This document shows, in pieces, positions 1-64,000 of a stretch of DNA of 64,000 nucleotides (position 1 is the stretch's first letter; every line of letters starts with the position of its first letter). The stretch is from positions 54,385 through 118,384 of the forward strand of contig ONKG01000011.1 of the NCBI GenBank assembly GCA_900318375.1, written 5' to 3'. Made by a program: the position numbers and the translations under genes. The DNA comes from an uncultured Lachnospiraceae bacterium. Its GTDB lineage: Bacteria; Bacillota; Clostridia; Lachnospirales; Lachnospiraceae. The notes under the pieces were generated by a model. That model was not told the DNA's origin. It saw only the letters and a list, made by a program, of their open reading frames with translations, and did not search any database.

Positions 1-267
1 GCGGACCAGCACTTTGTTGAAACAGAGCCTCGTTCCGTGTGTATTCTGCGTGCGGTTCCCGACACTGAATCCATCCGAAGGGAAAAGGCACAGGAACGGC
101 TGGAAAGACTGCCTTCTGTCAGACTTATGAAAAAGGATCTGCGCAGAGCCAGAGCAGAAAAAGCGGCCAAGAGCAAAAAAATAAGAAAAGGAAAGCGATG
201 CGGCGCATCTGCAAAACACATCGTTCGCGCCGCTGGCACCGGACTGGCTCCCCGATACAGACATTGA
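1..267 (+). CDS. C-terminal end of an unidentified basic protein (5' truncated by window edge)
   Basis: The frame is open from the first base and stops with TGA at 265-267, so only the last 88 residues are visible. The tail is rich in Arg, Lys and Ala, with a charged predicted helix (LPSVRLMKKDLRRARAEKAA) followed by a Lys/Arg cluster. An internal Met at position 37 could be mistaken for a start, but no ribosome site precedes it and the frame continues upstream to the edge. I do not recognise the family. The gene is followed within 15 bases by a dispersed palindromic repeat cluster. Confidence 0.5.
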   Translation, partial: ADQHFVETEPRSVCILRAVPDTESIRREKAQERLERLPSVRLMKKDLRRARAEKAAKSKKIRKGKRCGASAKHIVRAAGTGLAPRYRH

Positions 268-279
268 TATGAGTCACAA

Positions 280-424
280 GGGACGGTTCTGACTGACTCA
301 TTGCGCGCAATGAGTCGGTCGGAACCGTCCCCCATGACTCCACAGACATTGATATGAGTCGGTCGGAACCGTCCCCGATGACTTGCCGATGACTCCAATG
401 CCCCGGTCAGAACCGCCCCGCATG
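280..424. repeat. Palindromic GGGACGGTTCTGA/TCAGAACCGTCCC repeat cluster A
   Basis: Positions 280-305 and 306-331 form a 26-bp inverted repeat with almost no loop and only two G.U-type mismatches. A second half-site with GGAACCGTCCCC lies at 355-382 and a third, diverged one (GGTCAGAACCGCCCC) at about 404-420. The same family recurs at 56.7, 60.4 and 63.8 kb in this window, always outside genes. It resembles REP/REPIN-type repeats mobilised by REP-associated tyrosine transposases; no such transposase is encoded here. Confidence 0.8.
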
Positions 425-562
425 AACTACAGACAAGCATACTGACCATCAGCAAAAAGAAATAACCGTATTTTTTTGAAAACAACGGGATAGTATATTA
501 TGAATCATCAGGAAAACACAGCAGAAGAGCGGAATCATGAGAAAATGAAAGGATGTAAACAC

Positions 563-1192
563 ATGCAGGATTTCATAGTCACTCCCACAGTGGATCATAT
601 GGTCCGCATGTACACCGGTAGACCCTGCCGCCGGGAACGTCCGCCTGTCACCAAGGAAAAGTTTTTCGGGCATCTTCACACGATCACCCATCACAAGCTT
701 CTCGTCCTTGAAGGCTGCTGGAAGGTAGGCCTCTACAGACAGGGCCTGATCCATGATCTGTCAAAGTATTCCCCCGTGGAATTTTTTGTCGGCGCACGTT
801 ATTATCAGGGAAACCGCAGTCCCAATAACGCGGAGAGGGAAGACATCGGTTACTCCACTTCCTGGCTTCACCATAAGGGCCGCAACCGTCATCACTTTGA
901 ATACTGGGTGGACTATAACCTTCGCGGCAAGGATGGTGAGTCTCCTCTGATTCCGGTCAAAATGCCCGGACGTTATGTCGTGGAAATGCTGATGGACCGT
1001 ATCGCAGCCAGCAAGACCTATTTGGGAGATGCCTATACTGACAAGGCACCCCTCAAGTATTTTGACGGCGGCCGTGCCCGTCAGTTTATGCATCCCGAAA
1101 CAGCCGCGCTGCTGGAAAAACTGCTGCGCATGCTCGCTGAAAAGGGAGAGGATTACACATTTGCCTACGTTAAAAGCAAGCTTTCCAAATGA
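563..1192 (+). CDS. DUF5662 family protein
   Basis: A 209-residue protein with the features I associate with DUF5662: an aromatic and His-rich core with THHKLLVLEGCW, GLIHDLSKYSPVEF, an invariant-looking SWLHHKGRNRHHFEYW stretch and a C-terminal helical part. The repeated His residues and the HDLSK motif suggest a metal-binding HD-like active site, but no reaction is established for the family. The frame is open from ATG 500; I chose ATG 563 because AAAGGA at 548-553 lies about 9 nt upstream, while nothing like a ribosome site precedes 500. A weak TTGAAA element at 476-481 may belong to its promoter. It is followed by a 211-base spacer and another hypothetical gene. Confidence 0.7.
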   Translation: MQDFIVTPTVDHMVRMYTGRPCRRERPPVTKEKFFGHLHTITHHKLLVLEGCWKVGLYRQGLIHDLSKYSPVEFFVGARYYQGNRSPNNAEREDIGYSTSWLHHKGRNRHHFEYWVDYNLRGKDGESPLIPVKMPGRYVVEMLMDRIAASKTYLGDAYTDKAPLKYFDGGRARQFMHPETAALLEKLLRMLAEKGEDYTFAYVKSKLSK

Positions 1193-1403
1193 CGGAGAGG
1201 TGGGCGGAACCCCGGACAAATCCGCCTGCTCGGACTTTATTACCTCTGCCGGAGGCTCTGCAGATCTGTATCCGTCTGAAGCCGGAGAGTGTTTCGGCTC
1301 CTCTGATTCAGTGGATTCCGGTCTGGCCTTTGCCAGACGACGCTTTGACGCTGCACGGACACAGACCATTACGCTGGCCCCCAGGGAAAAACATGGAATC
1401 GGC

Positions 1404-2075
1404 ATGCAGTCTGAGAAGACTCTGCATGCTGTTTTAAAAAATTACATAGACGCCGATGAGGATCATCAGGAAATTCCTGTTGACAATTTTATTGCGGACA
1501 TTTACCATGACGGACAGATTACCGAGATCCAGACTGCACAGATGGGTGCCATGCGGGCGAAACTATCCTGTTTCCTTGCCCGGTATCCGGTCCGCATTGT
1601 CTATCCCATCCCCGCCGAGAAGTGGCTTATCTGGATCGATCCCGATACAGGCGAGCTGCTCAAAAGAAACAAATCTCCCCTTCGGGGGAGTTTTTTCCGC
1701 GCTTTCAAAGAACTGTACCGCATCCGTCCGTTTCTGCAGAATCCAAATCTGTCTTTTGAGCTGCTCCTGATCGATATGGATGAATACCGCCTGCTGGATG
1801 GATGGAGCAGGGATAAAAAGCGGGGCTCTCATCGCTATGAGCGGATTCCGCTGCGTCTGAAAGACCGCATGCTCCTCACCTGTCCTCAGGACTATATGCA
1901 GTTTGTGCCCGAGGGACTCCCCGAGCCTTTTACTTCCGGGGACTTTGCCAAAGCAGTCAGGTTCCGGAAAAAAGATATCTCCACCGTCCTTTTGCTCCTC
2001 AATGAAATGGGAGTTGTTGAGCGTGTAGGGAAAAAGGGAAACTTTTACCTCTACCGCGTCACACAGGACTGGTAA
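1404..2075 (+). CDS. Hypothetical protein, possible PD-(D/E)XK-like fold plus C-terminal winged helix
   Basis: A 223-residue protein that I cannot assign to a named family. The N-terminal half contains FIADIYHDGQITEIQT followed by a basic helix and a VRIVYPIP strand; a D at a strand end followed by ExQ on the next strand recalls the divergent PD-(D/E)XK nuclease fold, but this is only a pattern. The C-terminal 60 residues (FTSGDFAKAVRF...GVVERVGKKGNFYLYR) look like a winged helix-turn-helix. The frame is open far upstream of 1404, overlapping the previous gene, but 1404 is the first ATG that leaves the conserved-looking part intact; its ribosome site is weak. miaB starts 35 bases downstream, so the two may be cotranscribed. 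Confidence 0.55.
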   Translation: MQSEKTLHAVLKNYIDADEDHQEIPVDNFIADIYHDGQITEIQTAQMGAMRAKLSCFLARYPVRIVYPIPAEKWLIWIDPDTGELLKRNKSPLRGSFFRAFKELYRIRPFLQNPNLSFELLLIDMDEYRLLDGWSRDKKRGSHRYERIPLRLKDRMLLTCPQDYMQFVPEGLPEPFTSGDFAKAVRFRKKDISTVLLLLNEMGVVERVGKKGNFYLYRVTQDW

Positions 2076-2110
2076 ACAGTATACATCTACAGGAGGTCAT
2101 AAGCACTAGA

Positions 2111-3568
2111 ATGGCGATCAATGAAAGATTTGAACAATTGGTACGGGAAGCGGATCTTAACAGCCCTGTGCCGGAACACGAGCCGGAGCGTCAGGCCTGG
2201 TTTCTGGCGCGTGCAAAAACCATTATTGAAAAACGCGCACAGGAGGCCGGCAGAAAGATGACCTTCCGTGTGGAGACCTTCGGCTGCCAGATGAACGCCC
2301 GCGACTCAGAAAAGATCATCGGAATCCTGGAGAGCGCAGGTTTTGCGGAGGCGCCGTCAGAAGATGCGGATTTTCTTGTCTATAATACATGTACCGTCCG
2401 CGACAACGCGGACCAGCGCGTTTTCGGACGTCTGGGCCGTGCAGGCCATCTCAAGAAGAATCATCCCGGCATGAAGATCGCCGTCTGCGGCTGCATGGTG
2501 CAGGAGAAATCCAATGTCGAAAAAATCCGCAGGAGCTACCGCTTTGTCGATCTGGTTTTCGGCACCCACAATCTCTACCGCTTCGCGGAATATATGTGCA
2601 CCTGCATCGAATCGGACGGCATGGTGGTGGAAATCTGGGACCGCGCGGACCGCATTGTCGAAGCACTTCCTGTGGCCCGTAAATATCCTTTTAAATCCGG
2701 CGTCAATATCACCTTCGGATGTAACAATTTCTGCAGCTACTGTATCGTCCCTTATGTGAGGGGGAGGGAGAGAAGCCGTACTCCCGAAGAAATCATTCTC
2801 GAATGCGAGCGTCTGGTCAATGACGGAGTCGTCGAGATCATGCTGCTCGGCCAGAACGTCAATTCCTACGGAAAGGACCTGGAAACCTCCTGCTCCTTTG
2901 CGGAGCTTCTGGAAAGAGTCTGTAAGATCGAAGGCTTAAAGCGTGTCCGCTTTATGACACCTCATCCCAAGGATTTTTCCGATGATGTCATCCGTGTTGT
3001 CCGTGAAAACGAGAAGATCGCCCGCCATATCCACCTGCCCCTGCAGTCAGGTTCCGACCGTATCCTCAAGCGCATGAACCGCCGCTACACCAGGGACCAG
3101 TATATGGCCTTGGCCCTGAAGATCCGCGAGCAGATCCCCGACGTGTCGATCACTACTGATATCATTGTCGGTTTTCCGGGCGAAGAGGACTGTGACATTG
3201 ATGACACTATTGATGTTGTCCGCACTGTAGGCTATGACAACGCCTTTACCTTTATTTATTCCAAGCGTGCCGGTACCCCTGCGGCCAATATGCCTGACCA
3301 GGTTCCCGACTCCGAGAAAAACCGCATGTTCGACCGGGTCCTTGCTGCTGTCCAGGAGACAGCGCACGGCCGCGCGGAACATTTGACAGGCCGTGTCATG
3401 GAGGCCCTGGCAGAGGAAATCAACGTAAAGGACAGCAGTTACATCACTGCGCGTCTGTCCAACAACATGCTGGTCCATGTTCCCGGAGATCCGTCCATGA
3501 TCGGAAAAATGCTGCAGGTTCGTCTGGATGAATGCCGCGGCTTTTACTTTTTCGGAACCGTAGTCTGA
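2111..3568 (+). CDS. miaB: tRNA-2-methylthio-N6-dimethylallyladenosine synthase MiaB
   Basis: A 485-residue radical-SAM methylthiotransferase that adds a methylthio group to i6A37 of tRNAs reading UNN codons, acting after MiaA, which is encoded 5.6 kb downstream. The N-terminal MTTase domain begins around residue 50 with ETFGCQMNARDSEK and has further Cys residues in NTCTVRDNA and CGCMVQE for the auxiliary 4Fe-4S cluster. The radical-SAM motif CNNFCSYC lies near residues 204-211. The C-terminal 70 residues form a TRAM-like domain. Length is slightly above the usual 440-470 because of a 45-residue N-terminal leader. A strong AGGAGG at 2091-2096 supports the start. Confidence 0.95.
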   Translation: MAINERFEQLVREADLNSPVPEHEPERQAWFLARAKTIIEKRAQEAGRKMTFRVETFGCQMNARDSEKIIGILESAGFAEAPSEDADFLVYNTCTVRDNADQRVFGRLGRAGHLKKNHPGMKIAVCGCMVQEKSNVEKIRRSYRFVDLVFGTHNLYRFAEYMCTCIESDGMVVEIWDRADRIVEALPVARKYPFKSGVNITFGCNNFCSYCIVPYVRGRERSRTPEEIILECERLVNDGVVEIMLLGQNVNSYGKDLETSCSFAELLERVCKIEGLKRVRFMTPHPKDFSDDVIRVVRENEKIARHIHLPLQSGSDRILKRMNRRYTRDQYMALALKIREQIPDVSITTDIIVGFPGEEDCDIDDTIDVVRTVGYDNAFTFIYSKRAGTPAANMPDQVPDSEKNRMFDRVLAAVQETAHGRAEHLTGRVMEALAEEINVKDSSYITARLSNNMLVHVPGDPSMIGKMLQVRLDECRGFYFFGTVV

Positions 3569-3671
3569 CAGGACTCTGGAAGAAATTGCTGCCGGGAACA
3601 CCCTTTTCAGTCGAGTCGTGATGATCCCGGAATATATATGGTCCCTGAACTGAGGGCCAAAGGAAACCTGA

Positions 3672-6641
3672 ATGGAAAACCTCTACGATTACACACAATT
3701 CTCATCGTCTGCGGTCATGGCGGATGATGCTGCCTTTATGGCAAAGCTGTCACCCATGATGCAGCACTATCTGCGGACAAAACATGAAAATCCGGACTGC
3801 CTTCTCTTTTACCGTCTGGGTGATTTCTATGAAATGTTCTTTGATGACGCGGTGACGGTATCAAGAGAGCTGGAACTGACTTTGACCGGCAAGAGCTGCG
3901 GACTTCCCGAGCGGGCGCCCATGTGCGGTGTCCCTTATCATGCCGTAGATACTTACCTGACACGGCTTGTCGAGCTTGGACACAAGGTCGCTGTCTGTGA
4001 ACAGATGGAGGATCCCCGCACAGCCAAGGGCATTGTCCGGCGTGAGGTGGTCCGGATCGTCACACCCGGCACAAATCTCGATATGAACGCCCTCGATGAG
4101 AGCAAAAACAACTATATATTCTGTGCTTTCTATACCTCCGGTCAGATCGGCATCGCTGCAGCGGACATCACCACCGGAGATTTTCTGGTGTCTGAAATAT
4201 CCGATACGGCCAAACTCTACGATGAGATCATCGGCTACAGCCCTGCCGAACTTTTGTGCAACGACCCTCTTTTAATGAGCAGTCTGGATCTTGCGGATCT
4301 GCGGGAGAGACTTTCCATGCAGATCAGCACCATTCCCAACAGCTATTTCGAAGAATCCTCGGCAGTCACCCTGCTTCTGGAGCATTTTGCCGCCTCCTCC
4401 CTGCTTTCCCTGGGGCTGGACGACTTCCCTTCGGGAACACTGGCCGCCGGCGCCCTTCTCCGGTATCTTTACGACACACAGAAGAACGCGCTTTCAAACC
4501 TCACCAGGATCCGTGCCTATGCGTCGGGAAAATATATGCTTCTGGACAGTTCCACACGCAGGAATCTGGAACTGACACAGACCCTTCGCGACAAGAAAAA
4601 ACGCGGCTCCCTGCTCTGGGTTCTTGACAAGACCTGTACTGCCATGGGTGCCCGCCTCCTTCACCGCTTTCTGGAACAGCCCCTCACAGAGCGGGCACAG
4701 ATCGAGGAGCGGCTTGACTGCGTGCAGGCTCTTTGCGAACAGAGTGTAGACCGCGATGAGGTCCGCGAATATCTGAGAGCGATCTATGACCTGGAGCGTC
4801 TGATGACACGCATTTCCTACGGCTCTGCCAATCCCAGGGACATGATCGCTCTGCGCGACTCCCTGCACATGTTTGTGCCCATTAAAAATGTGCTCAGGGA
4901 TTTTGCATTCCGCGAATCCGAAAAGGAAAAAATGAAGGAGGAAGAAGCCCGCAATATTTCTTCTGAATTCTTCTCCGAAAATGACAGAACAGCACCGGTC
5001 AGACTGTTTTCCGATCCCGAACTTTGCGCGGATCCGGACACATCCCAGGTCTCTTTTGCCGGAATGCAGGATGGCGGAAACGGAAGAGCGGCTCACCGAA
5101 GCTCAGCCGAGGATAAACAGGACCAGGGAAGAAAGGTCTGCGCAGCAGGCGGCCTGTCCCGTCTCTATGAAGAAATCGATGATTTTTCAGACCTGACAGA
5201 GCTTCTGGATCAGTCCATTGTGGATGAACCGCCTCTCACGATCAGAGAGGGAGGAATCATCAAATCCGGCTATGATCCGGATATCGACCATCTGCGGGAT
5301 GCCCGCGACAACGGCCGCAAGTGGCTGATGGATCTGGAGACAGAGGACCGGGAGAGAACAGGCATCAAAAATCTGCGGATCAAATACAACAAGGTTTTCG
5401 GATACTATTTTGAGGTCACCAATTCCTTTAAAAATCTTGTACCCGACGATTATATCCGCAAACAGACCCTGGTCGGCTCCGAACGTTATACGACCCAGCG
5501 CCTCAAGGAACTGGAGGACAGTATCCTCAACGCAGAGGACAAGCTCAACACCCTGGAATATGATGCATTCTGCCGCGTACGGGATGCCTGTGCAGAGCGG
5601 ATCACCTCTTTTCAGAAGGCGGCGGGCGCCCTGGCACATCTGGATGCCTTTGCCTCCCTCTCTCTTGTCGCGGAGCGCAATCACTATGTCCGCCCCGCTT
5701 TCAATGAGAGCGGGACCATACGGATCACCGGAGGCCGTCATCCGGTCGTGGAACAGATGCAGCAGGGGGAATTTATCCCCAACGATACCCTTCTGGACAA
5801 CAAAAAGAACTGTATCTGCATCATCACCGGCCCCAATATGGCCGGTAAATCGACCTATATGCGTCAGGTTGCCCTCATTACCCTGATGGCTCAGATCGGC
5901 AGCTTTGTGCCTGCCGAAAAAGCCAGGCTCTGTGTGACCGACCGTATTTTTACCCGTGTGGGTGCCACCGATGATCTGGGAAGCGGCCAGAGTACCTTCA
6001 TGGTGGAGATGAACGAGGTCTCCAACATTCTCAGAAATGCCACTTCCAAAAGCCTTCTGATCCTGGACGAGATCGGCCGCGGAACATCCACCTATGACGG
6101 CATGAGTATCGCCTGGGCTGTCGTCGAACATATCAGCAACCGCCGCTATCTGGGCGCCAAGACTCTGTTCGCTACCCATTACCATGAGCTGACAGAACTC
6201 GAGGGCAAAATACCGGGTGTCAAAAACTACTGTGTTGCAGTGAGGGAAGTGGGGGATCAGATCAAATTCCTCAGAAAGATCATCCGCGGCGGAGCAGACA
6301 AAAGCTACGGCATTCAGGTCGCCCGTCTCGCAGGTCTTCCCGATATAGTCATTGACCGGGCCACCGAACTGGTCGCTCAGCTGACTGACAATGACATCAC
6401 GGAAAAGCTGCAGAATTTCGATACCTCCGCCGCAAATGCCGCAGGCAGGAATACACCTTCCAAACCCGTCCACTATGACGAAGTGGACCTTGCCCAGATG
6501 TCCCTGTTTGACACCACCCCGGATACAGAAGTCCTGAAAGATCTGGCGGAGATCGATATCCAGAACCTGACGCCCCTTGATGCACTCAACACGCTCTATC
6601 GTCTGCAGAGCAGACTTAAGAACCGCTGGAACGCGGAATAA
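3672..6641 (+). CDS. mutS: DNA mismatch repair protein MutS
   Basis: A 989-residue mismatch-recognition ATPase. The mismatch-binding domain starts with SPMMQHYLRTK and LLFYRLGDFYEMF; the Phe and Glu of that FYE motif are the residues that contact the mismatch in the family. The ATPase has Walker A GPNMAGKST near residue 720, Walker B LLILDEIGRGTSTYDG and the conserved ATHYHEL signature. Family members are usually 850-890 residues; the excess is an acidic, Ser-rich, apparently disordered stretch at about residues 416-494 in the lever/clamp region. A 103-base gap separates it from miaB, and mutL follows. Confidence 0.96.
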   Translation: MENLYDYTQFSSSAVMADDAAFMAKLSPMMQHYLRTKHENPDCLLFYRLGDFYEMFFDDAVTVSRELELTLTGKSCGLPERAPMCGVPYHAVDTYLTRLVELGHKVAVCEQMEDPRTAKGIVRREVVRIVTPGTNLDMNALDESKNNYIFCAFYTSGQIGIAAADITTGDFLVSEISDTAKLYDEIIGYSPAELLCNDPLLMSSLDLADLRERLSMQISTIPNSYFEESSAVTLLLEHFAASSLLSLGLDDFPSGTLAAGALLRYLYDTQKNALSNLTRIRAYASGKYMLLDSSTRRNLELTQTLRDKKKRGSLLWVLDKTCTAMGARLLHRFLEQPLTERAQIEERLDCVQALCEQSVDRDEVREYLRAIYDLERLMTRISYGSANPRDMIALRDSLHMFVPIKNVLRDFAFRESEKEKMKEEEARNISSEFFSENDRTAPVRLFSDPELCADPDTSQVSFAGMQDGGNGRAAHRSSAEDKQDQGRKVCAAGGLSRLYEEIDDFSDLTELLDQSIVDEPPLTIREGGIIKSGYDPDIDHLRDARDNGRKWLMDLETEDRERTGIKNLRIKYNKVFGYYFEVTNSFKNLVPDDYIRKQTLVGSERYTTQRLKELEDSILNAEDKLNTLEYDAFCRVRDACAERITSFQKAAGALAHLDAFASLSLVAERNHYVRPAFNESGTIRITGGRHPVVEQMQQGEFIPNDTLLDNKKNCICIITGPNMAGKSTYMRQVALITLMAQIGSFVPAEKARLCVTDRIFTRVGATDDLGSGQSTFMVEMNEVSNILRNATSKSLLILDEIGRGTSTYDGMSIAWAVVEHISNRRYLGAKTLFATHYHELTELEGKIPGVKNYCVAVREVGDQIKFLRKIIRGGADKSYGIQVARLAGLPDIVIDRATELVAQLTDNDITEKLQNFDTSAANAAGRNTPSKPVHYDEVDLAQMSLFDTTPDTEVLKDLAEIDIQNLTPLDALNTLYRLQSRLKNRWNAE

Positions 6642-6752
6642 GACAGGCTGCCGGGTCATCTGCAAATGTAACTGCAACATAGAAACCTTTTCGGGAATTT
6701 CTCTGATTGCATATGATCCGACGGGCGGTATCAGCGGGATTATTCAGAAAGT

Positions 6753-6790
6753 CATAATCAGCAAGACATAATCAGCAAGACATAATCAGA
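6753..6790. repeat. 14-bp tandem repeat between mutS and mutL
   Basis: The unit CATAATCAGCAAGA occurs twice perfectly (6753-6766 and 6767-6780) and a third time in part (6781-6790), ending about 20 bases before the mutL start codon. It is one of several short tandem arrays in the intergenic DNA of this window. Confidence 0.85.
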
Positions 6791-6811
6791 AAAATATAAA
6801 AGGTACAGCTT

Positions 6812-9175
6812 ATGGAAATAAAACTCCTCACAGAGGAAACCATCAGCCGCATTTCGGCGGGAGAGGTCATCGAGCGGCCTCTCAATGTTGTAAAAGAGCT
6901 GGTGGAAAATTCCATCGATGCGGGTTCTACAGCTGTCACTGTGGAGATCCGGGACGGCGGGATCACAATGATCCGCGTCACCGACAACGGATGCGGTATT
7001 GAGAAAGATCAGATCACCCGCGCCTTTATCCGCCATGCGACCAGTAAAATTTCAGACGTCGATGACCTCTCGCACCTTTCTTCCCTGGGCTTTCGAGGAG
7101 AAGCCCTGGCCAGTATTGCGGCTGTTGCCCAGGTGGAAATGATCACGAAAGTACGAGGTTCCCTGTCCGGCACCAGAGCGGTCAACGATCATCTGGCTGC
7201 CTATTCTCCGGATTCGCCGGTTCAGATCGATCTCGAAGAAATCGGAGCCCCGGACGGAACCACTGTTATCGTGCGCAATCTGTTCGGAAAGATCCCTGTC
7301 CGCCGCAAATTTCTCCGTCAGCCCCAGACAGAGGCCGGCTATATCACAGACCTTATCGAAAAACAGGCCCTTTCGCATCCCCTGATTTCTTTTCACTATC
7401 GAGTGAACGGACAGGACAAGCTTCATACCACCGGCAACGGGAATCTGCGTGAACTGATCTACAGGATCTATGGTCGAGAGACGGCAGGGGCCATCATACC
7501 CGTACATGCAGAAGACAAGGAGTCCGGTATGGTCCTTGACGGTTTCCTTGGAAGACCCGAGATCAGCCGGTCCAGCCGTGCCTTTGAGACCTTTTTTATA
7601 AACGGAAGGATGCTTCGCAGCAAAGAACTGTCGGCCGGACTGGAAGAAGGCTACAGGACCGACCTAATGCAGCACCGCTTTCCTTTTGCCGTTCTTCATC
7701 TGACCATCCCCCCCGAACAGGTGGATGTCAATGTTCATCCCTCCAAAATGGAAGTGCGCTTTACGGACAGAAGAGCGGTCTATCGCTTTTTGGACAGCAG
7801 CGTCCACAACGCGCTCAGGCCTGTCGAATTGATCCCCAAAGCGAATCTCAACACCGCGAAAGAGGAGCGGGACAAGATCAAAAAGGAAGAGAAGCTCAAG
7901 CAGCAGCATCTGCAGGCGGCTCCGCATTACGAAGCATTTGAAAAAGCAAGAACTGACAGACCTCCTGCCGCTCCTTCTGTTTCCACAGCCGGAAACCACG
8001 TTCAGACTTCGCCCGGGACTTGTGCCGGAGCAACTTGTACCGGTCCTGTTTCTGCAGAGGGTAATAAACCATCCGGAAACATCGAACGGTACTCGATTCC
8101 CTCTGAACATATAAAATCTGACCTTACCGGCGAAGCCGATGGTTTCGTCTTCGAAGACAGGCGTGCAGCGCCAGCGTTAGAAGAGAATAAAACAGATCGT
8201 CTTCTCATACACAAGTCCGGAGAGGTCAGCACAAATCGAATTCCCGAACCCGTGCCCGGAGAGGACAAAAATAAAGAAGAAGGTCTTTCCGGGCGCGTGG
8301 CAGAAGAGGATAGAGACGATCGACTCCCGCAGGGCCAGCTGACTCTGGAAAGCCTATTATCAGGATCAATCATATCAGAATCACTCTTACCGGATTCTGA
8401 CTCCGCCGGTCCTGCTGAAAAAGGTCCGGACACAGAACATCTTCTCACGGCACAGAAAGCGGAGAGATTTAAATATATCGGTCAGATTTTCGGAACCTAC
8501 TGGCTCATTGAATATGAGAAGCGGCTTCTTATTATTGATCAGCACGCTGCCCATGAAAAAGTAAATTACGAACGTATGATGCGCCGGATCGAGCGGGAGC
8601 ATCCATCTCTGAGTGATGAAAAGACAGCGAAGGAGACAGTCCCGGAAGACTATCTTGCCCTGGACAGGTTATTGGAAAAGGAGCGGATAGGCGAAAATGC
8701 TTCCGGAGAAGGGTCTGACCCGGGAAGGGACCAGGTCTTTGTCGCTTCCCAGCAGCTTATGCCGCCGATCGTCCTTCGACTGAGCGGCCGGGAGGAAAGT
8801 GCTTACCGGCAGTTTCAGAATGTTTTTGCCGCCATGGGTTATGAGATTGAGGAATTCGGAGGAGGAAGCTATGCAATCCGCGCCGTTCCCACAGAACTCT
8901 TCGGGCAGACAGCAGACAGCCTCCTGCGCGAAATCCTTGAGGAAATTATAGACGAGCGCATCAGCGGGACTCCGCGGGTTATTATTTCCAAAGTGGCATC
9001 TATGTCCTGCAAGGCCGCCGTCAAGGGAAACAGCCGCCTCTCCGAGGCGGAGGCAAGAGCCCTGATCAGGGAGCTCTTATCTCTGGACAATCCCTACCAC
9101 TGCCCCCATGGCAGACCGACTATGATCGTCATGTCCCAGCACGAGATGGACCGCAAATTTAAGCGCATCGTCTGA
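6812..9175 (+). CDS. mutL: DNA mismatch repair protein MutL
   Basis: A 787-residue partner of MutS. The N-terminal GHKL ATPase shows ISAGEVIERPLNVVKELVENS, DNGCGI and GFRGEALASI. The C-terminal domain starts near residue 546 and carries the endonuclease metal-binding motif DQHAAHEKVNYE (the DQHA-x2-E-x4-E pattern) at about residue 576, plus SCKAAVKG and CPHGRPT, so it should be a nicking MutL as expected in a bacterium without MutH. The linker between the two domains, about residues 340-545, is charged, low in complexity and much longer than in most 600-650-residue homologues. It starts 170 bases after mutS; miaA follows after 11 bases. Confidence 0.96.
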   Translation: MEIKLLTEETISRISAGEVIERPLNVVKELVENSIDAGSTAVTVEIRDGGITMIRVTDNGCGIEKDQITRAFIRHATSKISDVDDLSHLSSLGFRGEALASIAAVAQVEMITKVRGSLSGTRAVNDHLAAYSPDSPVQIDLEEIGAPDGTTVIVRNLFGKIPVRRKFLRQPQTEAGYITDLIEKQALSHPLISFHYRVNGQDKLHTTGNGNLRELIYRIYGRETAGAIIPVHAEDKESGMVLDGFLGRPEISRSSRAFETFFINGRMLRSKELSAGLEEGYRTDLMQHRFPFAVLHLTIPPEQVDVNVHPSKMEVRFTDRRAVYRFLDSSVHNALRPVELIPKANLNTAKEERDKIKKEEKLKQQHLQAAPHYEAFEKARTDRPPAAPSVSTAGNHVQTSPGTCAGATCTGPVSAEGNKPSGNIERYSIPSEHIKSDLTGEADGFVFEDRRAAPALEENKTDRLLIHKSGEVSTNRIPEPVPGEDKNKEEGLSGRVAEEDRDDRLPQGQLTLESLLSGSIISESLLPDSDSAGPAEKGPDTEHLLTAQKAERFKYIGQIFGTYWLIEYEKRLLIIDQHAAHEKVNYERMMRRIEREHPSLSDEKTAKETVPEDYLALDRLLEKERIGENASGEGSDPGRDQVFVASQQLMPPIVLRLSGREESAYRQFQNVFAAMGYEIEEFGGGSYAIRAVPTELFGQTADSLLREILEEIIDERISGTPRVIISKVASMSCKAAVKGNSRLSEAEARALIRELLSLDNPYHCPHGRPTMIVMSQHEMDRKFKRIV

Positions 9176-9186
9176 CGGAGAACAAT

Positions 9187-10158
9187 ATGTCCAACCATTT
9201 TGATACAGATATAAAAAAAAGACCCCTGGTCATCATTGCCGGTCCTACAGCGACAGGCAAGACAGCTGTTTCTGTGGAACTCGCCAAAAGGCTTAAGGGA
9301 AGCGTGATTTCAGCGGATTCCATGCAGGTCTACAGAGGCATGGACATAGGCTCCGCCAAGGTCACTTGCGAGGAAATGCAGGGCATTCCCCATTACCTGA
9401 TCGATGCGGCGGAACCGTCGGAAGCCTGGAATGTCGTGCGCTTTCAGAAAGAAGCGAAGGAAGCAGCCCGAAAAATCTATGAAGAAGGCAGGCTTCCCTT
9501 CCTTGTCGGCGGGACAGGATTCTATATCCAGGCATTACTTTACGGCATCGATTTTACAGAGATGGATGCGGACGAAGACTGCCGTCGTTCGCTCGAGCAG
9601 GAAGCGGAACAGAAGGGACCCGAGGTCCTTTACAAACGTCTGCAGGAAGTGGATCCCGATGCGGCGCAGGCGATTCATCCCAACAATGTAAAGCGTGTCA
9701 TCCGCGCCCTGGAATTTGCGCAGAAGAGCGGCGGAAAACGGATTTCCGAACACAACCGAAGCGAACATCTTCGCGCCCCCGCCTACGATGCTGTCTTTTT
9801 TGTCTTCAATATGGACCGGGAAAAACTCTATGAGCGAATTGACAGAAGAGTCGATCTCATGATGGAGAAGGGGCTTGTCGCAGAAGTTCGGAAATTAAAG
9901 GAGAGAGGTCTTACGGATTCGGATGTTTCCATGCAGGGAATCGGCTACAGGCAGATTCTGGGCGCTCTTGACGGGAATTACCCCATGGAAGAGGCTGTCC
10001 GCCTGATCAAGCGGGATTCCCGTCATTTTGCCAAGCGGCAGCTCACCTGGTTCCGCCGGGAACGCGGTGTCATCTGGATCGATCTGGACGCATTTCCGGA
10101 CCGGGACGATCTTTTGAACTATATGGAGCAGACCATCCGCCGGCTTTTTTACCTATAA
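9187..10158 (+). CDS. miaA: tRNA dimethylallyltransferase MiaA
   Basis: A 323-residue enzyme that transfers the dimethylallyl group to A37 of tRNA, producing the substrate of MiaB. The P-loop is GPTATGKTAVSVEL near the N terminus, followed by the conserved ISADSMQVYRGMDIGSAK and by GGTGFYIQALLYG; the C-terminal part has QGIGYRQIL and TWFRRE, also typical. Length is normal. It starts 11 bases after mutL with GGAG in the gap, so mutL and miaA are probably cotranscribed, a common arrangement in Firmicutes. Confidence 0.96.
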   Translation: MSNHFDTDIKKRPLVIIAGPTATGKTAVSVELAKRLKGSVISADSMQVYRGMDIGSAKVTCEEMQGIPHYLIDAAEPSEAWNVVRFQKEAKEAARKIYEEGRLPFLVGGTGFYIQALLYGIDFTEMDADEDCRRSLEQEAEQKGPEVLYKRLQEVDPDAAQAIHPNNVKRVIRALEFAQKSGGKRISEHNRSEHLRAPAYDAVFFVFNMDREKLYERIDRRVDLMMEKGLVAEVRKLKERGLTDSDVSMQGIGYRQILGALDGNYPMEEAVRLIKRDSRHFAKRQLTWFRRERGVIWIDLDAFPDRDDLLNYMEQTIRRLFYL

Positions 10159-10217
10159 TACTGCTTCTGTCCATCAGAAACATATAACAATAAATAACTG
10201 ATAAAGGAACAGACATT

Positions 10218-11534
10218 ATGACTCAGACACAAACACTGCAGACCACACTTGCCGCCCAATACGCAGCTTTCGGCATTTCTCAGAAGGTTCTCGATTTTGC
10301 CGCGCCCGTACTGGAGCAGCTGCGGGAACGTTTTGAAGCGATCGACGAGACCGCGGAATATAATCAGCTTCGTGTGATCCGTGCCATGCAGGAAAATCAT
10401 ATCGGTGAGGCGCATCTGAAGGGTACGACCGGCTATGGCTATGATGATATCGGCCGGGACGGTCTCGAGAGAGTCTATGCCTCCTACTTCGGCACAGAGG
10501 ATGCTCTTGTCCGCCCTCAGATCAGCTGCGGAACCCATGCGCTGGCACTTGCTCTTATGGGCAATCTCAGACCTGGAGATATTCTTGTTTCCGCGGCCGG
10601 AAAACCCTACGACACGCTGGAAGAGGTCATCGGAATCCGTCCTTCCCGCGGTTCTCTTGCCGAGTACGGGATCCAATACCGACAGGTCGACCTTCTGCCG
10701 GACGGAAATTTTGATTATGACGGCCTCCGCGACCTTCTCGAAGCGGATACGGAAGGCAGGATCCGCCTTGTCACCATCCAGCGCTCCAAGGGATACCAGA
10801 CACGGCGCACTCTTTCCGTCACACAGATCGGTGAGGCCATCGCCTTTATAAAGAAAATCCGGCCGGATATAATCTGCATGACAGATAACTGCTACGGAGA
10901 ATTTGTCGAGAGGATCGAGCCCTCTCACGTGGGAGCAGATATGGTTGTCGGCTCTCTGATCAAAAACCCGGGCGGCGGACTTGCGCCGGTCGGCGGCTAC
11001 ATAGCGGGTACCCGCGAATGCGTGGAAAATGCCGCTGTGCGTTTGTCTTCACCGGGCCTGGGCAAAGAGGTCGGTCCTTCTCTCGAAGTACTTCCCTCCC
11101 TCTACCAGGGATTTTTCATGGGCCCCACAGTCACTGCAGCCGCTCTCAAGGGTGCAATTTTTGCGGCATGCCTGTATGAGCGCCTGGGCTTCGAGGTCCT
11201 TCCCGACGGAGAGGAGTCCCGCCACGATATCATTCAGTCGATCACTTTCGGCAGCCCCGAGGGTGTCATCGCCTTCTGCCAGGGTATTCAGGCCTCCTCG
11301 CCTGTGGACAGCTTTGTTGAAGCTTACCCGGCTCCCATGCCCGGATATGACAGCGATGTCATCATGGCGGCGGGTGCCTTTGTGTCCGGCTCCTCTATTG
11401 AACTGAGCGCTGACGGCCCCATAAAACCTCCTTACGCAGTGTATTTTCAGGGAGGCCTGACATGGCCCCATGCCCGTCTGGGCATCCTCCGCACAGTACA
11501 TAATTTCCTTGACCGTGGCCTGATTACACTATAA
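10218..11534 (+). CDS. PLP-dependent methionine gamma-lyase family protein (PF06838, formerly aluminium resistance family)
   Basis: A 438-residue fold-type I PLP enzyme. The glycine-rich cofactor region QISCGTHALALALMGNLRPGD, the MTDNCYGEFVE strand with the Asp that binds the pyridine nitrogen, and SLIKNPGGGLAPVGGYIAG with the Schiff-base lysine are all present. The family is annotated both as methionine gamma-lyase-like and as aluminium resistance protein; its physiological substrate is not settled, so a C-S lyase acting on methionine or cystathionine-type compounds is an inference. In clostridia this gene often follows miaA, as here (59-base gap). An imperfect hairpin follows its stop codon. 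Confidence 0.88.
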   Translation: MTQTQTLQTTLAAQYAAFGISQKVLDFAAPVLEQLRERFEAIDETAEYNQLRVIRAMQENHIGEAHLKGTTGYGYDDIGRDGLERVYASYFGTEDALVRPQISCGTHALALALMGNLRPGDILVSAAGKPYDTLEEVIGIRPSRGSLAEYGIQYRQVDLLPDGNFDYDGLRDLLEADTEGRIRLVTIQRSKGYQTRRTLSVTQIGEAIAFIKKIRPDIICMTDNCYGEFVERIEPSHVGADMVVGSLIKNPGGGLAPVGGYIAGTRECVENAAVRLSSPGLGKEVGPSLEVLPSLYQGFFMGPTVTAAALKGAIFAACLYERLGFEVLPDGEESRHDIIQSITFGSPEGVIAFCQGIQASSPVDSFVEAYPAPMPGYDSDVIMAAGAFVSGSSIELSADGPIKPPYAVYFQGGLTWPHARLGILRTVHNFLDRGLITL

Positions 11535-11548
11535 AATATTTTATGTGT

Positions 11549-11578
11549 AACCTTTTCTGCCCGGAGAGCAGAAAGGTT
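11549..11578 (+). promoter_or_regulatory. Imperfect hairpin spanning the radC ribosome-site region
   Basis: Positions 11549-11560 pair with 11568-11578 around a 7-base loop, with one bulged T. No T-run follows, so it is not a typical terminator. The right arm contains AAAGG, the only ribosome-site-like sequence before the radC start at 11584, so folding could reduce radC translation. That role is inferred. Confidence 0.4.
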
Positions 11579-11583
11579 GCTGT

Positions 11584-12360
11584 ATGTATAATTATCAACA
11601 AAATGAAAACACGAGTGACGTCCAAAATGCATTTTCACAAAAAAGAAACGCATCGGACGTTACAGTTATGCGCGCGGAGATGCCTTACGAGCGTTTCCTT
11701 GCCTTCGGCGCATCCAGCCTGACAAATGCAGAGCTGCTGGCGATTATTCTCCGCACCGGAACGAAGGAAAAAAATGCCACGCAGCTGAGCCGTGAAATTC
11801 TGGGGTATTACGAAAAGGGCTCGACTGAGCTGTCGACGCTCCACCGCCTTACCCTGGAGGATCTCAAGACCATTCCGGGCATCGGCGAGGTTAAGGCTGT
11901 CAAGATCCTTTCTCTCGCGGAGATCTCCAGGAGACTGGTACGTGAGCGCGCAGCAAGCCGTCTTGTCTTCAGCTCACCCTCTGCTGTCGCCGATTACTAT
12001 ATGGAACAGATGAGGCATCTGGAGACGGAAACGGCGATCCTGGTTCTTTTGGACAACAGGATGGCGCTTGTGCGGGAGGAGGTCCTGTCACTGGGAACCG
12101 TCAACTGCACCCTGCTCTCGCCCAGAGAGATTTTTCTCCGTGCCCTGCGCTGGGGGGCTGTCAATATCATGCTTCTGCACAATCATCCCAGCGGTGATCC
12201 GACACCCAGCGAAATGGATAAGGACATTACGGAACGGATCTGCAGGGCGGGACAGCTGCTGGGCATCCAGCTGATCGATCATCTGATCATAGGAGATCTC
12301 AGCTATACAAGCCTCAGAGAATACGGATGCATTCCCGATTGTATTCCCATGGATGCGTGA
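11584..12360 (+). CDS. radC: RadC family protein (JAB/MPN domain)
   Basis: A 258-residue protein with an N-terminal helix-hairpin-helix region (LKTIPGIGEVKAVKI) and a C-terminal JAB domain carrying the metal-binding HNHPSGDPTPSEMD motif near residue 199. It is historically called a DNA repair protein, but its biochemical role in genomic RadC proteins is unclear. ATG 11584 gives a 28-residue leader before MRAEMPYERF; the second Met is an alternative start. In many Clostridia radC heads a cluster with mreBCD, which is absent here: the next gene is the PBP2 gene after a repeat-filled gap. Confidence 0.93.
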   Translation: MYNYQQNENTSDVQNAFSQKRNASDVTVMRAEMPYERFLAFGASSLTNAELLAIILRTGTKEKNATQLSREILGYYEKGSTELSTLHRLTLEDLKTIPGIGEVKAVKILSLAEISRRLVRERAASRLVFSSPSAVADYYMEQMRHLETETAILVLLDNRMALVREEVLSLGTVNCTLLSPREIFLRALRWGAVNIMLLHNHPSGDPTPSEMDKDITERICRAGQLLGIQLIDHLIIGDLSYTSLREYGCIPDCIPMDA

Positions 12361-12402
12361 ATCCCGTAAAGTTTTTGATATAGATTTATTGGATAAAGAA
12401 TT

Positions 12403-12623
12403 ATTGGATAAAGATATATTGGATGATGTAAAGGTCAAAAGGTATCCAATGGCTCTGAGTCTCGTCAAGCTGCACAAACAGCCGAAGGGCCTTGGCGAGC
12501 GGCCGGTACTTGGCCGCTGAAGCGAGGGCAGAGCGAGAGCGTGCCCAAGGCGTTTGTGCAGCTTGACGAGACGGTGTTCCCTTAGCCACCTTTTGACCTC
12601 AATATCATTGGATAAAGATATAT
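12403..12623. repeat. 168-bp cloverleaf-like palindromic element flanked by 17-bp direct repeats
   Basis: The 386-base gap between radC and the PBP2 gene is filled by nested inverted repeats. The outer arms 12432-12443 and 12588-12599 are a perfect 12-bp pair; 12460-12479 and 12552-12571 a perfect 20-bp pair; 12489-12495 and 12545-12551 a 7-bp pair; 12498-12504 and 12512-12518 form a terminal hairpin; 12526-12530 can pair with 12542-12546. A 17-bp direct repeat (ATTGGATAAAGATATAT) flanks it at 12403-12419 and 12607-12623, inside an AT-rich tract with further partial copies. The palindrome is GC-rich, unlike its flanks. It has no coding capacity; it could be a non-autonomous mobile element or a structured RNA. 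Confidence 0.85.
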
Positions 12624-12746
12624 GGCAAAAAACCTGATTTAGATCGTTTGTGATATATATTTTTGCATAAAGATATTTTATGATAGTGTTGTTTTTCGGA
12701 TAGTGTGATTTCTACATTTCAGACACATGGTTACAGGAGAAGCGTT

Positions 12747-15700
12747 TTGAAAGAACCATCCAGGTCACAGAGCAGACAAAGTGCTGACAGACTGAATATT
12801 GACAAACAGAATAAGAGGTCCGGCCAGCAGATCAGTGAACGGGCCAGAAGGAGCGGAAGGATCAGATCTTATATTCTTGCCGCACTCAGCATCGTCCTCG
12901 CCGGCGTTCTGATTTTCCAGCTCTATACACTGCAGATCCTCAGAGGTGAGGAATTCCAGAAGGAGTTTCAGAGCCGCATCCGGCGCACGGTTGTCGTCCG
13001 CGCAAAGCGCGGAGCGATCCGGGATGTAAACGGCAAGATTCTCGCGGAGACTGTTTCCACCTACAATATCACTATGAACGACCTGACGGATGATTCTACG
13101 GATGATAATAAGCTGCTCAACGACAGGATCAGTGAAATCATTCAGATTGTCAGCGATAACGGCGATATCGATAAGATGGTGACGAATTTCAGCATCGAGC
13201 TGATCGGCGGCAGCTTTTTCTTCAAGGATATGGGGCAGACCGCCAAAAACCGCTTTCTGGCCGACGTCTATGGCTATGCGGATCCTGCCGATATGCCTCA
13301 GGAGTATTTTGACAAAACTGCGGCTGATGTCATCTCGGATCTGGCTTCCCGGTACGGTATCAGCATTACCGGTGATGATATTGAGAACAGGAAGACTCTT
13401 CTGCAGATGGTCATTGCGCGGTACAACCTCAGTCTCAATTATTATCAGAAATATCTTTCTACAGTTCTGGCAAAGGATGTCTCCGATAAGACCGTACAGG
13501 AGATTGAAGACAGATACAACTCGGAGGAAGACGGAATCCAGATCGAAGAGGAACTGGTCCGCAGATACTATGACCCGGAGTTCTTCAGCAATATCATCGG
13601 CTATACCGGTGAAGTATCGTCTGACTTCCTGGAAGAGAACACCGAAACCGATGAGTACGGTCACCTGATCTATCGTGAAGGTGACACTATTGGCTATACG
13701 GGGATTGAAGCCTCTCAAGAGCAGGTCCTGCACGGACAGAGCGGTCAGAATACTTTCAATGTGGATAATATCGGCCGTGTCACCGATGACGCAGTCGATG
13801 AAAGCCAGCTTCCGGCAAATCAGAAGTCCTATGCGCCCATTGATGGCTGCGACGTTACACTTACCATAGACAGTGATCTTCAAAAAGCCGCATACCGGAT
13901 CATAGAGAAGAATCTACGCGATATAATCCTCGGAAAGCTTCGCGATTCTATTTATGATCAGGTGATCTCCGAAGATGATGACGGAAATTCCATTGTTATC
14001 CCGATCAGCAATGTCTATACCTCCTGCCTGTGCAATGTCATTGACAGCACACATTTCACTTCGGAAGAAGCCAGTGATACCGAGAAGGAGGTTCTTGCCA
14101 GTCTCAAGAGCTTCCGGCGCCATCGCTCCGAGGATATCATGAGTGAGATCCGGGACGGCCGGAACAGCTGGGAAGATCTTGACCTGGAGATGCAGGCCTA
14201 TCAGACACTTCTGGCCAAGGCACTTTTTGACTACGGAATCTTATCCAGTGAAGAGGCGGAGAGCGGCAGTATTGCCGACAACGCTGTATATCAGCAGTGG
14301 GATGATGGTACAGTCTCTTTGCACGATTTTGTGACGGAGGCTGTCTCCAGAGGCTGGATCAATAAGGACAGCCGCTTTATTGATCCCGGATTGTCCCAGT
14401 ACGACGCGGTCATGGAGTTTTTCGAAAGAGTCATCGGCGCGGGCGACGATTCCCTCAACGACCGCGACATGCGCAACGCGTTTTACAAATATCTGATCAT
14501 CAACTATGAAGTCACTGGCGACCAGGTCTGTCAGATCCTTCTGGATCAAAAACTCGTTAAGATCAGTGATGAGGAGAAGGAGAGTTTTGATTACGAGTGG
14601 GGCGAGAGCGCCTTCACATTTATGTATAACCGTATTCATGACATGGACCTGACTCCCGCCCAGCTCCACCTCTACCCTTCGACAGCCTCTGTTGTGGTCA
14701 CCGACCCTGAGACGGGGGATGTCAGAGCCATGGTATCCTATCCCGGATATGACGCAAACCGTATCAATGACCAGGCATATTATCAGAAGGTCCTCGATGA
14801 CCCCGCCAATCCCCTGCTCAACTACGCGACACAGCAGCTGACCGCTCCCGGTTCCACCTTCAAGATGGTCACTGCCACAGCCGCCCTGGGAGAGGACGTC
14901 ATCGGCCTGAATGACAAAGTCAATTGCAAAAAGAAAACTTCCTTTACAAAGGTAAAAGAGGATCCAAACCCTCCCAAATGCTGGATCTATCCGAAAAAAC
15001 ACGGAAAGCTGAATATGGAGGGAGCGATCGCCAATTCCTGCAACATGTATTTCTATGAGATGGGATATCGTCTCGGAACGGACGATGACAATACTTACAA
15101 CAGCAATTACGGAATTGAACGGATTCAGAAATATGCTGCCATGTACGGACTGGACGGTACTTCCGGTGTGGAAGTCAGCGAGTCCGAACCGACCCTCCTT
15201 TCTTCGGATCCTATCCGGGGAGCCATCGGTCAGGATACCAATGCCTACTCGACCGCAAGTCTGGCCAGATATGTTTCGGCAATTGCCAACGGGGGAACTG
15301 ACTACCGCCTGACACTGATCGATAAGATCGGAACAAAGGATGGACAGGAAAGCAAACACGAAAAGTATATAGATAATACGATCAGCCTCGAAAGCAATGA
15401 GTGGAATGCGATCCACGCAGGTATGCGCCGTGTGGCAACAGGCTATTCCGCGTTCAATGTTCTCTGGGAGCATCCTGTTGCAGGCAAGACGGGTACAGCT
15501 CAGCAGACCGGCATGCCGGACAACGCGCTGTTCGTCGGCTACGCGCCCTATTATCTGGAGGACGCGTGGAATGCAGAAGAGATGTCCCAGCAGGACAAGA
15601 TTGCCCTGGCTGTGCGAATTCCCAATGGCTATTCGTCTTCCTATGCTGCTCAGCTGGCTTCGGATGTCATAAGGGTCTTCTATGATCCGGATGCGCTTGA

Positions 15701-15749
15701 CGAGATCGTCGACAGTGTTATTTTGAACCAGGGCTCTTCGAACGACTGA
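12747..15749 (+). CDS. mrdA: Penicillin-binding protein 2 (class B, MrdA type)
   Basis: A transpeptidase of the elongation machinery, anchored by one N-terminal membrane segment (ILAALSIVLAGVLIFQLYTL). The catalytic motifs are SxxK in GSTFK near residue 703, SxN in NSCN near 764 and KTG in GKTGTA near 914. At 1000 residues it is long: about 260 residues of acidic sequence (roughly 380-640) sit between DSDLQKAAYRII and SVVVTDPETGDVRAMV. I chose TTG 12747 because AGGAG at 12735-12739 lies 7 nt upstream; a GTG at 12705 is in frame but has no ribosome site. A RodA-type gene follows, its usual glycosyltransferase partner. Confidence 0.92.
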   Translation: MKEPSRSQSRQSADRLNIDKQNKRSGQQISERARRSGRIRSYILAALSIVLAGVLIFQLYTLQILRGEEFQKEFQSRIRRTVVVRAKRGAIRDVNGKILAETVSTYNITMNDLTDDSTDDNKLLNDRISEIIQIVSDNGDIDKMVTNFSIELIGGSFFFKDMGQTAKNRFLADVYGYADPADMPQEYFDKTAADVISDLASRYGISITGDDIENRKTLLQMVIARYNLSLNYYQKYLSTVLAKDVSDKTVQEIEDRYNSEEDGIQIEEELVRRYYDPEFFSNIIGYTGEVSSDFLEENTETDEYGHLIYREGDTIGYTGIEASQEQVLHGQSGQNTFNVDNIGRVTDDAVDESQLPANQKSYAPIDGCDVTLTIDSDLQKAAYRIIEKNLRDIILGKLRDSIYDQVISEDDDGNSIVIPISNVYTSCLCNVIDSTHFTSEEASDTEKEVLASLKSFRRHRSEDIMSEIRDGRNSWEDLDLEMQAYQTLLAKALFDYGILSSEEAESGSIADNAVYQQWDDGTVSLHDFVTEAVSRGWINKDSRFIDPGLSQYDAVMEFFERVIGAGDDSLNDRDMRNAFYKYLIINYEVTGDQVCQILLDQKLVKISDEEKESFDYEWGESAFTFMYNRIHDMDLTPAQLHLYPSTASVVVTDPETGDVRAMVSYPGYDANRINDQAYYQKVLDDPANPLLNYATQQLTAPGSTFKMVTATAALGEDVIGLNDKVNCKKKTSFTKVKEDPNPPKCWIYPKKHGKLNMEGAIANSCNMYFYEMGYRLGTDDDNTYNSNYGIERIQKYAAMYGLDGTSGVEVSESEPTLLSSDPIRGAIGQDTNAYSTASLARYVSAIANGGTDYRLTLIDKIGTKDGQESKHEKYIDNTISLESNEWNAIHAGMRRVATGYSAFNVLWEHPVAGKTGTAQQTGMPDNALFVGYAPYYLEDAWNAEEMSQQDKIALAVRIPNGYSSSYAAQLASDVIRVFYDPDALDEIVDSVILNQGSSND

Positions 15750-15882
15750 CTCTGATCGATTCTGCTGCTGTACGCAATCTGTCAATGTTTCTGTACAGTA
15801 AACTTTCTCTGATATGGTCACGGGATGTCTGGACCGTCTCCTGGCTTTCAAAGGGGCCAAAGCCTCTCGCGGGTAACATTTT

Positions 15883-16974
15883 ATGCTAAAGACATTTTCA
15901 TTCCGGAAATTTGATTACTTCATGGTAGCGCTGCTGTGCGCGCTCAATTACTGCGGTCTGATTGCTATCCGCAGCGCCGCTCCCGAGCTGTATGATAAGC
16001 AGCTCCTGGGGTTGGGAATCGGCGTCGTGCTGATGCTGCTGGTCTCTCTCGTGGACTATCATTTGATCCTCCGCCTTCACTGGGTCATGTATGCTGCCTG
16101 TATCATACTGCTGGTACTGGTATTGGTCTCCGGGTCTTCAGGCGGCGGAGCGCAGCGCTGGATCTCCTTATTCGGAATCACTTTCCAGCCCTCTGAAGCG
16201 GCAAAAATCTTGTTGATTTTATTTTTTGCACAGTTCATAATAATGTACAGGAAGAAATTGATTCTTCCGCTGCACCTGCTTCTTTGCATTGTGCTGATCG
16301 CGTTTCCGGTATTTCTTGTTTTCAAAGAACCGGATCTCTCCACCAGCCTGATGCTGCTTCTGATTTTCTGTGTCATCATGTTTACGGGAGGATTGGAGTG
16401 GCAGATTGTGGTTGCTGCATTAGCTGCTGTTATACCTGCCTTCCTGTGGACAATTTATCAGGCTATGCAGGGAGATAACAGTGTTCTGTCACAGTATCAG
16501 CAGAACAGGATCCTCGCCTGGCTTCATCCTGAAAACTATGCGGATACAACAGCCTATCAGACTATGAATTCCATGATGGCGATCGGCTCCGGAGGACTGT
16601 ACGGAAAAGGTGTGGACGGCAGCAGTTCCTTCCTGGAAACGGGGTATATTTCGGAATCACAGACGGATTTTATATTTACTGTTATCGGTGAGACCTTCGG
16701 TTTTATCGGATGCTGCGCAGTGGTTGTCCTGATCTTCCTGATCACTGTCAAATGCTTTCTGATCGCAGCCCGCGCCAGGGATGGACAGGGCAGGATCATT
16801 GCTTCAGGAATGGGCGCATGGATCGGACTGCAGAGTTTCCTCAACATAGGCGTTGCGACAGGACTCCTTCCCAACACGGGAATACCGCTGCCTTTCGTGA
16901 GCTATGGCCTTACCAGTCTGGTATGTCTGTATGCCGGAATCGGATTTGTAATAAATGTACGGATGCAGCAATAG
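15883..16974 (+). CDS. rodA: RodA/FtsW/SpoVE family peptidoglycan polymerase, probably RodA
   Basis: A 363-residue SEDS protein with about ten hydrophobic segments. Typical signatures are GAQRWISLFGITFQPSEAAKI, the FKEPDLSTSL segment containing the conserved Asp/Glu region, SESQTDFIFTVIGETFGFIG and the C-terminal TGIPLPFVSYGLTSL. SEDS proteins polymerise glycan strands from lipid II and work with a class B PBP, here the gene immediately upstream. FtsW or SpoVE identity cannot be excluded from sequence alone, but the PBP2 and mgsA neighbours are typical of rodA in Lachnospiraceae-like genomes. minCDE, often found between these genes, is absent. Confidence 0.9.
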   Translation: MLKTFSFRKFDYFMVALLCALNYCGLIAIRSAAPELYDKQLLGLGIGVVLMLLVSLVDYHLILRLHWVMYAACIILLVLVLVSGSSGGGAQRWISLFGITFQPSEAAKILLILFFAQFIIMYRKKLILPLHLLLCIVLIAFPVFLVFKEPDLSTSLMLLLIFCVIMFTGGLEWQIVVAALAAVIPAFLWTIYQAMQGDNSVLSQYQQNRILAWLHPENYADTTAYQTMNSMMAIGSGGLYGKGVDGSSSFLETGYISESQTDFIFTVIGETFGFIGCCAVVVLIFLITVKCFLIAARARDGQGRIIASGMGAWIGLQSFLNIGVATGLLPNTGIPLPFVSYGLTSLVCLYAGIGFVINVRMQQ

Positions 16975-17071
16975 GCAGAATAAACATGGGATGATGGCCG
17001 CACATATGATTCAGTAATGACCTCCAGAAAGACCGGGATGATCACGCAGCATATTATATAAGGGGTTACAA

Positions 17072-17467
17072 ATGAGAATCGCTTTGATTGCACATGATGC
17101 TAAAAAGAAACTGATGCAGAATTTCTGCATTGCCTATAGGGGAATTCTTGCCAAGAATGAAGTCTGTGCAACCGGCACCACGGGCAGACTGATCGAAGAA
17201 GTGACAAATCTGACTGTCCACAAGCTTCTTGCCGGGCATCTCGGCGGCATGCAGCAGATCGGGGCTCAGATCGAACATAATGAAATCGATCTGGTTATTT
17301 TCCTGCGGGATCCGCTCACTGCCAAACGTCATGAGCCGGATGTCAATATTGTTGTGCGCCTTTGTGATATGCACAATATTCCCCTTGCGACAAATCTTGC
17401 CACTGCAGAGCTGCTGATCAAGTCTCTGGACAGAGGAGACATGGAGTGGCGGGAGATTTATAAATAA
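17072..17467 (+). CDS. mgsA: Methylglyoxal synthase
   Basis: A 131-residue enzyme converting dihydroxyacetone phosphate to methylglyoxal and phosphate, a bypass that relieves sugar-phosphate stress. Nearly every conserved stretch is visible: [10 protein letters not shown] at the start, TGTTGRLI with the phosphate-binding loop, [27 protein letters not shown] carrying the catalytic Asp region, and [15 protein letters not shown]. Length is normal. It lies 97 bases after the RodA-type gene and 50 bases before the carboxypeptidase gene, its usual setting in related Clostridia. AGGGG precedes the start. Confidence 0.96.
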
Positions 17468-17517
17468 TGAACGGTGTTACAGAAATAATTCAGTAGACGG
17501 AGGTCATTATCTTCAGG

Positions 17518-18561
17518 ATGAACTTTTTTAACAGGTTTACCCGCACAGGCACCGCTGACAAAAAGGGCGTCAGGCCTGTGCGCTTTTTATGCTCTTTTCT
17601 TATCATATTGACGGCACTTTCCATGACCGGCTGCAGCCGCGGTTATATTTCGTCCTATTATGACAATGTTCACAGGAACAGCTATTCTCTTACAGCAGTA
17701 TCTGCAGTATCTCCGGATTTTAACAGAAAAACAAAGCTGTATGCGGAAAACGGCCTGGCTGTTCCCGGAGAGGGAAGCAGTCTGGATGTGGGAAACCTGC
17801 ACGCGTCCGGGCTCTTTGATCTTGAGGGCGGCACGACTGTCATTGAAAATGATATCACCAAAAAAATCTACCCTGCCAGCATCACCAAGATCATGACTGC
17901 CCTTTTGGCCATCAAGTACGGCGGAGATATGGACCGCATGCTGACAGCATCCTCAAAAGTGCCTGATATGGAGTGGCAGGCCCAGAAGATCGGTATCGAA
18001 AAAGGAGATAAGATGACCCTCGATCAGGCTCTCCATTATCTCATGGTCTACTCCGCAAACGATGCAGCGGTACTGATCGCCGAGAATGTCGGTGACGATT
18101 ACGATGACTTTATCGATATGATGAATAAAGAGGCCGCACGTATAGGAGCCACCAACACGCATTTTGTCAATCCCCATGGTCTTCACGACAATGATCATTA
18201 TACGACAGCCTATGATCTGTATCTGATCTTCAACGAATGCCTGAAATATGATAAATTCCGCGAACTCATTGATATCAGCTACTACAGCACGATATTTCAT
18301 GATAAAGACGGCAATATCCGCGCGATCGAAGTTCCCTCCACCGACAATTATCTGATGGGCTATGTTAATCCGCCTGCCAATATCACCGTCGTGGGCGGCA
18401 AGACCGGGACAACGGACCAGGCCGGATCCTGCCTGATCATTCTCTCGAGAAACAAGGACGACAGAGAATTTATCTCTGTTGTTATGGGGGCTGTAGACGG
18501 AAATGAGGTATATGTCTCCATGAACCGCCTGCTCCGGAAAGAACGCGGATACGGTCAATGA
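17518..18561 (+). CDS. dacA: D-alanyl-D-alanine carboxypeptidase (DacA-type serine hydrolase), lipoprotein
   Basis: A 347-residue low-molecular-weight PBP that trims the terminal D-Ala from peptidoglycan stem peptides. The N terminus has a hydrophobic segment ending in LTALSMTGC, a lipobox predicting lipid attachment outside the membrane. The active-site motifs are SxxK (SITK, Ser near 121), SxN (SAN near 179) and KTG (GGKTGTT near 294), with NPHGLHDNDHYTTAYDL between them. The C-terminal PBP5 domain is absent. The GGAGG ribosome site is about 14 nt from ATG 17518, longer than normal. It probably belongs with the PBP2, RodA and mgsA group. Confidence 0.92.
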   Translation: MNFFNRFTRTGTADKKGVRPVRFLCSFLIILTALSMTGCSRGYISSYYDNVHRNSYSLTAVSAVSPDFNRKTKLYAENGLAVPGEGSSLDVGNLHASGLFDLEGGTTVIENDITKKIYPASITKIMTALLAIKYGGDMDRMLTASSKVPDMEWQAQKIGIEKGDKMTLDQALHYLMVYSANDAAVLIAENVGDDYDDFIDMMNKEAARIGATNTHFVNPHGLHDNDHYTTAYDLYLIFNECLKYDKFRELIDISYYSTIFHDKDGNIRAIEVPSTDNYLMGYVNPPANITVVGGKTGTTDQAGSCLIILSRNKDDREFISVVMGAVDGNEVYVSMNRLLRKERGYGQ

Positions 18562-18702
18562 GGACCGAAAAACTGTTTTAAGGTATCCGGTTAAGGCGAA
18601 GCCTTCAGGAATCGGCGAACGAAATGATGCAAAATAACAGGCAGTTCACCGTGAGGCCGGAAAACGTTAACAGTTCTTTCACTTTATTTAATTCTGAATC
18701 AA

Positions 18703-18731
18703 TTGTTTTTTCAGGCTGTTTCATCTATAAT
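18703..18731 (+). promoter_or_regulatory. Sigma-70-type promoter for the small P-loop gene
   Basis: TTGTTT at 18703-18708, a 17-base spacer and a consensus TATAAT at 18726-18731. It lies 95 bases before the start codon at 18827, indicating an independent transcription unit after dacA. Confidence 0.75.
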
Positions 18732-18826
18732 AATAGTCTGATGAACGCAGCGATGCGTTTTGATGAGTACAGCGGTCCTGCCGTCTGTATTGTCACAGCA
18801 ACTTAATAGTAGGAGGGTTTCGTCAA

Positions 18827-19246
18827 ATGGTTCATCTGATCACCGGCAACAAGGGCAAAGGAAAGACGAAGTGGATGCTGGACAAGGCCAATTCGGAAAT
18901 CAAGGATATTCTTGGCAGCGTCTGCTATCTGGATAAAAGCGCACAGCACATGTATGAACTGAACACAAAGATCCGCCTGATCAATGTGAATGATTACATG
19001 ATTTGCAACACAGATCAGTTCCTTGGCTTTGTAAGCGGTATTATTTCTCAGGATCACGATCTTGAACAGATGTATTTTGATAGCTTTCTCAGTGTCTCTT
19101 ATCTTGAGAACGCAGATATACGGCCGGCAATAAACAGACTCCAGAAGCTCAGTGAGATGTTTGAAGTGGATTTCTTTATCAGCATTTCCGTGGATGATCA
19201 TGAGATTCCTGAAGAACTGAAGGAACTTGTTATTGCTTCCCTGTGA
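18827..19246 (+). CDS. Small P-loop NTP-binding protein of unknown function
   Basis: A 139-residue protein starting with a Walker A motif, ITGNKGKGKTKWML, with the P-loop as GNKGKGKT at residues 7-14. The Walker B-like strand near the end (VDFFISISVDD) is weak. No other domain is present. Similar short proteins in Lachnospiraceae have been annotated loosely as PilT-like or ATP-binding, which I do not think is informative. It has its own promoter and a GGAGG site just upstream, and it precedes the HlyD-like, yggS and sepF genes, so a link to cell-envelope or division functions is possible but only inferred. Confidence 0.7.
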   Translation: MVHLITGNKGKGKTKWMLDKANSEIKDILGSVCYLDKSAQHMYELNTKIRLINVNDYMICNTDQFLGFVSGIISQDHDLEQMYFDSFLSVSYLENADIRPAINRLQKLSEMFEVDFFISISVDDHEIPEELKELVIASL

Positions 19247-19362
19247 TCTGCATATAATCAAAGTAACAATCCACATTTTTTAGAAAGTCCGTAAGGGCAG
19301 GGGCAGAGAACAGCGCCCCTGCCCGATTTTATCGAGTAACAGCTCAGGCGGAAAGACCGGAT

Positions 19363-20742
19363 ATGGAACAAAAAAGAAAACGCGAAAGCCGTATAAGACA
19401 GCTGATGCATATTGACATCGGCATGGTCATTTTTTTTATCATACTGATCTATATGTTTGCCAGTATTGTGCTGTACGTAACCTCCGACAAGACGGAGGTT
19501 TATGAAGTCCGCATGGGAACTCTTTCTGAAAATACCACCTGCCGGGGGATTGCGCTCAGAAGCGAAAAGATAGTAAACAGCCGCTATTCCGGGCATGTGA
19601 ACTATTACAACAGAGAGACCGATCATGTGGCAGCCGGCGGACTTGCGTATTCTGTGGATGAATCCGGTGAGATCGCCGACTATGCGGACGCGAACATGCA
19701 GGCGGGAGATTATTTCACCCCTCAGGATCTTGAAAACTTCCGTGCTCAGACGATCCGTTTTGCGGAACAGTTTGATCCGGACAGATTTTATGCTGTTTAT
19801 GACTATAAAAGTTCCTCGTCCAGCCAGGCGCAGAAGATCAGCAACCGCGCCATTCTTGCGGATATCAAGAATCTCGACTCCACAACCATCCATACGGTGA
19901 GCGCTGCGGAGACGGGCTCGATCATGTACTCCTATGACAACTACAGCGACAAAACCTTTGACACGATCACTGCCAAGGATTTTGACAGCTCCTCCTGCCG
20001 CAAGGTCCAGCTGCAGAATGGTCAGAAGATCCAGGAGGGCAAGCCAGTCTACCGTATAGTCACCGATGTAAACTGGTCCGTTGCTGTGATGGCGGAGGAT
20101 GAAGCGACTGCCAAACGCCTTGAAAAAGAAGAGTATGTTGAAGTACGTTTTCTTAAAAACAACTATACTTCATGGGCACACGTAAAGATCCGAAAAGATG
20201 ACGATCACAACTGGTTCCTCAATCTGGAGTTCTCCAACTCCATGGAAGCCTTTTCCTCAGACCGCTTTGTCGACATTGAAATCTTCTCCAATGAAGAAAA
20301 GGGCTTAAAGGTCCCCAATACTTCTATCACGACCGGAGAATTCTTCCTTGTCCCCAAGGAATATGTATTTGAGGGATCCAATGGACAGCCCGGCGTCCTG
20401 CTCCGTGTCTATACCGGTACCGGAAGCAGCAGCCAGGGCACCAGATTTGTGGGGGCTGTTCCCTACAGCGAAACCGCGACCGAGTATTATCTGGACAACT
20501 CCGTGCTCAGGGACGGTGAGATTCTCCAACGCCCCAATTCCACCGATCAGTTTACCCTGGGCAAAAAGGAAAACCTTATCGGTGTCTATTATATAAACAA
20601 GGGCTACCCCGATTTCAGAGAGGTCAAAGTCATCATGCAGAACAACGAGTATTCCATTGTCTCGTCAAATGAGCTCTATGGACTGCAGGAATACGACTAC
20701 ATCGTCCTTCATGCGGATTCCATCCGCTTTAACAATTACTGA
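19363..20742 (+). CDS. HlyD-family-like membrane protein (periplasmic adaptor fold)
   Basis: A 459-residue protein with one membrane segment near residues 20-42 (IGMVIFFIILIYMFASIVLYV) and a large extracytoplasmic part. The section after the membrane has a barrel-sandwich-like pattern (EVRMGTLSENTTCRGIALRSE, SRYSGHVNYY), followed by helical and C-terminal beta-rich parts. I call it HlyD-like because a protein of this kind regularly lies just before yggS and sepF in Lachnospiraceae. No exporter ATPase or permease is adjacent, so an efflux role is doubtful. Its TGA shares its last base with an in-frame ATG of the next gene, indicating an operon with yggS. Confidence 0.7.
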   Translation: MEQKRKRESRIRQLMHIDIGMVIFFIILIYMFASIVLYVTSDKTEVYEVRMGTLSENTTCRGIALRSEKIVNSRYSGHVNYYNRETDHVAAGGLAYSVDESGEIADYADANMQAGDYFTPQDLENFRAQTIRFAEQFDPDRFYAVYDYKSSSSSQAQKISNRAILADIKNLDSTTIHTVSAAETGSIMYSYDNYSDKTFDTITAKDFDSSSCRKVQLQNGQKIQEGKPVYRIVTDVNWSVAVMAEDEATAKRLEKEEYVEVRFLKNNYTSWAHVKIRKDDDHNWFLNLEFSNSMEAFSSDRFVDIEIFSNEEKGLKVPNTSITTGEFFLVPKEYVFEGSNGQPGVLLRVYTGTGSSSQGTRFVGAVPYSETATEYYLDNSVLRDGEILQRPNSTDQFTLGKKENLIGVYYINKGYPDFREVKVIMQNNEYSIVSSNELYGLQEYDYIVLHADSIRFNNY

Positions 20743-20786
20743 TGGCGGTAACAGCGAATATATACATAGCTTTAGAAGGAGTTCAA

Positions 20787-21479
20787 ATGATAGCTGATAA
20801 TATACGCAGCGTGGAAACCCGTATACAGAATGCCTGTGAGAGAGCAGGAAGAAATCGTGATGACGTCACTCTGATCTGTGTGACCAAGACCATGCCGGTG
20901 GAGGATTTAAGGCAGGCCTATGAAGCAGGCCAGAGATGCTTCGGGGAAAACCGTGTGCAGGAGATCAACGACAAATTTCCCCGGCTTCCCGATGATATCA
21001 AATGGCACATGATCGGCCATCTGCAGACCAACAAGGTCCGCTATCTCATGGACAAGGCTGTTATGATCCACAGTGTCGACAGCGCACACCTTGCCAGGGC
21101 GATCAGCAAAGAAGCTGTCAAGGCCGGCCGTGTAATGGACATCCTCCTTGAGGTGAATGCGGCGGGAGAGGAGAGCAAATTCGGTCTCAGCCGGGAAGAA
21201 GTTCTGCCCCTGGTAAAAGACATTGCATCCCTTCCGGGAATCCATATCTGCGGACTGATGACCGTTGCCCCGTATACAGATGATCCCGAAACCAATCGTG
21301 TTTTTTTCAGGAACTTACGGGAATTAGCTGTTGACATAGACCGCCAATCCATTGATAATGTCTCTATGGCTGTTCTCTCGATGGGAATGACCGGCGATTT
21401 TGAAGTCGCCATTGAAGAAGGCGCAACCCATATCCGTGTGGGCACTGCTATCTTCGGCAAACGAAATTACGACATCTGA
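20787..21479 (+). CDS. yggS: YggS/PLPBP family pyridoxal phosphate homeostasis protein
   Basis: A 230-residue single-domain PLP-binding barrel protein involved in vitamin B6 and amino-acid homeostasis. Conserved signatures are LICVTKTMPVEDLRQAYEAG (Lys binding PLP), FGENRVQE, WHMIGHLQTNK, VNAAGEESKFG, LSMGMTGDFEVAIEEGATHIRVGTAIFG. The frame opens at ATG 20742 overlapping the previous stop, but AAGGAG at 20776-20781 lies 5 nt before ATG 20787, which restores the usual family length. It is followed by sepF, a pairing conserved from Firmicutes to Actinobacteria. Confidence 0.95.
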   Translation: MIADNIRSVETRIQNACERAGRNRDDVTLICVTKTMPVEDLRQAYEAGQRCFGENRVQEINDKFPRLPDDIKWHMIGHLQTNKVRYLMDKAVMIHSVDSAHLARAISKEAVKAGRVMDILLEVNAAGEESKFGLSREEVLPLVKDIASLPGIHICGLMTVAPYTDDPETNRVFFRNLRELAVDIDRQSIDNVSMAVLSMGMTGDFEVAIEEGATHIRVGTAIFGKRNYDI

Positions 21480-21553
21480 CAGCAAATTAATATGCGTTGC
21501 TGCAGCATATATGAATCCCGGCCTCGGGAAAGATCTGACAGGAGGAATAACCT

Positions 21554-22111
21554 ATGAGTGTTATGGACAAGCTCATCAACGCCATGAAGTTCAACGATGA
21601 TCCTTATGACGAAGAAAATGAAAACGAAGAAAACGAGTATTACGGCGGAGAACCCGAAAGTACTGAGACGGATTATGGAAAAGAGGACGATGAGATGGAA
21701 GAACTTGAGAACACATCTGCACCCAGAACAGTAAGAAGGCGCGGCATTGCCGAGCGCGAGAGTGCACCGGTACCCAGGCCCAACGTGAAACGCCAGTATT
21801 CCGAGTCCGGTATGGAAGTATGTATTGTAAAACCTACTTCTGTCAATGATGCCCGTGACGTCACTGATCTGATCCTGCAGGGAAGCACCGTCGTGCTGAA
21901 TCTTGAGGGTCTCGACGTCGATATCGCACAGCGCATTATCGACTTCACATCCGGTTCCTGCTACGCTGTCCAGGGCAATGTGATGAAGATTTCCCATTAT
22001 ATCTTTGTCATCACCCCCTCTACAGTTGATATCAGCGGCGATATTTCTATCCCCACCGGTGCTGACCAGGACGGCAGTGCAGCTCTTGACATGCCCTTTA
22101 CCGGCAGATAA
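21554..22111 (+). CDS. sepF: Cell division protein SepF
   Basis: A 185-residue membrane-tethering partner of FtsZ. The N terminus MSVMDKLINAMKF is the expected amphipathic membrane-binding helix, followed by a long acidic linker (about residues 16-55, nearly all Glu, Asp, Asn and Tyr). The folded C-terminal domain starts near CIVKPTSVNDARDVTDLI and continues through VVLNLEGLD and AQRIIDFTSGSCYAV. GGAGG precedes the start. A terminator follows, so sepF ends the HlyD-like/yggS/sepF unit. The ylmH and divIVA genes usually found next are missing. Confidence 0.95.
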   Translation: MSVMDKLINAMKFNDDPYDEENENEENEYYGGEPESTETDYGKEDDEMEELENTSAPRTVRRRGIAERESAPVPRPNVKRQYSESGMEVCIVKPTSVNDARDVTDLILQGSTVVLNLEGLDVDIAQRIIDFTSGSCYAVQGNVMKISHYIFVITPSTVDISGDISIPTGADQDGSAALDMPFTGR

Positions 22112-22138
22112 GGCACTCCACATTTGAAATGAGTTTTC

Positions 22139-22171
22139 GCCATGGCGGAATATCCGTCATGGCTGTTTTTT
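22139..22171 (+). terminator. Rho-independent terminator after sepF
   Basis: Positions 22139-22149 pair with 22153-22163 (11 bp, one G.U) around a 3-base loop, followed by TGTTTTTT. It closes the yggS-sepF unit 27 bases after the stop codon and 26 bases before lspA. Confidence 0.9.
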
Positions 22172-22197
22172 CTGTTCTTTAATACAGGTGCTAATAT

Positions 22198-22746
22198 ATG
22201 GATCAACAGTCTTCGACCAATAATATGGATCAGCAGTCTCCGACCAATAAAAAAGCAGGTCTCAGGCAGCTTCTCGTTTATCTGCCTATAACGATCATCC
22301 TCATTATTCTCGACCAGATCACAAAGAAAATTGCGGTCGATACCCTGTCATCAGGACGCAGAATTCCTTTGATCAACGGTGTTCTGGAATTCACTTACGT
22401 GGAAAACCGCGGTGCCGCATTCGGAATCCTGCAGAATGCGCTGCCTTTCTTTGTTGTCATTACATTGGCCGCCCTGTTCGTAATCTGCTATATCCTGGCC
22501 CATATACCCGCTGACAGGCATTATCTTCCCATACGGCTATGTTTGTGTTTTATCGCTGCCGGTGCCATCGGCAATTTTATCGACCGTCTGATGATCTCGT
22601 ACGTGCGCGATTTTATTTATTTTTCTCTCATCAATTTCCCCGTTTTTAACGTAGCGGACATCTATATAACATGTGCTACGATCATTCTGATGCTTCTGGT
22701 CCTCTTTTATTATAAAGCGGATGAAGACTTTGCCTTTTTAAAATAA
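22198..22746 (+). CDS. lspA: Lipoprotein signal peptidase (signal peptidase II)
   Basis: A 182-residue aspartyl protease in the membrane that cleaves prolipoprotein signal peptides before the lipidated Cys. Four hydrophobic segments are visible, and the two catalytic Asp motifs are NFIDR and VFNVADIYI; VENRGAAFGIL is also conserved. Likely substrates here include DacA and the OadG-like protein. The N terminus is odd: a 27-base segment is duplicated in tandem, giving MDQQSSTNN followed by MDQQSPTNK, so a second in-frame ATG at 22225 is an alternative start. The RluA-type gene follows 30 bases later. Confidence 0.95.
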   Translation: MDQQSSTNNMDQQSPTNKKAGLRQLLVYLPITIILIILDQITKKIAVDTLSSGRRIPLINGVLEFTYVENRGAAFGILQNALPFFVVITLAALFVICYILAHIPADRHYLPIRLCLCFIAAGAIGNFIDRLMISYVRDFIYFSLINFPVFNVADIYITCATIILMLLVLFYYKADEDFAFLK

Positions 22747-22776
22747 GGCAGTCTTTGACATGCTTAAAGGAATTGT

Positions 22777-23802
22777 ATGACGAATCAACAAATTGACAAT
22801 TTGATAATTGATGATTTTCCACTGGACCAGGACTGCGCCGGAGACAGTTTCGCCACGGACCAGGACTGCGCCGGAGACAGGTTTACATTTGTGATCAGTC
22901 AGGAAAGGGCGGGAGAGCGTTTTGATAAAGCGGTCTCGGATTATCTTCCCGGCCAGTCCCGCAGCTATATAAAAAAGCTGATTAAGGACGGCAATATCAA
23001 ATTGCTGGATTCCGCCCTTCAGAGGGCTGTCAAACCCAGCATGCCGGTCTGCGGGGGAGAAAGTGTCTCCGTCTTTCTTCCGGTTCAGATGCTGCCTGAC
23101 ATTCTCCCCGAAGACATTCCGCTCGATATTCTCTACGAAGATGATGATGTGCTGGTCGTTAATAAGCCAAAAGATATGGTCGTTCATCCTGCGGCTGGTC
23201 ATTACTCCGGCACACTTGTCAATGCAGTCCTTTTTCACTGCAAAGGAAGCCTGTCAGGCATCAACGGTGTTCTGCGACCCGGTATAGTCCACCGCATTGA
23301 TAAGGACACAACCGGAAGTATCATTGTCTGCAAAAATGATGCCGCCCATCGGAGTATCGCGCAGCAGCTCGCGGAGCATTCTATTGTCAGAAGATACAGG
23401 GCCATTGTCCTTGGAAACATCCGTGAAGATGAGATGACAATCTCGCAGCCCATAGGCCGCGACCCGCAGGACAGAAAAAAAATGACTGTGCGTCCGGACG
23501 GTAAAAATGCTGTCACTCATGTACGCGTACTCGAACGTTTTGGAAATTATACCTATGTCGAATGCAGGCTGGAAACCGGCAGGACACATCAGATCCGTGT
23601 TCACATGGCATGGAAGAGACATCCCCTGCTCGGGGACAATGTCTACGGAAGCCGTAAAAAGTCTCCCTTCAATACGTCGGGGCAGTGCCTGCATGCAATG
23701 ATACTGGGATTTAAACATCCTGTCACAGGTGAGTACATCGAGACAGAGGCCCCGCTTCCGGATTATTTTGAAAAAATCCTCAGAAGCCTGCGCTCCGGCT
23801 GA
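22777..23802 (+). CDS. RluA family pseudouridine synthase (RluD-like), with S4 domain
   Basis: A 341-residue enzyme that isomerises uridine to pseudouridine, probably in 23S rRNA. An S4 RNA-binding domain (RFDKAVSDYLPGQSRSYIKKLI) precedes the catalytic domain; the active-site motif is GIVHRIDKDTTG with the catalytic Asp, and GRTHQIRVHM follows. The N-terminal 40 residues include an in-frame tandem duplication with DQDCAGDSF and DQDCAGDRF (33-base period, 24 bases identical), so the annotated start is uncertain. The lspA-rluD adjacency is standard in Firmicutes. Confidence 0.93.
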   Translation: MTNQQIDNLIIDDFPLDQDCAGDSFATDQDCAGDRFTFVISQERAGERFDKAVSDYLPGQSRSYIKKLIKDGNIKLLDSALQRAVKPSMPVCGGESVSVFLPVQMLPDILPEDIPLDILYEDDDVLVVNKPKDMVVHPAAGHYSGTLVNAVLFHCKGSLSGINGVLRPGIVHRIDKDTTGSIIVCKNDAAHRSIAQQLAEHSIVRRYRAIVLGNIREDEMTISQPIGRDPQDRKKMTVRPDGKNAVTHVRVLERFGNYTYVECRLETGRTHQIRVHMAWKRHPLLGDNVYGSRKKSPFNTSGQCLHAMILGFKHPVTGEYIETEAPLPDYFEKILRSLRSG

Positions 23803-23822
23803 CAGATCACTGACAGATCACT

Positions 23823-23935
23823 GAAAGATCTCTTACAGATAAGTCTAGTCAAATGAGAAGTCTTATCAAATGATCTATGTCTTATCAAATGATCGATCTT
23901 GCAAACGGCCAGTCTTATGAACAGTCAGTCTTGTG
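23823..23935. repeat. Degenerate short direct repeats downstream of the RluA-type gene
   Basis: The 286-base gap contains GACAGATCACT in tandem near 23803-23825, then two copies of GTCTTATCAAATGA around 23860-23892 and related AGTCTTAT and GTCTTGTGAAATG segments to about 23940. The period is irregular, 15-25 bases. I see no open frame; a promoter for the next gene lies at its right end. Confidence 0.5.
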
Positions 23936-23974
23936 AAATGCCTGTGAAATCCATGTTTCCGGCGCTTGAATTGA

Positions 23975-24003
23975 TTGCAATTTAATTTTGTTACGGCTAT
24001 AAT
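23975..24003 (+). promoter_or_regulatory. Sigma-70-type promoter for the cytidylate-kinase-like gene
   Basis: TTGCAA at 23975-23980, 17-base spacer and consensus TATAAT at 23998-24003, 86 bases before the start at 24089. Between them, a 9-bp imperfect inverted repeat (about 24026-24050) could form a leader hairpin. Confidence 0.75.
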
Positions 24004-24088
24004 GTATCTGGAATTTTTTTGTATTGTACAGTCCATGTAAATGGATTGTATCGCACCCCCGTAATCATACTTAAGAAAGAGGTCGCTC

Positions 24089-24730
24089 ATGAAAACCATT
24101 GTAACAATTGGAAGACAATATGGCTCCGGCGGACGTGAGATTGGACAGAAGATAGCAGATCATTATGGGATCAAGTTTTATGACCGCGAGCTGCTTGCCC
24201 ATGTAGCAAAGGAGAGCGGTTTTTGCAAAGAAATCATTCAGAGGGAAGACGAACGCCCTACAAGCTCTTTCTTATATAATCTCGTAATGGATACATATTC
24301 TTTCGGACATGGCGCTGCCGCCGCATTTACCGACGTGCCCCTGAGCCAGAAGGTTTTTCTTGCCCAGTTTGAGACCATCAAATCCCTTGCTGACAAGGGG
24401 CCCTGCGTATTTATCGGCCGCTGTGCGGATGAAGCCCTCGCAGAGCGCAAAAACGTACTGAATATTTTTATCCATGCATCCGAGGAATTCCGGATCAGCC
24501 GTGTCAGAAGCTATCCTGAATACAATGAGCAGGAGCAGAACGGCAAGCGTATCACTGATTTTATGTCAAAAATCGACCGTCAGCGCCAGAGCTATTACAA
24601 TTACTATGCATCAGGCAAGTGGGGAAAGGCAGATAATTATGATTTCTGCATCGATTCCTCCCTTCTTGGCATTGACGGTACCGTCCATCTGATCACACAG
24701 CTGATTGATGATTTTGAGAAGATCAGCTGA
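24089..24730 (+). CDS. Cytidylate kinase-like family protein
   Basis: A 213-residue P-loop protein of the Cytidylate_kin2 type. The nucleotide-binding loop is TIGRQYGSGGREIGQKIA at residues 6-23, followed by YDRELLAHVAKESG and FIGRCADEAL, and a C-terminal lid-like basic segment (KRITDFMSKIDRQRQSYYNYY). Members resemble Cmk but lack proof of CMP kinase activity, and clostridial genomes usually carry a true cmk elsewhere, so the substrate is open. It has its own promoter and a GAAAGAGG ribosome site. The next gene starts 89 bases downstream. Confidence 0.85.
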   Translation: MKTIVTIGRQYGSGGREIGQKIADHYGIKFYDRELLAHVAKESGFCKEIIQREDERPTSSFLYNLVMDTYSFGHGAAAAFTDVPLSQKVFLAQFETIKSLADKGPCVFIGRCADEALAERKNVLNIFIHASEEFRISRVRSYPEYNEQEQNGKRITDFMSKIDRQRQSYYNYYASGKWGKADNYDFCIDSSLLGIDGTVHLITQLIDDFEKIS

Positions 24731-24818
24731 AACGCACCGACTCAAGTTGTATTTGCAGAAACAGCAGCCATATACCCATTTTACGGATAAGCATATTTGC
24801 TTAAAAGGAGTTCCTGTC

Positions 24819-26585
24819 GTGAAACGAATCGAGTTGTTTAAGAAAACCGGTATTTGCTTTACAGCCCTTGCACTCAGCGCCATGGTGGGCGCTGCAAATC
24901 CCTTGATGACAGCCTTTGCTGCTGATAGTCCGACTACAGAAGCGGCAGCTTCTGCTGAAGAAGGCGGCGATCAGAATGATAATACCGATGATGGAGGCGG
25001 TTCTACTGATGACAGCGGAAGCGGTTCAGATGAAACACCCACAGAATCAACTTCTGAATCATCTTCTGAAGGCGGCGGCGATGATACTTCGGATGACGGG
25101 AATAAACAAGAGGCTCCACAGGAAGACAGTTCGGATAAGGGAGATTCTCAAGAAGAGAATACCCCTACCGGAAATCCCGAGAACGAGAGCTCTGTTGATG
25201 AGGGAAGTCAGGAAGAAGTGGAAAAAGTCACCAGGACTCCCGGAGACAGCAATACCGGTGATGACGGATCCCAGGAGGAAGTGACGAAAATTCCCAAGAC
25301 TCATGGAGACGACAATTCCGCAGTCGGGGATTCCGGGAACACAACTGTTCCTGTAAATCCTACAGCTCCTTCGGAGAGTCCGGCGGCGGATACGCAGACA
25401 AATCAGCCTCAGCAGACCGGGACTACACTTGATCCGACAGGCAAATACAAGGATAAGGGAACTACTCTGAATCCGGGAGAAACTCCGACAGGTTATGATC
25501 AGGCTTTGAATTACGGAGGTTCCAATGCTGACCTGATTGCCAGCCAGAATATTGTCTCCGGACTGTCCATAATGAAGGATGACTTCCGTTTCCGTACAGT
25601 TGACAAGGATGCTGCCATATCTTCCAAGAAGCAGTCAGTTTTTGAAGAAATGGATGTTGCATCCCGTGAGATCGGCCTTTTGTCTGAAAACGATACGCTT
25701 TATATTCTGAGTGAAGAAGAGGACGGCTGGCTCTATATTGAGTCCGGAAATGTTCGGGGCTTCATCCCCAAAGACGATATCAAAAAAGTTAAAGATTCCG
25801 ATGCGGCAGAGCAGATTCCTTCCTTTGCTGAGGAATCTGTACCGGCTTCTGAAAATTCTGCCTTCACTTACAAGCGCTGCACAACCAAGTCCACAGTCAT
25901 AGACAAGGATTATGCAGTCGCGGATACGGACACCATGATCATGGAGAGCACCAATGAAAATGCCCGGGAAATCGGACATCTGGCTCCCGGAAGTCTGTGT
26001 TATGTTTTGATGCAGGTAGATGAAAAATGGGCTTATGTCGAATCCGGAAATGTTCGTGGATTTGCCCGTACTTCAAACCTTACGACAGGCACTGCAGCAA
26101 AGAAAACCATTCAGCAGAACGGAGAGGTCAATATGACCACTGCTGAAGAGTATATTGCACCTGCTGACAATAAAGCGCTGTATTATACATTGAATTCCGT
26201 TAATGACGGGGCTGTTTTCAGCAGCGTCCGCACCGACATTGTTGAAAAAGCTGCAGAATGCATCGGCAATCCATATGTCTGGGGCGGAACATCCCTTACA
26301 AACGGTGCAGACTGCTCAGGTTTTGTCCAGAGTCTGTATGCTTTGTTCGGCTATAGCATTCCCCGTGTGGCTGACGCACAGTCCAGATATGGCACACAGA
26401 TTCCGATCAGCGACGCCGCACCCGGAGATTTGATTTTCTTTGCAGCCAACGGCTATGTATATCATGTGGCTCTGTATGCGGGAGACGGCATGACTATCGA
26501 GGCTTACAGCGAAAACAGAGGTATTATCGCAACCCCGATCGGAAACCGCGATGCAGTCTGGGCAACACGCGTCATTGAAGACTAA
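24819..26585 (+). CDS. Secreted NlpC/P60 peptidoglycan hydrolase with SH3-like repeats
   Basis: A 588-residue exported protein. After the basic start and signal peptide (ending near AFAAD, residue 36) comes a 200-residue low-complexity region of Ser, Glu, Asp, Gly and Thr. Two SH3b-like modules follow, each with a REIG...SGNVRGF pattern (about residues 265-340 and 355-430). The C-terminal 115 residues are an NlpC/P60 domain with catalytic Cys near 499 in GADCSGF and His near 549 in YHVALY. Such enzymes cleave stem peptides. GTG 24819 is chosen because AAGGAG lies 8 nt upstream. A strong terminator follows. Confidence 0.93.
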   Translation: MKRIELFKKTGICFTALALSAMVGAANPLMTAFAADSPTTEAAASAEEGGDQNDNTDDGGGSTDDSGSGSDETPTESTSESSSEGGGDDTSDDGNKQEAPQEDSSDKGDSQEENTPTGNPENESSVDEGSQEEVEKVTRTPGDSNTGDDGSQEEVTKIPKTHGDDNSAVGDSGNTTVPVNPTAPSESPAADTQTNQPQQTGTTLDPTGKYKDKGTTLNPGETPTGYDQALNYGGSNADLIASQNIVSGLSIMKDDFRFRTVDKDAAISSKKQSVFEEMDVASREIGLLSENDTLYILSEEEDGWLYIESGNVRGFIPKDDIKKVKDSDAAEQIPSFAEESVPASENSAFTYKRCTTKSTVIDKDYAVADTDTMIMESTNENAREIGHLAPGSLCYVLMQVDEKWAYVESGNVRGFARTSNLTTGTAAKKTIQQNGEVNMTTAEEYIAPADNKALYYTLNSVNDGAVFSSVRTDIVEKAAECIGNPYVWGGTSLTNGADCSGFVQSLYALFGYSIPRVADAQSRYGTQIPISDAAPGDLIFFAANGYVYHVALYAGDGMTIEAYSENRGIIATPIGNRDAVWATRVIED

Positions 26586-26657
26586 GACTGATTTAAAAAC
26601 TGCTTTTAATTATAATTGCTTTAAATCTGACATTACACTAAAACATAATCATAAAAA

Positions 26658-26697
26658 CCCGATGCAGGATAAACATATGTACCTGCATCGGGTTTTT
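26658..26697 (+). terminator. Rho-independent terminator after the NlpC/P60 gene
   Basis: CCCGATGCAGG at 26658-26668 pairs perfectly with 26682-26692, followed by TTTTT. Five A residues before the left arm make it usable in both directions. Confidence 0.93.
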
Positions 26698-26780
26698 CGC
26701 GTCCTGATGTTTAATAGCTGTTTTATGGCGGGAGAATACGCCTTTTACCGTCCCTCTCTTCATTCATTTATTCGCAAAAG

Positions 26781-26987
26781 GCATCTTTAACGAATAGTTG
26801 GCGTCAAAAAATGACGCCAACTAATTCGTTAAAGATGCTGTTTTTCTTTTGAAAATATAACCGGCGTCAAAAAATGACGCCAACTAATTCGTTAATATAA
26901 CCGGCGTCAAAAATGACGCCAGCTAATTCGTTAAAGATGCTGTTTTTCTTTTGGATATATAATTGGCGTCATAAAATGACGCCAATT
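26781..26987. repeat. Array of four related TTGGCGTCA-A/T loop-TGACGCCAA hairpins
   Basis: Four hairpins share the arms GGCGTCA and TGACGCC around a 4-5 base A-rich loop, with arms starting at 26800, 26863, 26903 and 26964 (spacings 63, 40 and 61). The first is extended into a stem of about 26 bp (26781-26838) and the fourth into an 11-bp perfect stem (26961-26987). The linker CTAATTCGTTAA recurs after each, and AAAGATGCTGTTTTTCTTTT follows the first and third, giving them terminator-like T-runs. The array fills the space between convergent genes ending at 26585 (+) and 27035 (-). No open frame is present. Confidence 0.88.
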
Positions 26988-27034
26988 AATTCGTAAAATA
27001 TGCAACTAAATATGCAACTGTATATTTGTATTTA

Positions 27035-28336
27035 TTATTGTTCTTGCAGAGAAGTTACTGTATAAGATGTTTCAAGTGGAGTGATCACTTGGGAAATCAA
27101 CTCGTCGAGGGTCTCATAACCTGCCAATGTTCTGAAGGTGAAAACGCCGGGAACTGATACCTGTGCGCCGTCTCCCAGGGCTTCGCCTATAATCGGAATC
27201 GAGGGCTTGTGAGGATATTCAATCTGTCTGAAATCTGCGATTACATCGTTTGAATCATCGAGCAGGATGTTTTCAAAGCGGATGTAATAATAGTATTGCA
27301 TCTCTTCACCGGCGTCATTGATGTAATTTACACAGAACAGGCAGAACAGATAATTCTGCGTCTCCTGGGATGAAGCAAAATACATGCCTGCATCGTCGAG
27401 GGTGAACTGTTCATCCTCCTGGTACTCTTCATTCAGAAGAGACTTTGCAGCTTCACGAGCCTCTCCCATCACCCTTTCTCTGGCTTCACCAGGAAAATCC
27501 TCAATCCCTCCGGGAGTATCATACAGGCCGGATACCGTATATTGCTGCGAAAGCGAAGTCGGCATAATATGATAATCAGCTACGATACCGTCGAGATCAT
27601 AGTTATTATCAAAGGTGATGGAAACTTCTACCACATCTCCGTTGTGAAGGGCGGCGGAAGGTTCTGCCGTGAAGATCAGCGGATAATAACCATTATAATA
27701 AATCCGGGCCTCTCCTGCGCCGTTCTGTCCGGTAAATGAGACCGACAGATCTGCAAAAGGATCATACGGATTTGCTTCCGGAAGGCCTTCCGCAACGAGT
27801 GTGACAGGATCACATTCAAACGCCAGGTAAATACCCTGTTCCCGCATCTCTCTCCACACATCCTCGCCTAAATCTGCGTATACTGTTACAGTATCTCCGT
27901 TAGAAATCCCGGGCACGGGAAGCTCCTCGTTCTCCGCATTATCATCTATATCGCTGTCAATATCCGCGTCGTCTCTGCCCTCAGCTTTCTCCACATCGAT
28001 ATCATAGGACAAAGAAGCTATGACCTTGTCGACAAGAGATTCAGCATCCGCCTCACTCAAGGACGACTTCTTGGACAAAAGAGTCTGATTAAAATCCTCA
28101 CGGAATCCATCTTCATTAAAAACCGGTTTTGTAACGGCATATCCGTCAGCGCCCTGAATATCGATACTCAGATAAGGATCGAACCATACCACAGAAACCC
28201 GGGTTTTTACAGCCATAAAAATCGCGCATGCAATGATGCTGAACTGGATCAGAAGTATGAAGATAATAAAAGCCATTTTTCCCCCGGAAATATTACTTTC
28301 TTTTTCCGGAATCGGATAAGTACTCTTGGATAACAT
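27035..28336 (-). CDS. Membrane-anchored extracytoplasmic protein of unknown function
   Basis: A 433-residue protein with a short cytoplasmic N terminus, one membrane segment near residues 22-45 (AFIIFILLIQFSIIACAIFMAV) and a large outside part, acidic around residues 115-140. The rest has no motif I recognise: no catalytic triad, no repeats. A beta-rich segment (NGDTVTVYADLGEDVW, HNGDVVEVSITFDNNYDLDG) suggests one or two immunoglobulin- or PPIC-like folds, which is speculative. ATG 28336 has a GGGAG site about 12 nt upstream. It converges with the NlpC/P60 gene across the hairpin array and is divergent from the recombinase gene. Confidence 0.75.
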   Translation of the reverse strand: MLSKSTYPIPEKESNISGGKMAFIIFILLIQFSIIACAIFMAVKTRVSVVWFDPYLSIDIQGADGYAVTKPVFNEDGFREDFNQTLLSKKSSLSEADAESLVDKVIASLSYDIDVEKAEGRDDADIDSDIDDNAENEELPVPGISNGDTVTVYADLGEDVWREMREQGIYLAFECDPVTLVAEGLPEANPYDPFADLSVSFTGQNGAGEARIYYNGYYPLIFTAEPSAALHNGDVVEVSITFDNNYDLDGIVADYHIMPTSLSQQYTVSGLYDTPGGIEDFPGEARERVMGEAREAAKSLLNEEYQEDEQFTLDDAGMYFASSQETQNYLFCLFCVNYINDAGEEMQYYYYIRFENILLDDSNDVIADFRQIEYPHKPSIPIIGEALGDGAQVSVPGVFTFRTLAGYETLDELISQVITPLETSYTVTSLQEQ

Positions 28337-28471
28337 AGACTGCAGTTCTCCCGGTAATCGTCATGGTTGAAAACAACTCATATTTGCCGCTTTTGTGCGG
28401 CAGCTTCGTGTAGAAAAACGTTTAGAAAAACTTACAGTCTTATTATAGCATATTAATTCAGACTAATAAAA

Positions 28472-28516
28472 CAGACGCGGACCCCAATTCAGGAAATCCG
28501 CGCCTGCTGCTTTTTT
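28472..28516. terminator. Bidirectional terminator-like hairpin without an assigned gene
   Basis: Positions 28472-28481 pair with 28495-28504 (9 of 10 bp), followed on the plus strand by a run of seven T (about 28510-28516) and on the minus strand by TTTTATT. No annotated gene ends here in either direction, so it may end a small transcript from the AT-rich region to its right. Confidence 0.5.
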
Positions 28517-29067
28517 TGATACACCCTGCAAATGAAATACATAACCTCCAGGTGCCAGAATGAAGAAATATGTAAGACATACAGGGTGCATCCTATGCTG
28601 TATAAATAAACCATCCCTTCTGCCGCATAATTTCATCGCTGATATCATGATCCCCCCTTGCGGACTCAAGAAGAAACAACAGCATAGTTATTTGTCGTAA
28701 CAACGATTATTAATAATGCAGAAAATATTGAATCGCAATCATTTTCTCACCCCTTAATAATTCGTATGCTAAACAATTTTTATTTACCATACTGAGTACT
28801 GATTGTCAATACAGAATTTATCATTTTTACGTGATTTTGACGAATATTTAATATTATATTCAGATATTATGTAAGATTTAGACATGAATTTAAACAATGG
28901 GTTAAAAGCATACATCATTATTGCATATTTTTATATCCTGATGTATGAATAAACAGTAAGCCGGGAGGCATCAAATGCCGGGCTTACTCGAGCATTAGAG
29001 GTCATTTGACGATCGCACAATATGAGGAAGAAGCCATAAGCTTCGGATGCCTGGGCTTTACAAAATG

Positions 29068-29076
29068 TGTTATAAT
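29068..29076 (+). promoter_or_regulatory. Extended -10 promoter for the recombinase gene
   Basis: TGTTATAAT, a consensus TATAAT at 29071-29076 with the TGn extension, and no good -35 box. It lies 102 bases before the start codon at 29178. Confidence 0.6.
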
Positions 29077-29177
29077 CGGAAAACAGAAACATGAATTTTT
29101 GTGTACAGGGAATCATTACCACAAGTATTGATTCAACACAGAGGCAGGTACGAAAGGTATCTGCAGTCAGGGAGTAG

Positions 29178-30404
29178 ATGGATCACATGGCTGGAAAAGT
29201 CAATCAGAAAGACAGAAAAGCGGATGGCCGCACAGAAAAGTATTCCCGTGAACAGGAAATAAAAAATACCAAAAAGATGCGCGAAATCCTGGAGGAGCTT
29301 CCCCGCTTCTGCAGACAGTATTTTCGCGGAATCGAGGAATCGACAAGCGCTCGCACAAGGCTTGCCTATGCCTATGATCTTCGCATTTTTTTTGAATTTA
29401 TTGAAAACGAGAACAGCGCCATGAGGGGAACCGCTGTTTCTGATTATCCTGTCAGCATACTGGAGCAGATCAGCAAAGAGGATATTGAGGAGTTTATGGA
29501 ATATCTGACTTATTATGAAAATGACGGTCAGGTATTCACCAATGATGCCCGCGGGAAGGCCCGCAAGCTCTCTGCCGTCAGAAGCCTGTTCAAATATTTT
29601 TATACATCTGAACTTCTTTCGAAGGATGTGACGGCCCTTGTGCCGCTTCCCAGGCTCCGCGAAAAACCGATCATACGTCTGGATGCAGACGAGGTCAGCG
29701 ATATGCTTGAAAAAGCAGACACAGGAGCACAGCTCTCCAAAAACCAGCAGCGATTTCACGACAAGACGAGGCTCCGCGACATTGCAATGCTTACTCTTCT
29801 GCTCGGCACCGGAATCCGTGTCTCGGAGTGTGTCGGTCTTGATCTTGATGATCTGGATTTTAAAGAAAAAGGCATCCGTGTCCATCGAAAAGGCGGATAT
29901 GAATCTATCGTATATTTCGGCGACGAAGTCGAAAGTGCGATACAAAGCTATCTGGAGCAGAGACGGCAGATCATTCCCCGGGAAGGTCACGAAAAGGCCC
30001 TTTTTCTCTCCCTGCAGAACAGACGGATCACAGTGCGGGCTGTCGAGAACCTGGTCAAAAAATATGCCGGTCTTGCAACCTCACTCAAAAAGATCACTCC
30101 TCACAAACTGCGCAGCACCTACGGCACAAGCCTCTACAGGGCCACAGGAGACATCTATCTGGTTGCAGATGTGCTCGGCCATAAAGATGTCAATACGACC
30201 CGCAAACACTATGCAGCCATAGATGAGGACCGCCGCAAGAGCGCGCGTAACATCGTCCGCCTGCGTGATCAGCAGACCAAAGATTCCGGGGAAGATCCGT
30301 CTCTGCCGGACCTGTCCCTGCAGAACGCTGAGGATACTCCGGAGACACAAGATCAGCAGAATGAGCAGAATCTGCGGAATCAGCAGAATATGCAGAGCGA
30401 ATGA
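29178..30404 (+). CDS. Tyrosine-type recombinase/integrase (XerC/D-like)
   Basis: A 408-residue site-specific recombinase. The N-terminal SAM-like domain (ARTRLAYAYDLRIFFEFIE) precedes the catalytic domain, where the residues can be placed: Arg in GTGIRVSE, Lys in HRKGG, His and Arg in HKLRSTYG, His in GHKDVNTT and the nucleophile Tyr in KHYAAI. The last 40 residues are Gln/Asn-rich and probably disordered. It stands alone, with its own promoter and terminator and no adjacent excisionase, phage or conjugation gene, so it is either a housekeeping Xer-type recombinase or a solitary integrase. The start could also be ATG 29187. Confidence 0.88.
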   Translation: MDHMAGKVNQKDRKADGRTEKYSREQEIKNTKKMREILEELPRFCRQYFRGIEESTSARTRLAYAYDLRIFFEFIENENSAMRGTAVSDYPVSILEQISKEDIEEFMEYLTYYENDGQVFTNDARGKARKLSAVRSLFKYFYTSELLSKDVTALVPLPRLREKPIIRLDADEVSDMLEKADTGAQLSKNQQRFHDKTRLRDIAMLTLLLGTGIRVSECVGLDLDDLDFKEKGIRVHRKGGYESIVYFGDEVESAIQSYLEQRRQIIPREGHEKALFLSLQNRRITVRAVENLVKKYAGLATSLKKITPHKLRSTYGTSLYRATGDIYLVADVLGHKDVNTTRKHYAAIDEDRRKSARNIVRLRDQQTKDSGEDPSLPDLSLQNAEDTPETQDQQNEQNLRNQQNMQSE

Positions 30405-30431
30405 ATAATGCGAAGAGCGGATGAATAAGAA

Positions 30432-30477
30432 AAAAAGAACCGAAGCGATCCTGACCAGATCTGCTGCGGTTCTTTTT
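30432..30477 (+). terminator. Rho-independent terminator after the recombinase gene
   Basis: AAAAGAACCG (30433-30442) pairs with CGGTTCTTTT (30467-30476) around a loop that contains a further AAGC/GCT pairing; the T-run overlaps the right arm. It starts 28 bases after the stop codon. Confidence 0.85.
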
Positions 30478-30639
30478 ATTATTAAATATTTTTTATGAAA
30501 TAAGTATTTTAATATGCATTGTTTCTGAAGAATCCGACGTATCAGATGCTTTGTAACAAAGTACTATTTAACGAAGTGCTATTTAACGGAGTGCTATTTG
30601 AAGCATTATCCATATAATATCTGCTTCGCCGCTATGAAC

Positions 30640-32856
30640 TTACCTTGAATAGAACACTGTTTCAAACTCAGTGGTCTCGCCCTTGTAGTCCACACTGAAG
30701 ATCACTTTATAGGCATTGGATCGTTCATCGATCCGCTCATAAGTGACTTTTACATCTTTTGTAACATCTACACCGTCTTTTGTGACGGCATGCAGAATAT
30801 CGTTTTCCCTCAGAATATCCGCAAGATTATCCAGGTCCTTGAGGTCGAAGAAGGGGACAACGTAATCCAAAGTGATCTTTACGGAAGACTCTTTCCGGGA
30901 AGTACCGGTTTGACCTGAAGAACTGTCCTCATTGAGAGTCGGAGGCTCATAAATTATGAATGAGTCGCCGGCAGGTATTTCATCGCCGTCTTCTTCATTG
31001 AGAGCATTTGCTGCGGCACTCAATGCTTCTGCAGCAGCAGCCTCATCGGATTTTTCAGATGTGCTGCCTGTAGAAGCATTTTCCGCTGCCTGTTCGGAAA
31101 TCTTTTCTTCAGAAAAGACCTTTGCGTCAGTCATATCTTCGGAAACTGCCTCAGCACTGCTTTCTCCGGTCTGCTCTGCAGCTGCCTTGTCGGTACTGTC
31201 CTGTTTTTGCTCTGCGGCTGCCTCTTCAGTGCTGTTTTTTCCAGTCTGTTCTGCAGATGCCCCTTCAGAACTGTCCTGAGCTTGCTCTGAAGCCGCGTCG
31301 TCAGCTTTGTCAGCTGTTCCTGCATTCTTATCCGCCGCAGCCATTGCATCGGCTGTATCACCTTTCTGGGCCTTTTCAGAGCCATCCACGCCGGTGTCGG
31401 CAGCTTCGGACTCTTCTGCAGCGGCAGAGGTATCAGCCTCTTCGGTCTTTTCTGCGTCAACAGAAGTGTCAGCTTCGGCAGCCTTTTCCCCGGTATGATC
31501 AGCAGCGGCGGCCGCGTTGTCAGTGCTTTCCGCCGTCTCTGCTTCTTCCTGAACATTCTCAGAAGCTGTCTGAACCGCTTCTTCAGTCTCGCTGTCATCG
31601 TTCTTTTCTTCGGCAGCTGTTGCAGCGGTTTCTTCACTTCCCTGCACACCTGAAGCAGCAGCAGACTGATGGCTGCCGGGAATAAGATGATTGGTGTCTG
31701 CGGGCTTTCCAGCCTCTGCGAGGGCGACTGCCTGAATGCCGTCTATGCCGTCAAACCCGGCAGAAGCATTTTCTGTAGTGCCGGAAGAGGCAAGTGTCTC
31801 TTCCTGAGCGTCCTCTTTGCTTTCAGTTTCAGATGCGGAATTGTCTGTGTTGGATGTTCCGGCTGCAGAGGGATCAACGGATGTGGAGGATTCTGTTCCT
31901 TCTTCCGCGGAAGCAAGAGCGGTCTGCTCGGCCTCTTTTGCAGCGGCGATCCAGACTTCGGAAAATTCCATCATCTCGGATGCGGCCTTGATATCACCGG
32001 ATTCACTCAGCAGATACCAGTCTTCACCGTCCCGGACCATACCGGTGATCAGTGCGCCCTGTTCATCAAAATAATAATTTTTACCATCGATCTTGACCCA
32101 GCCCGAAGCCAGTACACCATCTTTGTCAAAATAATATTTGACACCGTCGATAGTCTTCCAGCCGCTGATACGGTTGCCGTCCTGATTCAGATAGAAAGTT
32201 TTATTGTCGATCGTAAGCCAGCCAATATGATAGGAACCGTCATTTTTAATATAACGCCATCTGCCGTCTTCCTCATACCACTCCGCAGGCCTGTACATGC
32301 CCCAGAAGGTTCCGCTGGCCAGATTGCCTCTGTAGACAGAAACACTGCCGCGGCTGGCGGGTGCCTCAAAATGATAGCAATAATACTGTCCGGCACTATA
32401 GGCACCATCTGAAGTGTTTTCGACAGAGCGCAGATGAGATTCTACGCTTCCATAATAATTTTTGAGCTCATAGTCCAGATAAGCAAGCTGTCCGTCGATA
32501 GTTGTATAATCGTATCCGTTGGAACGGCACCAGCTCTGGAGACGGCCGTAACGGCCGCCTGTCCACTGACACAGTCCATAGCTGCCGCCTCCCGCATTCC
32601 ATGCATGCGGATTGAAAGTGGATTCGCAGCGGATGTTGGCCATGATGCCGCAGGCGGCGGCCTCGTTGTATCCAAGTCTCTTTGTCAGATATTCAAAAAT
32701 ATAGTCAGCGTTTTCCGAGTATCCCGCAGCAGAAACCTCAATAATGCCGGGAGCTCCCAGGCCCATGACTCCGGCCATTGTTCCTGTCATAATAATTGCA
32801 GCAATGCGGCGGGCTGCTCTTGCTTTTTTACCGATCTTACATGTTCTGTTCGTCAA
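30640..32856 (-). CDS. Secreted phage-tail-lysozyme-like protein with cell-wall-binding repeats and long acidic repeat region
   Basis: A 738-residue surface protein. A signal peptide (about residues 1-45) is followed by a phage-tail lysozyme-type domain (AACGIMANIRCESTFNPHAW, GGGSYGLCQWTGGRYGRL; Glu in RCEST the likely catalytic acid), then four or five cell-wall/glucan-binding repeats of the GWxxIDGKxYYFDxxG type (about 200-290). Residues 305-640 are a low-complexity tract of Ala, Glu, Ser, Thr and Asp. The C-terminal 85 residues are a separate beta-rich module. TTG 32856 is the start: GAGGAG lies 8 nt upstream. It is probably a cell-wall hydrolase displayed on a long stalk. Confidence 0.9.
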   Translation of the reverse strand: MTNRTCKIGKKARAARRIAAIIMTGTMAGVMGLGAPGIIEVSAAGYSENADYIFEYLTKRLGYNEAAACGIMANIRCESTFNPHAWNAGGGSYGLCQWTGGRYGRLQSWCRSNGYDYTTIDGQLAYLDYELKNYYGSVESHLRSVENTSDGAYSAGQYYCYHFEAPASRGSVSVYRGNLASGTFWGMYRPAEWYEEDGRWRYIKNDGSYHIGWLTIDNKTFYLNQDGNRISGWKTIDGVKYYFDKDGVLASGWVKIDGKNYYFDEQGALITGMVRDGEDWYLLSESGDIKAASEMMEFSEVWIAAAKEAEQTALASAEEGTESSTSVDPSAAGTSNTDNSASETESKEDAQEETLASSGTTENASAGFDGIDGIQAVALAEAGKPADTNHLIPGSHQSAAASGVQGSEETAATAAEEKNDDSETEEAVQTASENVQEEAETAESTDNAAAAADHTGEKAAEADTSVDAEKTEEADTSAAAEESEAADTGVDGSEKAQKGDTADAMAAADKNAGTADKADDAASEQAQDSSEGASAEQTGKNSTEEAAAEQKQDSTDKAAAEQTGESSAEAVSEDMTDAKVFSEEKISEQAAENASTGSTSEKSDEAAAAEALSAAANALNEEDGDEIPAGDSFIIYEPPTLNEDSSSGQTGTSRKESSVKITLDYVVPFFDLKDLDNLADILRENDILHAVTKDGVDVTKDVKVTYERIDERSNAYKVIFSVDYKGETTEFETVFYSR

Positions 32857-33380
32857 ATAGATTGCTCCTCTCCGAATGTATTGTTGCCTCTAATAGATGT
32901 CAATACAACGTTGATGTGTATGAATGTAAATAGAATTATCTAAAAATTCGCACGACAAATAATCAGTCTACGACAACTACAGATTATATACAAAAATATT
33001 TAGAAATTCAACAAATTTTGTAACAATTCCGTAACTTTTCACATTTTTTACATTTTAAGCTTTTTTTATGATTTTACCGGATGATCCATGAACTATAAGC
33101 AAGTACTTATTTAAGCAGGCAATTAATAATTGAATAACAACTGAAAACTGCAGGGACATAATAGTCTTCGGTCAGCGAAAAATAGATTGATCATACTGGT
33201 CAGCTTTCTTGCCTGTGCCCTGTTGGTTTAACCGGAAACAAATTGACTGACTTGATAATATCGACTGCAGGAGTCATCCTCAAGCAATATCCTGCTTTGT
33301 TCATGTATGGAAACTCAAAAAAACAGCCGTTTTTTCCGTGTACTGGTGTATTGTCTTATAATGTCCCGGCACAGCAAGTG
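32857..33380. other. 524-base AT-rich gap with the lysozyme-like gene's leader and promoter
   Basis: The left 120 bases are the untranslated leader of the lysozyme-like gene (minus strand) and the promoter lies at 32983-33011. From about 33050 to the mazG stop codon at 33381 I see no gene, terminator or repeat that I can defend. Confidence 0.6.
32983..33011 (-). promoter_or_regulatory. Sigma-70-type promoter for the lysozyme-like gene
   Basis: On the minus strand TTGAAT (33011-33006), a 17-base spacer and consensus TATAAT (32988-32983). The predicted transcript start leaves an untranslated leader of roughly 120 bases, long enough for leader control. Confidence 0.8.
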
Positions 33381-34049
33381 TCAGTTTTTCTTCTCCATCT
33401 TGCGTTTTCTTGCCACGTTGATCAGCTCTTCTGCCTCGTCAAAAGCACGGAACAGATACTCTTCCTCCCATTCACGGCCGTGTTTTTCAAAATATTTGAT
33501 CTTCTGCCAGTCCACCAGGATCGCTCTGGAGTCATCAGGAATGTCTTTTTTCCGATCTGTGCTTTTTTTAGTGGGTTTTTCAGTGTATTTTTCAGCGTTT
33601 TTGTCAGTACATTTTTCAGCGTTTTCATCAGAAGAAACTATAGAGGTAATACAGGCGCTTTTATATGCTTCCGGCAGGTACTTGAGACTCTCTTCTCCGA
33701 ATACATGCGGATGACGGCGGATCATTTTTTTGTTAATACCGCGGATCACATCCTCCAAAGTAAAAAGACCTTCTTCTTCCGCGATCTGTGCATGCATGAC
33801 GACCTGAAGCAGAAGGTCTCCGAGCTCCTCGCGCAGGCTCTGCGTTTTCCCTGTATCTGAAAGAATATTGATACCGCAGACCACTTCTGCAGCCTCTTCC
33901 ACGCATGCCGCTTTCAGCGATTCATGGGTCTGGGCACGATCCCAGGGGCATCCGTCCGGGGCCCTAAGACGCGCGACAGTCTCCTGCAGCTCTTCCATTG
34001 CACTCCCGGTCTTTCTGTTTTTTATGTCTTCATCATGTGGATTAATCAT
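33381..34049 (-). CDS. mazG: Nucleoside triphosphate pyrophosphohydrolase MazG
   Basis: A 222-residue house-cleaning enzyme hydrolysing NTPs to NMP and PPi. Hallmarks are APDGCPWDRAQTHESL, the metal-binding EEAAEVV and ELGDLLLQVVMHAQIAEEE, and RHPHVFG. It holds one MazG domain rather than two. The second half has a Lys/Glu/Thr-rich insertion with short repeats (DENAEKCTDKNAEKYTEK) before the terminal helix. The frame is open to an ATG at 34157 inside the upstream gene; I prefer ATG 34049, which avoids the overlap and follows AGGAGG at 34069-34064, although the spacing is long (14 nt). Confidence 0.92.
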   Translation of the reverse strand: MINPHDEDIKNRKTGSAMEELQETVARLRAPDGCPWDRAQTHESLKAACVEEAAEVVCGINILSDTGKTQSLREELGDLLLQVVMHAQIAEEEGLFTLEDVIRGINKKMIRRHPHVFGEESLKYLPEAYKSACITSIVSSDENAEKCTDKNAEKYTEKPTKKSTDRKKDIPDDSRAILVDWQKIKYFEKHGREWEEEYLFRAFDEAEELINVARKRKMEKKN

Positions 34050-34080
34050 ATCTGTAGGAATGACCTCCTGGATTTGTTCA

Positions 34081-34674
34081 TTATTCCCGGATATTGCCCT
34101 CGAGGATATTTTTCTGAATAAGCTGATCAATGTATGCGAACAGTGTTTCGGATCCAAGGCGGGTTTTTATCTGGCGGCCGTAGATTTGCTTCGATGAGAC
34201 CTTGTGGCTGCGCCAGTCGCCGCCTCCGTTGGAATCATTGAGGATAAGGGGCTGAAGGTTGTCCATGGCATGGGCGTATTTGGACTCGGGCGTCTCACAG
34301 GCTTCAAATTCGTCAAACAGGTCGATGAGCTCCTGTTTCTGATCCTCGGGAAGGATCGAGAAGATCCTCTCTTTTGCAGCGTCCTCTCTCTCCTTCTGTG
34401 TGGCAAGTCCTTCCTCGTCATAGGCGTAAGTATCACCGGCATCGATTTCCACAATGTCGTGGATCAGGCACATCAGCATCACTTTTGCTATATCCACCTT
34501 CTCGTTAGCGTATTCGCGCAGAAGATAAGACATGATCGCCATATGCCAGGCATGTTCCGCGTCATTCTCATTTCTGCCATTCTGCGACAAGTGCGTCTGT
34601 CGGAAGATGTTTTTTTCCTTGTCTATTTCCAGCGCAAAAGCCAGCTGCTTTTCAAGGCGTTCGTTTCTATCCAT
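34081..34674 (-). CDS. HD-domain hydrolase (YfbR/HD_3-like phosphohydrolase)
   Basis: A 197-residue metal-dependent phosphohydrolase. The HD residues are visible: His in NDAEHAWHMAIMS, the HD pair in CLIHDIVEIDAGDTYAYD and a later conserved Asp in YAHAMDNLQPLIL. It resembles HD_3 proteins and the 5'-nucleotidase YfbR; a nucleotide substrate is likely but not proven. Downstream lies mazG, a nucleotide pyrophosphatase (31-base gap), and upstream a HAD phosphatase, so the three form a small phosphohydrolase operon on the minus strand. Confidence 0.85.
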   Translation of the reverse strand: MDRNERLEKQLAFALEIDKEKNIFRQTHLSQNGRNENDAEHAWHMAIMSYLLREYANEKVDIAKVMLMCLIHDIVEIDAGDTYAYDEEGLATQKEREDAAKERIFSILPEDQKQELIDLFDEFEACETPESKYAHAMDNLQPLILNDSNGGGDWRSHKVSSKQIYGRQIKTRLGSETLFAYIDQLIQKNILEGNIRE

Positions 34675-34707
34675 CGTTTCACTGTTCTCCTGAACACATT
34701 TTCGTTG

Positions 34708-35499
34708 TTACTTTTCATCCACCGGATCAAACCAACCATGGGCTTGACAGACTTTGTAGATACCGTCATCTATATTGGCAGGTGATATTTCGTCCGCCAT
34801 GGCTTTGAGGTCAGGGTGGGCGTTTCCGACAGCGATCTTGTAGAATTCCGGAGCAAACATGTCTTCGTCATTGGTGTCGTCGCCGAATACCACAACATCC
34901 TCATAGGAGCCGCCCAGAAGCTCCAGCATGCGGTTTATGCCGGCTCTCTTATCATCATGCTGGACAATGGTGTAGTCAGGCTCAAAATTGACATACCCGA
35001 GTTCTTCAGGGAAAGGAAGACGGCGGCGCTCCTCTTCTGTCGTCGCTGTGTAAAGTTTATAGATCGCACCGAAGTCGGCCGGGTCAAAGTCCGGGTCAAT
35101 GATATAGGTAGTGGGCTCGCGGCGGGGCCCAACCTGATCATAGAAGGTAAAATCCTTTGCGTAGACTTTCTGGGAATCATCTACTGCAGCAAGAATACCA
35201 ATGCCGTGATCTACACAGTAATGATAAAGCCAGAGTGCTTTTTCAAAATCGATAGGACGATTTTCAACCAGCTTTTTATCGATGACAATACCCATACCGC
35301 CGTTGCAGACCATGTTGTCAAAATCATGCTCATCAAAAAATTTCCGTGCTTTGTAGTGGGCGCGTCCGGTATTGATGGCAACAAAGTGGCCTGCAGCTCT
35401 GAGTTTTTTGAGCGCGTCATGGGCAGAGGGAACGATCTTCCCTGTGGCGCGGTCCGTCAGAGTTCCGTCTATGTCAAAAAAGAAGTATTTTTTTCTCAT
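34708..35499 (-). CDS. Cof-type HAD-IIB hydrolase
   Basis: A 263-residue HAD phosphatase with a C2 cap. Motif I is FFDIDGTLTD at residues 7-16 (nucleophile and acid/base Asp), motif II is INTGRA, and motif IV VVFGDDTNDEDMF supplies the metal-binding Asp residues; the conserved Gly-Asp-Asp and the later SPANIDDGIYKV are standard. These enzymes dephosphorylate sugar phosphates or cofactors such as FMN and PLP; the substrate cannot be told. It is the first gene of the HAD-HD-mazG group, 33 bases upstream of the HD gene. Confidence 0.9.
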   Translation of the reverse strand: MRKKYFFFDIDGTLTDRATGKIVPSAHDALKKLRAAGHFVAINTGRAHYKARKFFDEHDFDNMVCNGGMGIVIDKKLVENRPIDFEKALWLYHYCVDHGIGILAAVDDSQKVYAKDFTFYDQVGPRREPTTYIIDPDFDPADFGAIYKLYTATTEEERRRLPFPEELGYVNFEPDYTIVQHDDKRAGINRMLELLGGSYEDVVVFGDDTNDEDMFAPEFYKIAVGNAHPDLKAMADEISPANIDDGIYKVCQAHGWFDPVDEK

Positions 35500-35570
35500 T
35501 TGCTTTTTTCCTTTAGTCAGTAATCTCTCAATATTTATATTTCTATTTTTTATTAAAATTTCTATATTTT

Positions 35571-35619
35571 AGTGAAAACAGCTCAAATGAACTGCCTGGA
35601 AAAGGTTTCATTTGAGCTG
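35571..35619 (-). terminator. Rho-independent terminator after lysA
   Basis: Positions 35579-35591 and 35607-35619 form a perfect 13-bp stem; on the minus strand it is followed by TTTTC. It begins 13 bases after the lysA stop codon. Confidence 0.9.
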
Positions 35620-35631
35620 CTGTCGATAAAA

Positions 35632-36915
35632 TCAGTTATTCTCGGGAAACATTCTGGCGTAATACGGTGTCTGATCAAATGTCGCAAAATAATCTTTGGG
35701 CTCCTGAGGACGGCGGATCTGCTGGACGGAACCGTCCTCTTTGAGCAGAAGCTCCGCGCTCCACAGGCGGCCGTTGTAGTTGTAACCCATGGCAAATCCA
35801 TGGGCACCGGCGTCATGGATAAAGAGAAGGTCGCCGCGGTCGATCTGGGGAAGCTCCCGGTCAACGGCAAACTTGTCGTTGTTCTCGCACAGAGAGCCGA
35901 CAACGTCGTAGGTGTGATCGCAGATGGCGTCCTCCTTGCCGAGAACCGTGATGTGGTGATAGGCACCGTACATGGCGGGACGCATGAGGTTGGCTGCGCA
36001 TGCGTCAACGCCGATGTATTCCTTGTAAATATGTTTGGAGTGGATGGCACGTGTTACGAGTGCGCCGTAGGGAGCGAGCATAAAGCGTCCCATCTCAGTA
36101 TAGATTGCGACATCGCCCATGCCGGCAGGCACCAGGAAACGCTCATATTTTTCACGGACACCCTCGCCGATCACGCGGATATCGTTGGGGACCTCACTCT
36201 TGCGGTAAGGAATTCCAACGCCGCCGGAGAGGTTGATGAAGGAGAAATGGATACCCAGTTCATTCTTGGCTTCAACCGCCAGCTTAAACAGGCGTCCCGC
36301 AAGCTCAGGGTAATAATCGTTTGATACGGTGTTGGAAGCCAGGAAGGCGTGCAGGCCAAAATGCTTTACACCCTTGTCGCGCAGGATCCGGTAGCCCTCA
36401 AAGAGCTGAGCCTTGGTGAAACCATACTTGGAATCGCCCGGGTTGTCCATGATTCCGTTGGACATCTGGAACACACCGCCGGGATTGTAACGCAGGGACA
36501 TGGTCTCCGGGAACTTCCCGTCCAGGATCTTTTCAAGGAAAGGGATGTGTGTGATGTCATCCAGGTTGATGACCGCACCCAACTGAGCCGCGTAGGCATA
36601 TTCCTGCGGCGGAGTATCGTTAGAGGAGAACATAATCTCATGTCCTTTTGCGCCGACAGCATTGGAAAGCATCAATTCTGTCATTGAGGAGCAGTCGAAG
36701 CCGAATCCATAGTCGCGGAAAATATCCATGATATAGGGATTGGGAGTAGCCTTGACAGCAAAATATTCGCGGAATCCCGGATTCCATGCAAAGGCCTCCT
36801 TGACGGCCTGTGCGTTTTCGCGGATTCCCTTTTCATCATAGAGATAAAAGGGTGTCGGGAACTGCTGTGCAATCTCCTCTGCTTTTTCTTTTGTAACATA
36901 AGGTATTTTTTTCAT
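35632..36915 (-). CDS. lysA: Diaminopimelate decarboxylase
   Basis: A 427-residue PLP-dependent enzyme catalysing the last step of lysine synthesis, meso-diaminopimelate to L-lysine and CO2. It has the alanine-racemase-type barrel: PTPFYLYDE at the start, the cofactor Lys in EYFAVKATPNP, a His in HFGLHAFLASN, the glycine loop NLSGGVGIPYR, EMGRFMLAPYGALV and the C-terminal GDLLFIHDAGAHGFAMGYNYNGR. It forms its own unit, with a good promoter upstream, a 10-bp repeat array beyond it and a strong terminator downstream. I looked for a lysine riboswitch in its leader and did not find one. Confidence 0.93.
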   Translation of the reverse strand: MKKIPYVTKEKAEEIAQQFPTPFYLYDEKGIRENAQAVKEAFAWNPGFREYFAVKATPNPYIMDIFRDYGFGFDCSSMTELMLSNAVGAKGHEIMFSSNDTPPQEYAYAAQLGAVINLDDITHIPFLEKILDGKFPETMSLRYNPGGVFQMSNGIMDNPGDSKYGFTKAQLFEGYRILRDKGVKHFGLHAFLASNTVSNDYYPELAGRLFKLAVEAKNELGIHFSFINLSGGVGIPYRKSEVPNDIRVIGEGVREKYERFLVPAGMGDVAIYTEMGRFMLAPYGALVTRAIHSKHIYKEYIGVDACAANLMRPAMYGAYHHITVLGKEDAICDHTYDVVGSLCENNDKFAVDRELPQIDRGDLLFIHDAGAHGFAMGYNYNGRLWSAELLLKEDGSVQQIRRPQEPKDYFATFDQTPYYARMFPENN

Positions 36916-36997
36916 GGAATTTCCTCACTTATTGGTTTCAGCTCATATCCTGTTGATTACAGAGATGAATGATTTTATGAAATTAACGTACTGAAAT

Positions 36998-37026
36998 ATT
37001 GTATACACGGATACGAATTTCGTCAA
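36998..37026 (-). promoter_or_regulatory. Sigma-70-type promoter for lysA
   Basis: On the minus strand TTGACG (37026-37021), 17-base spacer and TACAAT (37003-36998), both five of six to consensus. It lies about 83 bases upstream of the lysA start, with the 10-bp repeat array 25 bases upstream of the -35 box. Confidence 0.8.
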
Positions 37027-37050
37027 TAATTTGGTCTGTTTTTTTATCAA

Positions 37051-37110
37051 TATTCAGGACTATTCAGGACTGTTCAGGATTGTTCAGGATTGTTCAGGAC
37101 TATTCAGGAG
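37051..37110. repeat. Six 10-bp tandem repeats upstream of the lysA promoter
   Basis: Six consecutive units of TATTCAGGAC, with variation only in the second base and the last two bases, occupy exactly 60 bp. The TTCAGGA core is invariant. The period matches about one turn of DNA, and the array lies between the end of ung and the lysA -35 box, as a multi-site operator or activator site could. Confidence 0.9.
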
Positions 37111-37157
37111 CTGGTATATTTAGGACCTGTCTTCGACTATGGTACCGGCTGTTCCGT

Positions 37158-37838
37158 TTATGGGCCGATATTCTCGATCTGCCAGTCAATCGGCTGAACA
37201 CCGTTCTTCTCGAGGAAGGCATTGCATTTGCTGAAATGTCCGCAGCCAAAGAATCCGCGGAAGGCGGAAAGCGGACTGGGATGCGGGGCCTTCAGAATGA
37301 GGTGGCGGGAATTGCGGAGTTTGGCAGCCTTGGTCTGGGCCGGCGTTCCCCAGAGCATGTAGACAATAGGCCTGTTCTGGGCGTCCACAGCCTGCAGGAT
37401 CGCGTCGGTGAACTGCTCCCATCCATGTCCGCGGTGGGAATTTGCCTCGTGCGCACGGACGGTCAGAACGGTATTGAGAAGCAGCACGCCCTGGCGGGCC
37501 CACTTGACAAGATATCCGTTGTCAGGAATGTAGCAGCCCATATCGTCGTGAAGCTCTTTGTAAATATTGACAAGGGACGGAGGCGCAGGACAGCCTGGCC
37601 GTACAGAGAAACACATACCATGTGCCTGCCCCTCTCCGTGATAGGGATCCTGACCCAGAATGACGACTCTGACCTTTCCCAGGGGCGTTTCATGCAGCGC
37701 ATTAAAAAGATCCTGCGCAGGAGGATAGACCGTATATCTGCGGTATTCATCCTGCACAAAGGCAAAGAGATCTTTATAATAGGGTTTTGAAAACTCCGGC
37801 CGGAGCGCCTCCAGCCAGTCGCCGCTGATCGCTGCCAT
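37158..37838 (-). CDS. ung: Uracil-DNA glycosylase (family 1)
   Basis: A 226-residue base-excision repair enzyme removing uracil from DNA. The catalytic water-activating motif is VVILGQDPYHGEGQAHGMCFS; GVLLLNTVLTVRAHEANSHRGHGW holds the uracil-contacting region, and APHPSPLSAFRGFFGCGHF carries the leucine-loop His. Length is normal. It starts 210 bases from the PepD-type gene's stop; a run of four perfect 12-bp repeats lies in that gap. Regulation cannot be inferred. Confidence 0.95.
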   Translation of the reverse strand: MAAISGDWLEALRPEFSKPYYKDLFAFVQDEYRRYTVYPPAQDLFNALHETPLGKVRVVILGQDPYHGEGQAHGMCFSVRPGCPAPPSLVNIYKELHDDMGCYIPDNGYLVKWARQGVLLLNTVLTVRAHEANSHRGHGWEQFTDAILQAVDAQNRPIVYMLWGTPAQTKAAKLRNSRHLILKAPHPSPLSAFRGFFGCGHFSKCNAFLEKNGVQPIDWQIENIGP

Positions 37839-37900
37839 CTTCCGCTGTCCTTTCGTACTCTTTGATAATTTCTCTTTTAATTTCCAGCTCTTTTTTTACT

Positions 37901-37948
37901 TTTTTATTTCTGTTTTTATTTCTGTTTTTATTTCTGTTTTTATTTCTG
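37901..37948. repeat. Four perfect 12-bp tandem repeats upstream of ung
   Basis: The unit TTTTTATTTCTG occurs four times without variation at 37901-37948, with a degenerate copy on the left. It lies 62-110 bases upstream of the ung start codon (minus strand), where it reads as an A-rich tract with the sequence CAGAAATAAAAA. Confidence 0.92.
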
Positions 37949-38048
37949 TTGTTTAACTTTGTTGTTATTTGTTATGTTATATTTGATATTGTTTATGATG
38001 GTGTTTTTTGATATATTGTGGTTCCGCTTCTTTTTTAAAAAAGAAGGG

Positions 38049-39947
38049 TCACGCATCCACGCAGACTTCCAGGAGTGCCTTGATGTAATCATAAGTGCGT
38101 TTGCTGGAAGGAATATTGAGTCTCTCAGCAGGCGTATGCACTTCCTCCATGTCAGGGCCCAGGGAAATGCAGTCGAGACCGGGTACCTTTGCGGCGAGAA
38201 GTCCGCATTCGAGACCGCCGTGAATGACGACTACAGTGGGCTTTGTGCCGGTAACTTTCTGATAAACATCTGCGGCAAGATCACGGAAAGCAGATTTTTC
38301 AATCAGTTCCCATGCGGGATAAGTTCCTTTTGTTTCAACCTTTGCCTTGAAGGCATCGCAGATGCTCTGGATCCGGTCAAGCATCATCATCTTCTGGGAA
38401 TTGATGCTGCTGCGTACCATGGAGTGCACGCACATGCCGTCCGCCATTGTCTTGAGAATACCCAGGCTGAGGGATGTCTGAGGAACGTCTTTATAGAGAG
38501 GGGAATACTCGATCACGCCGTTGGGCAGCGCCATGAGAAAACGGATCATACGGCGGCTGTCCTTTCGGCTGAAGGCGATTCTCAGATCTGTTTTACCCTT
38601 GTCGGGCCATTTCGCATGGATATGAATATCAGGATCTGTCACACTGTATTCCCTGGCGATATCCCGTGCAAAGCCTGCAATGGCTTCCTTGATCTCGTTT
38701 CTGGAAATGTCTCCTGTAAAAATGATCTCCGCCTTGGAATCACGGGGGATGGCGTTGTCGCGTGTTCCGCCGTTAAAGCTGATCAGGCAGTATTTACCAA
38801 AACTCTCAAGACGATAGAGGAGGCGGGTGAGCAGCAGAACCGCATTTGCTCTGCCGTGAGAAATACGCTCTCCGGAATGGCCGCCGCGGAGTCCGTCGAC
38901 AGAAATCTCCAGGACCTCACCTTTTTTCTCGCGGCGTTTTCCCGAAAGTGTGCAGATGTCCTCGGCACCGCCTGCACAGGAGGCTGTGATCACACCCTCA
39001 TCCTCGGAGTCAAGATTGATCATCCTGCGGCTCTTGAGTGTGGAAAGGTCCAGAGAATAGGCACCCAGCAGTCCGACTTCCTCATCTACTGTAAACACAC
39101 ACTCCAGAGGAGGGCACTTGATGGTTTTGTCTGCAAGAAGTGCCAGCATGATCGCGACTGCGATTCCGTCGTCTCCGCCGAGTGTAGTACGGTCGGCCCA
39201 CAGCCACTCTCCGTCTGTCTTCAGAGTGATCGCCTCCTTTTCCATATTGATGGGATTGGAGGCTTCTTTTTCGCAAACCATATCGATATGGCCCTGCAGC
39301 GCAATGGGCTCGGCATCTTCACAGCCGGCAGAACCGGGTCTGGAAATGATCAGATTTCCTAATTCGTCGCGTACATAGGACAACCCGTGATCTTTGGCGA
39401 AGCTTTCAAGATAATCGCTGATTTCCTTTGTATGGAAAGAACCATGGGGAATCGCAGAGATTGCTCTGAAGTATCCGAAAACATCTGCAGGCTCAAGCAT
39501 ATCCAGGGTCACTGCAGCAGGCTCGGAAGCTGCTTCTTCGCTGATCTTATCGTTTTCAGTAATAATTTCTTTTACCAAATCCTTCTCACTCATAACTATC
39601 TGCTCATCTCCTTCTCTTGTTGACGGTTCCTCTGTGATGACCTGCTCATCATCTTTACTTGCCGGGGATTGCTCTTTGACAATCTGCTCATCGTCTTCGC
39701 TTGCTGAAGATTGCTCTTTGACAATCTGCTCATCGTCTTCATTTGCTGACAATTCTGCATTATCTTCTTCAGAATCCGCTGTTTCTTCAGATTCGGCTGG
39801 ATCAGAAGATACTGCCGTTTTTTTCAACTCTGCCGCTTTGATAGTGTCTGCCGTTCTCCTGGATTTTACTGCCTTAGCGATTTTTTTTGCCGCTCCGGCA
39901 ATATTGCCGGGTCTGGCTTTTTTTAACAGCCTTCCAAACAATGACAT
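38049..39947 (-). CDS. pepD: PepD-type aminoacyl-histidine dipeptidase with N-terminal repeat extension
   Basis: A 632-residue M20-family metallopeptidase cleaving Xaa-His and other dipeptides. The catalytic core begins near residue 151 (LEPADVFGYFRAISAIPHGSF). Metal and active-site motifs are LQGHIDMVCEK, LGGDDGIAVA, VDEEVGLLGA and the C-terminal IHGGLECGLL. Before the core come a basic helix (about 9-45) and an acidic region with four 14-residue repeats around DDEQIVKEQS (about residues 68-123), absent from ordinary 480-residue homologues. GAGAGG precedes the start. hisF lies 40 bases upstream, possibly in one operon. Confidence 0.88.
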   Translation of the reverse strand: MSLFGRLLKKARPGNIAGAAKKIAKAVKSRRTADTIKAAELKKTAVSSDPAESEETADSEEDNAELSANEDDEQIVKEQSSASEDDEQIVKEQSPASKDDEQVITEEPSTREGDEQIVMSEKDLVKEIITENDKISEEAASEPAAVTLDMLEPADVFGYFRAISAIPHGSFHTKEISDYLESFAKDHGLSYVRDELGNLIISRPGSAGCEDAEPIALQGHIDMVCEKEASNPINMEKEAITLKTDGEWLWADRTTLGGDDGIAVAIMLALLADKTIKCPPLECVFTVDEEVGLLGAYSLDLSTLKSRRMINLDSEDEGVITASCAGGAEDICTLSGKRREKKGEVLEISVDGLRGGHSGERISHGRANAVLLLTRLLYRLESFGKYCLISFNGGTRDNAIPRDSKAEIIFTGDISRNEIKEAIAGFARDIAREYSVTDPDIHIHAKWPDKGKTDLRIAFSRKDSRRMIRFLMALPNGVIEYSPLYKDVPQTSLSLGILKTMADGMCVHSMVRSSINSQKMMMLDRIQSICDAFKAKVETKGTYPAWELIEKSAFRDLAADVYQKVTGTKPTVVVIHGGLECGLLAAKVPGLDCISLGPDMEEVHTPAERLNIPSSKRTYDYIKALLEVCVDA

Positions 39948-39987
39948 ATCTTTGTCCTCTCTTTGAGCATTGCTGATCCTGGATCAT

Positions 39988-40749
39988 TTACAGGCGAACG
40001 GGGATTCCCTGAGCGTGCAGGTATTCCTTTACTTCGCGGATTTCGAGCTCTTTGAAATGGAAAAGGGACGCGGCCAGAGCGGCATCGGCACCCCCCTCGG
40101 TCAGGGCTTCGCGGAAGTGTTCAAGAGTGCCGGCTCCGCCGGATGCAATAACTGGGATGCGCACGGAATCTGAAATAGCTCGTGTCAGTTCCAGATCATA
40201 TCCGTTCTTGGTACCGTCTCCGTCCATGCTGGTGAGAAGAATCTCGCCGGCACCGAGTTTCTCGGCGCGGACAGCCCATTCGACTGCGTCAATCCCCGTA
40301 TCAATACGGCCTCCGCTGCGGTAGATCGTCCATCCGTTTCCGCCAGGCCTGCGTCTTGCGTCAATCGCGACGACAATACACTGGCTTCCGAAGCGTTCTG
40401 CGCCTTCTGCAATGAGTTCCGGGCGGTTGATAGCCGCGGAGTTGACAGAAATCTTATCGGCGCCTTCGCGGAGAATGGCGCGCATATCATCAATTGTACG
40501 GATACCGCCGCCGACTGTAAAGGGGATAAAGACACGTTCGGCAACTCTGCGTACCATATCCGCCACGGTAGCACGCGCGTCGCTTGTCGCCGTGATATCA
40601 AGGAAGACCAGTTCATCGGCTCCGGCCTTGGAATAGGCTTCTCCGGCCTCGACAGGATCACCGGCATCACGAAGAGAAACAAAGTTGATCCCCTTGACCA
40701 CTCTGCCCTTATTTACATCAAGGCAGGGAATGATTCTTTTTGTCAGCAT
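39988..40749 (-). CDS. hisF: Imidazole glycerol phosphate synthase, cyclase subunit HisF
   Basis: A 253-residue (beta/alpha)8 barrel that closes the imidazole ring using ammonia delivered from HisH, producing IGP and AICAR. The N-terminal catalytic Asp is in [16 protein letters not shown], and the second in VVVAIDARR or [15 protein letters not shown]; phosphate-binding loops are [10 protein letters not shown] and PVIASGGAG. Length is typical. Its amidotransferase subunit HisH is encoded 165 bases upstream, separated by eight 16-bp repeats. No other his gene is in the window. Confidence 0.96.
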
Positions 40750-40799
40750 ATTTTTTCTCCATTTTCAAACAGATGATTATCAAAAAACAGTCTCATAAG

Positions 40800-40927
40800 A
40801 CATCAGAGTTTCGGGACACCAAAACTTCGGGATATCAGAACTTCTGGACACCCTGGCTGCGGGATATCAGAGGTTCAGGACGTCAGAGCAGCAGGGCATC
40901 AGAGTTTCGGGACATCAGATATTCAGG
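40800..40927. repeat. Eight 16-bp tandem repeats between hisH and hisF
   Basis: Eight consecutive units of the form ACATCAGAGTTTCGGG occupy exactly 128 bp with no insertions. Each ends in GG and most contain ATCAGA. The last unit (40912-40927) covers the hisH stop codon and last codons, so the array grew out of, or into, the hisH 3' end. Units differ at several positions, so it is not a recent slippage product. Confidence 0.9.
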
Positions 40928-41520
40928 AAATTCTGAAGGATCTGCATACCGACACGTTCGCTCTTCTCAGGATGGAACTGGCAGGCAAAAAGGCTGCCGT
41001 GCTCGACCGCTGCGTCAATATGGACTCCGTATTCCGTACATGCGGCGACGTCTTCGGGCTCACCGGCCTGCAGATAGTAGGAATGGACGAAGTAAACGTA
41101 GCTTCCCTCTTTTACGCCCTCAAAAAGACGGCTCCGGTGAGGAAATGAAAGGTCATTCCAGCCAATCTGGGGCACCTTGCGGCCCTCTCCTTCAGGTATA
41201 CGTCTGATTATGCCGGGAAGAAGGGCGAGGCCCTTTACTCCGGGGCTCTCTTCGCTTTCTTCAAAAAGCAGCTGAAGTCCCAGGCAGATTCCCAGAAAAG
41301 GTTTTCCGGACTCGACCGCCTGGTGAATGGTCTTATCAAGTCCTGCCCCGCACAGACGCTGCATGGCATCTCCGAAAGCACCGACCCCGGGAAGGATGAT
41401 GTGGTCAGCTCCGAGGATTTCCTGAGGATCCGCCGTGACCTTTACATCGTGTCCCAGAAAACGGACTGCATTTTCCACACTTCTGATATTTCCGGCGTCA
41501 TAATCGATAATCGCAACCAT
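40915..41520 (-). CDS. hisH: Imidazole glycerol phosphate synthase, glutamine amidotransferase subunit HisH
   Basis: A 201-residue class I amidotransferase that hydrolyses glutamine and channels ammonia to HisF. The nucleophile is Cys in FLGICLGLQLLFE, and the His-Glu pair is in FACQFHPEKS. The N terminus IIDYDAGNIRSVENA and the oxyanion-region PGVGAFGDAM are standard. A longer open frame reaches 41652, but ATG 41520 fits the family and is preceded by GGAAGG about 8 nt upstream. The 3' end lies inside the 16-bp repeat array. Confidence 0.95.
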   Translation of the reverse strand: MVAIIDYDAGNIRSVENAVRFLGHDVKVTADPQEILGADHIILPGVGAFGDAMQRLCGAGLDKTIHQAVESGKPFLGICLGLQLLFEESEESPGVKGLALLPGIIRRIPEGEGRKVPQIGWNDLSFPHRSRLFEGVKEGSYVYFVHSYYLQAGEPEDVAACTEYGVHIDAAVEHGSLFACQFHPEKSERVGMQILQNFLNI

Positions 41521-41572
41521 ATTCTGTTCCTTCCATTCAAATATTGCAAATTTGTTTCTGCATCGTGACATT

Positions 41573-43267
41573 TCACTCATCATAGTCAGCGGACACACCA
41601 GCATCGAGTTCAAACCAGAAAGCAACACCATTCTCATAGTTTTCGACACCATAGCCGCGGTGGTGGAGAGTCATAATCGCCTTTACAATCGAAAGGCCGA
41701 CTCCGGAACCGCCATAGGCACGTGTCCTGGCTTTATCGACTTTGTAGAATTTCTCCCAGATATGAGGGAGAGAATCCTCCGGCACGGGTTTGCCGGTGTT
41801 GAATACAGTCACACGGACCAGGTCACCGGTCGCTTTGCAGTGAATGTGGATGACCTTTTCATTGGCACTTCCGCTGAAATCCACATGGTGCAGAGCGTTG
41901 CTGTAATAGTTCTGGAAGACCTCCTGGATCAGGAAAGGATCTCCCCAGACAAAGATCGGGTCTTTTTGATTGAAAAGAAGCTTCACACCGTCCTGCTGGG
42001 CCAGAAGAGACGCACTCTGCAGATAATTGCGGATCATATCGACGATATCAAAACGTTCCATGGAGACACTGTCATCGCCGAATTCGAGCTGGTTGAGCAT
42101 GAGGACCTTCTGGACGATAGTATTCATCTTGTTGGATTCGTCAACAATTGTTTCCAGATAGAAGGACCGGCTCTCGGGATCATCCGCAATCCCGTCCTGC
42201 AGCCCCTCTGCATAGCCCTGGATCAGGGCGATGGGTGTCTTGAGCTCATGGGTCACATTGGAAAGGAAATCCTGTCTCATCTCCTCCTGGCGGTTTCTGC
42301 GGTCCAGATCCCGCTGCAGATCATTGTTGGCTGTACGCAGGGCGGAGATGGTCTCCTCCAGCTTCTGGGACAACTCGTTCATATTGCGGCCCAGAATGTC
42401 AAGCTCGGTGCGGTTGGCGCCGTCATACTTGGCGCTGAAATCCAGATCCTTCATCCTGACGGAAATATCCGTCAGCTGTTTCAGAGGCTTTGTGATCCTG
42501 CGGGATAGCCACACTGCAATCAGGGTACCCACAATTGCGAGGACGACACCCACATAGCCGAACAGCCGGTTGGCTGTTGCCGCGCTGCTGCGGATATCCT
42601 CCAGAGGCGTACGCAGCAAAAAGAAGCTGCTCTCACCGAGCGGCCCCCACATTTCTATGCTTCGCGAGCGGGCTCTTCTGTCAAGAACGACATTGATCGC
42701 ATATGGCTGTTCCTGTTCCAGAACCTGTGTGATCACATAGTCACTTTCATAATAGGATTCGTCAGTTTCCTCTTCGGGATATATTCCATCCCGGCCTTGC
42801 TCCGATCCGTATTCATCCTGCTGTTCCTGAGAATCCTCATCCGGAGGCATTTGTCCTTCCGGAGAATCGGAATTCATAATAGGGGTCATACCGAAAATAT
42901 TAGAGTAAAGACGTTCTTCCATCAGCGATTCATCCGCCGACCAGACCTTGATCGTCCTGGTGTCGGAATCCATTACGAGAAGACTCATATTGCCCTCGCG
43001 CAGAGATTCACGAAGAGAATAATCAAAATCATCGGTAGTCAGCAGTTCGCTGACAGAAGCACTCTGCAGTTCATTATAGACCCTTACGAGTGATTTTTTT
43101 CTGTCCGTCAGGTAATAGGACTCCAGCAGGAGCATATTGATCAGATAGCTGAGTAGGATCGTTCCGATCATGAGGAGGAAAAACAGTATGCCGAACAAAC
43201 TGCGCAGGGACATCAGCGGACGCTGCTGACCTGCCGTCACCTTTTCATTTTTCAAAAAAACTCCCAT
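41573..43267 (-). CDS. HAMP-domain sensor histidine kinase
   Basis: A 564-residue membrane sensor. Two membrane segments (about residues 24-46 and 240-262) enclose an extracytoplasmic domain of roughly 190 residues, with an acidic Gln/Glu/Asp-rich stretch near 135-175. Then come HAMP (SRRITKPLKQLTDISVRM), the phosphoacceptor His in NVTHELKTPIALIQGY, the N box YYSNALHHV and the ATP-lid GGSGVGLSIVKAI. The cognate response regulator is encoded upstream. ATG 43267 has no clear ribosome site and sits about 12 nt after a GC-rich hairpin, so translation may depend on that structure. The ligand is unknown. Confidence 0.92.
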   Translation of the reverse strand: MGVFLKNEKVTAGQQRPLMSLRSLFGILFFLLMIGTILLSYLINMLLLESYYLTDRKKSLVRVYNELQSASVSELLTTDDFDYSLRESLREGNMSLLVMDSDTRTIKVWSADESLMEERLYSNIFGMTPIMNSDSPEGQMPPDEDSQEQQDEYGSEQGRDGIYPEEETDESYYESDYVITQVLEQEQPYAINVVLDRRARSRSIEMWGPLGESSFFLLRTPLEDIRSSAATANRLFGYVGVVLAIVGTLIAVWLSRRITKPLKQLTDISVRMKDLDFSAKYDGANRTELDILGRNMNELSQKLEETISALRTANNDLQRDLDRRNRQEEMRQDFLSNVTHELKTPIALIQGYAEGLQDGIADDPESRSFYLETIVDESNKMNTIVQKVLMLNQLEFGDDSVSMERFDIVDMIRNYLQSASLLAQQDGVKLLFNQKDPIFVWGDPFLIQEVFQNYYSNALHHVDFSGSANEKVIHIHCKATGDLVRVTVFNTGKPVPEDSLPHIWEKFYKVDKARTRAYGGSGVGLSIVKAIMTLHHRGYGVENYENGVAFWFELDAGVSADYDE

Positions 43268-43278
43268 AAAACAAGCGA

Positions 43279-43313
43279 TCCGGCCCGGAGCAGATCCAGG
43301 CCGGAACCTTTTT
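43279..43313. promoter_or_regulatory. Hairpin between response regulator and kinase genes
   Basis: Positions 43279-43285 and 43299-43305 form a 7-bp GC-rich stem with a 13-base loop. On the plus strand it is followed by TTTTT, but no plus-strand gene precedes it; on the minus strand it ends 11 bases before the kinase start codon. A second weak stem (43364-43369 with 43382-43387) lies closer to the regulator stop. Read together they could attenuate kinase expression relative to the regulator. Confidence 0.45.
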
Positions 43314-43421
43314 GTAAAATAACAGAAATTTTATAAGCAGTAATATTTTCAGGAAAACATTTTGCAGGTCTGACGTAAAAAACCTGCGGCATCTCACGTT
43401 TCGGGCATGTACGACTTTTTA

Positions 43422-44096
43422 TCAGGTTTCAAATTTGTAGCCGATTCCCCATACAGTCTTGATGAGAGAGGCCTTGTCGCCGAGCTTGGAACGCAGCTTT
43501 TTGACATGCGTGTCGATCGTGCGTGCATCTCCATAGTAGTCATAGTTCCAGACACTGTTCAGGATTCGCTCGCGGGAAAGGGCGATTCCGTTGTTTTCCA
43601 TGAAGTACTGCAGCAGTTCAAATTCCTTGAAGCTCAGATCCACAGGATTTCCGTCTATAGTCACTATATGGGCGGATTTGTCCATTACGATCCCGCCTGC
43701 CTCCAGATGTTTCTCAGCGGCAGAACCTATGGTCCGGCGCAGAATGGCGTTTACACGGGCCGAAAGTGTGCGGGGACTGAAGGGCTTCGTCACATATTCA
43801 TCGACACCGAGTTCAAAGCCTCGCAGCTCGTCGCGCTCATCACTTTTTGCGGTCAGCATGATGATCGGCACTCTGGAAGTTTTGCGGATCTCGGATAATA
43901 GCTGCCAGCCATCCATCTCGGGCATCATTACGTCGAGTATGATCAGGGCAATGTTCTGTTCTGTATTAAAGATATCCAGCGCCTGCCTGCCGTTTGCGGC
44001 TTCGAGAACGATATAGCCTTCACGGATCATGTAATCGCGGACCAGTTTCCGCATACGCTGCTCGTCATCAACGATTAAAATTTTAGTTCCGTTCAT
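43422..44096 (-). CDS. OmpR-family response regulator
   Basis: A 224-residue transcription regulator. The receiver domain has the acidic pair in VDDEQRMRKL, phosphoacceptor Asp in LIILDVMMPEMDGW, conserved Thr in MLTAKSD and Lys in VTKPFSP. The C-terminal winged helix has the PhoB/OmpR pattern (LSFKEFELLQYFMENNG, DARTIDTHVKKLRSKLG, VWGIGYKFE). ATG 44096 is chosen because AGGAG lies 9 nt upstream; the GTG three codons earlier touches that site. It starts 11 bases after the debranching-enzyme stop and is followed by the kinase gene. Confidence 0.94.
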   Translation of the reverse strand: MNGTKILIVDDEQRMRKLVRDYMIREGYIVLEAANGRQALDIFNTEQNIALIILDVMMPEMDGWQLLSEIRKTSRVPIIMLTAKSDERDELRGFELGVDEYVTKPFSPRTLSARVNAILRRTIGSAAEKHLEAGGIVMDKSAHIVTIDGNPVDLSFKEFELLQYFMENNGIALSRERILNSVWNYDYYGDARTIDTHVKKLRSKLGDKASLIKTVWGIGYKFET

Positions 44097-44107
44097 TGAA
44101 AACACTC

Positions 44108-46210
44108 CTACTGATGAAACAGTGTAAATACCGCGACGCTTCGCTCCTTTAGAAGGAACAGAGGACTCTTCAAAAATACAGCCTGTTTGTGGAAAAAGAC
44201 GTGGTCATCGGCGTCTGTATAAATATTTATACCCCAGGAAAGACCTGCTCGAAGAGCGGGCAGGCGGATCTCAACGGGTTCCCAATAGGCATTGATGGCC
44301 ATATAGACCACATCGTCTCCCTCAGCACCCTCGGCACGGCCGGCATAAAGGATACCCAGCACCTTGTTGGAGCGGCCGATCAAGTGATCGTCGGGATTGG
44401 CTCCGCAGGCAATGACATCCGGCAGACCGCAGACAGCGGGGCCCAGAGGCCTGGAGATGACAGGATGCTTTTTGCGGAAAGCGATGACATTTTTGAAAAA
44501 CTTGAAGAACTGCTTGTTCAGCCGCAGATAGTCCCAGTTGAGCCAGGAGACTTCATTGTCCTGACAATAGCTGTTGTTGTTGCCGTGCTGTGTATTGCCG
44601 AATTCGTCTCCGGCAAGGATCATCGGCGTGCCGCGGCTGCACATCAGAACAGTGATGGCATTGCGCATCATCTTGTATCGGAGCTCCTGTATAACGGGAT
44701 CGTCCGTGGGACCCTCCACGCCGCAGTTCCAGCTCCGGTTATCGTTTGCGCCGTCCGCATTGTTCCAGCCGTTTGCCTCATTGTGCTTGTGGTTGTAGGA
44801 AAACAGGTCATACAGAGTAAAGCCGTCGTGACAGGTAATAAAATTGACCGAGGAACGGAAACCCTGATACCCGTTGCTGTAAAGATCAGCAGAACCCATG
44901 ATCCTTTCTGCGGTCTCGGCGGCATTCCAATAATTGCCCTTGAGGAAATCGCGCAGAGAATCACGATAGCGGCCGTTCCACTCTGCCCACCGGTTATAGG
45001 CGGGGAAGCTGCCCACCTGATAGATCCCGCCGGCATCCCAGGGCTCGGCAATGAGCTTGGTGTCCGCAAGAACAGGGTCCTCGGAAATAGCGCGCAGCAG
45101 AGGCGGATCACCCATGGGAACACCTATATGGCTTCTGCCCAGAATACTGGCAAGGTCGAAACGAAAGCCGTCGACATGGTACTGGGTCACCCAGTGCCGG
45201 AGACAGTCGACGATATATCGGACTACCACGGGATGATTGCAGTTAAATGTATTGCCGCATCCGCTGAAATTGTAATACTCTCCGCCGGGTGTCAGCATAT
45301 AATAAACACTGTTGTCGACACCCTTAAAGCACATGAAGGGGCCTGTCTTGTCACCTTCGGCAGTATGGTTGAACACAACATCGAGATAAACTTCGATCTT
45401 GTTTTCTTTGAGGACCTGGATCATAGTCTTGAGCTCCGAGCCCTCTTCATTATATTCGATCGAAGCGGAATAAGCCGTATTGGGTGCAAAAAATGCAACC
45501 GTATTGTATCCCCAGTATTCAAGAAGACGTTTGCCGTTATGCGTACGTGCGTTGATCGTCTCGTCAAATTCAAAGACGGGCATAAGCTCCACGGCAGTGA
45601 TCCCCAGACTCTTCAAATGGGGTATTTTTTCAATAATGCCGGCAAAAGTGCCGGGATAACGGACACCGGAAGACCTGTGTCTGGTAAATCCGCGCACATG
45701 CATCTCGTAGATGATGGTATCTTCCATCTTTGTCCGGGGAAAATCAGCCTTTTTCCAGACAAAATTGTCCTTGACGACTCGTGCGTGATAGGCACCGGAC
45801 TGCTTGGCGGCACCCCAGGCGCGCTGCCCGGTGACGGCCTTTGCATAAGGATCCAGAATCAGTTTTTTGCGGTCGAAAATAAGGCCCTTCGACGGATCAT
45901 TGGGGCCGTTGAAACGATAGCAGTATTCAAACTCCTCAATATTGAGCTGGTAGACAAAAATCGAATAAATACCGCCGGTGCGGTAACGCTCCGGAATACG
46001 GATGATGGCATAAGGAACTTCTGCTTTGCGGCGGAACAGTAAAAGCTCACAGGAAGTCGCGTGCTGAGAATAAATCGTAAAATTCACACCGCCTGTAAGC
46101 CTTGTCGCGCCGTTGAGCAGACAATTGCCCGGACGCACCCTAAACCCCGATATTTCATCAAATGACCGATCTGTATCCACGATCGTGTCTACAACATTTA
46201 ATCGCTTCAT
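44108..46210 (-). CDS. glgX: Glycogen debranching enzyme, isoamylase/GlgX type (GH13)
   Basis: A 700-residue hydrolase of alpha-1,6 branch points in glycogen or related alpha-glucans. An N-terminal CBM48-like beta domain precedes the GH13 barrel, whose conserved regions are visible: DVVFNHTAEGD, GFRFDLASIL (nucleophile Asp), AEPWDAGG (acid/base Glu) and the third acid in CHDGFTLYD; GNNNSYCQDNEVSWLNWD is typical of the isoamylase branch. No secretion signal, so it acts in the cytoplasm on stored glycogen. It is directly upstream of, and probably cotranscribed with, a two-component system. Confidence 0.93.
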   Translation of the reverse strand: MKRLNVVDTIVDTDRSFDEISGFRVRPGNCLLNGATRLTGGVNFTIYSQHATSCELLLFRRKAEVPYAIIRIPERYRTGGIYSIFVYQLNIEEFEYCYRFNGPNDPSKGLIFDRKKLILDPYAKAVTGQRAWGAAKQSGAYHARVVKDNFVWKKADFPRTKMEDTIIYEMHVRGFTRHRSSGVRYPGTFAGIIEKIPHLKSLGITAVELMPVFEFDETINARTHNGKRLLEYWGYNTVAFFAPNTAYSASIEYNEEGSELKTMIQVLKENKIEVYLDVVFNHTAEGDKTGPFMCFKGVDNSVYYMLTPGGEYYNFSGCGNTFNCNHPVVVRYIVDCLRHWVTQYHVDGFRFDLASILGRSHIGVPMGDPPLLRAISEDPVLADTKLIAEPWDAGGIYQVGSFPAYNRWAEWNGRYRDSLRDFLKGNYWNAAETAERIMGSADLYSNGYQGFRSSVNFITCHDGFTLYDLFSYNHKHNEANGWNNADGANDNRSWNCGVEGPTDDPVIQELRYKMMRNAITVLMCSRGTPMILAGDEFGNTQHGNNNSYCQDNEVSWLNWDYLRLNKQFFKFFKNVIAFRKKHPVISRPLGPAVCGLPDVIACGANPDDHLIGRSNKVLGILYAGRAEGAEGDDVVYMAINAYWEPVEIRLPALRAGLSWGINIYTDADDHVFFHKQAVFLKSPLFLLKERSVAVFTLFHQ

Positions 46211-46586
46211 TTTACGTTAACCATCTTTGATGACTGACTTAAGATGTCTATTAAAATCTTTTACCAATAAGAAATATCTTTACATACTATTCTAATGATA
46301 CCAGATATAAGCAAAAATTCATAGAAAAAACTCAAAGATTCTCTACTCGGAATACTGGATTCCTGGAGGCGGGACTCCGGGGACGTTTCTGATGGTCCCC
46401 AGCGTCCCGCCGGCATGCTGAAGCCGATCATGAAAAAGGAAAAAGCAGGCCATGCGCACAAAGTGCAATGGCCTGCCGTAATTTTTTCATGAGCAATAAT
46501 GATTTGTCATAATAATTTTTTATTATGATTTTAATCCTTCGGCAATCCAAAGGCTTGCCGTTTACATAAGCTTATAAGGGATAAGC
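46211..46586. other. 376-base gap between oadA-type gene end and glgX start
   Basis: It holds a GC-rich hairpin at 46368-46411 (8-bp outer stem 46368-46375 with 46404-46411, 6-bp inner stem 46379-46384 with 46395-46400, small internal loops) and the terminator at 46440-46487. No coding frame looks real. The glgX promoter is on the left of 46211 on the minus strand reading in from about 46260-46330, but I cannot define it. Confidence 0.6.
46440..46487 (-). terminator. Bidirectional terminator after the decarboxylase operon
   Basis: GCAGGCCAT (46445-46453) pairs with ATGGCCTGC (46468-46476), with an inner GCAC/GTGC stem. T-runs follow on both strands (AAAAA on the left for minus, TTTTTT at 46482-46487 for plus). 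It ends the minus-strand operon whose last gene stops at 46587. Confidence 0.92.
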
Positions 46587-48008
46587 TTATGCAGGGTAAG
46601 CTCCGTTCTTGGTGTCTGCCTTGGAAAGATCGACACCGGTCTGCTGTGCCTGACGATATTTGAAGAAATCGACAGCAACCTGAGGGAACAGAGCGTAGGA
46701 CAGAACGTCCTCATCCTGCTGCTTCCACTGGGCAACTTCCTTCTCAAACTTGGCAAGCTGGGGCTCGATGAGATCTGCGGGACGGCAGGTGATAGGCTCC
46801 TGGTCGCCGATGATCTTCTTGCGCACCTCTTCCTTGATGGGAAGGGTCGTGCGTCCATAGTGGCCGCTAACCAGATCCTTGGTCTGTCCGGAAGAGACTT
46901 TGTAGCGCTCTCCCATCAGGACGTTCATGACGGCCTGAGTACCGACGATCTGGGAAGAAGGAGTGACGAGAGGCGGCTGGCCGAGGTCTTCACGCACACG
47001 CGGAACTTCCTCGAGAACCTCTGTCAGACGGTCGCTTGCGCCCTGCTCTGCCAGCTGGCTGACCATGTTGGAAAGCATGCCGCCGGGAACCTGGTAGAGC
47101 AGAGTACGGATGTTGACGCCCAGAACCTTGGTGCTGAGAAGTCCGCTCTCCAGGCACTCTTCACGATAAGGTGTGAAGTGATCCGCGATCTCCTTGAGGG
47201 CAGCCTGGGAAAGGCCTGTGTCATAAGGAGTACCTTCGAAGGCACCGACCATAACCTCGGTCGCGGGCTGGGAAGTTCCCAGGGCGAAGGGGCTGATCGC
47301 GCAGTCGATGATGTCTACGCCTGCCTCTGCAGCCTTCATGTAAGTCATGGAACCGCAGCCGGAGGTGTAGTGGGTGTGGAGCTCGATAGGAAGATCTGTC
47401 GCGGACTTGAGCGCGCGGATCAGCTTCTCGGCTTCGTAGGGAACAAGGAGGCCGGCCATATCCTTGATGCAGATGGAGTCAGCGCCCATGTTCTCGATAT
47501 CTTTTGCGATATTCATCCAGTACTCTTCGTTATAGGCGGAACCGATGGTATAGGAAAGAGCGATCTGAGAGTGGCCGCCCTCTTTCTTGCAGGCCTTGAC
47601 AGAAGTCTCAAGGTTGCGAAGGTCGTTCAGGCAGTCAAAAATACGGATGATATCGATGCCGTTGGCGATGGATTTCTGTACGAAATACTCGACAACATCG
47701 TCTGCATAGTGGCTGTAACCCAGAAGGTTCTGGCCGCGGAGCAGCATCTGGAGCTTGGTCTTCTTGAAGCCGGCTTTGAGCTTGCGAAGTCTCTCCCACG
47801 GATCTTCCTTGAGGAAACGAAGACAGGAATCGAAAGTCGCGCCGCCCCAGCACTCTACGGCGTTGTAACCGATATTATCCATCTTGTCGATGATGGGCAG
47901 CATAACCTCGGTGGGCATACGGGTCGCGATCAGGGACTGGTGTGCGTCACGCAGGATGGTCTCTGTGATCTTGACCGGCTTGGGTGTGATAATTTTATTT
48001 TCAGACAT
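46587..48008 (-). CDS. oadA: Oxaloacetate decarboxylase alpha / pyruvate carboxylase subunit B-type carboxyltransferase
   Basis: A 473-residue biotin-dependent carboxyltransferase moving CO2 between oxaloacetate/pyruvate and carboxybiotin. The HMGL-like barrel shows TETILRDAHQSLIATRM (metal-binding Asp), ECWGGATFDSCLRFL, LLRGQNLLGY, ICIKDMAGLL with the Lys that is carboxylated in the family, and LHTHYTSG with metal-binding His residues. The C-terminal biotin domain is missing, matching the separate biotin carrier encoded upstream. ATG 48008 follows GGAG by 8 nt; a longer frame to 48041 lacks one. It is the last gene of the operon. Confidence 0.9.
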   Translation of the reverse strand: MSENKIITPKPVKITETILRDAHQSLIATRMPTEVMLPIIDKMDNIGYNAVECWGGATFDSCLRFLKEDPWERLRKLKAGFKKTKLQMLLRGQNLLGYSHYADDVVEYFVQKSIANGIDIIRIFDCLNDLRNLETSVKACKKEGGHSQIALSYTIGSAYNEEYWMNIAKDIENMGADSICIKDMAGLLVPYEAEKLIRALKSATDLPIELHTHYTSGCGSMTYMKAAEAGVDIIDCAISPFALGTSQPATEVMVGAFEGTPYDTGLSQAALKEIADHFTPYREECLESGLLSTKVLGVNIRTLLYQVPGGMLSNMVSQLAEQGASDRLTEVLEEVPRVREDLGQPPLVTPSSQIVGTQAVMNVLMGERYKVSSGQTKDLVSGHYGRTTLPIKEEVRKKIIGDQEPITCRPADLIEPQLAKFEKEVAQWKQQDEDVLSYALFPQVAVDFFKYRQAQQTGVDLSKADTKNGAYPA

Positions 48009-48061
48009 ATTCTTTTCTCCTAGTATAGTCTCCTGGTACATGTATGGCAGTTCAGAAACGG

Positions 48062-48180
48062 TCGATCAAAATTCAATGAACGAACCGATGATCATACAGA
48101 TTTTATCAACATTCTATGAATGAACCAGTGATCCGACAAAGTTGATCAAAAATCAATGAATGAACTTGTGATCAGACGAT
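48062..48180. repeat. Three 40-bp tandem repeats between oadB and oadA
   Basis: Three copies with exactly 40-base spacing (ATCAA at 48065, 48105 and 48145) share the pattern GATCAAAAATCAATGAATGAAC followed by GTGATCAGAC; copies are about 75-85 percent alike. The third copy overlaps the oadB stop codon at 48172-48174. GATCA half-sites recur in each unit. Confidence 0.88.
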
Positions 48181-49317
48181 TCCGAAAACGGCCATGAACA
48201 CACCGGCAACGACGGCAGTACCTATAACGCCTGCGACGTTGGGACCCATTGCATGCATGAGCAGGAAGTTGGAAGGATCATATTCCGCACCGACCTTCTG
48301 CGAGACACGTGCCGCCATAGGAACAGCGGAAACGCCTGCCGAACCGATCAGAGGATTGACCTTTCCGCCGGTGAGAGCGCACATCAGTTTGCCGAACAGG
48401 CAGCCTGCGGCAGTACCGAAGGAGAATGCGACAAGACCAAGACCGACGATCTTAAGTGTTTCAATATTCAGGAATGCTTCTGCACTGGTGGTCGCGCCTA
48501 CGGAAGTACCCAGCAGGATAACAACGATATACATCAGAGCGTTGGAAGCAGTGTCAGTCAGCTGACGGACAACGCCGCACTCACGGAAGAGGTTACCCAG
48601 CATCAGCATACCGATCAGGGGAGCCGTGGTGGGAAGAATCATACAGACGACGACTGTAACGACGATCGGGAAGAGGATTCTTTCCAGCTTGGATACAGGT
48701 CGAAGCTGTGACATTTTGATCTTGCGCTCTTTGTCCGTTGTCAGCGCGCGCATGATGGGCGGCTGAATGATCGGAACCAGAGACATGTAGGAGTAGGCTG
48801 CGACAGCGATCGGTCCCAGAAGCTGTGTCTGTCCAAGTTTGGAGCAGAGGAAAATGGAAGTAGGGCCGTCGGCGCCGCCGATGATGGAGATAGCTGCAGC
48901 GGCTTTACCGTTGAAGCCAAACCAGATCGCGCCGAAGTATGCACTGAAAATACCGAACTGAGCTGCAGCGCCCAGCAGGAAACTCATAGGGTTCGCGATC
49001 AGGGGACCGAAGTCCGTCATCGCGCCGACACCCATGAAAATCAGTGAAGGCAGGATCGCCCACTCATCGAGAGTGAAGAAATAGTACAGAAGTCCGCCCG
49101 GTGATCCGTTTGCGGGTTTTGCCATAATATCGGGATAGATATTAACGAGCAGCATACCGAAAGCGATCGGAACGAGCAGAAGGGGCTCAAATCCCTTTGC
49201 GATTGCAAGATACAGAAATACAAACGCGATCAGGATCATCAGGTAGTTGCCCCAGGTCAGATTAAGAAACGCTGTCTGACGCAGAAGATTTCCCAGCGTA
49301 TTAGTAATATATTCCAT
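48172..49317 (-). CDS. oadB: Sodium ion-translocating decarboxylase, beta subunit
   Basis: A 381-residue integral membrane protein that decarboxylates carboxybiotin and exports Na+. It has roughly nine to eleven hydrophobic segments and the invariant regions LLPVPIAFG-like [48 protein letters not shown] with the Na+-site Asp, the [19 protein letters not shown] segment, and [16 protein letters not shown] and [12 protein letters not shown] near the end. It can serve oxaloacetate, methylmalonyl-CoA or glutaconyl-CoA decarboxylases; the carboxyltransferase decides. It follows the biotin carrier gene by 93 bases. Confidence 0.94.
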
Positions 49318-49410
49318 ATAAAGGCCTCCTGGTGAAATAACCGGGTACTACCGGGTACACGAAATGTTCTGTGAGGAAGTAAATCCCATCACAAAATCGC
49401 TGTTCCTGGA

Positions 49411-49791
49411 TTAGTCTACGGTCGCCAGAACTGTACCGGCCTCGACAGCATCACCGACTGCGCAGTCAATGGAAGCGATGGTGCCGTCAACAGGAGAAAC
49501 CATAGGGATCTCCATCTTCATTGCCTCGAGGATGATAACAGTCTCGCCCTTCTTGACTGCCTGGCCGACCTTCACATCGATCTTGAAGACCTTGCCTGCT
49601 GCGCCTGCTTCGATCTTGTTGGCGCCTGCGCCTGCGGAAGCTGCCTTAGCTGCGGGAGCTGCGGGCATGGGAGCTGTCTGAGCGGGGGCCTTGGGCATTG
49701 CGGGTGCTGCTGCGGGAGCTGCGCCGCCTGCGCTCTCCTCGACAGTTACTTCATATGCAACTCCATTCACGGTAATGGTATAGCTCTTCAT
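49411..49791 (-). CDS. Biotin carboxyl carrier protein of the decarboxylase
   Basis: A 126-residue carrier. After a short beta N terminus (YTITVNGVAYEV) comes an Ala/Pro-rich flexible linker (about residues 22-55), then a biotinyl domain with the biotinylation site ILEAMKMEIPM and the ending GDAVEAGTVLATVD. It shuttles CO2 on biotin between the carboxyltransferase subunits and the membrane beta subunit, like MmdC and GcdC. It lies between the OadG-like and oadB genes, the usual order in methylmalonyl-CoA decarboxylase clusters. Confidence 0.95.
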   Translation of the reverse strand: MKSYTITVNGVAYEVTVEESAGGAAPAAAPAMPKAPAQTAPMPAAPAAKAASAGAGANKIEAGAAGKVFKIDVKVGQAVKKGETVIILEAMKMEIPMVSPVDGTIASIDCAVGDAVEAGTVLATVD

Positions 49792-49927
49792 TATGTACCT
49801 CCTGTGTGTACGAATAAAAGAAGTCAGATTTTACTTCAATTTTTTTGTGATGCTTTTTTCGAATGGAAACAGAGAATATTTAAATGCTTTTTGCTCTGCA
49901 AGTTCTCTGAATACCACACCATCAAAA

Positions 49928-50791
49928 TCATTTCCTGCCGATACGGCGGATCTTACGCACGACAAAACCATCGGGAGCCACTGTAGGCTCAGCCTGCTCG
50001 CGATAAGCAGTGACAGCTGCGGCAATTACTGCGATCAGAGCATCGTCATCAGACGACTGGGCTGCAAGAGATCCCTGGGATACTCGTGCGGGTGCAGGAG
50101 CTTCTGCGGCAGCGGAAGCCTTCTGCTGTTCTTCTTTTTCGATCTTCTTTTTATCCCATGAGGTGAAGACCTTACCGAAAGCTGCAATGATCAGGCTGAG
50201 CAGAATCAGAACAGCGAATGTAGTTCCCATACCCAGAAGGGTATTCAGGCCTGCCTGCTGGAGCATCTCGCCCATGGTATAGTTTACATTGGCGACAATA
50301 CTGGAATAATCTTCAGAAGGCATATATCCGGTAGACATGATGTCTTTTTCGATATTCTTGGAATATACGACAATACACTCGACTGTCCTCGGATTTCCTT
50401 TGGGATCAAGCTGATCACCTGTAACGCTGGTGGTGACCACATAATTATCATCTTCGTCAAGAGTGATGGCTTTATTCACATCCTCATCAAAATAGAAGCA
50501 GTCTATGATACCGTTTCCATCACTGTCTGTCGTAAAATCGACATTACCGAGCTCTTCTTTTGCGCTTGCCCAGCTCTCAAGGCCGGAATGAATAGCGGGG
50601 TAATCCTCAAATTCTTCGATTCTGTTATTTACGACGTTTTCGTCGATGCTCTGAATCGTCGACTGGGTCAGGCTGTAGAGGAGATTCTTGGTATCTTCGG
50701 AAATCTCCTTATTCTCCACGGTACCTCCGCAGGCAGTCAACATCAGAAGGCAGGCAAAAACGGCGAAAAAACCGAGTAGTTTCTTTCTCAT
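49928..50791 (-). CDS. OadG/MmdD-like decarboxylase subunit with an N-terminal lipoprotein domain
   Basis: A 287-residue composite. The N terminus is a lipoprotein signal (CLLMLTACGG, lipobox Cys near residue 21), followed by an extracytoplasmic domain of about 150 residues without recognised motif. A single membrane segment (LLGMGTTFAVLILLSLIIAAFG) and a charged, Ala/Pro-rich cytoplasmic tail with DDDALIAVIAAAVTAYR follow; this part matches the small OadG/MmdD subunit, which is normally only 80-120 residues and stabilises the complex. Location between the carboxyltransferase and biotin carrier supports the call. Confidence 0.85.
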   Translation of the reverse strand: MRKKLLGFFAVFACLLMLTACGGTVENKEISEDTKNLLYSLTQSTIQSIDENVVNNRIEEFEDYPAIHSGLESWASAKEELGNVDFTTDSDGNGIIDCFYFDEDVNKAITLDEDDNYVVTTSVTGDQLDPKGNPRTVECIVVYSKNIEKDIMSTGYMPSEDYSSIVANVNYTMGEMLQQAGLNTLLGMGTTFAVLILLSLIIAAFGKVFTSWDKKKIEKEEQQKASAAAEAPAPARVSQGSLAAQSSDDDALIAVIAAAVTAYREQAEPTVAPDGFVVRKIRRIGRK

Positions 50792-50903
50792 TTTTTGTCC
50801 TCATTCAGAAATCAAATCAGATCAATCATCGGCTGCGGGTCATTGCAGAAAAGGCAGCCGATCACTGTCAAAATCAGTGCTGTTCGTACGGATCTATATT
50901 CCG

Positions 50904-52322
50904 TCAGATAGAAGCATGTTTCCTGGAAGGAAGTGCTTCACGCTTGGAATAAAGGACTTCGACAGCGCCGATGAGGTACCTGCGGATCGAAGCAGGCTCG
51001 ACGATCTGATCAACATAGCCGCGTGCAGCTGCAGCGTCAATGCTGTTCTGAAGCTCATCATATGCCTTGGCAACCTCAGCGATCTCCTCAGAAGAACCGT
51101 TGCAGAGCACAGGTGCAGCGAACTTTCCTTCAAGGATACCGACGCATGCGTCTGTATAAGCGAAGGTAAGGTCTGCGCCCAGAGCCTTGCTGTTCATGAC
51201 AGCGTAGGCACTGCCGGCTGCTTTCTTTGTGATGACATTGATCTTGGGAACAGTTGCGCCGGCGAAAGCTGCAGCAAGACCGGCTGCGGCAGCGGCAACA
51301 GTGTTCTCCTCTGCCTCTGTAGCCGCAAAGCCGGCTGCATTGGTCAGGGTGATCACAGGAATCTCAAAAGCGTCGCAGAAACGAACCAGAGCGGAAGCTT
51401 TCGCGCAGCCTGCTGTTGTAAGAGCAGTGCCGAAATCCTCAGCCTTGGCGCCTGTCTCATCGTAGCAAGCGCTGCGGTTGGCGATGATACCGACTGTGGT
51501 GCCGCCGATGCGGGCAATGCCGGTGACCATCTCTTTTGCAAAATCTTTCTTTGTCTCGAAGAACTGTCCGCCGTCAGCGATCTCATACATAGCTGCGCGG
51601 GGATCTTCAACAAATGCCGCTGCGGAAGGGCAGTCACGATTCAGATCGTCTGCGCATTCCTGTGCAGCGTCATCTTCGTTATTGGAAGGAAGCATGGCGA
51701 TCAGGCCTCTGACCTGTGCAATGATCTCCTCTTCTGTCCCGACAAAATCAACATCGCCTGCAGCAGCTTTTTTGGATGCAGCCGCGGTGTTGTTCTTGTC
51801 TTCGCGATTGCCTGCAAGAGCATTGGGGGAATTGACGAAAAGCCTGGCGTCATTTTCCATGAAGGTAAAGTCCGTCATGGCAGGGAACAGGGCGAGACCG
51901 CCGCCGCAATTACCGAAGACTACGGAAACCTGAGGAATGACACCGGATGCCTTAGCCTGCTGTGCGTAAATTGCGCCGAATGCCGCAAGTGCATCCATGC
52001 CTTCCTGCAGACGCAGACCTGCGGAATCGATCAGACCGATGACAGGCGCGCCTGTACGCATAGCAAGGCGATACAGACCGACAATCTTTTTCGCATGCAT
52101 TTCACCGATGCTGCCGCCGAGAATGTCTGCGTTCTGACCGTAGACATAAACGAGTCTTCCGTCGATCAGACCGTAACCGGTTATCACGCCGTCAGAAGCC
52201 TCCCCGGCAGGTGCAGTGTTAAAATCTGTTGCTCTGGCCTTGACCATTGCGCCGATCTCAACAAAGCTGTTTGCGTCGAGCAGAGATAGGATCCGCTGTC
52301 TCGCTTTTGAAGTACTGCTCAT
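50904..52322 (-). CDS. Acyl-CoA carboxyltransferase (methylmalonyl-CoA decarboxylase alpha-type)
   Basis: A 472-residue crotonase-fold carboxyltransferase with two related halves. Typical oxyanion regions are GQNADILGGSIGEMHAKKI, IGLIDSAGLRLQEG and GNCGGGLALFPAMTDF in the first half, and NAAGFAATEAEENTVAAAAAGLAAAFA, KKAAGSAYAVMNSKALGADL in the second. Substrates in the family are methylmalonyl-, propionyl- or glutaconyl-CoA; the mmdA-D-C-B gene order points to methylmalonyl-CoA. ATG 52322 follows GGAGGT by 7 nt; the longer frame starts in that site. It is the first gene of the operon. Confidence 0.88.
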   Translation of the reverse strand: MSSTSKARQRILSLLDANSFVEIGAMVKARATDFNTAPAGEASDGVITGYGLIDGRLVYVYGQNADILGGSIGEMHAKKIVGLYRLAMRTGAPVIGLIDSAGLRLQEGMDALAAFGAIYAQQAKASGVIPQVSVVFGNCGGGLALFPAMTDFTFMENDARLFVNSPNALAGNREDKNNTAAASKKAAAGDVDFVGTEEEIIAQVRGLIAMLPSNNEDDAAQECADDLNRDCPSAAAFVEDPRAAMYEIADGGQFFETKKDFAKEMVTGIARIGGTTVGIIANRSACYDETGAKAEDFGTALTTAGCAKASALVRFCDAFEIPVITLTNAAGFAATEAEENTVAAAAAGLAAAFAGATVPKINVITKKAAGSAYAVMNSKALGADLTFAYTDACVGILEGKFAAPVLCNGSSEEIAEVAKAYDELQNSIDAAAARGYVDQIVEPASIRRYLIGAVEVLYSKREALPSRKHASI

Positions 52323-52382
52323 GTTATGGACCTCCAAATCATTAATAAAATATTAAAATGCACTTTTTCACATGCACTTATG

Positions 52383-52401
52383 AGTATACCACAGCTGTCA
52401 A
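52383..52401 (-). promoter_or_regulatory. Possible extended -10 promoter of the decarboxylase operon
   Basis: On the minus strand TGGTATACT puts a TATACT at 52388-52383 with a TGn extension. Two TTGACAG copies (52401-52396 and 52418-52413) lie too near and too far for a normal -35, so they may instead be regulator sites. A 7-bp hairpin (52466-52472 with 52492-52498) is further upstream. Confidence 0.4.
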
Positions 52402-52603
52402 AAAACAAAAACTGTCAATATTACAAAAAAATAAACATCGTTACTGTTCGCATTGTATATATTTTGCACGCAAACTACTGTGATTCAATGCTGCGTGCAT
52501 CCTAAACCGGCATGAACCGGTCAATATCACAGGCTGACGAAGCCGTTCATGAAAAGGATTGGCATGCCCCTTCCCTGATCAGACTGACGTATTCATTCAA
52601 TGA

Positions 52604-53341
52604 TCAGATATTCAGCTTGGTGGAGACCTCTTCTTCTGCTTCCTCCCGGAAAAGTTCCATGCGGGAGCTGTCCGGTTCGGGCAGTTCCTCCACCGAACGG
52701 ATGCCGAAGGAACGGAGAAACTGCTGCGTCGTTCCGAAAAGGAGCGGCCTTCCGGGAACCTCTTTGCGCCCGACCTCCTCTACCAGATCGAAAGAGATCA
52801 GACGATTGATCGCGAAATCACTGTTTACGCCTCTGATATTCTCAACTTCCATCCTTGTGACCGGCTGCCGGAAGGCAATAATAGACAGAGTCTCCAGAAG
52901 AGTCGGCGTAAGTCTGGGCTTTTTGGGCTCGCTCGCGATGCGGATCAGATATTCATACAGTTCCGGCTTTGTAGACAGCTGCAGGGAATCTTCATACCAG
53001 TTCAAAGCGACACCGCTCCCTGCCTGCCTGCAGCGCTCGGAAAGCACATCAGCGGCCTCCAGTGCCCGTTCCCTGCTGACGCCGAGGGCCTGGGCGATCG
53101 AATCGACCGGCACCGCATCTCCCATGGCAAACAGGATCGCCTCCATAGCTGCGACAAGCGTATCCTCATCCGGCACCGCAATGTCCTGAGAAGGAACTTC
53201 ATCTTCATCCGGCTCTGCAATGTCCTGTGAAGGAACTTCATCTTCATCCGGCACCGCAAAACCCTGAGAATGATTCAGGGCAGTATCGGATGAAGAATCA
53301 TCGTTTTTTATATTCTGAAGCCTGATTTCCACATCTCCCAC
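52604..53341 (-). CDS. scpB: Segregation and condensation protein B
   Basis: A 245-residue subunit of the SMC-ScpA-ScpB condensin, with two winged-helix domains: AAMEAILFAMGDAVPVDSIAQALGVS starts the first and TLLETLSIIAFRQPVTRMEVENIRGVNSD the second. The first 55 residues are a non-family extension containing tandem repeats around PDEDEVPSQDIA (48-base period in the DNA). GTG 53341 is supported by AGGAGG 8 nt upstream. scpA, usually adjacent, is not in this window. It lies between the rpsU terminator and the decarboxylase operon. Confidence 0.92.
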   Translation of the reverse strand: MGDVEIRLQNIKNDDSSSDTALNHSQGFAVPDEDEVPSQDIAEPDEDEVPSQDIAVPDEDTLVAAMEAILFAMGDAVPVDSIAQALGVSRERALEAADVLSERCRQAGSGVALNWYEDSLQLSTKPELYEYLIRIASEPKKPRLTPTLLETLSIIAFRQPVTRMEVENIRGVNSDFAINRLISFDLVEEVGRKEVPGRPLLFGTTQQFLRSFGIRSVEELPEPDSSRMELFREEAEEEVSTKLNI

Positions 53342-53456
53342 TCACATATCCTCCTAACGGGGAATCAAGGCAGAAACGGCACAGTCGCCCTCTGCCTGAG
53401 GCCGTCCGCGACCGCCGCAGGGAAGTCGAATACATTTTGCGGACCGTGCCATACAT

Positions 53457-53483
53457 AAAAGACCCCGGCACGCGGCCGGGGTC
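53457..53483 (-). terminator. Rho-independent terminator after rpsU
   Basis: GACCCCGGC (53461-53469) pairs perfectly with 53475-53483 around a 5-base loop; on the minus strand TTTT follows. It separates rpsU from scpB. Confidence 0.9.
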
Positions 53484-53581
53484 CTCTGCATTTCATTCTC
53501 ATTTCTGATGACAGCCTATATGAATTGCTGTTAGGCTGTCTGCTGCAAAAAACCAGCGCATCAGAATCTAATCATAAGGGA

Positions 53582-53758
53582 TTAGTTATATTTGCGCTTT
53601 CTGGCAGCTTCGGACTTTTTCTTACGCTTTACGCTGGGCTTTTCGTAATGCTCTCTCTTACGAATCTCCTGCTGGATGCCCGCCTTGGCACAGCTTCTCT
53701 TGAAGCGGCGCAGTGCGCTGTCCAATGTCTCATTCTCTTTGACAATTACGCTTGACAT
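53582..53758 (-). CDS. rpsU: 30S ribosomal protein S21
   Basis: A 58-residue basic protein of the small ribosomal subunit, too short to be caught by many gene finders. The reading begins [19 protein letters not shown] and continues through [19 protein letters not shown] to a Lys/Arg tail ending RKRKYN. This matches S21 throughout. GGAGG lies about 9 nt before ATG 53758. It has its own strong promoter, a leader of about 130 bases with a hairpin, and a terminator, so it is an independent unit between scpB and alaS. Confidence 0.97.
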
Positions 53759-53838
53759 ATTCTCTACCCTCCCTTCAGTCCCCTCAGTTCGACACCGAAT
53801 GTCCAGACTGAACAGGTTATTTAATCATATTTTATTGT

Positions 53839-53877
53839 CAGGGGATTGTTGTTTTCCCGAATATTTTTTATCCCCTG
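53839..53877 (-). promoter_or_regulatory. Leader hairpin of rpsU
   Basis: CAGGGGAT (53839-53846) and ATCCCCTG (53870-53877) form a perfect 8-bp stem with a 23-base loop that holds CGGGAAAA. It lies just after the predicted transcript start and about 80 bases before the start codon. A role in autoregulation by S21 is possible but unproven. Confidence 0.5.
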
Positions 53878-53894
53878 CAAAAACATGCATTACA

Positions 53895-53922
53895 ATTATA
53901 GCACAGAAATCTTCTGCGTCAA
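53895..53922 (-). promoter_or_regulatory. Strong promoter of rpsU
   Basis: On the minus strand TTGACG (53922-53917), a 16-base spacer and consensus TATAAT (53900-53895) preceded by TGC, an extended -10. It is one of the best promoter matches in the window, as expected for a ribosomal protein gene. Confidence 0.85.
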
Positions 53923-53979
53923 CACTTTTCTTTGAGGAATGTGTGGGACAGCGGCACCTGTCGGAGCAGCGGATCGATA

Positions 53980-56652
53980 TTACATAATCATTCCTTTAAG
54001 TACTTCGGGAGCCTTCTCCAGTGCTGCGGGTATGCCTGCGGGGTTCTTACCGCCGGCCTGAGCCATATTGGGACGGCCGCCGCCGCCACCGCCGACTTCC
54101 TTTGCAACTGCCTTGATCAGGTTGCCTGCATGGGCGCCCTTCTTGATGGCGTCATCGGTCGCCATGGTCATGATGCTGACCTTGCCGTCCTTATCGGAGA
54201 TCAGGAGGACGACACCGCCGCCCATCTTCTCCTTGAGCTGGTCGCCCAGGTCGCGCAGACCGTTCATGTCTACTCCGGGGACAGCGGAAGCAAGCAGCTT
54301 GACGCCGTTGATGTCCTGAATCTTGTCCATGACATCGCCCAGAGCGGACTGGGCCTCTTTGGCCTTGAGAGACTCGACCTCGCTGCGGGCAGCCTTGAGC
54401 TCTTCCTGAAGCTTCCTTATATGATCTGCGAGGGTTGCGGGAGTCGCCTTCACCAGGGAAGCGGCCTCGTTCATCTCGCGCTCCATCTCCTCATAATAAG
54501 AACGGACATTGTCGCCGGTCAGGGCTTCGATCCTGCGGACGCCGGCTGCGACACCGTTTTCGGACAGGATCTTGAACTGGCCGATGCGGCTGGTATTGTC
54601 GACGTGGGTGCCGCCGCAGAGCTCTGTGGAGAAATCGCCCATCTTGACAACACGGACTTCGTCGCCGTACTTCTCACCGAACAGAGCCATGGCTCCGCTC
54701 TTCTTGGCATCCTCGATGCTCATGACTGCGGTATTTACATCGAGGCCCTCGCCGATCTTCTCATTGACCAGATCCTCGACCTTTTTCAGTTCGTCAGCGG
54801 TCATAGCCTGATAGTGGCTGAAGTCGAAACGGGTTCTGCCGGAATCCTGATAGGAACCCTTCTGCTCGACATGGGTGCCGAGGACTTCGCGCAGGGCTTT
54901 CTGCATCAGGTGGGTCGCACTGTGGTTGCGGCAGGTGTCGCGGCGCTCTTTTTCATCGACCGAAAGAGTCACTTCGTCGCCCATCTTGAACATACCGGAG
55001 GTGACGACACCGATGTGCGCGACCTTCTGGCCGGAAACGGGCTCTGTCTTCTCAACCTTGAAAGAAGCGTCGCCGCAGGTGATGACACCGATGTCACCGA
55101 CCTGGCCGCCCTTGGTTGCGTAGAAGGGAGTCTTCTCGGTAATGATAGCTGCGTGCTGTCCGTCTGTGACAGCGTCCGCGACCTCATCGGGACCGATCTT
55201 CTCACCCTTTTCATCTGTATCAGCCAGATGCGCCAAAGCAACGATTTTGGAAGTATCAGTCAGGCGGTCGTAGCCGGTAAACCCGGTCACGAGAGCAGCA
55301 TCCATCTGATCGTAGACAGTCGCTGCGGCACCGCTCATGCTGGTCTTGATCCAGGAACCCTTGGATTTCTGTCTCGCCTCTTCGCGGGCGGCCTCAAAAC
55401 CTGCCTGGTCGACGGTGCAGCCGTTCTCAGCCGCCACGTCCTCGGTGGAGTCGATGGGGAATCCGTAGGTATCATAAAGAAGGAAGGCGTCCTTGCCGGA
55501 GATTTCGGTCTTGCCTTCTGCTTTGAGCTTTTCGAGCATGCCGCCCAGAATCTCGAGACCCTGGTCGATGGTCTTCTCGAAGCGCTCTTCCTCGAGGCGG
55601 ATATTGTTGAGGATAAACTCCTGCTTCTCTTCCAGCTCGGGATAGCCACCCTTGGAACCTTCGATGACTGCCTTTGCAAGGGTGGTCATAAATGCCTCGC
55701 GGATGCCCAGCTTACGGCCCTGGCGGATGGCGCGGCGGATCAGTCGGCGAAGGACATAGCCCCTGCCCTCGTTGGTGGGCATGATGCCGTCGGAGATCAT
55801 GAAGGTCGTGGAACGGATGTGATCGGTGATGATACGGACAGAGACATCGGTCTCATGATCCTTACCGTACTCGCAATGAGCCAGCTCGCAGACCTTGTCA
55901 CGAAGTGCGCGGACAGTGTCGACATCAAAGAGAGACTCTACATCCTGCACTGCGACGGCAAGACGCTCCAGGCCCATGCCGGTGTCGATATTCTTGTGCT
56001 CGAGCTCGGTGTAATTACCGTGCCCGTCATTGTTGAACTGAGAAAAGACGACGTTCCAGACTTCCATGTAGCGGTCGCCTTCGCCGCCCATGACATCCTC
56101 GGGACCGTTGCCCCACTTCTCGCCGCGGTCATAGTAAATCTCGGTGCAGGGACCGCAGGGACCTGAGCCGTGTTCCCAGAAGTTGTCTTCCTTACCGAAC
56201 TTATAGATGCGGTCTTCCGGAATGTGCATGTCATTTTTCCAGATCTCGAAAGCTTCGTCGTCATGCTCATAGACAGACGGATACAGACGGTCGGGATCCA
56301 GACCGACCCATTCGGTCAAAAACTCCCATGCCCACGGAATGGACTCTTTTTTGAAATAATCACCGAAGGAGAAGTTGCCCAGCATCTCAAAGAAGGTGCC
56401 GTGGCGGGCTGTCTTTCCTACGTTCTCCAGATCGCCTGTGCGGATGCACTTCTGGCAGGTAGTCACGCGTGTGCGGGGCGGGATCTCCTGGCCTGTGAAA
56501 TAAGGCTTGAGGGGAGCCATACCGGAGTTGATGATCAGAAGACTCTTATCGTTGTGAGGAACAAGGGAGAAGCTGTTCATGCGCAGATGTCCCTTGCTCT
56601 CGAAAAACTTCAAAAACATCTCACGCAGCTCATTTACACCGTATTTTTTCAT
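53980..56652 (-). CDS. alaS: Alanine-tRNA ligase
   Basis: An 890-residue class II synthetase. The catalytic core has RHGTFFEMLGNFSFGDYFK (motif 2 region) and GMGLERLAVAVQ (motif 3); the editing domain has the Zn-binding HSATHLMQKALREVLG and CGGTHVDNTSRIG with the conserved Cys and His; a C-Ala domain with the GGGGGGRPNMAQAGG glycine stretch ends the protein. ATG 56652 has GAGG 6 nt upstream; a TTG two codons earlier is less likely. glyS lies 187 bases upstream, separated by a palindromic repeat cluster. I found no T-box leader in that gap. Confidence 0.97.
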   Translation of the reverse strand: MKKYGVNELREMFLKFFESKGHLRMNSFSLVPHNDKSLLIINSGMAPLKPYFTGQEIPPRTRVTTCQKCIRTGDLENVGKTARHGTFFEMLGNFSFGDYFKKESIPWAWEFLTEWVGLDPDRLYPSVYEHDDEAFEIWKNDMHIPEDRIYKFGKEDNFWEHGSGPCGPCTEIYYDRGEKWGNGPEDVMGGEGDRYMEVWNVVFSQFNNDGHGNYTELEHKNIDTGMGLERLAVAVQDVESLFDVDTVRALRDKVCELAHCEYGKDHETDVSVRIITDHIRSTTFMISDGIMPTNEGRGYVLRRLIRRAIRQGRKLGIREAFMTTLAKAVIEGSKGGYPELEEKQEFILNNIRLEEERFEKTIDQGLEILGGMLEKLKAEGKTEISGKDAFLLYDTYGFPIDSTEDVAAENGCTVDQAGFEAAREEARQKSKGSWIKTSMSGAAATVYDQMDAALVTGFTGYDRLTDTSKIVALAHLADTDEKGEKIGPDEVADAVTDGQHAAIITEKTPFYATKGGQVGDIGVITCGDASFKVEKTEPVSGQKVAHIGVVTSGMFKMGDEVTLSVDEKERRDTCRNHSATHLMQKALREVLGTHVEQKGSYQDSGRTRFDFSHYQAMTADELKKVEDLVNEKIGEGLDVNTAVMSIEDAKKSGAMALFGEKYGDEVRVVKMGDFSTELCGGTHVDNTSRIGQFKILSENGVAAGVRRIEALTGDNVRSYYEEMEREMNEAASLVKATPATLADHIRKLQEELKAARSEVESLKAKEAQSALGDVMDKIQDINGVKLLASAVPGVDMNGLRDLGDQLKEKMGGGVVLLISDKDGKVSIMTMATDDAIKKGAHAGNLIKAVAKEVGGGGGGRPNMAQAGGKNPAGIPAALEKAPEVLKGMIM

Positions 56653-56697
56653 TGCCAACCTCTAAATTGTGATTTATATAAAAAATCCAGGACGCAA

Positions 56698-56840
56698 GGG
56701 TCGGTTCTGACCATCACATTTAATAAACCGTCTTACTATTTGGGACAATCAGAACCATCCCCGGTATCCCATCTGTTTCGGTCAGAACCGGTTTCGACCG
56801 CTCGAAAATGAGTCAATCAGAACCGTCCCTCGTGACTCAT
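56698..56840. repeat. Palindromic GGGACGGTTCTGA/TCAGAACCGTCCC repeat cluster B
   Basis: Half-sites lie at 56698-56712 (GGTCGGTTCTGACC), 56742-56762, 56780-56789 and 56808-56840, the last with the full ATGAGTC...GACTCAT frame around TCAGAACCGTCCCTC. It fills the alaS-glyS gap and touches the glyS stop codon at 56840-56842. Confidence 0.8.
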
Positions 56841-58228
56841 CAGAAATCAAACTTGTCAAGGAACCATGCATCCAGCTGGTCGATCGGGACGCGGACCTGC
56901 TCCATGCTGTCGCGCATGCGGATGGTAACGGCCTTGTCCTCTGCTGACTCGAAGTCGTAGGTCAGGCAGAAAGGTGTGCCGATCTCGTCCTGTCTGCGAT
57001 AGCGCTTGCCGATGTTGCCGCGATCATCGAACTCGCAGTTGTAGCGCTTGCTGAGCTTTTTGTAGATCTCGAAAGCATCGTCGGAAAGCTTCTTGGACAG
57101 AGGCAGAACACCGATCTTGACGGGTGCCAGCGCGGGATGGAAGCGCATGACAGTACGCTTGTCGCCGCCCTCGAGCTCCTCTTCGTCATAAGCTGCGCAC
57201 AGGAATGCCAGAGTGACACGGTCTGCGCCCAGTGAAGGTTCGACAACATAAGGGATGTAGCGGGTCTTCTTCTGATCATCGAAGTAGGTCAGATCTTCAC
57301 CGGATGTATTCTGGTGCTGGGTCAGGTCGTAATCAGTTCTGTCCGCGATGCCCCACAGTTCTCCCCAGCCGAAGGGGAACAGGAACTCGATATCCGTGGT
57401 AGCCTTGGAATAGAAGGAAAGTTCCTCTGGATCGTGATCGCGCATGCGGGTCTCTTCGGGTTTGAGGCCGAGAGTCATCAGCCAGTTCCAGCAGAAATCC
57501 TTCCAGTATTTGAACCATTCGAGGTCTGTGTCAGGCTCGCAGAAAAACTCAAGCTCCATCTGCTCGAACTCACGGGTACGGAAGGTGAAGTTACCGGGTG
57601 TGATCTCGTTGCGGAAAGACTTACCTACCTGGCAGATGCCGAAGGGAATCTTCTTTCTGGAGGTTCTCTGGACGTTCTTGAAGTTTACAAAAATACCCTG
57701 AGCGGTCTCGGGACGAAGGTATACAGTCGCGGAAGAGTCCTCGGTGACGCCCTGGAAGGTCTTGAACATCAGGTTGAACTGGCGGATATCTGTCCAGTGG
57801 AACTTGCCGCAGGAAGGGCAGGGAACGGCGAACTTGTTGATGAAGCTCATCATTTCGTCTGCTGTCCAGCCGTCAACACTGCCGTCCAGAGTCATTTCCT
57901 TCTCTGCCGCATAGCTCTCGATCAGCTGATCCGCACGATAACGGGAGCCGCAGGCTTTGCAGTCCATGAGCGGGTCGGAAAAGCTTGCCAGATGTCCGCT
58001 TGCGATCCAGGTCCTGGGATTCATGAGGATTGCACAGTCGACGCCAACGTTCTCGGGTGACTCAGTGACAAACTTCTGCCACCATGCTTTTTTAACATTG
58101 TTCTTGAGCTCTACGCCAAGATTGCCGTAATCCCATGTGTTTGCCAGACCGCCGTAGATCTGGGAACCAGGATAAATGAATCCTCTGTTGTTGCACAGCG
58201 CAACGATCTTCTCCATTGTCTTTTCCAT
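56840..58228 (-). CDS. glyS: Glycine-tRNA ligase, single-chain dimeric type
   Basis: A 462-residue class II synthetase of the eukaryote/archaeal-like GlyQS type, with the whole enzyme in one chain. The N terminus is [21 protein letters not shown]; a Cys pair in [11 protein letters not shown] and CPSCGKFHW may bind zinc; class II motifs are visible in [25 protein letters not shown] (motif 2) and [16 protein letters not shown] (motif 3). The C-terminal anticodon-binding part follows. It is preceded by a promoter and a structured leader of about 180 bases. Length is normal for this type. Confidence 0.96.
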
Positions 58229-58263
58229 AACTCGCTGAAACTCCTTTGCTTGTTTTTTATAAC

Positions 58264-58362
58264 TCTCCGCAAAATACCCTGCCCGGAACTCTTTTCACGC
58301 AGACATTGGATATATCCAAATCTTCCGCGCACCAGCCTTTCCAGCAGATTGTCCTGCGGAGA
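58264..58362 (-). promoter_or_regulatory. Structured leader RNA upstream of glyS
   Basis: In the glyS leader, 58264-58271 and 58355-58362 form a perfect 8-bp helix (TCTCCGCA with TGCGGAGA) enclosing 83 bases, with an inner hairpin at 58306-58319 (TTGGA/TCCAA). On the minus strand the segment AAGGCTGGTGCGCGG (about 58340-58325) weakly resembles the T-box core AGGGUGGNACCGCG, but no terminator helix with a T-run follows. A degenerate T-box or another control element is possible. Confidence 0.4.
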
Positions 58363-58413
58363 CGATATCGTAAATTACTTACTAATGATTTGAGAAAAAA
58401 CCACCGAACTATC

Positions 58414-58442
58414 ATTATAGAGCACGAATGTATGTTTTTCAA
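58414..58442 (-). promoter_or_regulatory. Sigma-70-type promoter of glyS
   Basis: On the minus strand TTGAAA (58442-58437), 17-base spacer and consensus TATAAT (58419-58414), leaving a leader of about 180 bases before the glyS start codon at 58228. Confidence 0.82.
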
Positions 58443-58553
58443 CAATAAACTTCTTTTCTCTGCCGGTTTAACCAGGACGCTTTAACCAGGACTCTTAGGC
58501 CGGAAGCCAGAGTCAGGTAAGCTATAGGTCAATAATGCCATCGAAGTTCAATT

Positions 58554-58599
58554 AAAAAAGACTCCTCACCACAGACTTGAATAAGGGAAGCGAGGAGTC
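58554..58599 (-). terminator. Rho-independent terminator after recO
   Basis: GACTCCTC (58560-58567) pairs with GAGGAGTC (58592-58599); TTTTTT follows on the minus strand. It ends the M16C-era-recO unit about 80 bases after the recO stop codon and may also act on the plus strand. Confidence 0.88.
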
Positions 58600-58680
58600 C
58601 TGTTCGTTTTTTCAGTTTTGTTTAAAAATGTTTTTTATAATTGCTCTGTTGTTTTTAGCTGCTTTTCAACGAAATTGTTC

Positions 58681-59337
58681 TCAGGTCAGTAATGTTTTCA
58701 GGATCTCAAGGCTCTCAAATCTGTGATTGAGGCTTCTTTCTATGGAAACGGCTGCAATGTGCTCCAGTTCAAGGAGGACTGATTCATTTACGGCGAAGGT
58801 GTAAAGAGTTTTGAGCGGGGAACGCAGGATGTGGTTGACAGCCTGCATAGCAGCAGGTGAAAAACCATCCGCTTCCTGCGGGGGAAGAAACTCTCCTTCC
58901 AGGATCATGGTGCGGATCTCGAAGACGGCGCGGACCAGGCGACGGGCTATTCTCCCGGATTCGAGGGCCTTGAAGGATTGATAGGCCAATAAAAGGAGGG
59001 AAGCTTCGTCGTTATTTTCCCGGGTGATATATCTGAGGATTTCCGTAAAATAGGAGGCGTACAGAGTCGCCTCCATATCTTCTCTTAGTTTATCAAAAAA
59101 AGTATGTAGCTTTGCCTCGACGAGGACATTGGAGTTTCGTCCTTCCCGGATTTGATAGGTTCCGAAGCAGAAAGGCAGGGAAGCCGCCATCACCGGGCTC
59201 CCGGGCCGCCTCGCGCCGCGGGCAAAGCAGGATATTTTTCCTCTCTCCCTCGTCAGCAGGACGACCCTGCGGTCATATTCGCCGACCGGCGTACTCCCCA
59301 GGACCAGAGCGGTGAGGCTCAACAAGTTCTCATTCAT
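58681..59337 (-). CDS. recO: DNA repair protein RecO
   Basis: A 218-residue recombination mediator that loads RecA with RecR. The N-terminal OB-fold (LTALVLGSTPVGEYDRRVVLLTRERGKISCFARGARRP) is characteristic; the rest is the helical domain. The four-Cys zinc site seen in many RecO proteins is missing: the C-terminal part has no CxxC pair and the protein is about 30 residues shorter than usual, so the zinc domain appears reduced. Its ATG overlaps the era stop as TAATG, indicating translational coupling, and the era-recO order is common in Firmicutes. Confidence 0.92.
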   Translation of the reverse strand: MNENLLSLTALVLGSTPVGEYDRRVVLLTRERGKISCFARGARRPGSPVMAASLPFCFGTYQIREGRNSNVLVEAKLHTFFDKLREDMEATLYASYFTEILRYITRENNDEASLLLLAYQSFKALESGRIARRLVRAVFEIRTMILEGEFLPPQEADGFSPAAMQAVNHILRSPLKTLYTFAVNESVLLELEHIAAVSIERSLNHRFESLEILKTLLT

Positions 59338-60425
59338 TACAGCTTTCTCTCATCATATCCGAAGGAGCGCATCTGGGTGTCGTCGTCTTTCCAGTCGCGG
59401 CGGACCTTGACCCAGAGTTTGAGGTTGACCTGGCACTGCAGCATATTTTCAATATCCTTGCGCGCATCGGTGCCGATCCTGCGCAGCATCTCGCCGCCCT
59501 TGCCGATGACGATGCGCTTATGCCCCTCGCGCTCGCAGATGATAGAGGCGTCGATATCGCAGATTTCTCCCTTGCCCTTTCGGGAACGCATTTTCATGGA
59601 CTCGATGGTGACTGCGATGCCGTGGGGAACTTCTTCCTGCAGCAGGCGCAGGGCTTTCTCACGGACGATTTCACCGGCAATCTCGCGTTCTGTCTGCGTC
59701 GTGACCATATCTTCATCATAAAAAGGCTCGCCGGGCGGAAGCAGTTCGAAAATATCCTTCATCAATTGATCTACGCCGTCACCTGTCCGTGCGCTTACCG
59801 GAATGATCTCATGGAAGACGCCTTCATGCGAAAATAGGTCGATCACGGGGAGGATCTCCGCTTTTTTCACCTTGTCAATCTTGTTGATGACGACGATGAC
59901 AGGTGTTTTGACTTCTTTCAGAAGCTCGATGATAGCCTTGTCTTCTTCAGACAGTTTCTGGCGGGGCTCAACCAGCCAGAGGATGACATCAACTTCCTTC
60001 AGAGTGCCCTTGGCGGCTTTCACCATATATGCGCCGAGCTTTGTCCGGCTCTCATGGATACCGGGTGTATCCAGGAACACGATCTGGCCCTCGTCACCGG
60101 TATAGATGGTGCGGATCTTGGTCCTTGTCGTCTGCGGCTTGTAGGAAGTGATCGCAATCTTCTGCCCGATCATACGGTTCATAAGCGTGGATTTGCCGAC
60201 GTTGGGGCGGCCGATAATCGTTGCAAAACCGGCTTTTTTGAGCGCGGGCACCGCGGGATTTTCGGACTCTTCAAACTCATCAGAATCATCGGATTCTTTG
60301 GATTCATCGGATGATTTATCCTCATTAATATCTTCGGCATCTTCAAATGCAGGTGCTTCATTATCGTTTTCAATTTCTTCAAATTCAGGTGTCTCATTCA
60401 CTTCAATGGAAGTCTTATCTGTCAT
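59337..60425 (-). CDS. era: GTPase Era with acidic N-terminal extension
   Basis: A 362-residue GTPase needed for 30S subunit maturation. The G motifs are GRPNVGKST (residues 72-80), DTPGIHE, and NKID; the C-terminal KH domain has IVIGKGGEMLRRIGTDARKDIE. Ordinary Era proteins have about 300 residues; the excess is the first 60, nearly all Glu, Asp, Ser and Asn. ATG 60425 is chosen because GGG of AAAGGG lies 5 nt upstream and the longer frame to 60551 would translate a palindromic repeat. recO follows with a 1-base overlap. Confidence 0.93.
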   Translation of the reverse strand: MTDKTSIEVNETPEFEEIENDNEAPAFEDAEDINEDKSSDESKESDDSDEFEESENPAVPALKKAGFATIIGRPNVGKSTLMNRMIGQKIAITSYKPQTTRTKIRTIYTGDEGQIVFLDTPGIHESRTKLGAYMVKAAKGTLKEVDVILWLVEPRQKLSEEDKAIIELLKEVKTPVIVVINKIDKVKKAEILPVIDLFSHEGVFHEIIPVSARTGDGVDQLMKDIFELLPPGEPFYDEDMVTTQTEREIAGEIVREKALRLLQEEVPHGIAVTIESMKMRSRKGKGEICDIDASIICEREGHKRIVIGKGGEMLRRIGTDARKDIENMLQCQVNLKLWVKVRRDWKDDDTQMRSFGYDERKL

Positions 60426-60443
60426 TTTTACCCTTTCTTGGAA

Positions 60444-60579
60444 ATGAGTCGAGAGGGACGGTTCTGAAAAACTCATTGCGTGCAATGAGTTTTTCAGAAC
60501 CGTCCCTCGTGACTCATCGCAGGCTGCAGGTTGGTTTATTCGCAGAGTCACTGGAAAACGGGACAGTCAGAACTGTCCC
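60444..60579. repeat. Palindromic repeat cluster C, including a 74-bp near-perfect inverted repeat
   Basis: Positions 60444-60480 and 60481-60517 form an inverted repeat of 37 bases per arm with about three mismatches and no loop, containing GGGACGGTTCTGA and TCAGAACCGTCCC. A second small palindrome (GGGACAGT with ACTGTCCC) is at 60560-60579. The cluster fills the gap between era and the M16C protease gene. It is the best-preserved copy of the dispersed family. Confidence 0.88.
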
Positions 60580-60598
60580 TTGAATCCCTTTCTTTAAA

Positions 60599-63500
60599 TT
60601 AAACGAGTTTGCTGATCTCGTCGAAGAGGTCGGCGTTTTCGCGGAGTTTGTTATCGCTGCCTACAACGCAGAGACAGTTGAAATCCATGATGGCGTCGAG
60701 GTAGTCGGCGAGGGCGCGGATGTCCGCGGGAGTTGCGTCGAGTACCTGGTCACGCTCTTTCTGGAGCATCTCATCGGTGAGGCCGGTGAGGTAGGAACTG
60801 AGGGAATAGCGGCCGTAGACGTAGGGCGTCATGGGCTGGTCAAGTCCGCTTACGGCTCCGATGATGTATTTGGTCATGGTGCGTTCGTCTGCCTCGAAGC
60901 TTCGGAGGAAATCCGCGGTATTTTTGAAGGTATCGATGGTGCGGCGCAGGTGCGGGTCGCGGTAGGAAACGAGGAAGGCGTTTCCTTCGCGTGTGAAGCT
61001 GCTCATGCAGCCATAGGCACCGCCTTCGACGCGGATGCGGTTCCACAGGTACTCGTAGCCCAGCAGGACGCGAAGTACGCGGAAAGCACCGGTGCTGGGA
61101 CGTTCAGGAGCGGCAAAGCGGCCTGCGCAGCAGACAAACTGTACCTGGCCGGCAGTTGTGAAGCCCTCTCTCTTCCTTACAGGAACAGGATCAAAGAAGT
61201 CGGGTTCTGTCTGCAGGGGCGGATTGAGCTGTCCTGCAAGGTCCTGAACAGCAGCGAGGATCTCTGGAATGTCCTCTTCGCAGGCGGTGCAGTCGAAGGT
61301 GAGGTTATCCGCGCGGAAAATCATGACTGCCATCTCCTGAAGGAGTTTGCAGAGGTCCTGGATAGAATCTGGCTCGCTGCAGACCTTATCAAATGTGCGG
61401 TAGGCTTCGAGGCCTGCAACCATGTCCATAATGACGCCGGCCTTGGTGAGGTAGGACAAGGAGCGCTGGGCAGCGGTGGCGTGTCCTGCGGAAGCCATGC
61501 CTGCCCGCATGCCTGCGCGTTCTTCTTCGAGGACCTCGAGAATCCGCTCGGGCATGTTATAGTTGGTAGTCATGAGAATCTCACGGATCAGACGGATGAC
61601 GTCTTTAAGGTTTTTGTGAAGGGCCTTGACACTGACTTCAAAAGTCAGGCGATATCCATACTTCGGAGCTTTCTCAGCAGGGCCGTACCAGTTATAGCCG
61701 CTCACGACACCGCCGAGCCCTCCGATGGAGATATTGATCTCGTGACCGAGGGAAGCATAATTATAGGATTCCGTGTCCAGGACACTGAAGAGAGTTTTGA
61801 AAATACCCAGGCAGCGGATATATTTTTCCGGAAGGTCACGAATATCAAAAAGGAAAGTCATGTAGTCGATCCGGTTGGTAAACTGGGGATGGGTCACAGC
61901 GGTAAAGGAAGTTTCCTCTGAAGACGAATTGTTCTTCGCCGCAGAAAGAGCAGACCCACTTGCGGACGATTCGTTCTTCGCCGCGGAAACAGCAATCCCC
62001 TTTGCAGCAGAGTCCCTCCCGGCCGCTGACAGTGTGCGGACCTCGTTAAGAATAGTGGCTGCCTTGCGGGTCAGATCCTCACGGCGGAGCATGGGGATTT
62101 TTTTCTTATCTTCTTCAGAATCTTCGGTCTGCTGCCAGGCGCGGAGAGCGGCGAGCTCGTCGACGATCTTCTGCCTCTGCTCACTGCTGAGGCTGTCTGC
62201 CAAGGTCTTCATACGGCCGCGCATTTCTTCATCAAGGCGGTCGGAAAGACCCTGCTCGGGATCCAGCACGATAACAGCACAGTGGGGATTATCCAGCAGG
62301 CACTCATGAATCAGTTTTTCAAAAAAGCCCTTGTTCTTCTGTTCCCGGAGATAGTCAAAGTACTCTCCGACTTCCAGGCCGATGAAGGGTTTCCTGTCAT
62401 CGTAGAGCCAGGAGTCCAGGGCGTTCAGGCCGTAAACGAGTCCCTTGGAATAGGAACCGAAATCCGCTTCGCGATAGCGGAATTCATAAAGGTTGATACC
62501 GGCTTCCAACGCGCGGGGGTTGATGCCTTTTTCAGCAATATCGGCAAGAGTCTCCCGGATGGTGCTCACAAACTCTTCCTTGCGGGAAGGATCGGTGTAT
62601 TTTGACACGATCGAATAGTAAGGCTGGCGGATTCCTGACTCAAAAATGGTATAGACGTCTTCTCCGAGGCCTTTGTCGCGCAGAGCCTTGCGGACAGGGG
62701 CACCCTCGGCGTCGCAGAGGGCGTAATTGAGGATCTTGATGGCCATAATGCGGCCGACATCCAGACTGTCGGGAAGGACTGCCAGATTCCAGGAAAGATA
62801 GGATTTACCTGCGGGATCTTCCTCGGGGAGGATCGAATAGGTGCAATGAGCCTCAACAGGCGCATCAAAAGCAGGCTCCACGGGAATCGAGGAGTCGATC
62901 TCCAGACGGTCAAATTTTGACAGGTAGTTTTCGTCGATCCATGTCAGACGCTCGGCCATGTCCATATCGCCGTAGAGGTAGATATAGCTGTTGGAAGGGT
63001 GATAATAGCGGCGGTGGAAATCAAGATAGTACTCGTAAGTGAGGTCGGGAATGTTGACCGGATCTCCGCCGGATTCATGCTGATAGGGTGTATGCGGATA
63101 GAGGACTGCGTTGATCTCCCGCCCCAGAATGTCATCTGCCTGCGAAAGAGCGCCCTTCATCTCGTTGTAGACAACACCGTTGACTGTAATCTCACTGTCG
63201 GCGCTGTCTGCCTCGTAATGCCAGCCCTCCTGGCGGAAAATATTCTGTTCTTTGTAAATATTTGGATAAAAAACCGCATCCAGGTAGACATGCATGAGGT
63301 TTTTGAAATCCTGCTCATTGCAGCTTGCGACCGGATAGACTGTCTTGTCCGGATAGGTCATAGCGTTGAGGAAGGTGTTGAGAGAACCCTTGGCGAGCTC
63401 GATGAAAGGATCCTTGACAGGGAAGTCCCTGGAGCCGCAGAGCACTGTGTGCTCAATGATATGCGCGACACCGGTGGAGTCCTCAGGCGGCGTGCGGAAG

Positions 63501-63694
63501 GCAATGTAAAAGACCTTGTTATTGTCATTTTTCGGAAGCAGTGCCACGCGCGCACCTGTCTTTTTGTGCCTGAGCAGCCAGCTGTCGCTGTCCACATCCG
63601 GCAGGAAGTCATGCGCGATCACTTCGTATGCCGCAAGGTTTTCAATACCGGTCTTTCCGTCAAAAGTTTCTTTTTTATCATGGGTAAATTCCAT
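60599..63694 (-). CDS. M16C metalloprotease (insulinase family, presequence protease-like)
   Basis: A 1031-residue zinc protease. The inverted zinc motif HxxEH is at residues 78-82 (HIIEHTVLCGS), the downstream Glu in GVVYNEMKGALSQ, and the C-terminal half contains the catalytically inactive homologous domains. Length and layout match PreP/M16C proteins, which form a closed chamber and degrade unfolded peptides. No signal peptide, so it is cytoplasmic. A stretch with repeated SAAKNESSASGSALSAAKNNSSS is inserted around residues 570-600. It begins the minus-strand unit with era and recO. Confidence 0.93.
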   Translation of the reverse strand: MEFTHDKKETFDGKTGIENLAAYEVIAHDFLPDVDSDSWLLRHKKTGARVALLPKNDNNKVFYIAFRTPPEDSTGVAHIIEHTVLCGSRDFPVKDPFIELAKGSLNTFLNAMTYPDKTVYPVASCNEQDFKNLMHVYLDAVFYPNIYKEQNIFRQEGWHYEADSADSEITVNGVVYNEMKGALSQADDILGREINAVLYPHTPYQHESGGDPVNIPDLTYEYYLDFHRRYYHPSNSYIYLYGDMDMAERLTWIDENYLSKFDRLEIDSSIPVEPAFDAPVEAHCTYSILPEEDPAGKSYLSWNLAVLPDSLDVGRIMAIKILNYALCDAEGAPVRKALRDKGLGEDVYTIFESGIRQPYYSIVSKYTDPSRKEEFVSTIRETLADIAEKGINPRALEAGINLYEFRYREADFGSYSKGLVYGLNALDSWLYDDRKPFIGLEVGEYFDYLREQKNKGFFEKLIHECLLDNPHCAVIVLDPEQGLSDRLDEEMRGRMKTLADSLSSEQRQKIVDELAALRAWQQTEDSEEDKKKIPMLRREDLTRKAATILNEVRTLSAAGRDSAAKGIAVSAAKNESSASGSALSAAKNNSSSEETSFTAVTHPQFTNRIDYMTFLFDIRDLPEKYIRCLGIFKTLFSVLDTESYNYASLGHEINISIGGLGGVVSGYNWYGPAEKAPKYGYRLTFEVSVKALHKNLKDVIRLIREILMTTNYNMPERILEVLEEERAGMRAGMASAGHATAAQRSLSYLTKAGVIMDMVAGLEAYRTFDKVCSEPDSIQDLCKLLQEMAVMIFRADNLTFDCTACEEDIPEILAAVQDLAGQLNPPLQTEPDFFDPVPVRKREGFTTAGQVQFVCCAGRFAAPERPSTGAFRVLRVLLGYEYLWNRIRVEGGAYGCMSSFTREGNAFLVSYRDPHLRRTIDTFKNTADFLRSFEADERTMTKYIIGAVSGLDQPMTPYVYGRYSLSSYLTGLTDEMLQKERDQVLDATPADIRALADYLDAIMDFNCLCVVGSDNKLRENADLFDEISKLV

Positions 63695-64000
63695 ATGAAT
63701 GATCCGTCTCCTTATCTAACTTATCTAAATTTACCTAACTTATTGGAAATGAAATATGGGACAATCAGAACCGTACCCTATGTCCCGGTATCCTGGACCC
63801 GTCCCCTGTATCCCAATGAAAGCCGGAAAAATCATGGGGCAGTCAGAACCGTCCTTAGTATTCCGTATCCGTGTCCTGCAGACAGCGAAAAATGAGTCGT
63901 GCAGAACCGTCCCAATGGTATTTAGTTAGGCCGAAACCTCCCTTGGCGCTTGCATGCCATCCCATTTATTCATCTGCATGTATTTCCGTTATTGGCCCCT
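63695..64000. other. 306-base right edge: palindromic repeat cluster D and end of an unseen gene
   Basis: Repeat half-sites lie at 63758-63778 (GGGACAATCAGAACCGTACCC), 63837-63854 (GGGGCAGTCAGAACCGTCC) and 63892-63913 (ATGAGTCGTGCAGAACCGTCCC), the same family as clusters A-C. The last 35 bases could hold the end of a minus-strand frame stopping at 63966-63968, but ten codons are too few to call. Confidence 0.7.

Follow-up and report, generated by a model that had tools for sequence, protein, structure and literature searches.

The palindrome that lies between radC and a PBP2-like gene in the 64,000-nt stretch of Lachnospiraceae DNA analysed here (the window) is one copy of a multicopy mobile element, and its interior belongs to a conserved, covarying fold that recurs within differently bounded palindromes in many genera of the family. 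We consider it probable that this is a MITE-like element situated in a tandem repeat, moved by an IS1182-like transposase and carrying a conserved folded module that acts in cis, and that the window copy is a deleted passenger. The conserved core is the new part of the finding, being absent from Rfam and from the literature searched: within a coverage outside which most subscription papers and preprints fall, and which included the accessible parts of PMC8632094 and PMC2267715, no description of the element or its core was found.

The initial annotation had recognized at this position a 168-bp, cloverleaf-like palindrome with nested arms of 12, 20, 7 and 7 bp, flanked by a 17-bp direct repeat. 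The palindrome is real: nested inverted repeats are present, and positions 12403-12623 fold as RNA at -107.9 kcal/mol (z -10.2), a value equalled by none of 200 shuffles. All the arms were found, namely the 12-bp arms AGGTCAAAAGGT/ACCTTTTGACCT (12432-12443 and 12588-12599), a 7-bp pair AGCGGCC/GGCCGCT (12498-12504/12512-12518), the other 7-bp pair GCCTTGG/CCAAGGC (located by eye) and the perfect long pair, which however measures 21 rather than 20 bp. The predicted fold is not a cloverleaf but a rod bearing one hairpin at its side, and the element is 186 bp in length, extending 9 nt further on each side; its limits were fixed by comparison with other copies, in which flush duplications place the start, the end and a TGG on either side as listed in Table 1. 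The DNA fold of the element (z -10.0) and the RNA fold of its minus strand (z -10.1) are equally strong, so that stability alone selects neither a strand nor a type of molecule. The window has no Rfam hit at the gathering score; at a lax threshold the stretch retrieved rli52 and SPRY4-IT1_2, and eight core loci retrieved MIR1512 (on a palindrome) and SNORD94, all below gathering and unrelated. No T-run following a hairpin, as in an intrinsic terminator, was seen by eye 3' of the element.

Table 1. Coordinates of the element, its parts and its neighbours in the window.
Feature	Position	Strand	Basis or remark
Whole element, MITE-like, 186 bp	12423..12608	+ (core strand)	Limits common to other copies
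Covariance-model match to core	12465-12567	+	85.6 bits
Left terminal inverted repeat ATGATGTAAAGGTCAAAAGGT	12423..12443	+	Comparison with other copies
Right terminal inverted repeat, reverse complement ATGATATTGAGGTCAAAAGGT	12588..12608	-	3 mismatches to left one
Target duplication TGG, left copy	12420..12422		Flush repeat
Target duplication TGG, right copy	12609..12611		Flush repeat
15-bp tandem repeat array, insertion target	12377..12424, continued 12607-12623		Tandem Repeats Finder and joined flanks
Inner arm, 5' strand of long perfect stem	12459..12479	+	
Inner arm, 3' strand of long perfect stem	12552..12572	+	
Conserved core, 26 nt deleted relative to copy L007	12480..12551	+	Deletion junction 12520/12521, alignment to L007
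CGGTAC, 5' half of core stem	12504..12509	+	Partner GTACCG absent from window copy
GC-GAGA-GC mini-hairpin	12533..12540	+	
radC, upstream gene	11584..12360	+	ORF; name from initial annotation and by eye
PBP2-like gene, downstream	12705..15749	+	ORF, tblastn; name from initial annotation; start codon at 12705 or near 12747

The 17-bp direct repeat (ATTGGATAAAGATATAT, at 12403 and 12607) is also present, but as part of the 15-bp tandem array that the element interrupts. When the flanks of the element are joined at TGG an uninterrupted 15-bp array results, which dates the direct repeat to before the insertion; judged by eye, loci L009 and L021 resemble this one. Elsewhere in the window (26800-26994) lies a different tandem array, with a 102-bp unit bearing short GGCGTCA...TGACGCC inverted repeats.

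That the palindrome is a non-autonomous mobile element, as had been suggested, is supported by its many copies, their common ends and short target duplications, and the vacancy of the same site in relatives. Interrogation of the window's own genome with positions 12420-12610 returned 112 BLAST matches, many of which are palindrome arms matching each other. Among 40 loci fetched (30 from these matches, 10 added), a script requiring both ends delimited 32 bounded elements, the other eight loci, some at contig ends, showing one end only; 9 and 11 further bounded elements were delimited in genomes G008 and G010, respectively, from 13 loci each. Elements in these three genomes range from 68 to 255 bp. 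Flush direct repeats of 3-5 bp adjoin 47 of the 52 copies (33 of 3 bp, 12 of 4 bp and 2 of 5 bp; 5 have none), a count that leaves out one G014 element with a 2-bp flush repeat and one duplicate reading in L060. As a control, the left flank of each copy was combined with the right flanks of the others, and flush repeats appeared in 245 of 2652 combinations (9.2%), and when the limits were slid by one base or more a 3-bp repeat remained in 0-4 of the 52. The terminal inverted repeats are 21 nt long, those of the window matching each other at 18 of 21 positions, and the end pattern ATGATGTNNAGGTCAAAAG with up to 3 mismatches gave 97 matches, compared with 8 for the reversed control. The 186-bp element has no transposase of its own; the overlapping ORFs do not exceed 129 aa, and the longest of them runs antisense through radC. 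On its inverted repeats, target duplications, small size and many copies, we file the element as a MITE.

Compared with a 212-bp copy of the same genome (L007), the window copy differs by seven substitutions and a single gap of 26 nt, which takes away GTACCG and half of a variable hairpin. Since the window's genome is a metagenome-assembled genome (MAG) in 193 contigs, 82% complete, such short deletions internal to a repeat could in part be assembly errors. By a sequence test, the GTACCG half is kept in only 17 of the 52 copies bounded by inverted repeats, so that, after insertion, a copy can often do without the core.

The site itself is vacant in relatives. A search of 61 same-genus genomes located radC in 55; 30 loci, the window's included, were fetched. 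In the ten closest relatives that have PBP2 next after radC, the two genes are -46 to 125 bp apart, as against 386 bp in the window, and all ten lack the element; in more distant relatives PBP2 overlaps or is undetected by tblastn. Together with the few differences from the longer genome copy, this vacancy fits the recent insertion proposed by the initial annotation, and a single copy without compensatory changes, which would have spoken against both mobile element and functional RNA, is not what the searches returned. In five of these more distant loci (L367, L373, L376, L377 and L379) the DNA after radC resembles by eye the start of mreB; as the gaps of relatives contain no element, whether mreBCD is lost or displaced does not depend on it.

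A candidate source of mobility resides in the window's genome (G000). On contig C93, two such ends, separated by about 1.95 kb, enclose a 536-aa protein in which DUF772 and DDE_Tnp_1_6 score above Pfam cut-offs; it matches the NCBIfam IS1182 model (NF033551) at E 1.7e-39, although its 136 bits fall below the cut-off of 270. The left end of this unit agrees with the MITE end at 18 of 18 nt, its right end is doubled in tandem with 2 mismatches in each, and no target duplication is visible around it. Its gene is the only full-length IS1182-like copy in this genome; the transposase has matches at E 1e-30 or better in 10 of 37 genomes, mostly confined to the first 140-170 residues. From this gene and its matching ends we infer that an IS1182-like DDE transposase moved the element. 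Related N-termini occur in other settings. In same-genus genome G016, a frame on the minus strand (L130:1-2022) combines a DUF772 transposase-type domain (residues 65-126) with glycosyl hydrolase family 2 domains, and looks like an IS1182-like transposase N-terminus fused to a beta-galactosidase-like enzyme; frames of 1218-1340 aa with N-terminal transposase matches are present in G004, G005, G012, G015, G019 and G020.

In two genomes, G023 and G017, the query matched through its interior only, and inspection showed the same core seated within other palindromes. This core, of about 100 nt, comprises a long outer stem, which in most copies has a bulged A, then a short stem, C-U-U, a stem that is interrupted by a CU bulge and continues as CGGUAC/GUACCG, UU, a variable hairpin and UA; the 3' strand bears a GAGC-GNRA-GCGU mini-hairpin. 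In 20 cores from seven genomes, aligned by MAFFT without structure and compared with a structure named from copy L007, 31 of 42 pairs have changed on both sides and 5 are invariant, counts that come from related copies; covariation is 0.441, against 0.156 in shuffled and at most 0.123 in slid alignments. For 80 distinct copies it reaches 0.873, against at most 0.124 when slid, in an alignment fitted to the structure. With the mini-hairpin anchored on both sides and in the 3' half, 128 of 138 distinct cores have a GNRA loop (GAAA 50, GAGA 42, GGGA 27, GCAA 8, GGAA 1), the remainder showing other loop words (4) or a loop that was not recognised (6); by a looser count, 23 of 80 and 4 of 74 rows lack the loop and some words are non-GNRA. 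In the helices of two alignments (80 and 74 distinct rows, related and placed by the model), G-U combinations number 137 and A-C combinations 55, an excess that favours selection on one strand, be it RNA or single-stranded DNA.

The suggestion that the element is a structured RNA is partly borne out by the conservation and covariation of the interior and by its GNRA loop; the interior may act as RNA or as single-stranded DNA, and no promoter signal was detected. With a simple matrix, a weak test, the best promoter score on the 5' side of 71 copies was not above that of other sides (p 0.30). The orientation of 68 copies relative to neighbouring ORFs is mixed (19, 19, 17 and 13 over four classes), which rules out a cis-regulatory RNA as the main reading.

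A covariance model of the core matched 18 of 61 relatives, comprising 18 of 37 same-genus genomes and none of the 24 that belong to other families; each carrier genome has between 1 and 33 (or more) matches at E 0.01. Broader searches used strict filters with up to eight candidates scored per genome, so that their counts are lower bounds, and their samples overlap. In an even sample of the order, the core occurs in at least 63 of 392 genomes and at least 32 of 174 genera, all of the window's own family; in the class sample, in at least 11 of 391 genomes, again all of that family; and in the phylum sample, in at least 5 of 398, four of the family and one genome of another class with three core matches (best E 8e-9). 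An exact pattern run against 84,980 named genomes retrieved 69 stretches, 68 from Lachnospiraceae MAGs (one a Butyrivibrio) and one from a Quinella MAG, where transfer or misbinning could be responsible. Outside Lachnospiraceae, core-like copies reach 53.3 bits in L255 (Quinella sp. 1Q5 MAG) and 45.5 bits in G1220 (another class); transfer, misbinning and an older origin are all candidate explanations. The same exact pattern had no match in viral contigs, and the sole viral contig retrieved by a second pattern (L427) is not matched by the covariance model. One core query gave no blastn match in plasmids and phages, an insensitive search for so variable a sequence.

The palindromes that enclose the core differ widely. 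Copies in G023 have outer arms in common (TGAGTCA...GGGGACAGGTACGCTGACTCA), those of G017 each have their own arms, G031 and G395 contain several copies with common arms and the long ends GGGGCTGTCGCATTATAC and TTAGGCGTTTGCGAAAC, copy pairs in G331 and G372 have yet other common ends, and G000, G008 and G010 have ATGATG ends; at least five types of end therefore carry the core. Among 15 copies in genome G061, the arms are no more alike (0.58) than when shuffled (0.55), the cores are alike at 0.73 against 0.58 shuffled, and the two arms of a single copy match each other at 0.84. Flank words of 7 nt or longer in this genome did not exceed shuffles, save one 8-mer in three copies that equals the shuffled maximum. 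Eleven of the 15 have an orthologue in the sister species G098, and for these pairs mean identity is 0.82 and 0.81 in the arms, 0.94 in the core and 0.76 and 0.92 in the flanks (arms versus core, p 0.014; arms versus flanks, p 0.64). The core is thus constrained, while the arms drift about as fast as their flanks yet stay paired. In base-by-base alignment, some orthologue comparisons contain more broken arm pairs than compensated ones.

Four G061 copies lack a counterpart in G098. One (L328) differs from the corresponding locus (L347) by a clean 183 bp, with no duplication and no palindrome at the empty site; for L314 the base of the stem persists in G098; for L332 a 3' part of the element persists, indicating loss from G098; the fourth is L331. 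The copies that flank one gene in both sister species are absent from 28 other orthologous loci; of these, one contains a copy at another place in its fetched stretch and one gives a doubtful 12-bit match.

Core copies often occur as inverted pairs facing head to head, with between 29 and about 1000 bp separating them (L271, L273, L274, L276, L268 and others); in L271 the two copies have most of an arm in common, with matched changes on both sides. No transposase was seen between the members of 12 such pairs; judged by eye, the intervening gene is deacetylase-like in L264 and L265, whose spacing differs from the 29-462 bp found in most of the other pairs, and L272 contains sugar-nucleotide genes. 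Palindromes lacking the core, with TTGCGAAAC ends as in core-bearing elements, were also encountered (G395:C21:36022-36073, G395:C25:62071-62123, G325:C5:10027-10078 and G325:C27:18080-18127), and two similar ones reside in G000 and G018.

In the mechanism that we propose, a MITE-like, non-autonomous element would have moved into the 15-bp tandem repeat between radC and PBP2, the putative mover being the IS1182-like DDE transposase encoded by G000:C93, the sole complete gene. The folded core would act in cis as a structure of a single strand, either RNA or transiently single-stranded DNA, that a transposase or a host factor may recognise, and it may favour the spread or survival of its carrier palindrome. 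An internal deletion of 26 nt has removed half of the central core stem from the window copy, which is probably a passive passenger. The most likely role of the core in general is that of a structure which works in cis and helps palindromic elements to spread or survive.

A broader proposition, which we entertain tentatively, is that the core defines a new mobile class of structured nucleic acid, RNA or single-stranded DNA, which either moves into palindrome tips or has been taken up repeatedly by unrelated palindromic transposons of Lachnospiraceae, its arms changing yet staying paired. It is unlikely, in our judgement, that many loci express the core as an RNA that acts in trans or processes itself, as a small RNA or a ribozyme-like domain, with mobility secondary. 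Such a role would accord with the strong covariation, with conservation of the GNRA class of loop rather than of one sequence, with the excess of G-U over A-C on one strand, with the greater conservation of core than arms between sister species and with the orthologues of 11 of 15 copies; it is opposed by the lack of a promoter signal or an Rfam relative, by mixed orientation, by the presence of a copy pair in only the two sister species among 30 orthologous loci of one flanking gene, and by internal deletion of most bounded copies in three genomes.

We also doubt that the core is itself a mobile unit inserting into the tips of palindromes, whose own transposition then copies core and arms together, a process that would explain why arms differ from copy to copy. 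The dissimilar arms and similar cores of G061, the five or more end types and the core-less palindromes with the same ends (two sites each in G395 and G325, similar ones in G000 and G018) would be expected from it, and the accessible text of PMC5678879 reports inverted repeats as targets of IS1272, of the IS1182 family, and cites some members that target palindromes. The two core-less sites of G395, however, differ in their break points, as internal deletions would; the cleanest occupied and empty pair (L328 versus L347) has no palindrome at the empty site; and orthologues reveal arms diverging in place around a core that stays.

Long palindromes tend toward correction to perfect ones, and an ordinary MITE, its palindrome maintained solely through template-switch correction of hairpins and its core devoid of function, would account for arms that change yet remain self-complementary. 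The same correction would erase the CU bulge, the side mini-hairpin and the bulged A, all of which persist in many genera, and the core is conserved more than the arms; we regard this explanation as quite improbable. A scar of mreBCD deletion, as the initial annotation had contemplated, or an element that regulates from the gap between radC and PBP2, is suggested by position and almost certainly wrong, given the small, element-free gaps of the ten nearest relatives with this gene order and the presence of the same element at dozens of other loci.

The reading that we prefer, a MITE-like element with a cis-acting folded core, can be set against known systems. MITEs are usually regarded as empty shells needing only their ends. 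The element resembles them in being short, intergenic and multicopy, in lacking a gene of its own, in its terminal inverted repeats and short target duplications, and possibly in having ends in common with a transposase-bearing element (identical over 18 nt on the left, with 2 mismatches on the right); it departs from ordinary MITEs, the interiors of which are remnants or filler, in that its interior is a covarying fold common to differently ended palindromes. Integron attC sites, which are acted upon by an integrase, have conserved core sites at their outer ends; here, by contrast, conservation lies in the tip and the outer arms are variable. Like the REP/BIME/REPIN repeats associated with RAYT (Y1) transposases, the copies are intergenic, palindromic, multicopy and sometimes arranged as inverted pairs, but each is a single hairpin of 130-200 nt with unique arms, not a repeat of 20-40 nt. 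MRSC-65-2, as described in the accessible part of PMC11109978, likewise has a covarying stem, dozens of copies per genome, an orientation inconsistent with neighbours and an undecided RNA or DNA form; it is, by that description, a single long stem with a UYCCGG repeat, whereas the core has a side mini-hairpin and a CU bulge, and no UYCCGG in its consensus. The C93 transposase, with its DUF772 and DDE domains, is like the IS1182 family; unlike new insertions of IS1272, which the accessible text of PMC5678879 describes as lacking target duplications, the elements here have duplications of 3-5 bp.

In the present elements, compensatory changes have preserved a folded interior in many genera of a major gut and rumen family, with ends and arms that vary. 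The covariance model offers annotators a tool for a repeat lacking in Rfam. Should movement or survival depend on the fold, a factor so far unrecognised would be expected to read it, and the fold would offer a means of asking why certain palindromes persist in bacteria despite the instability of palindromes.
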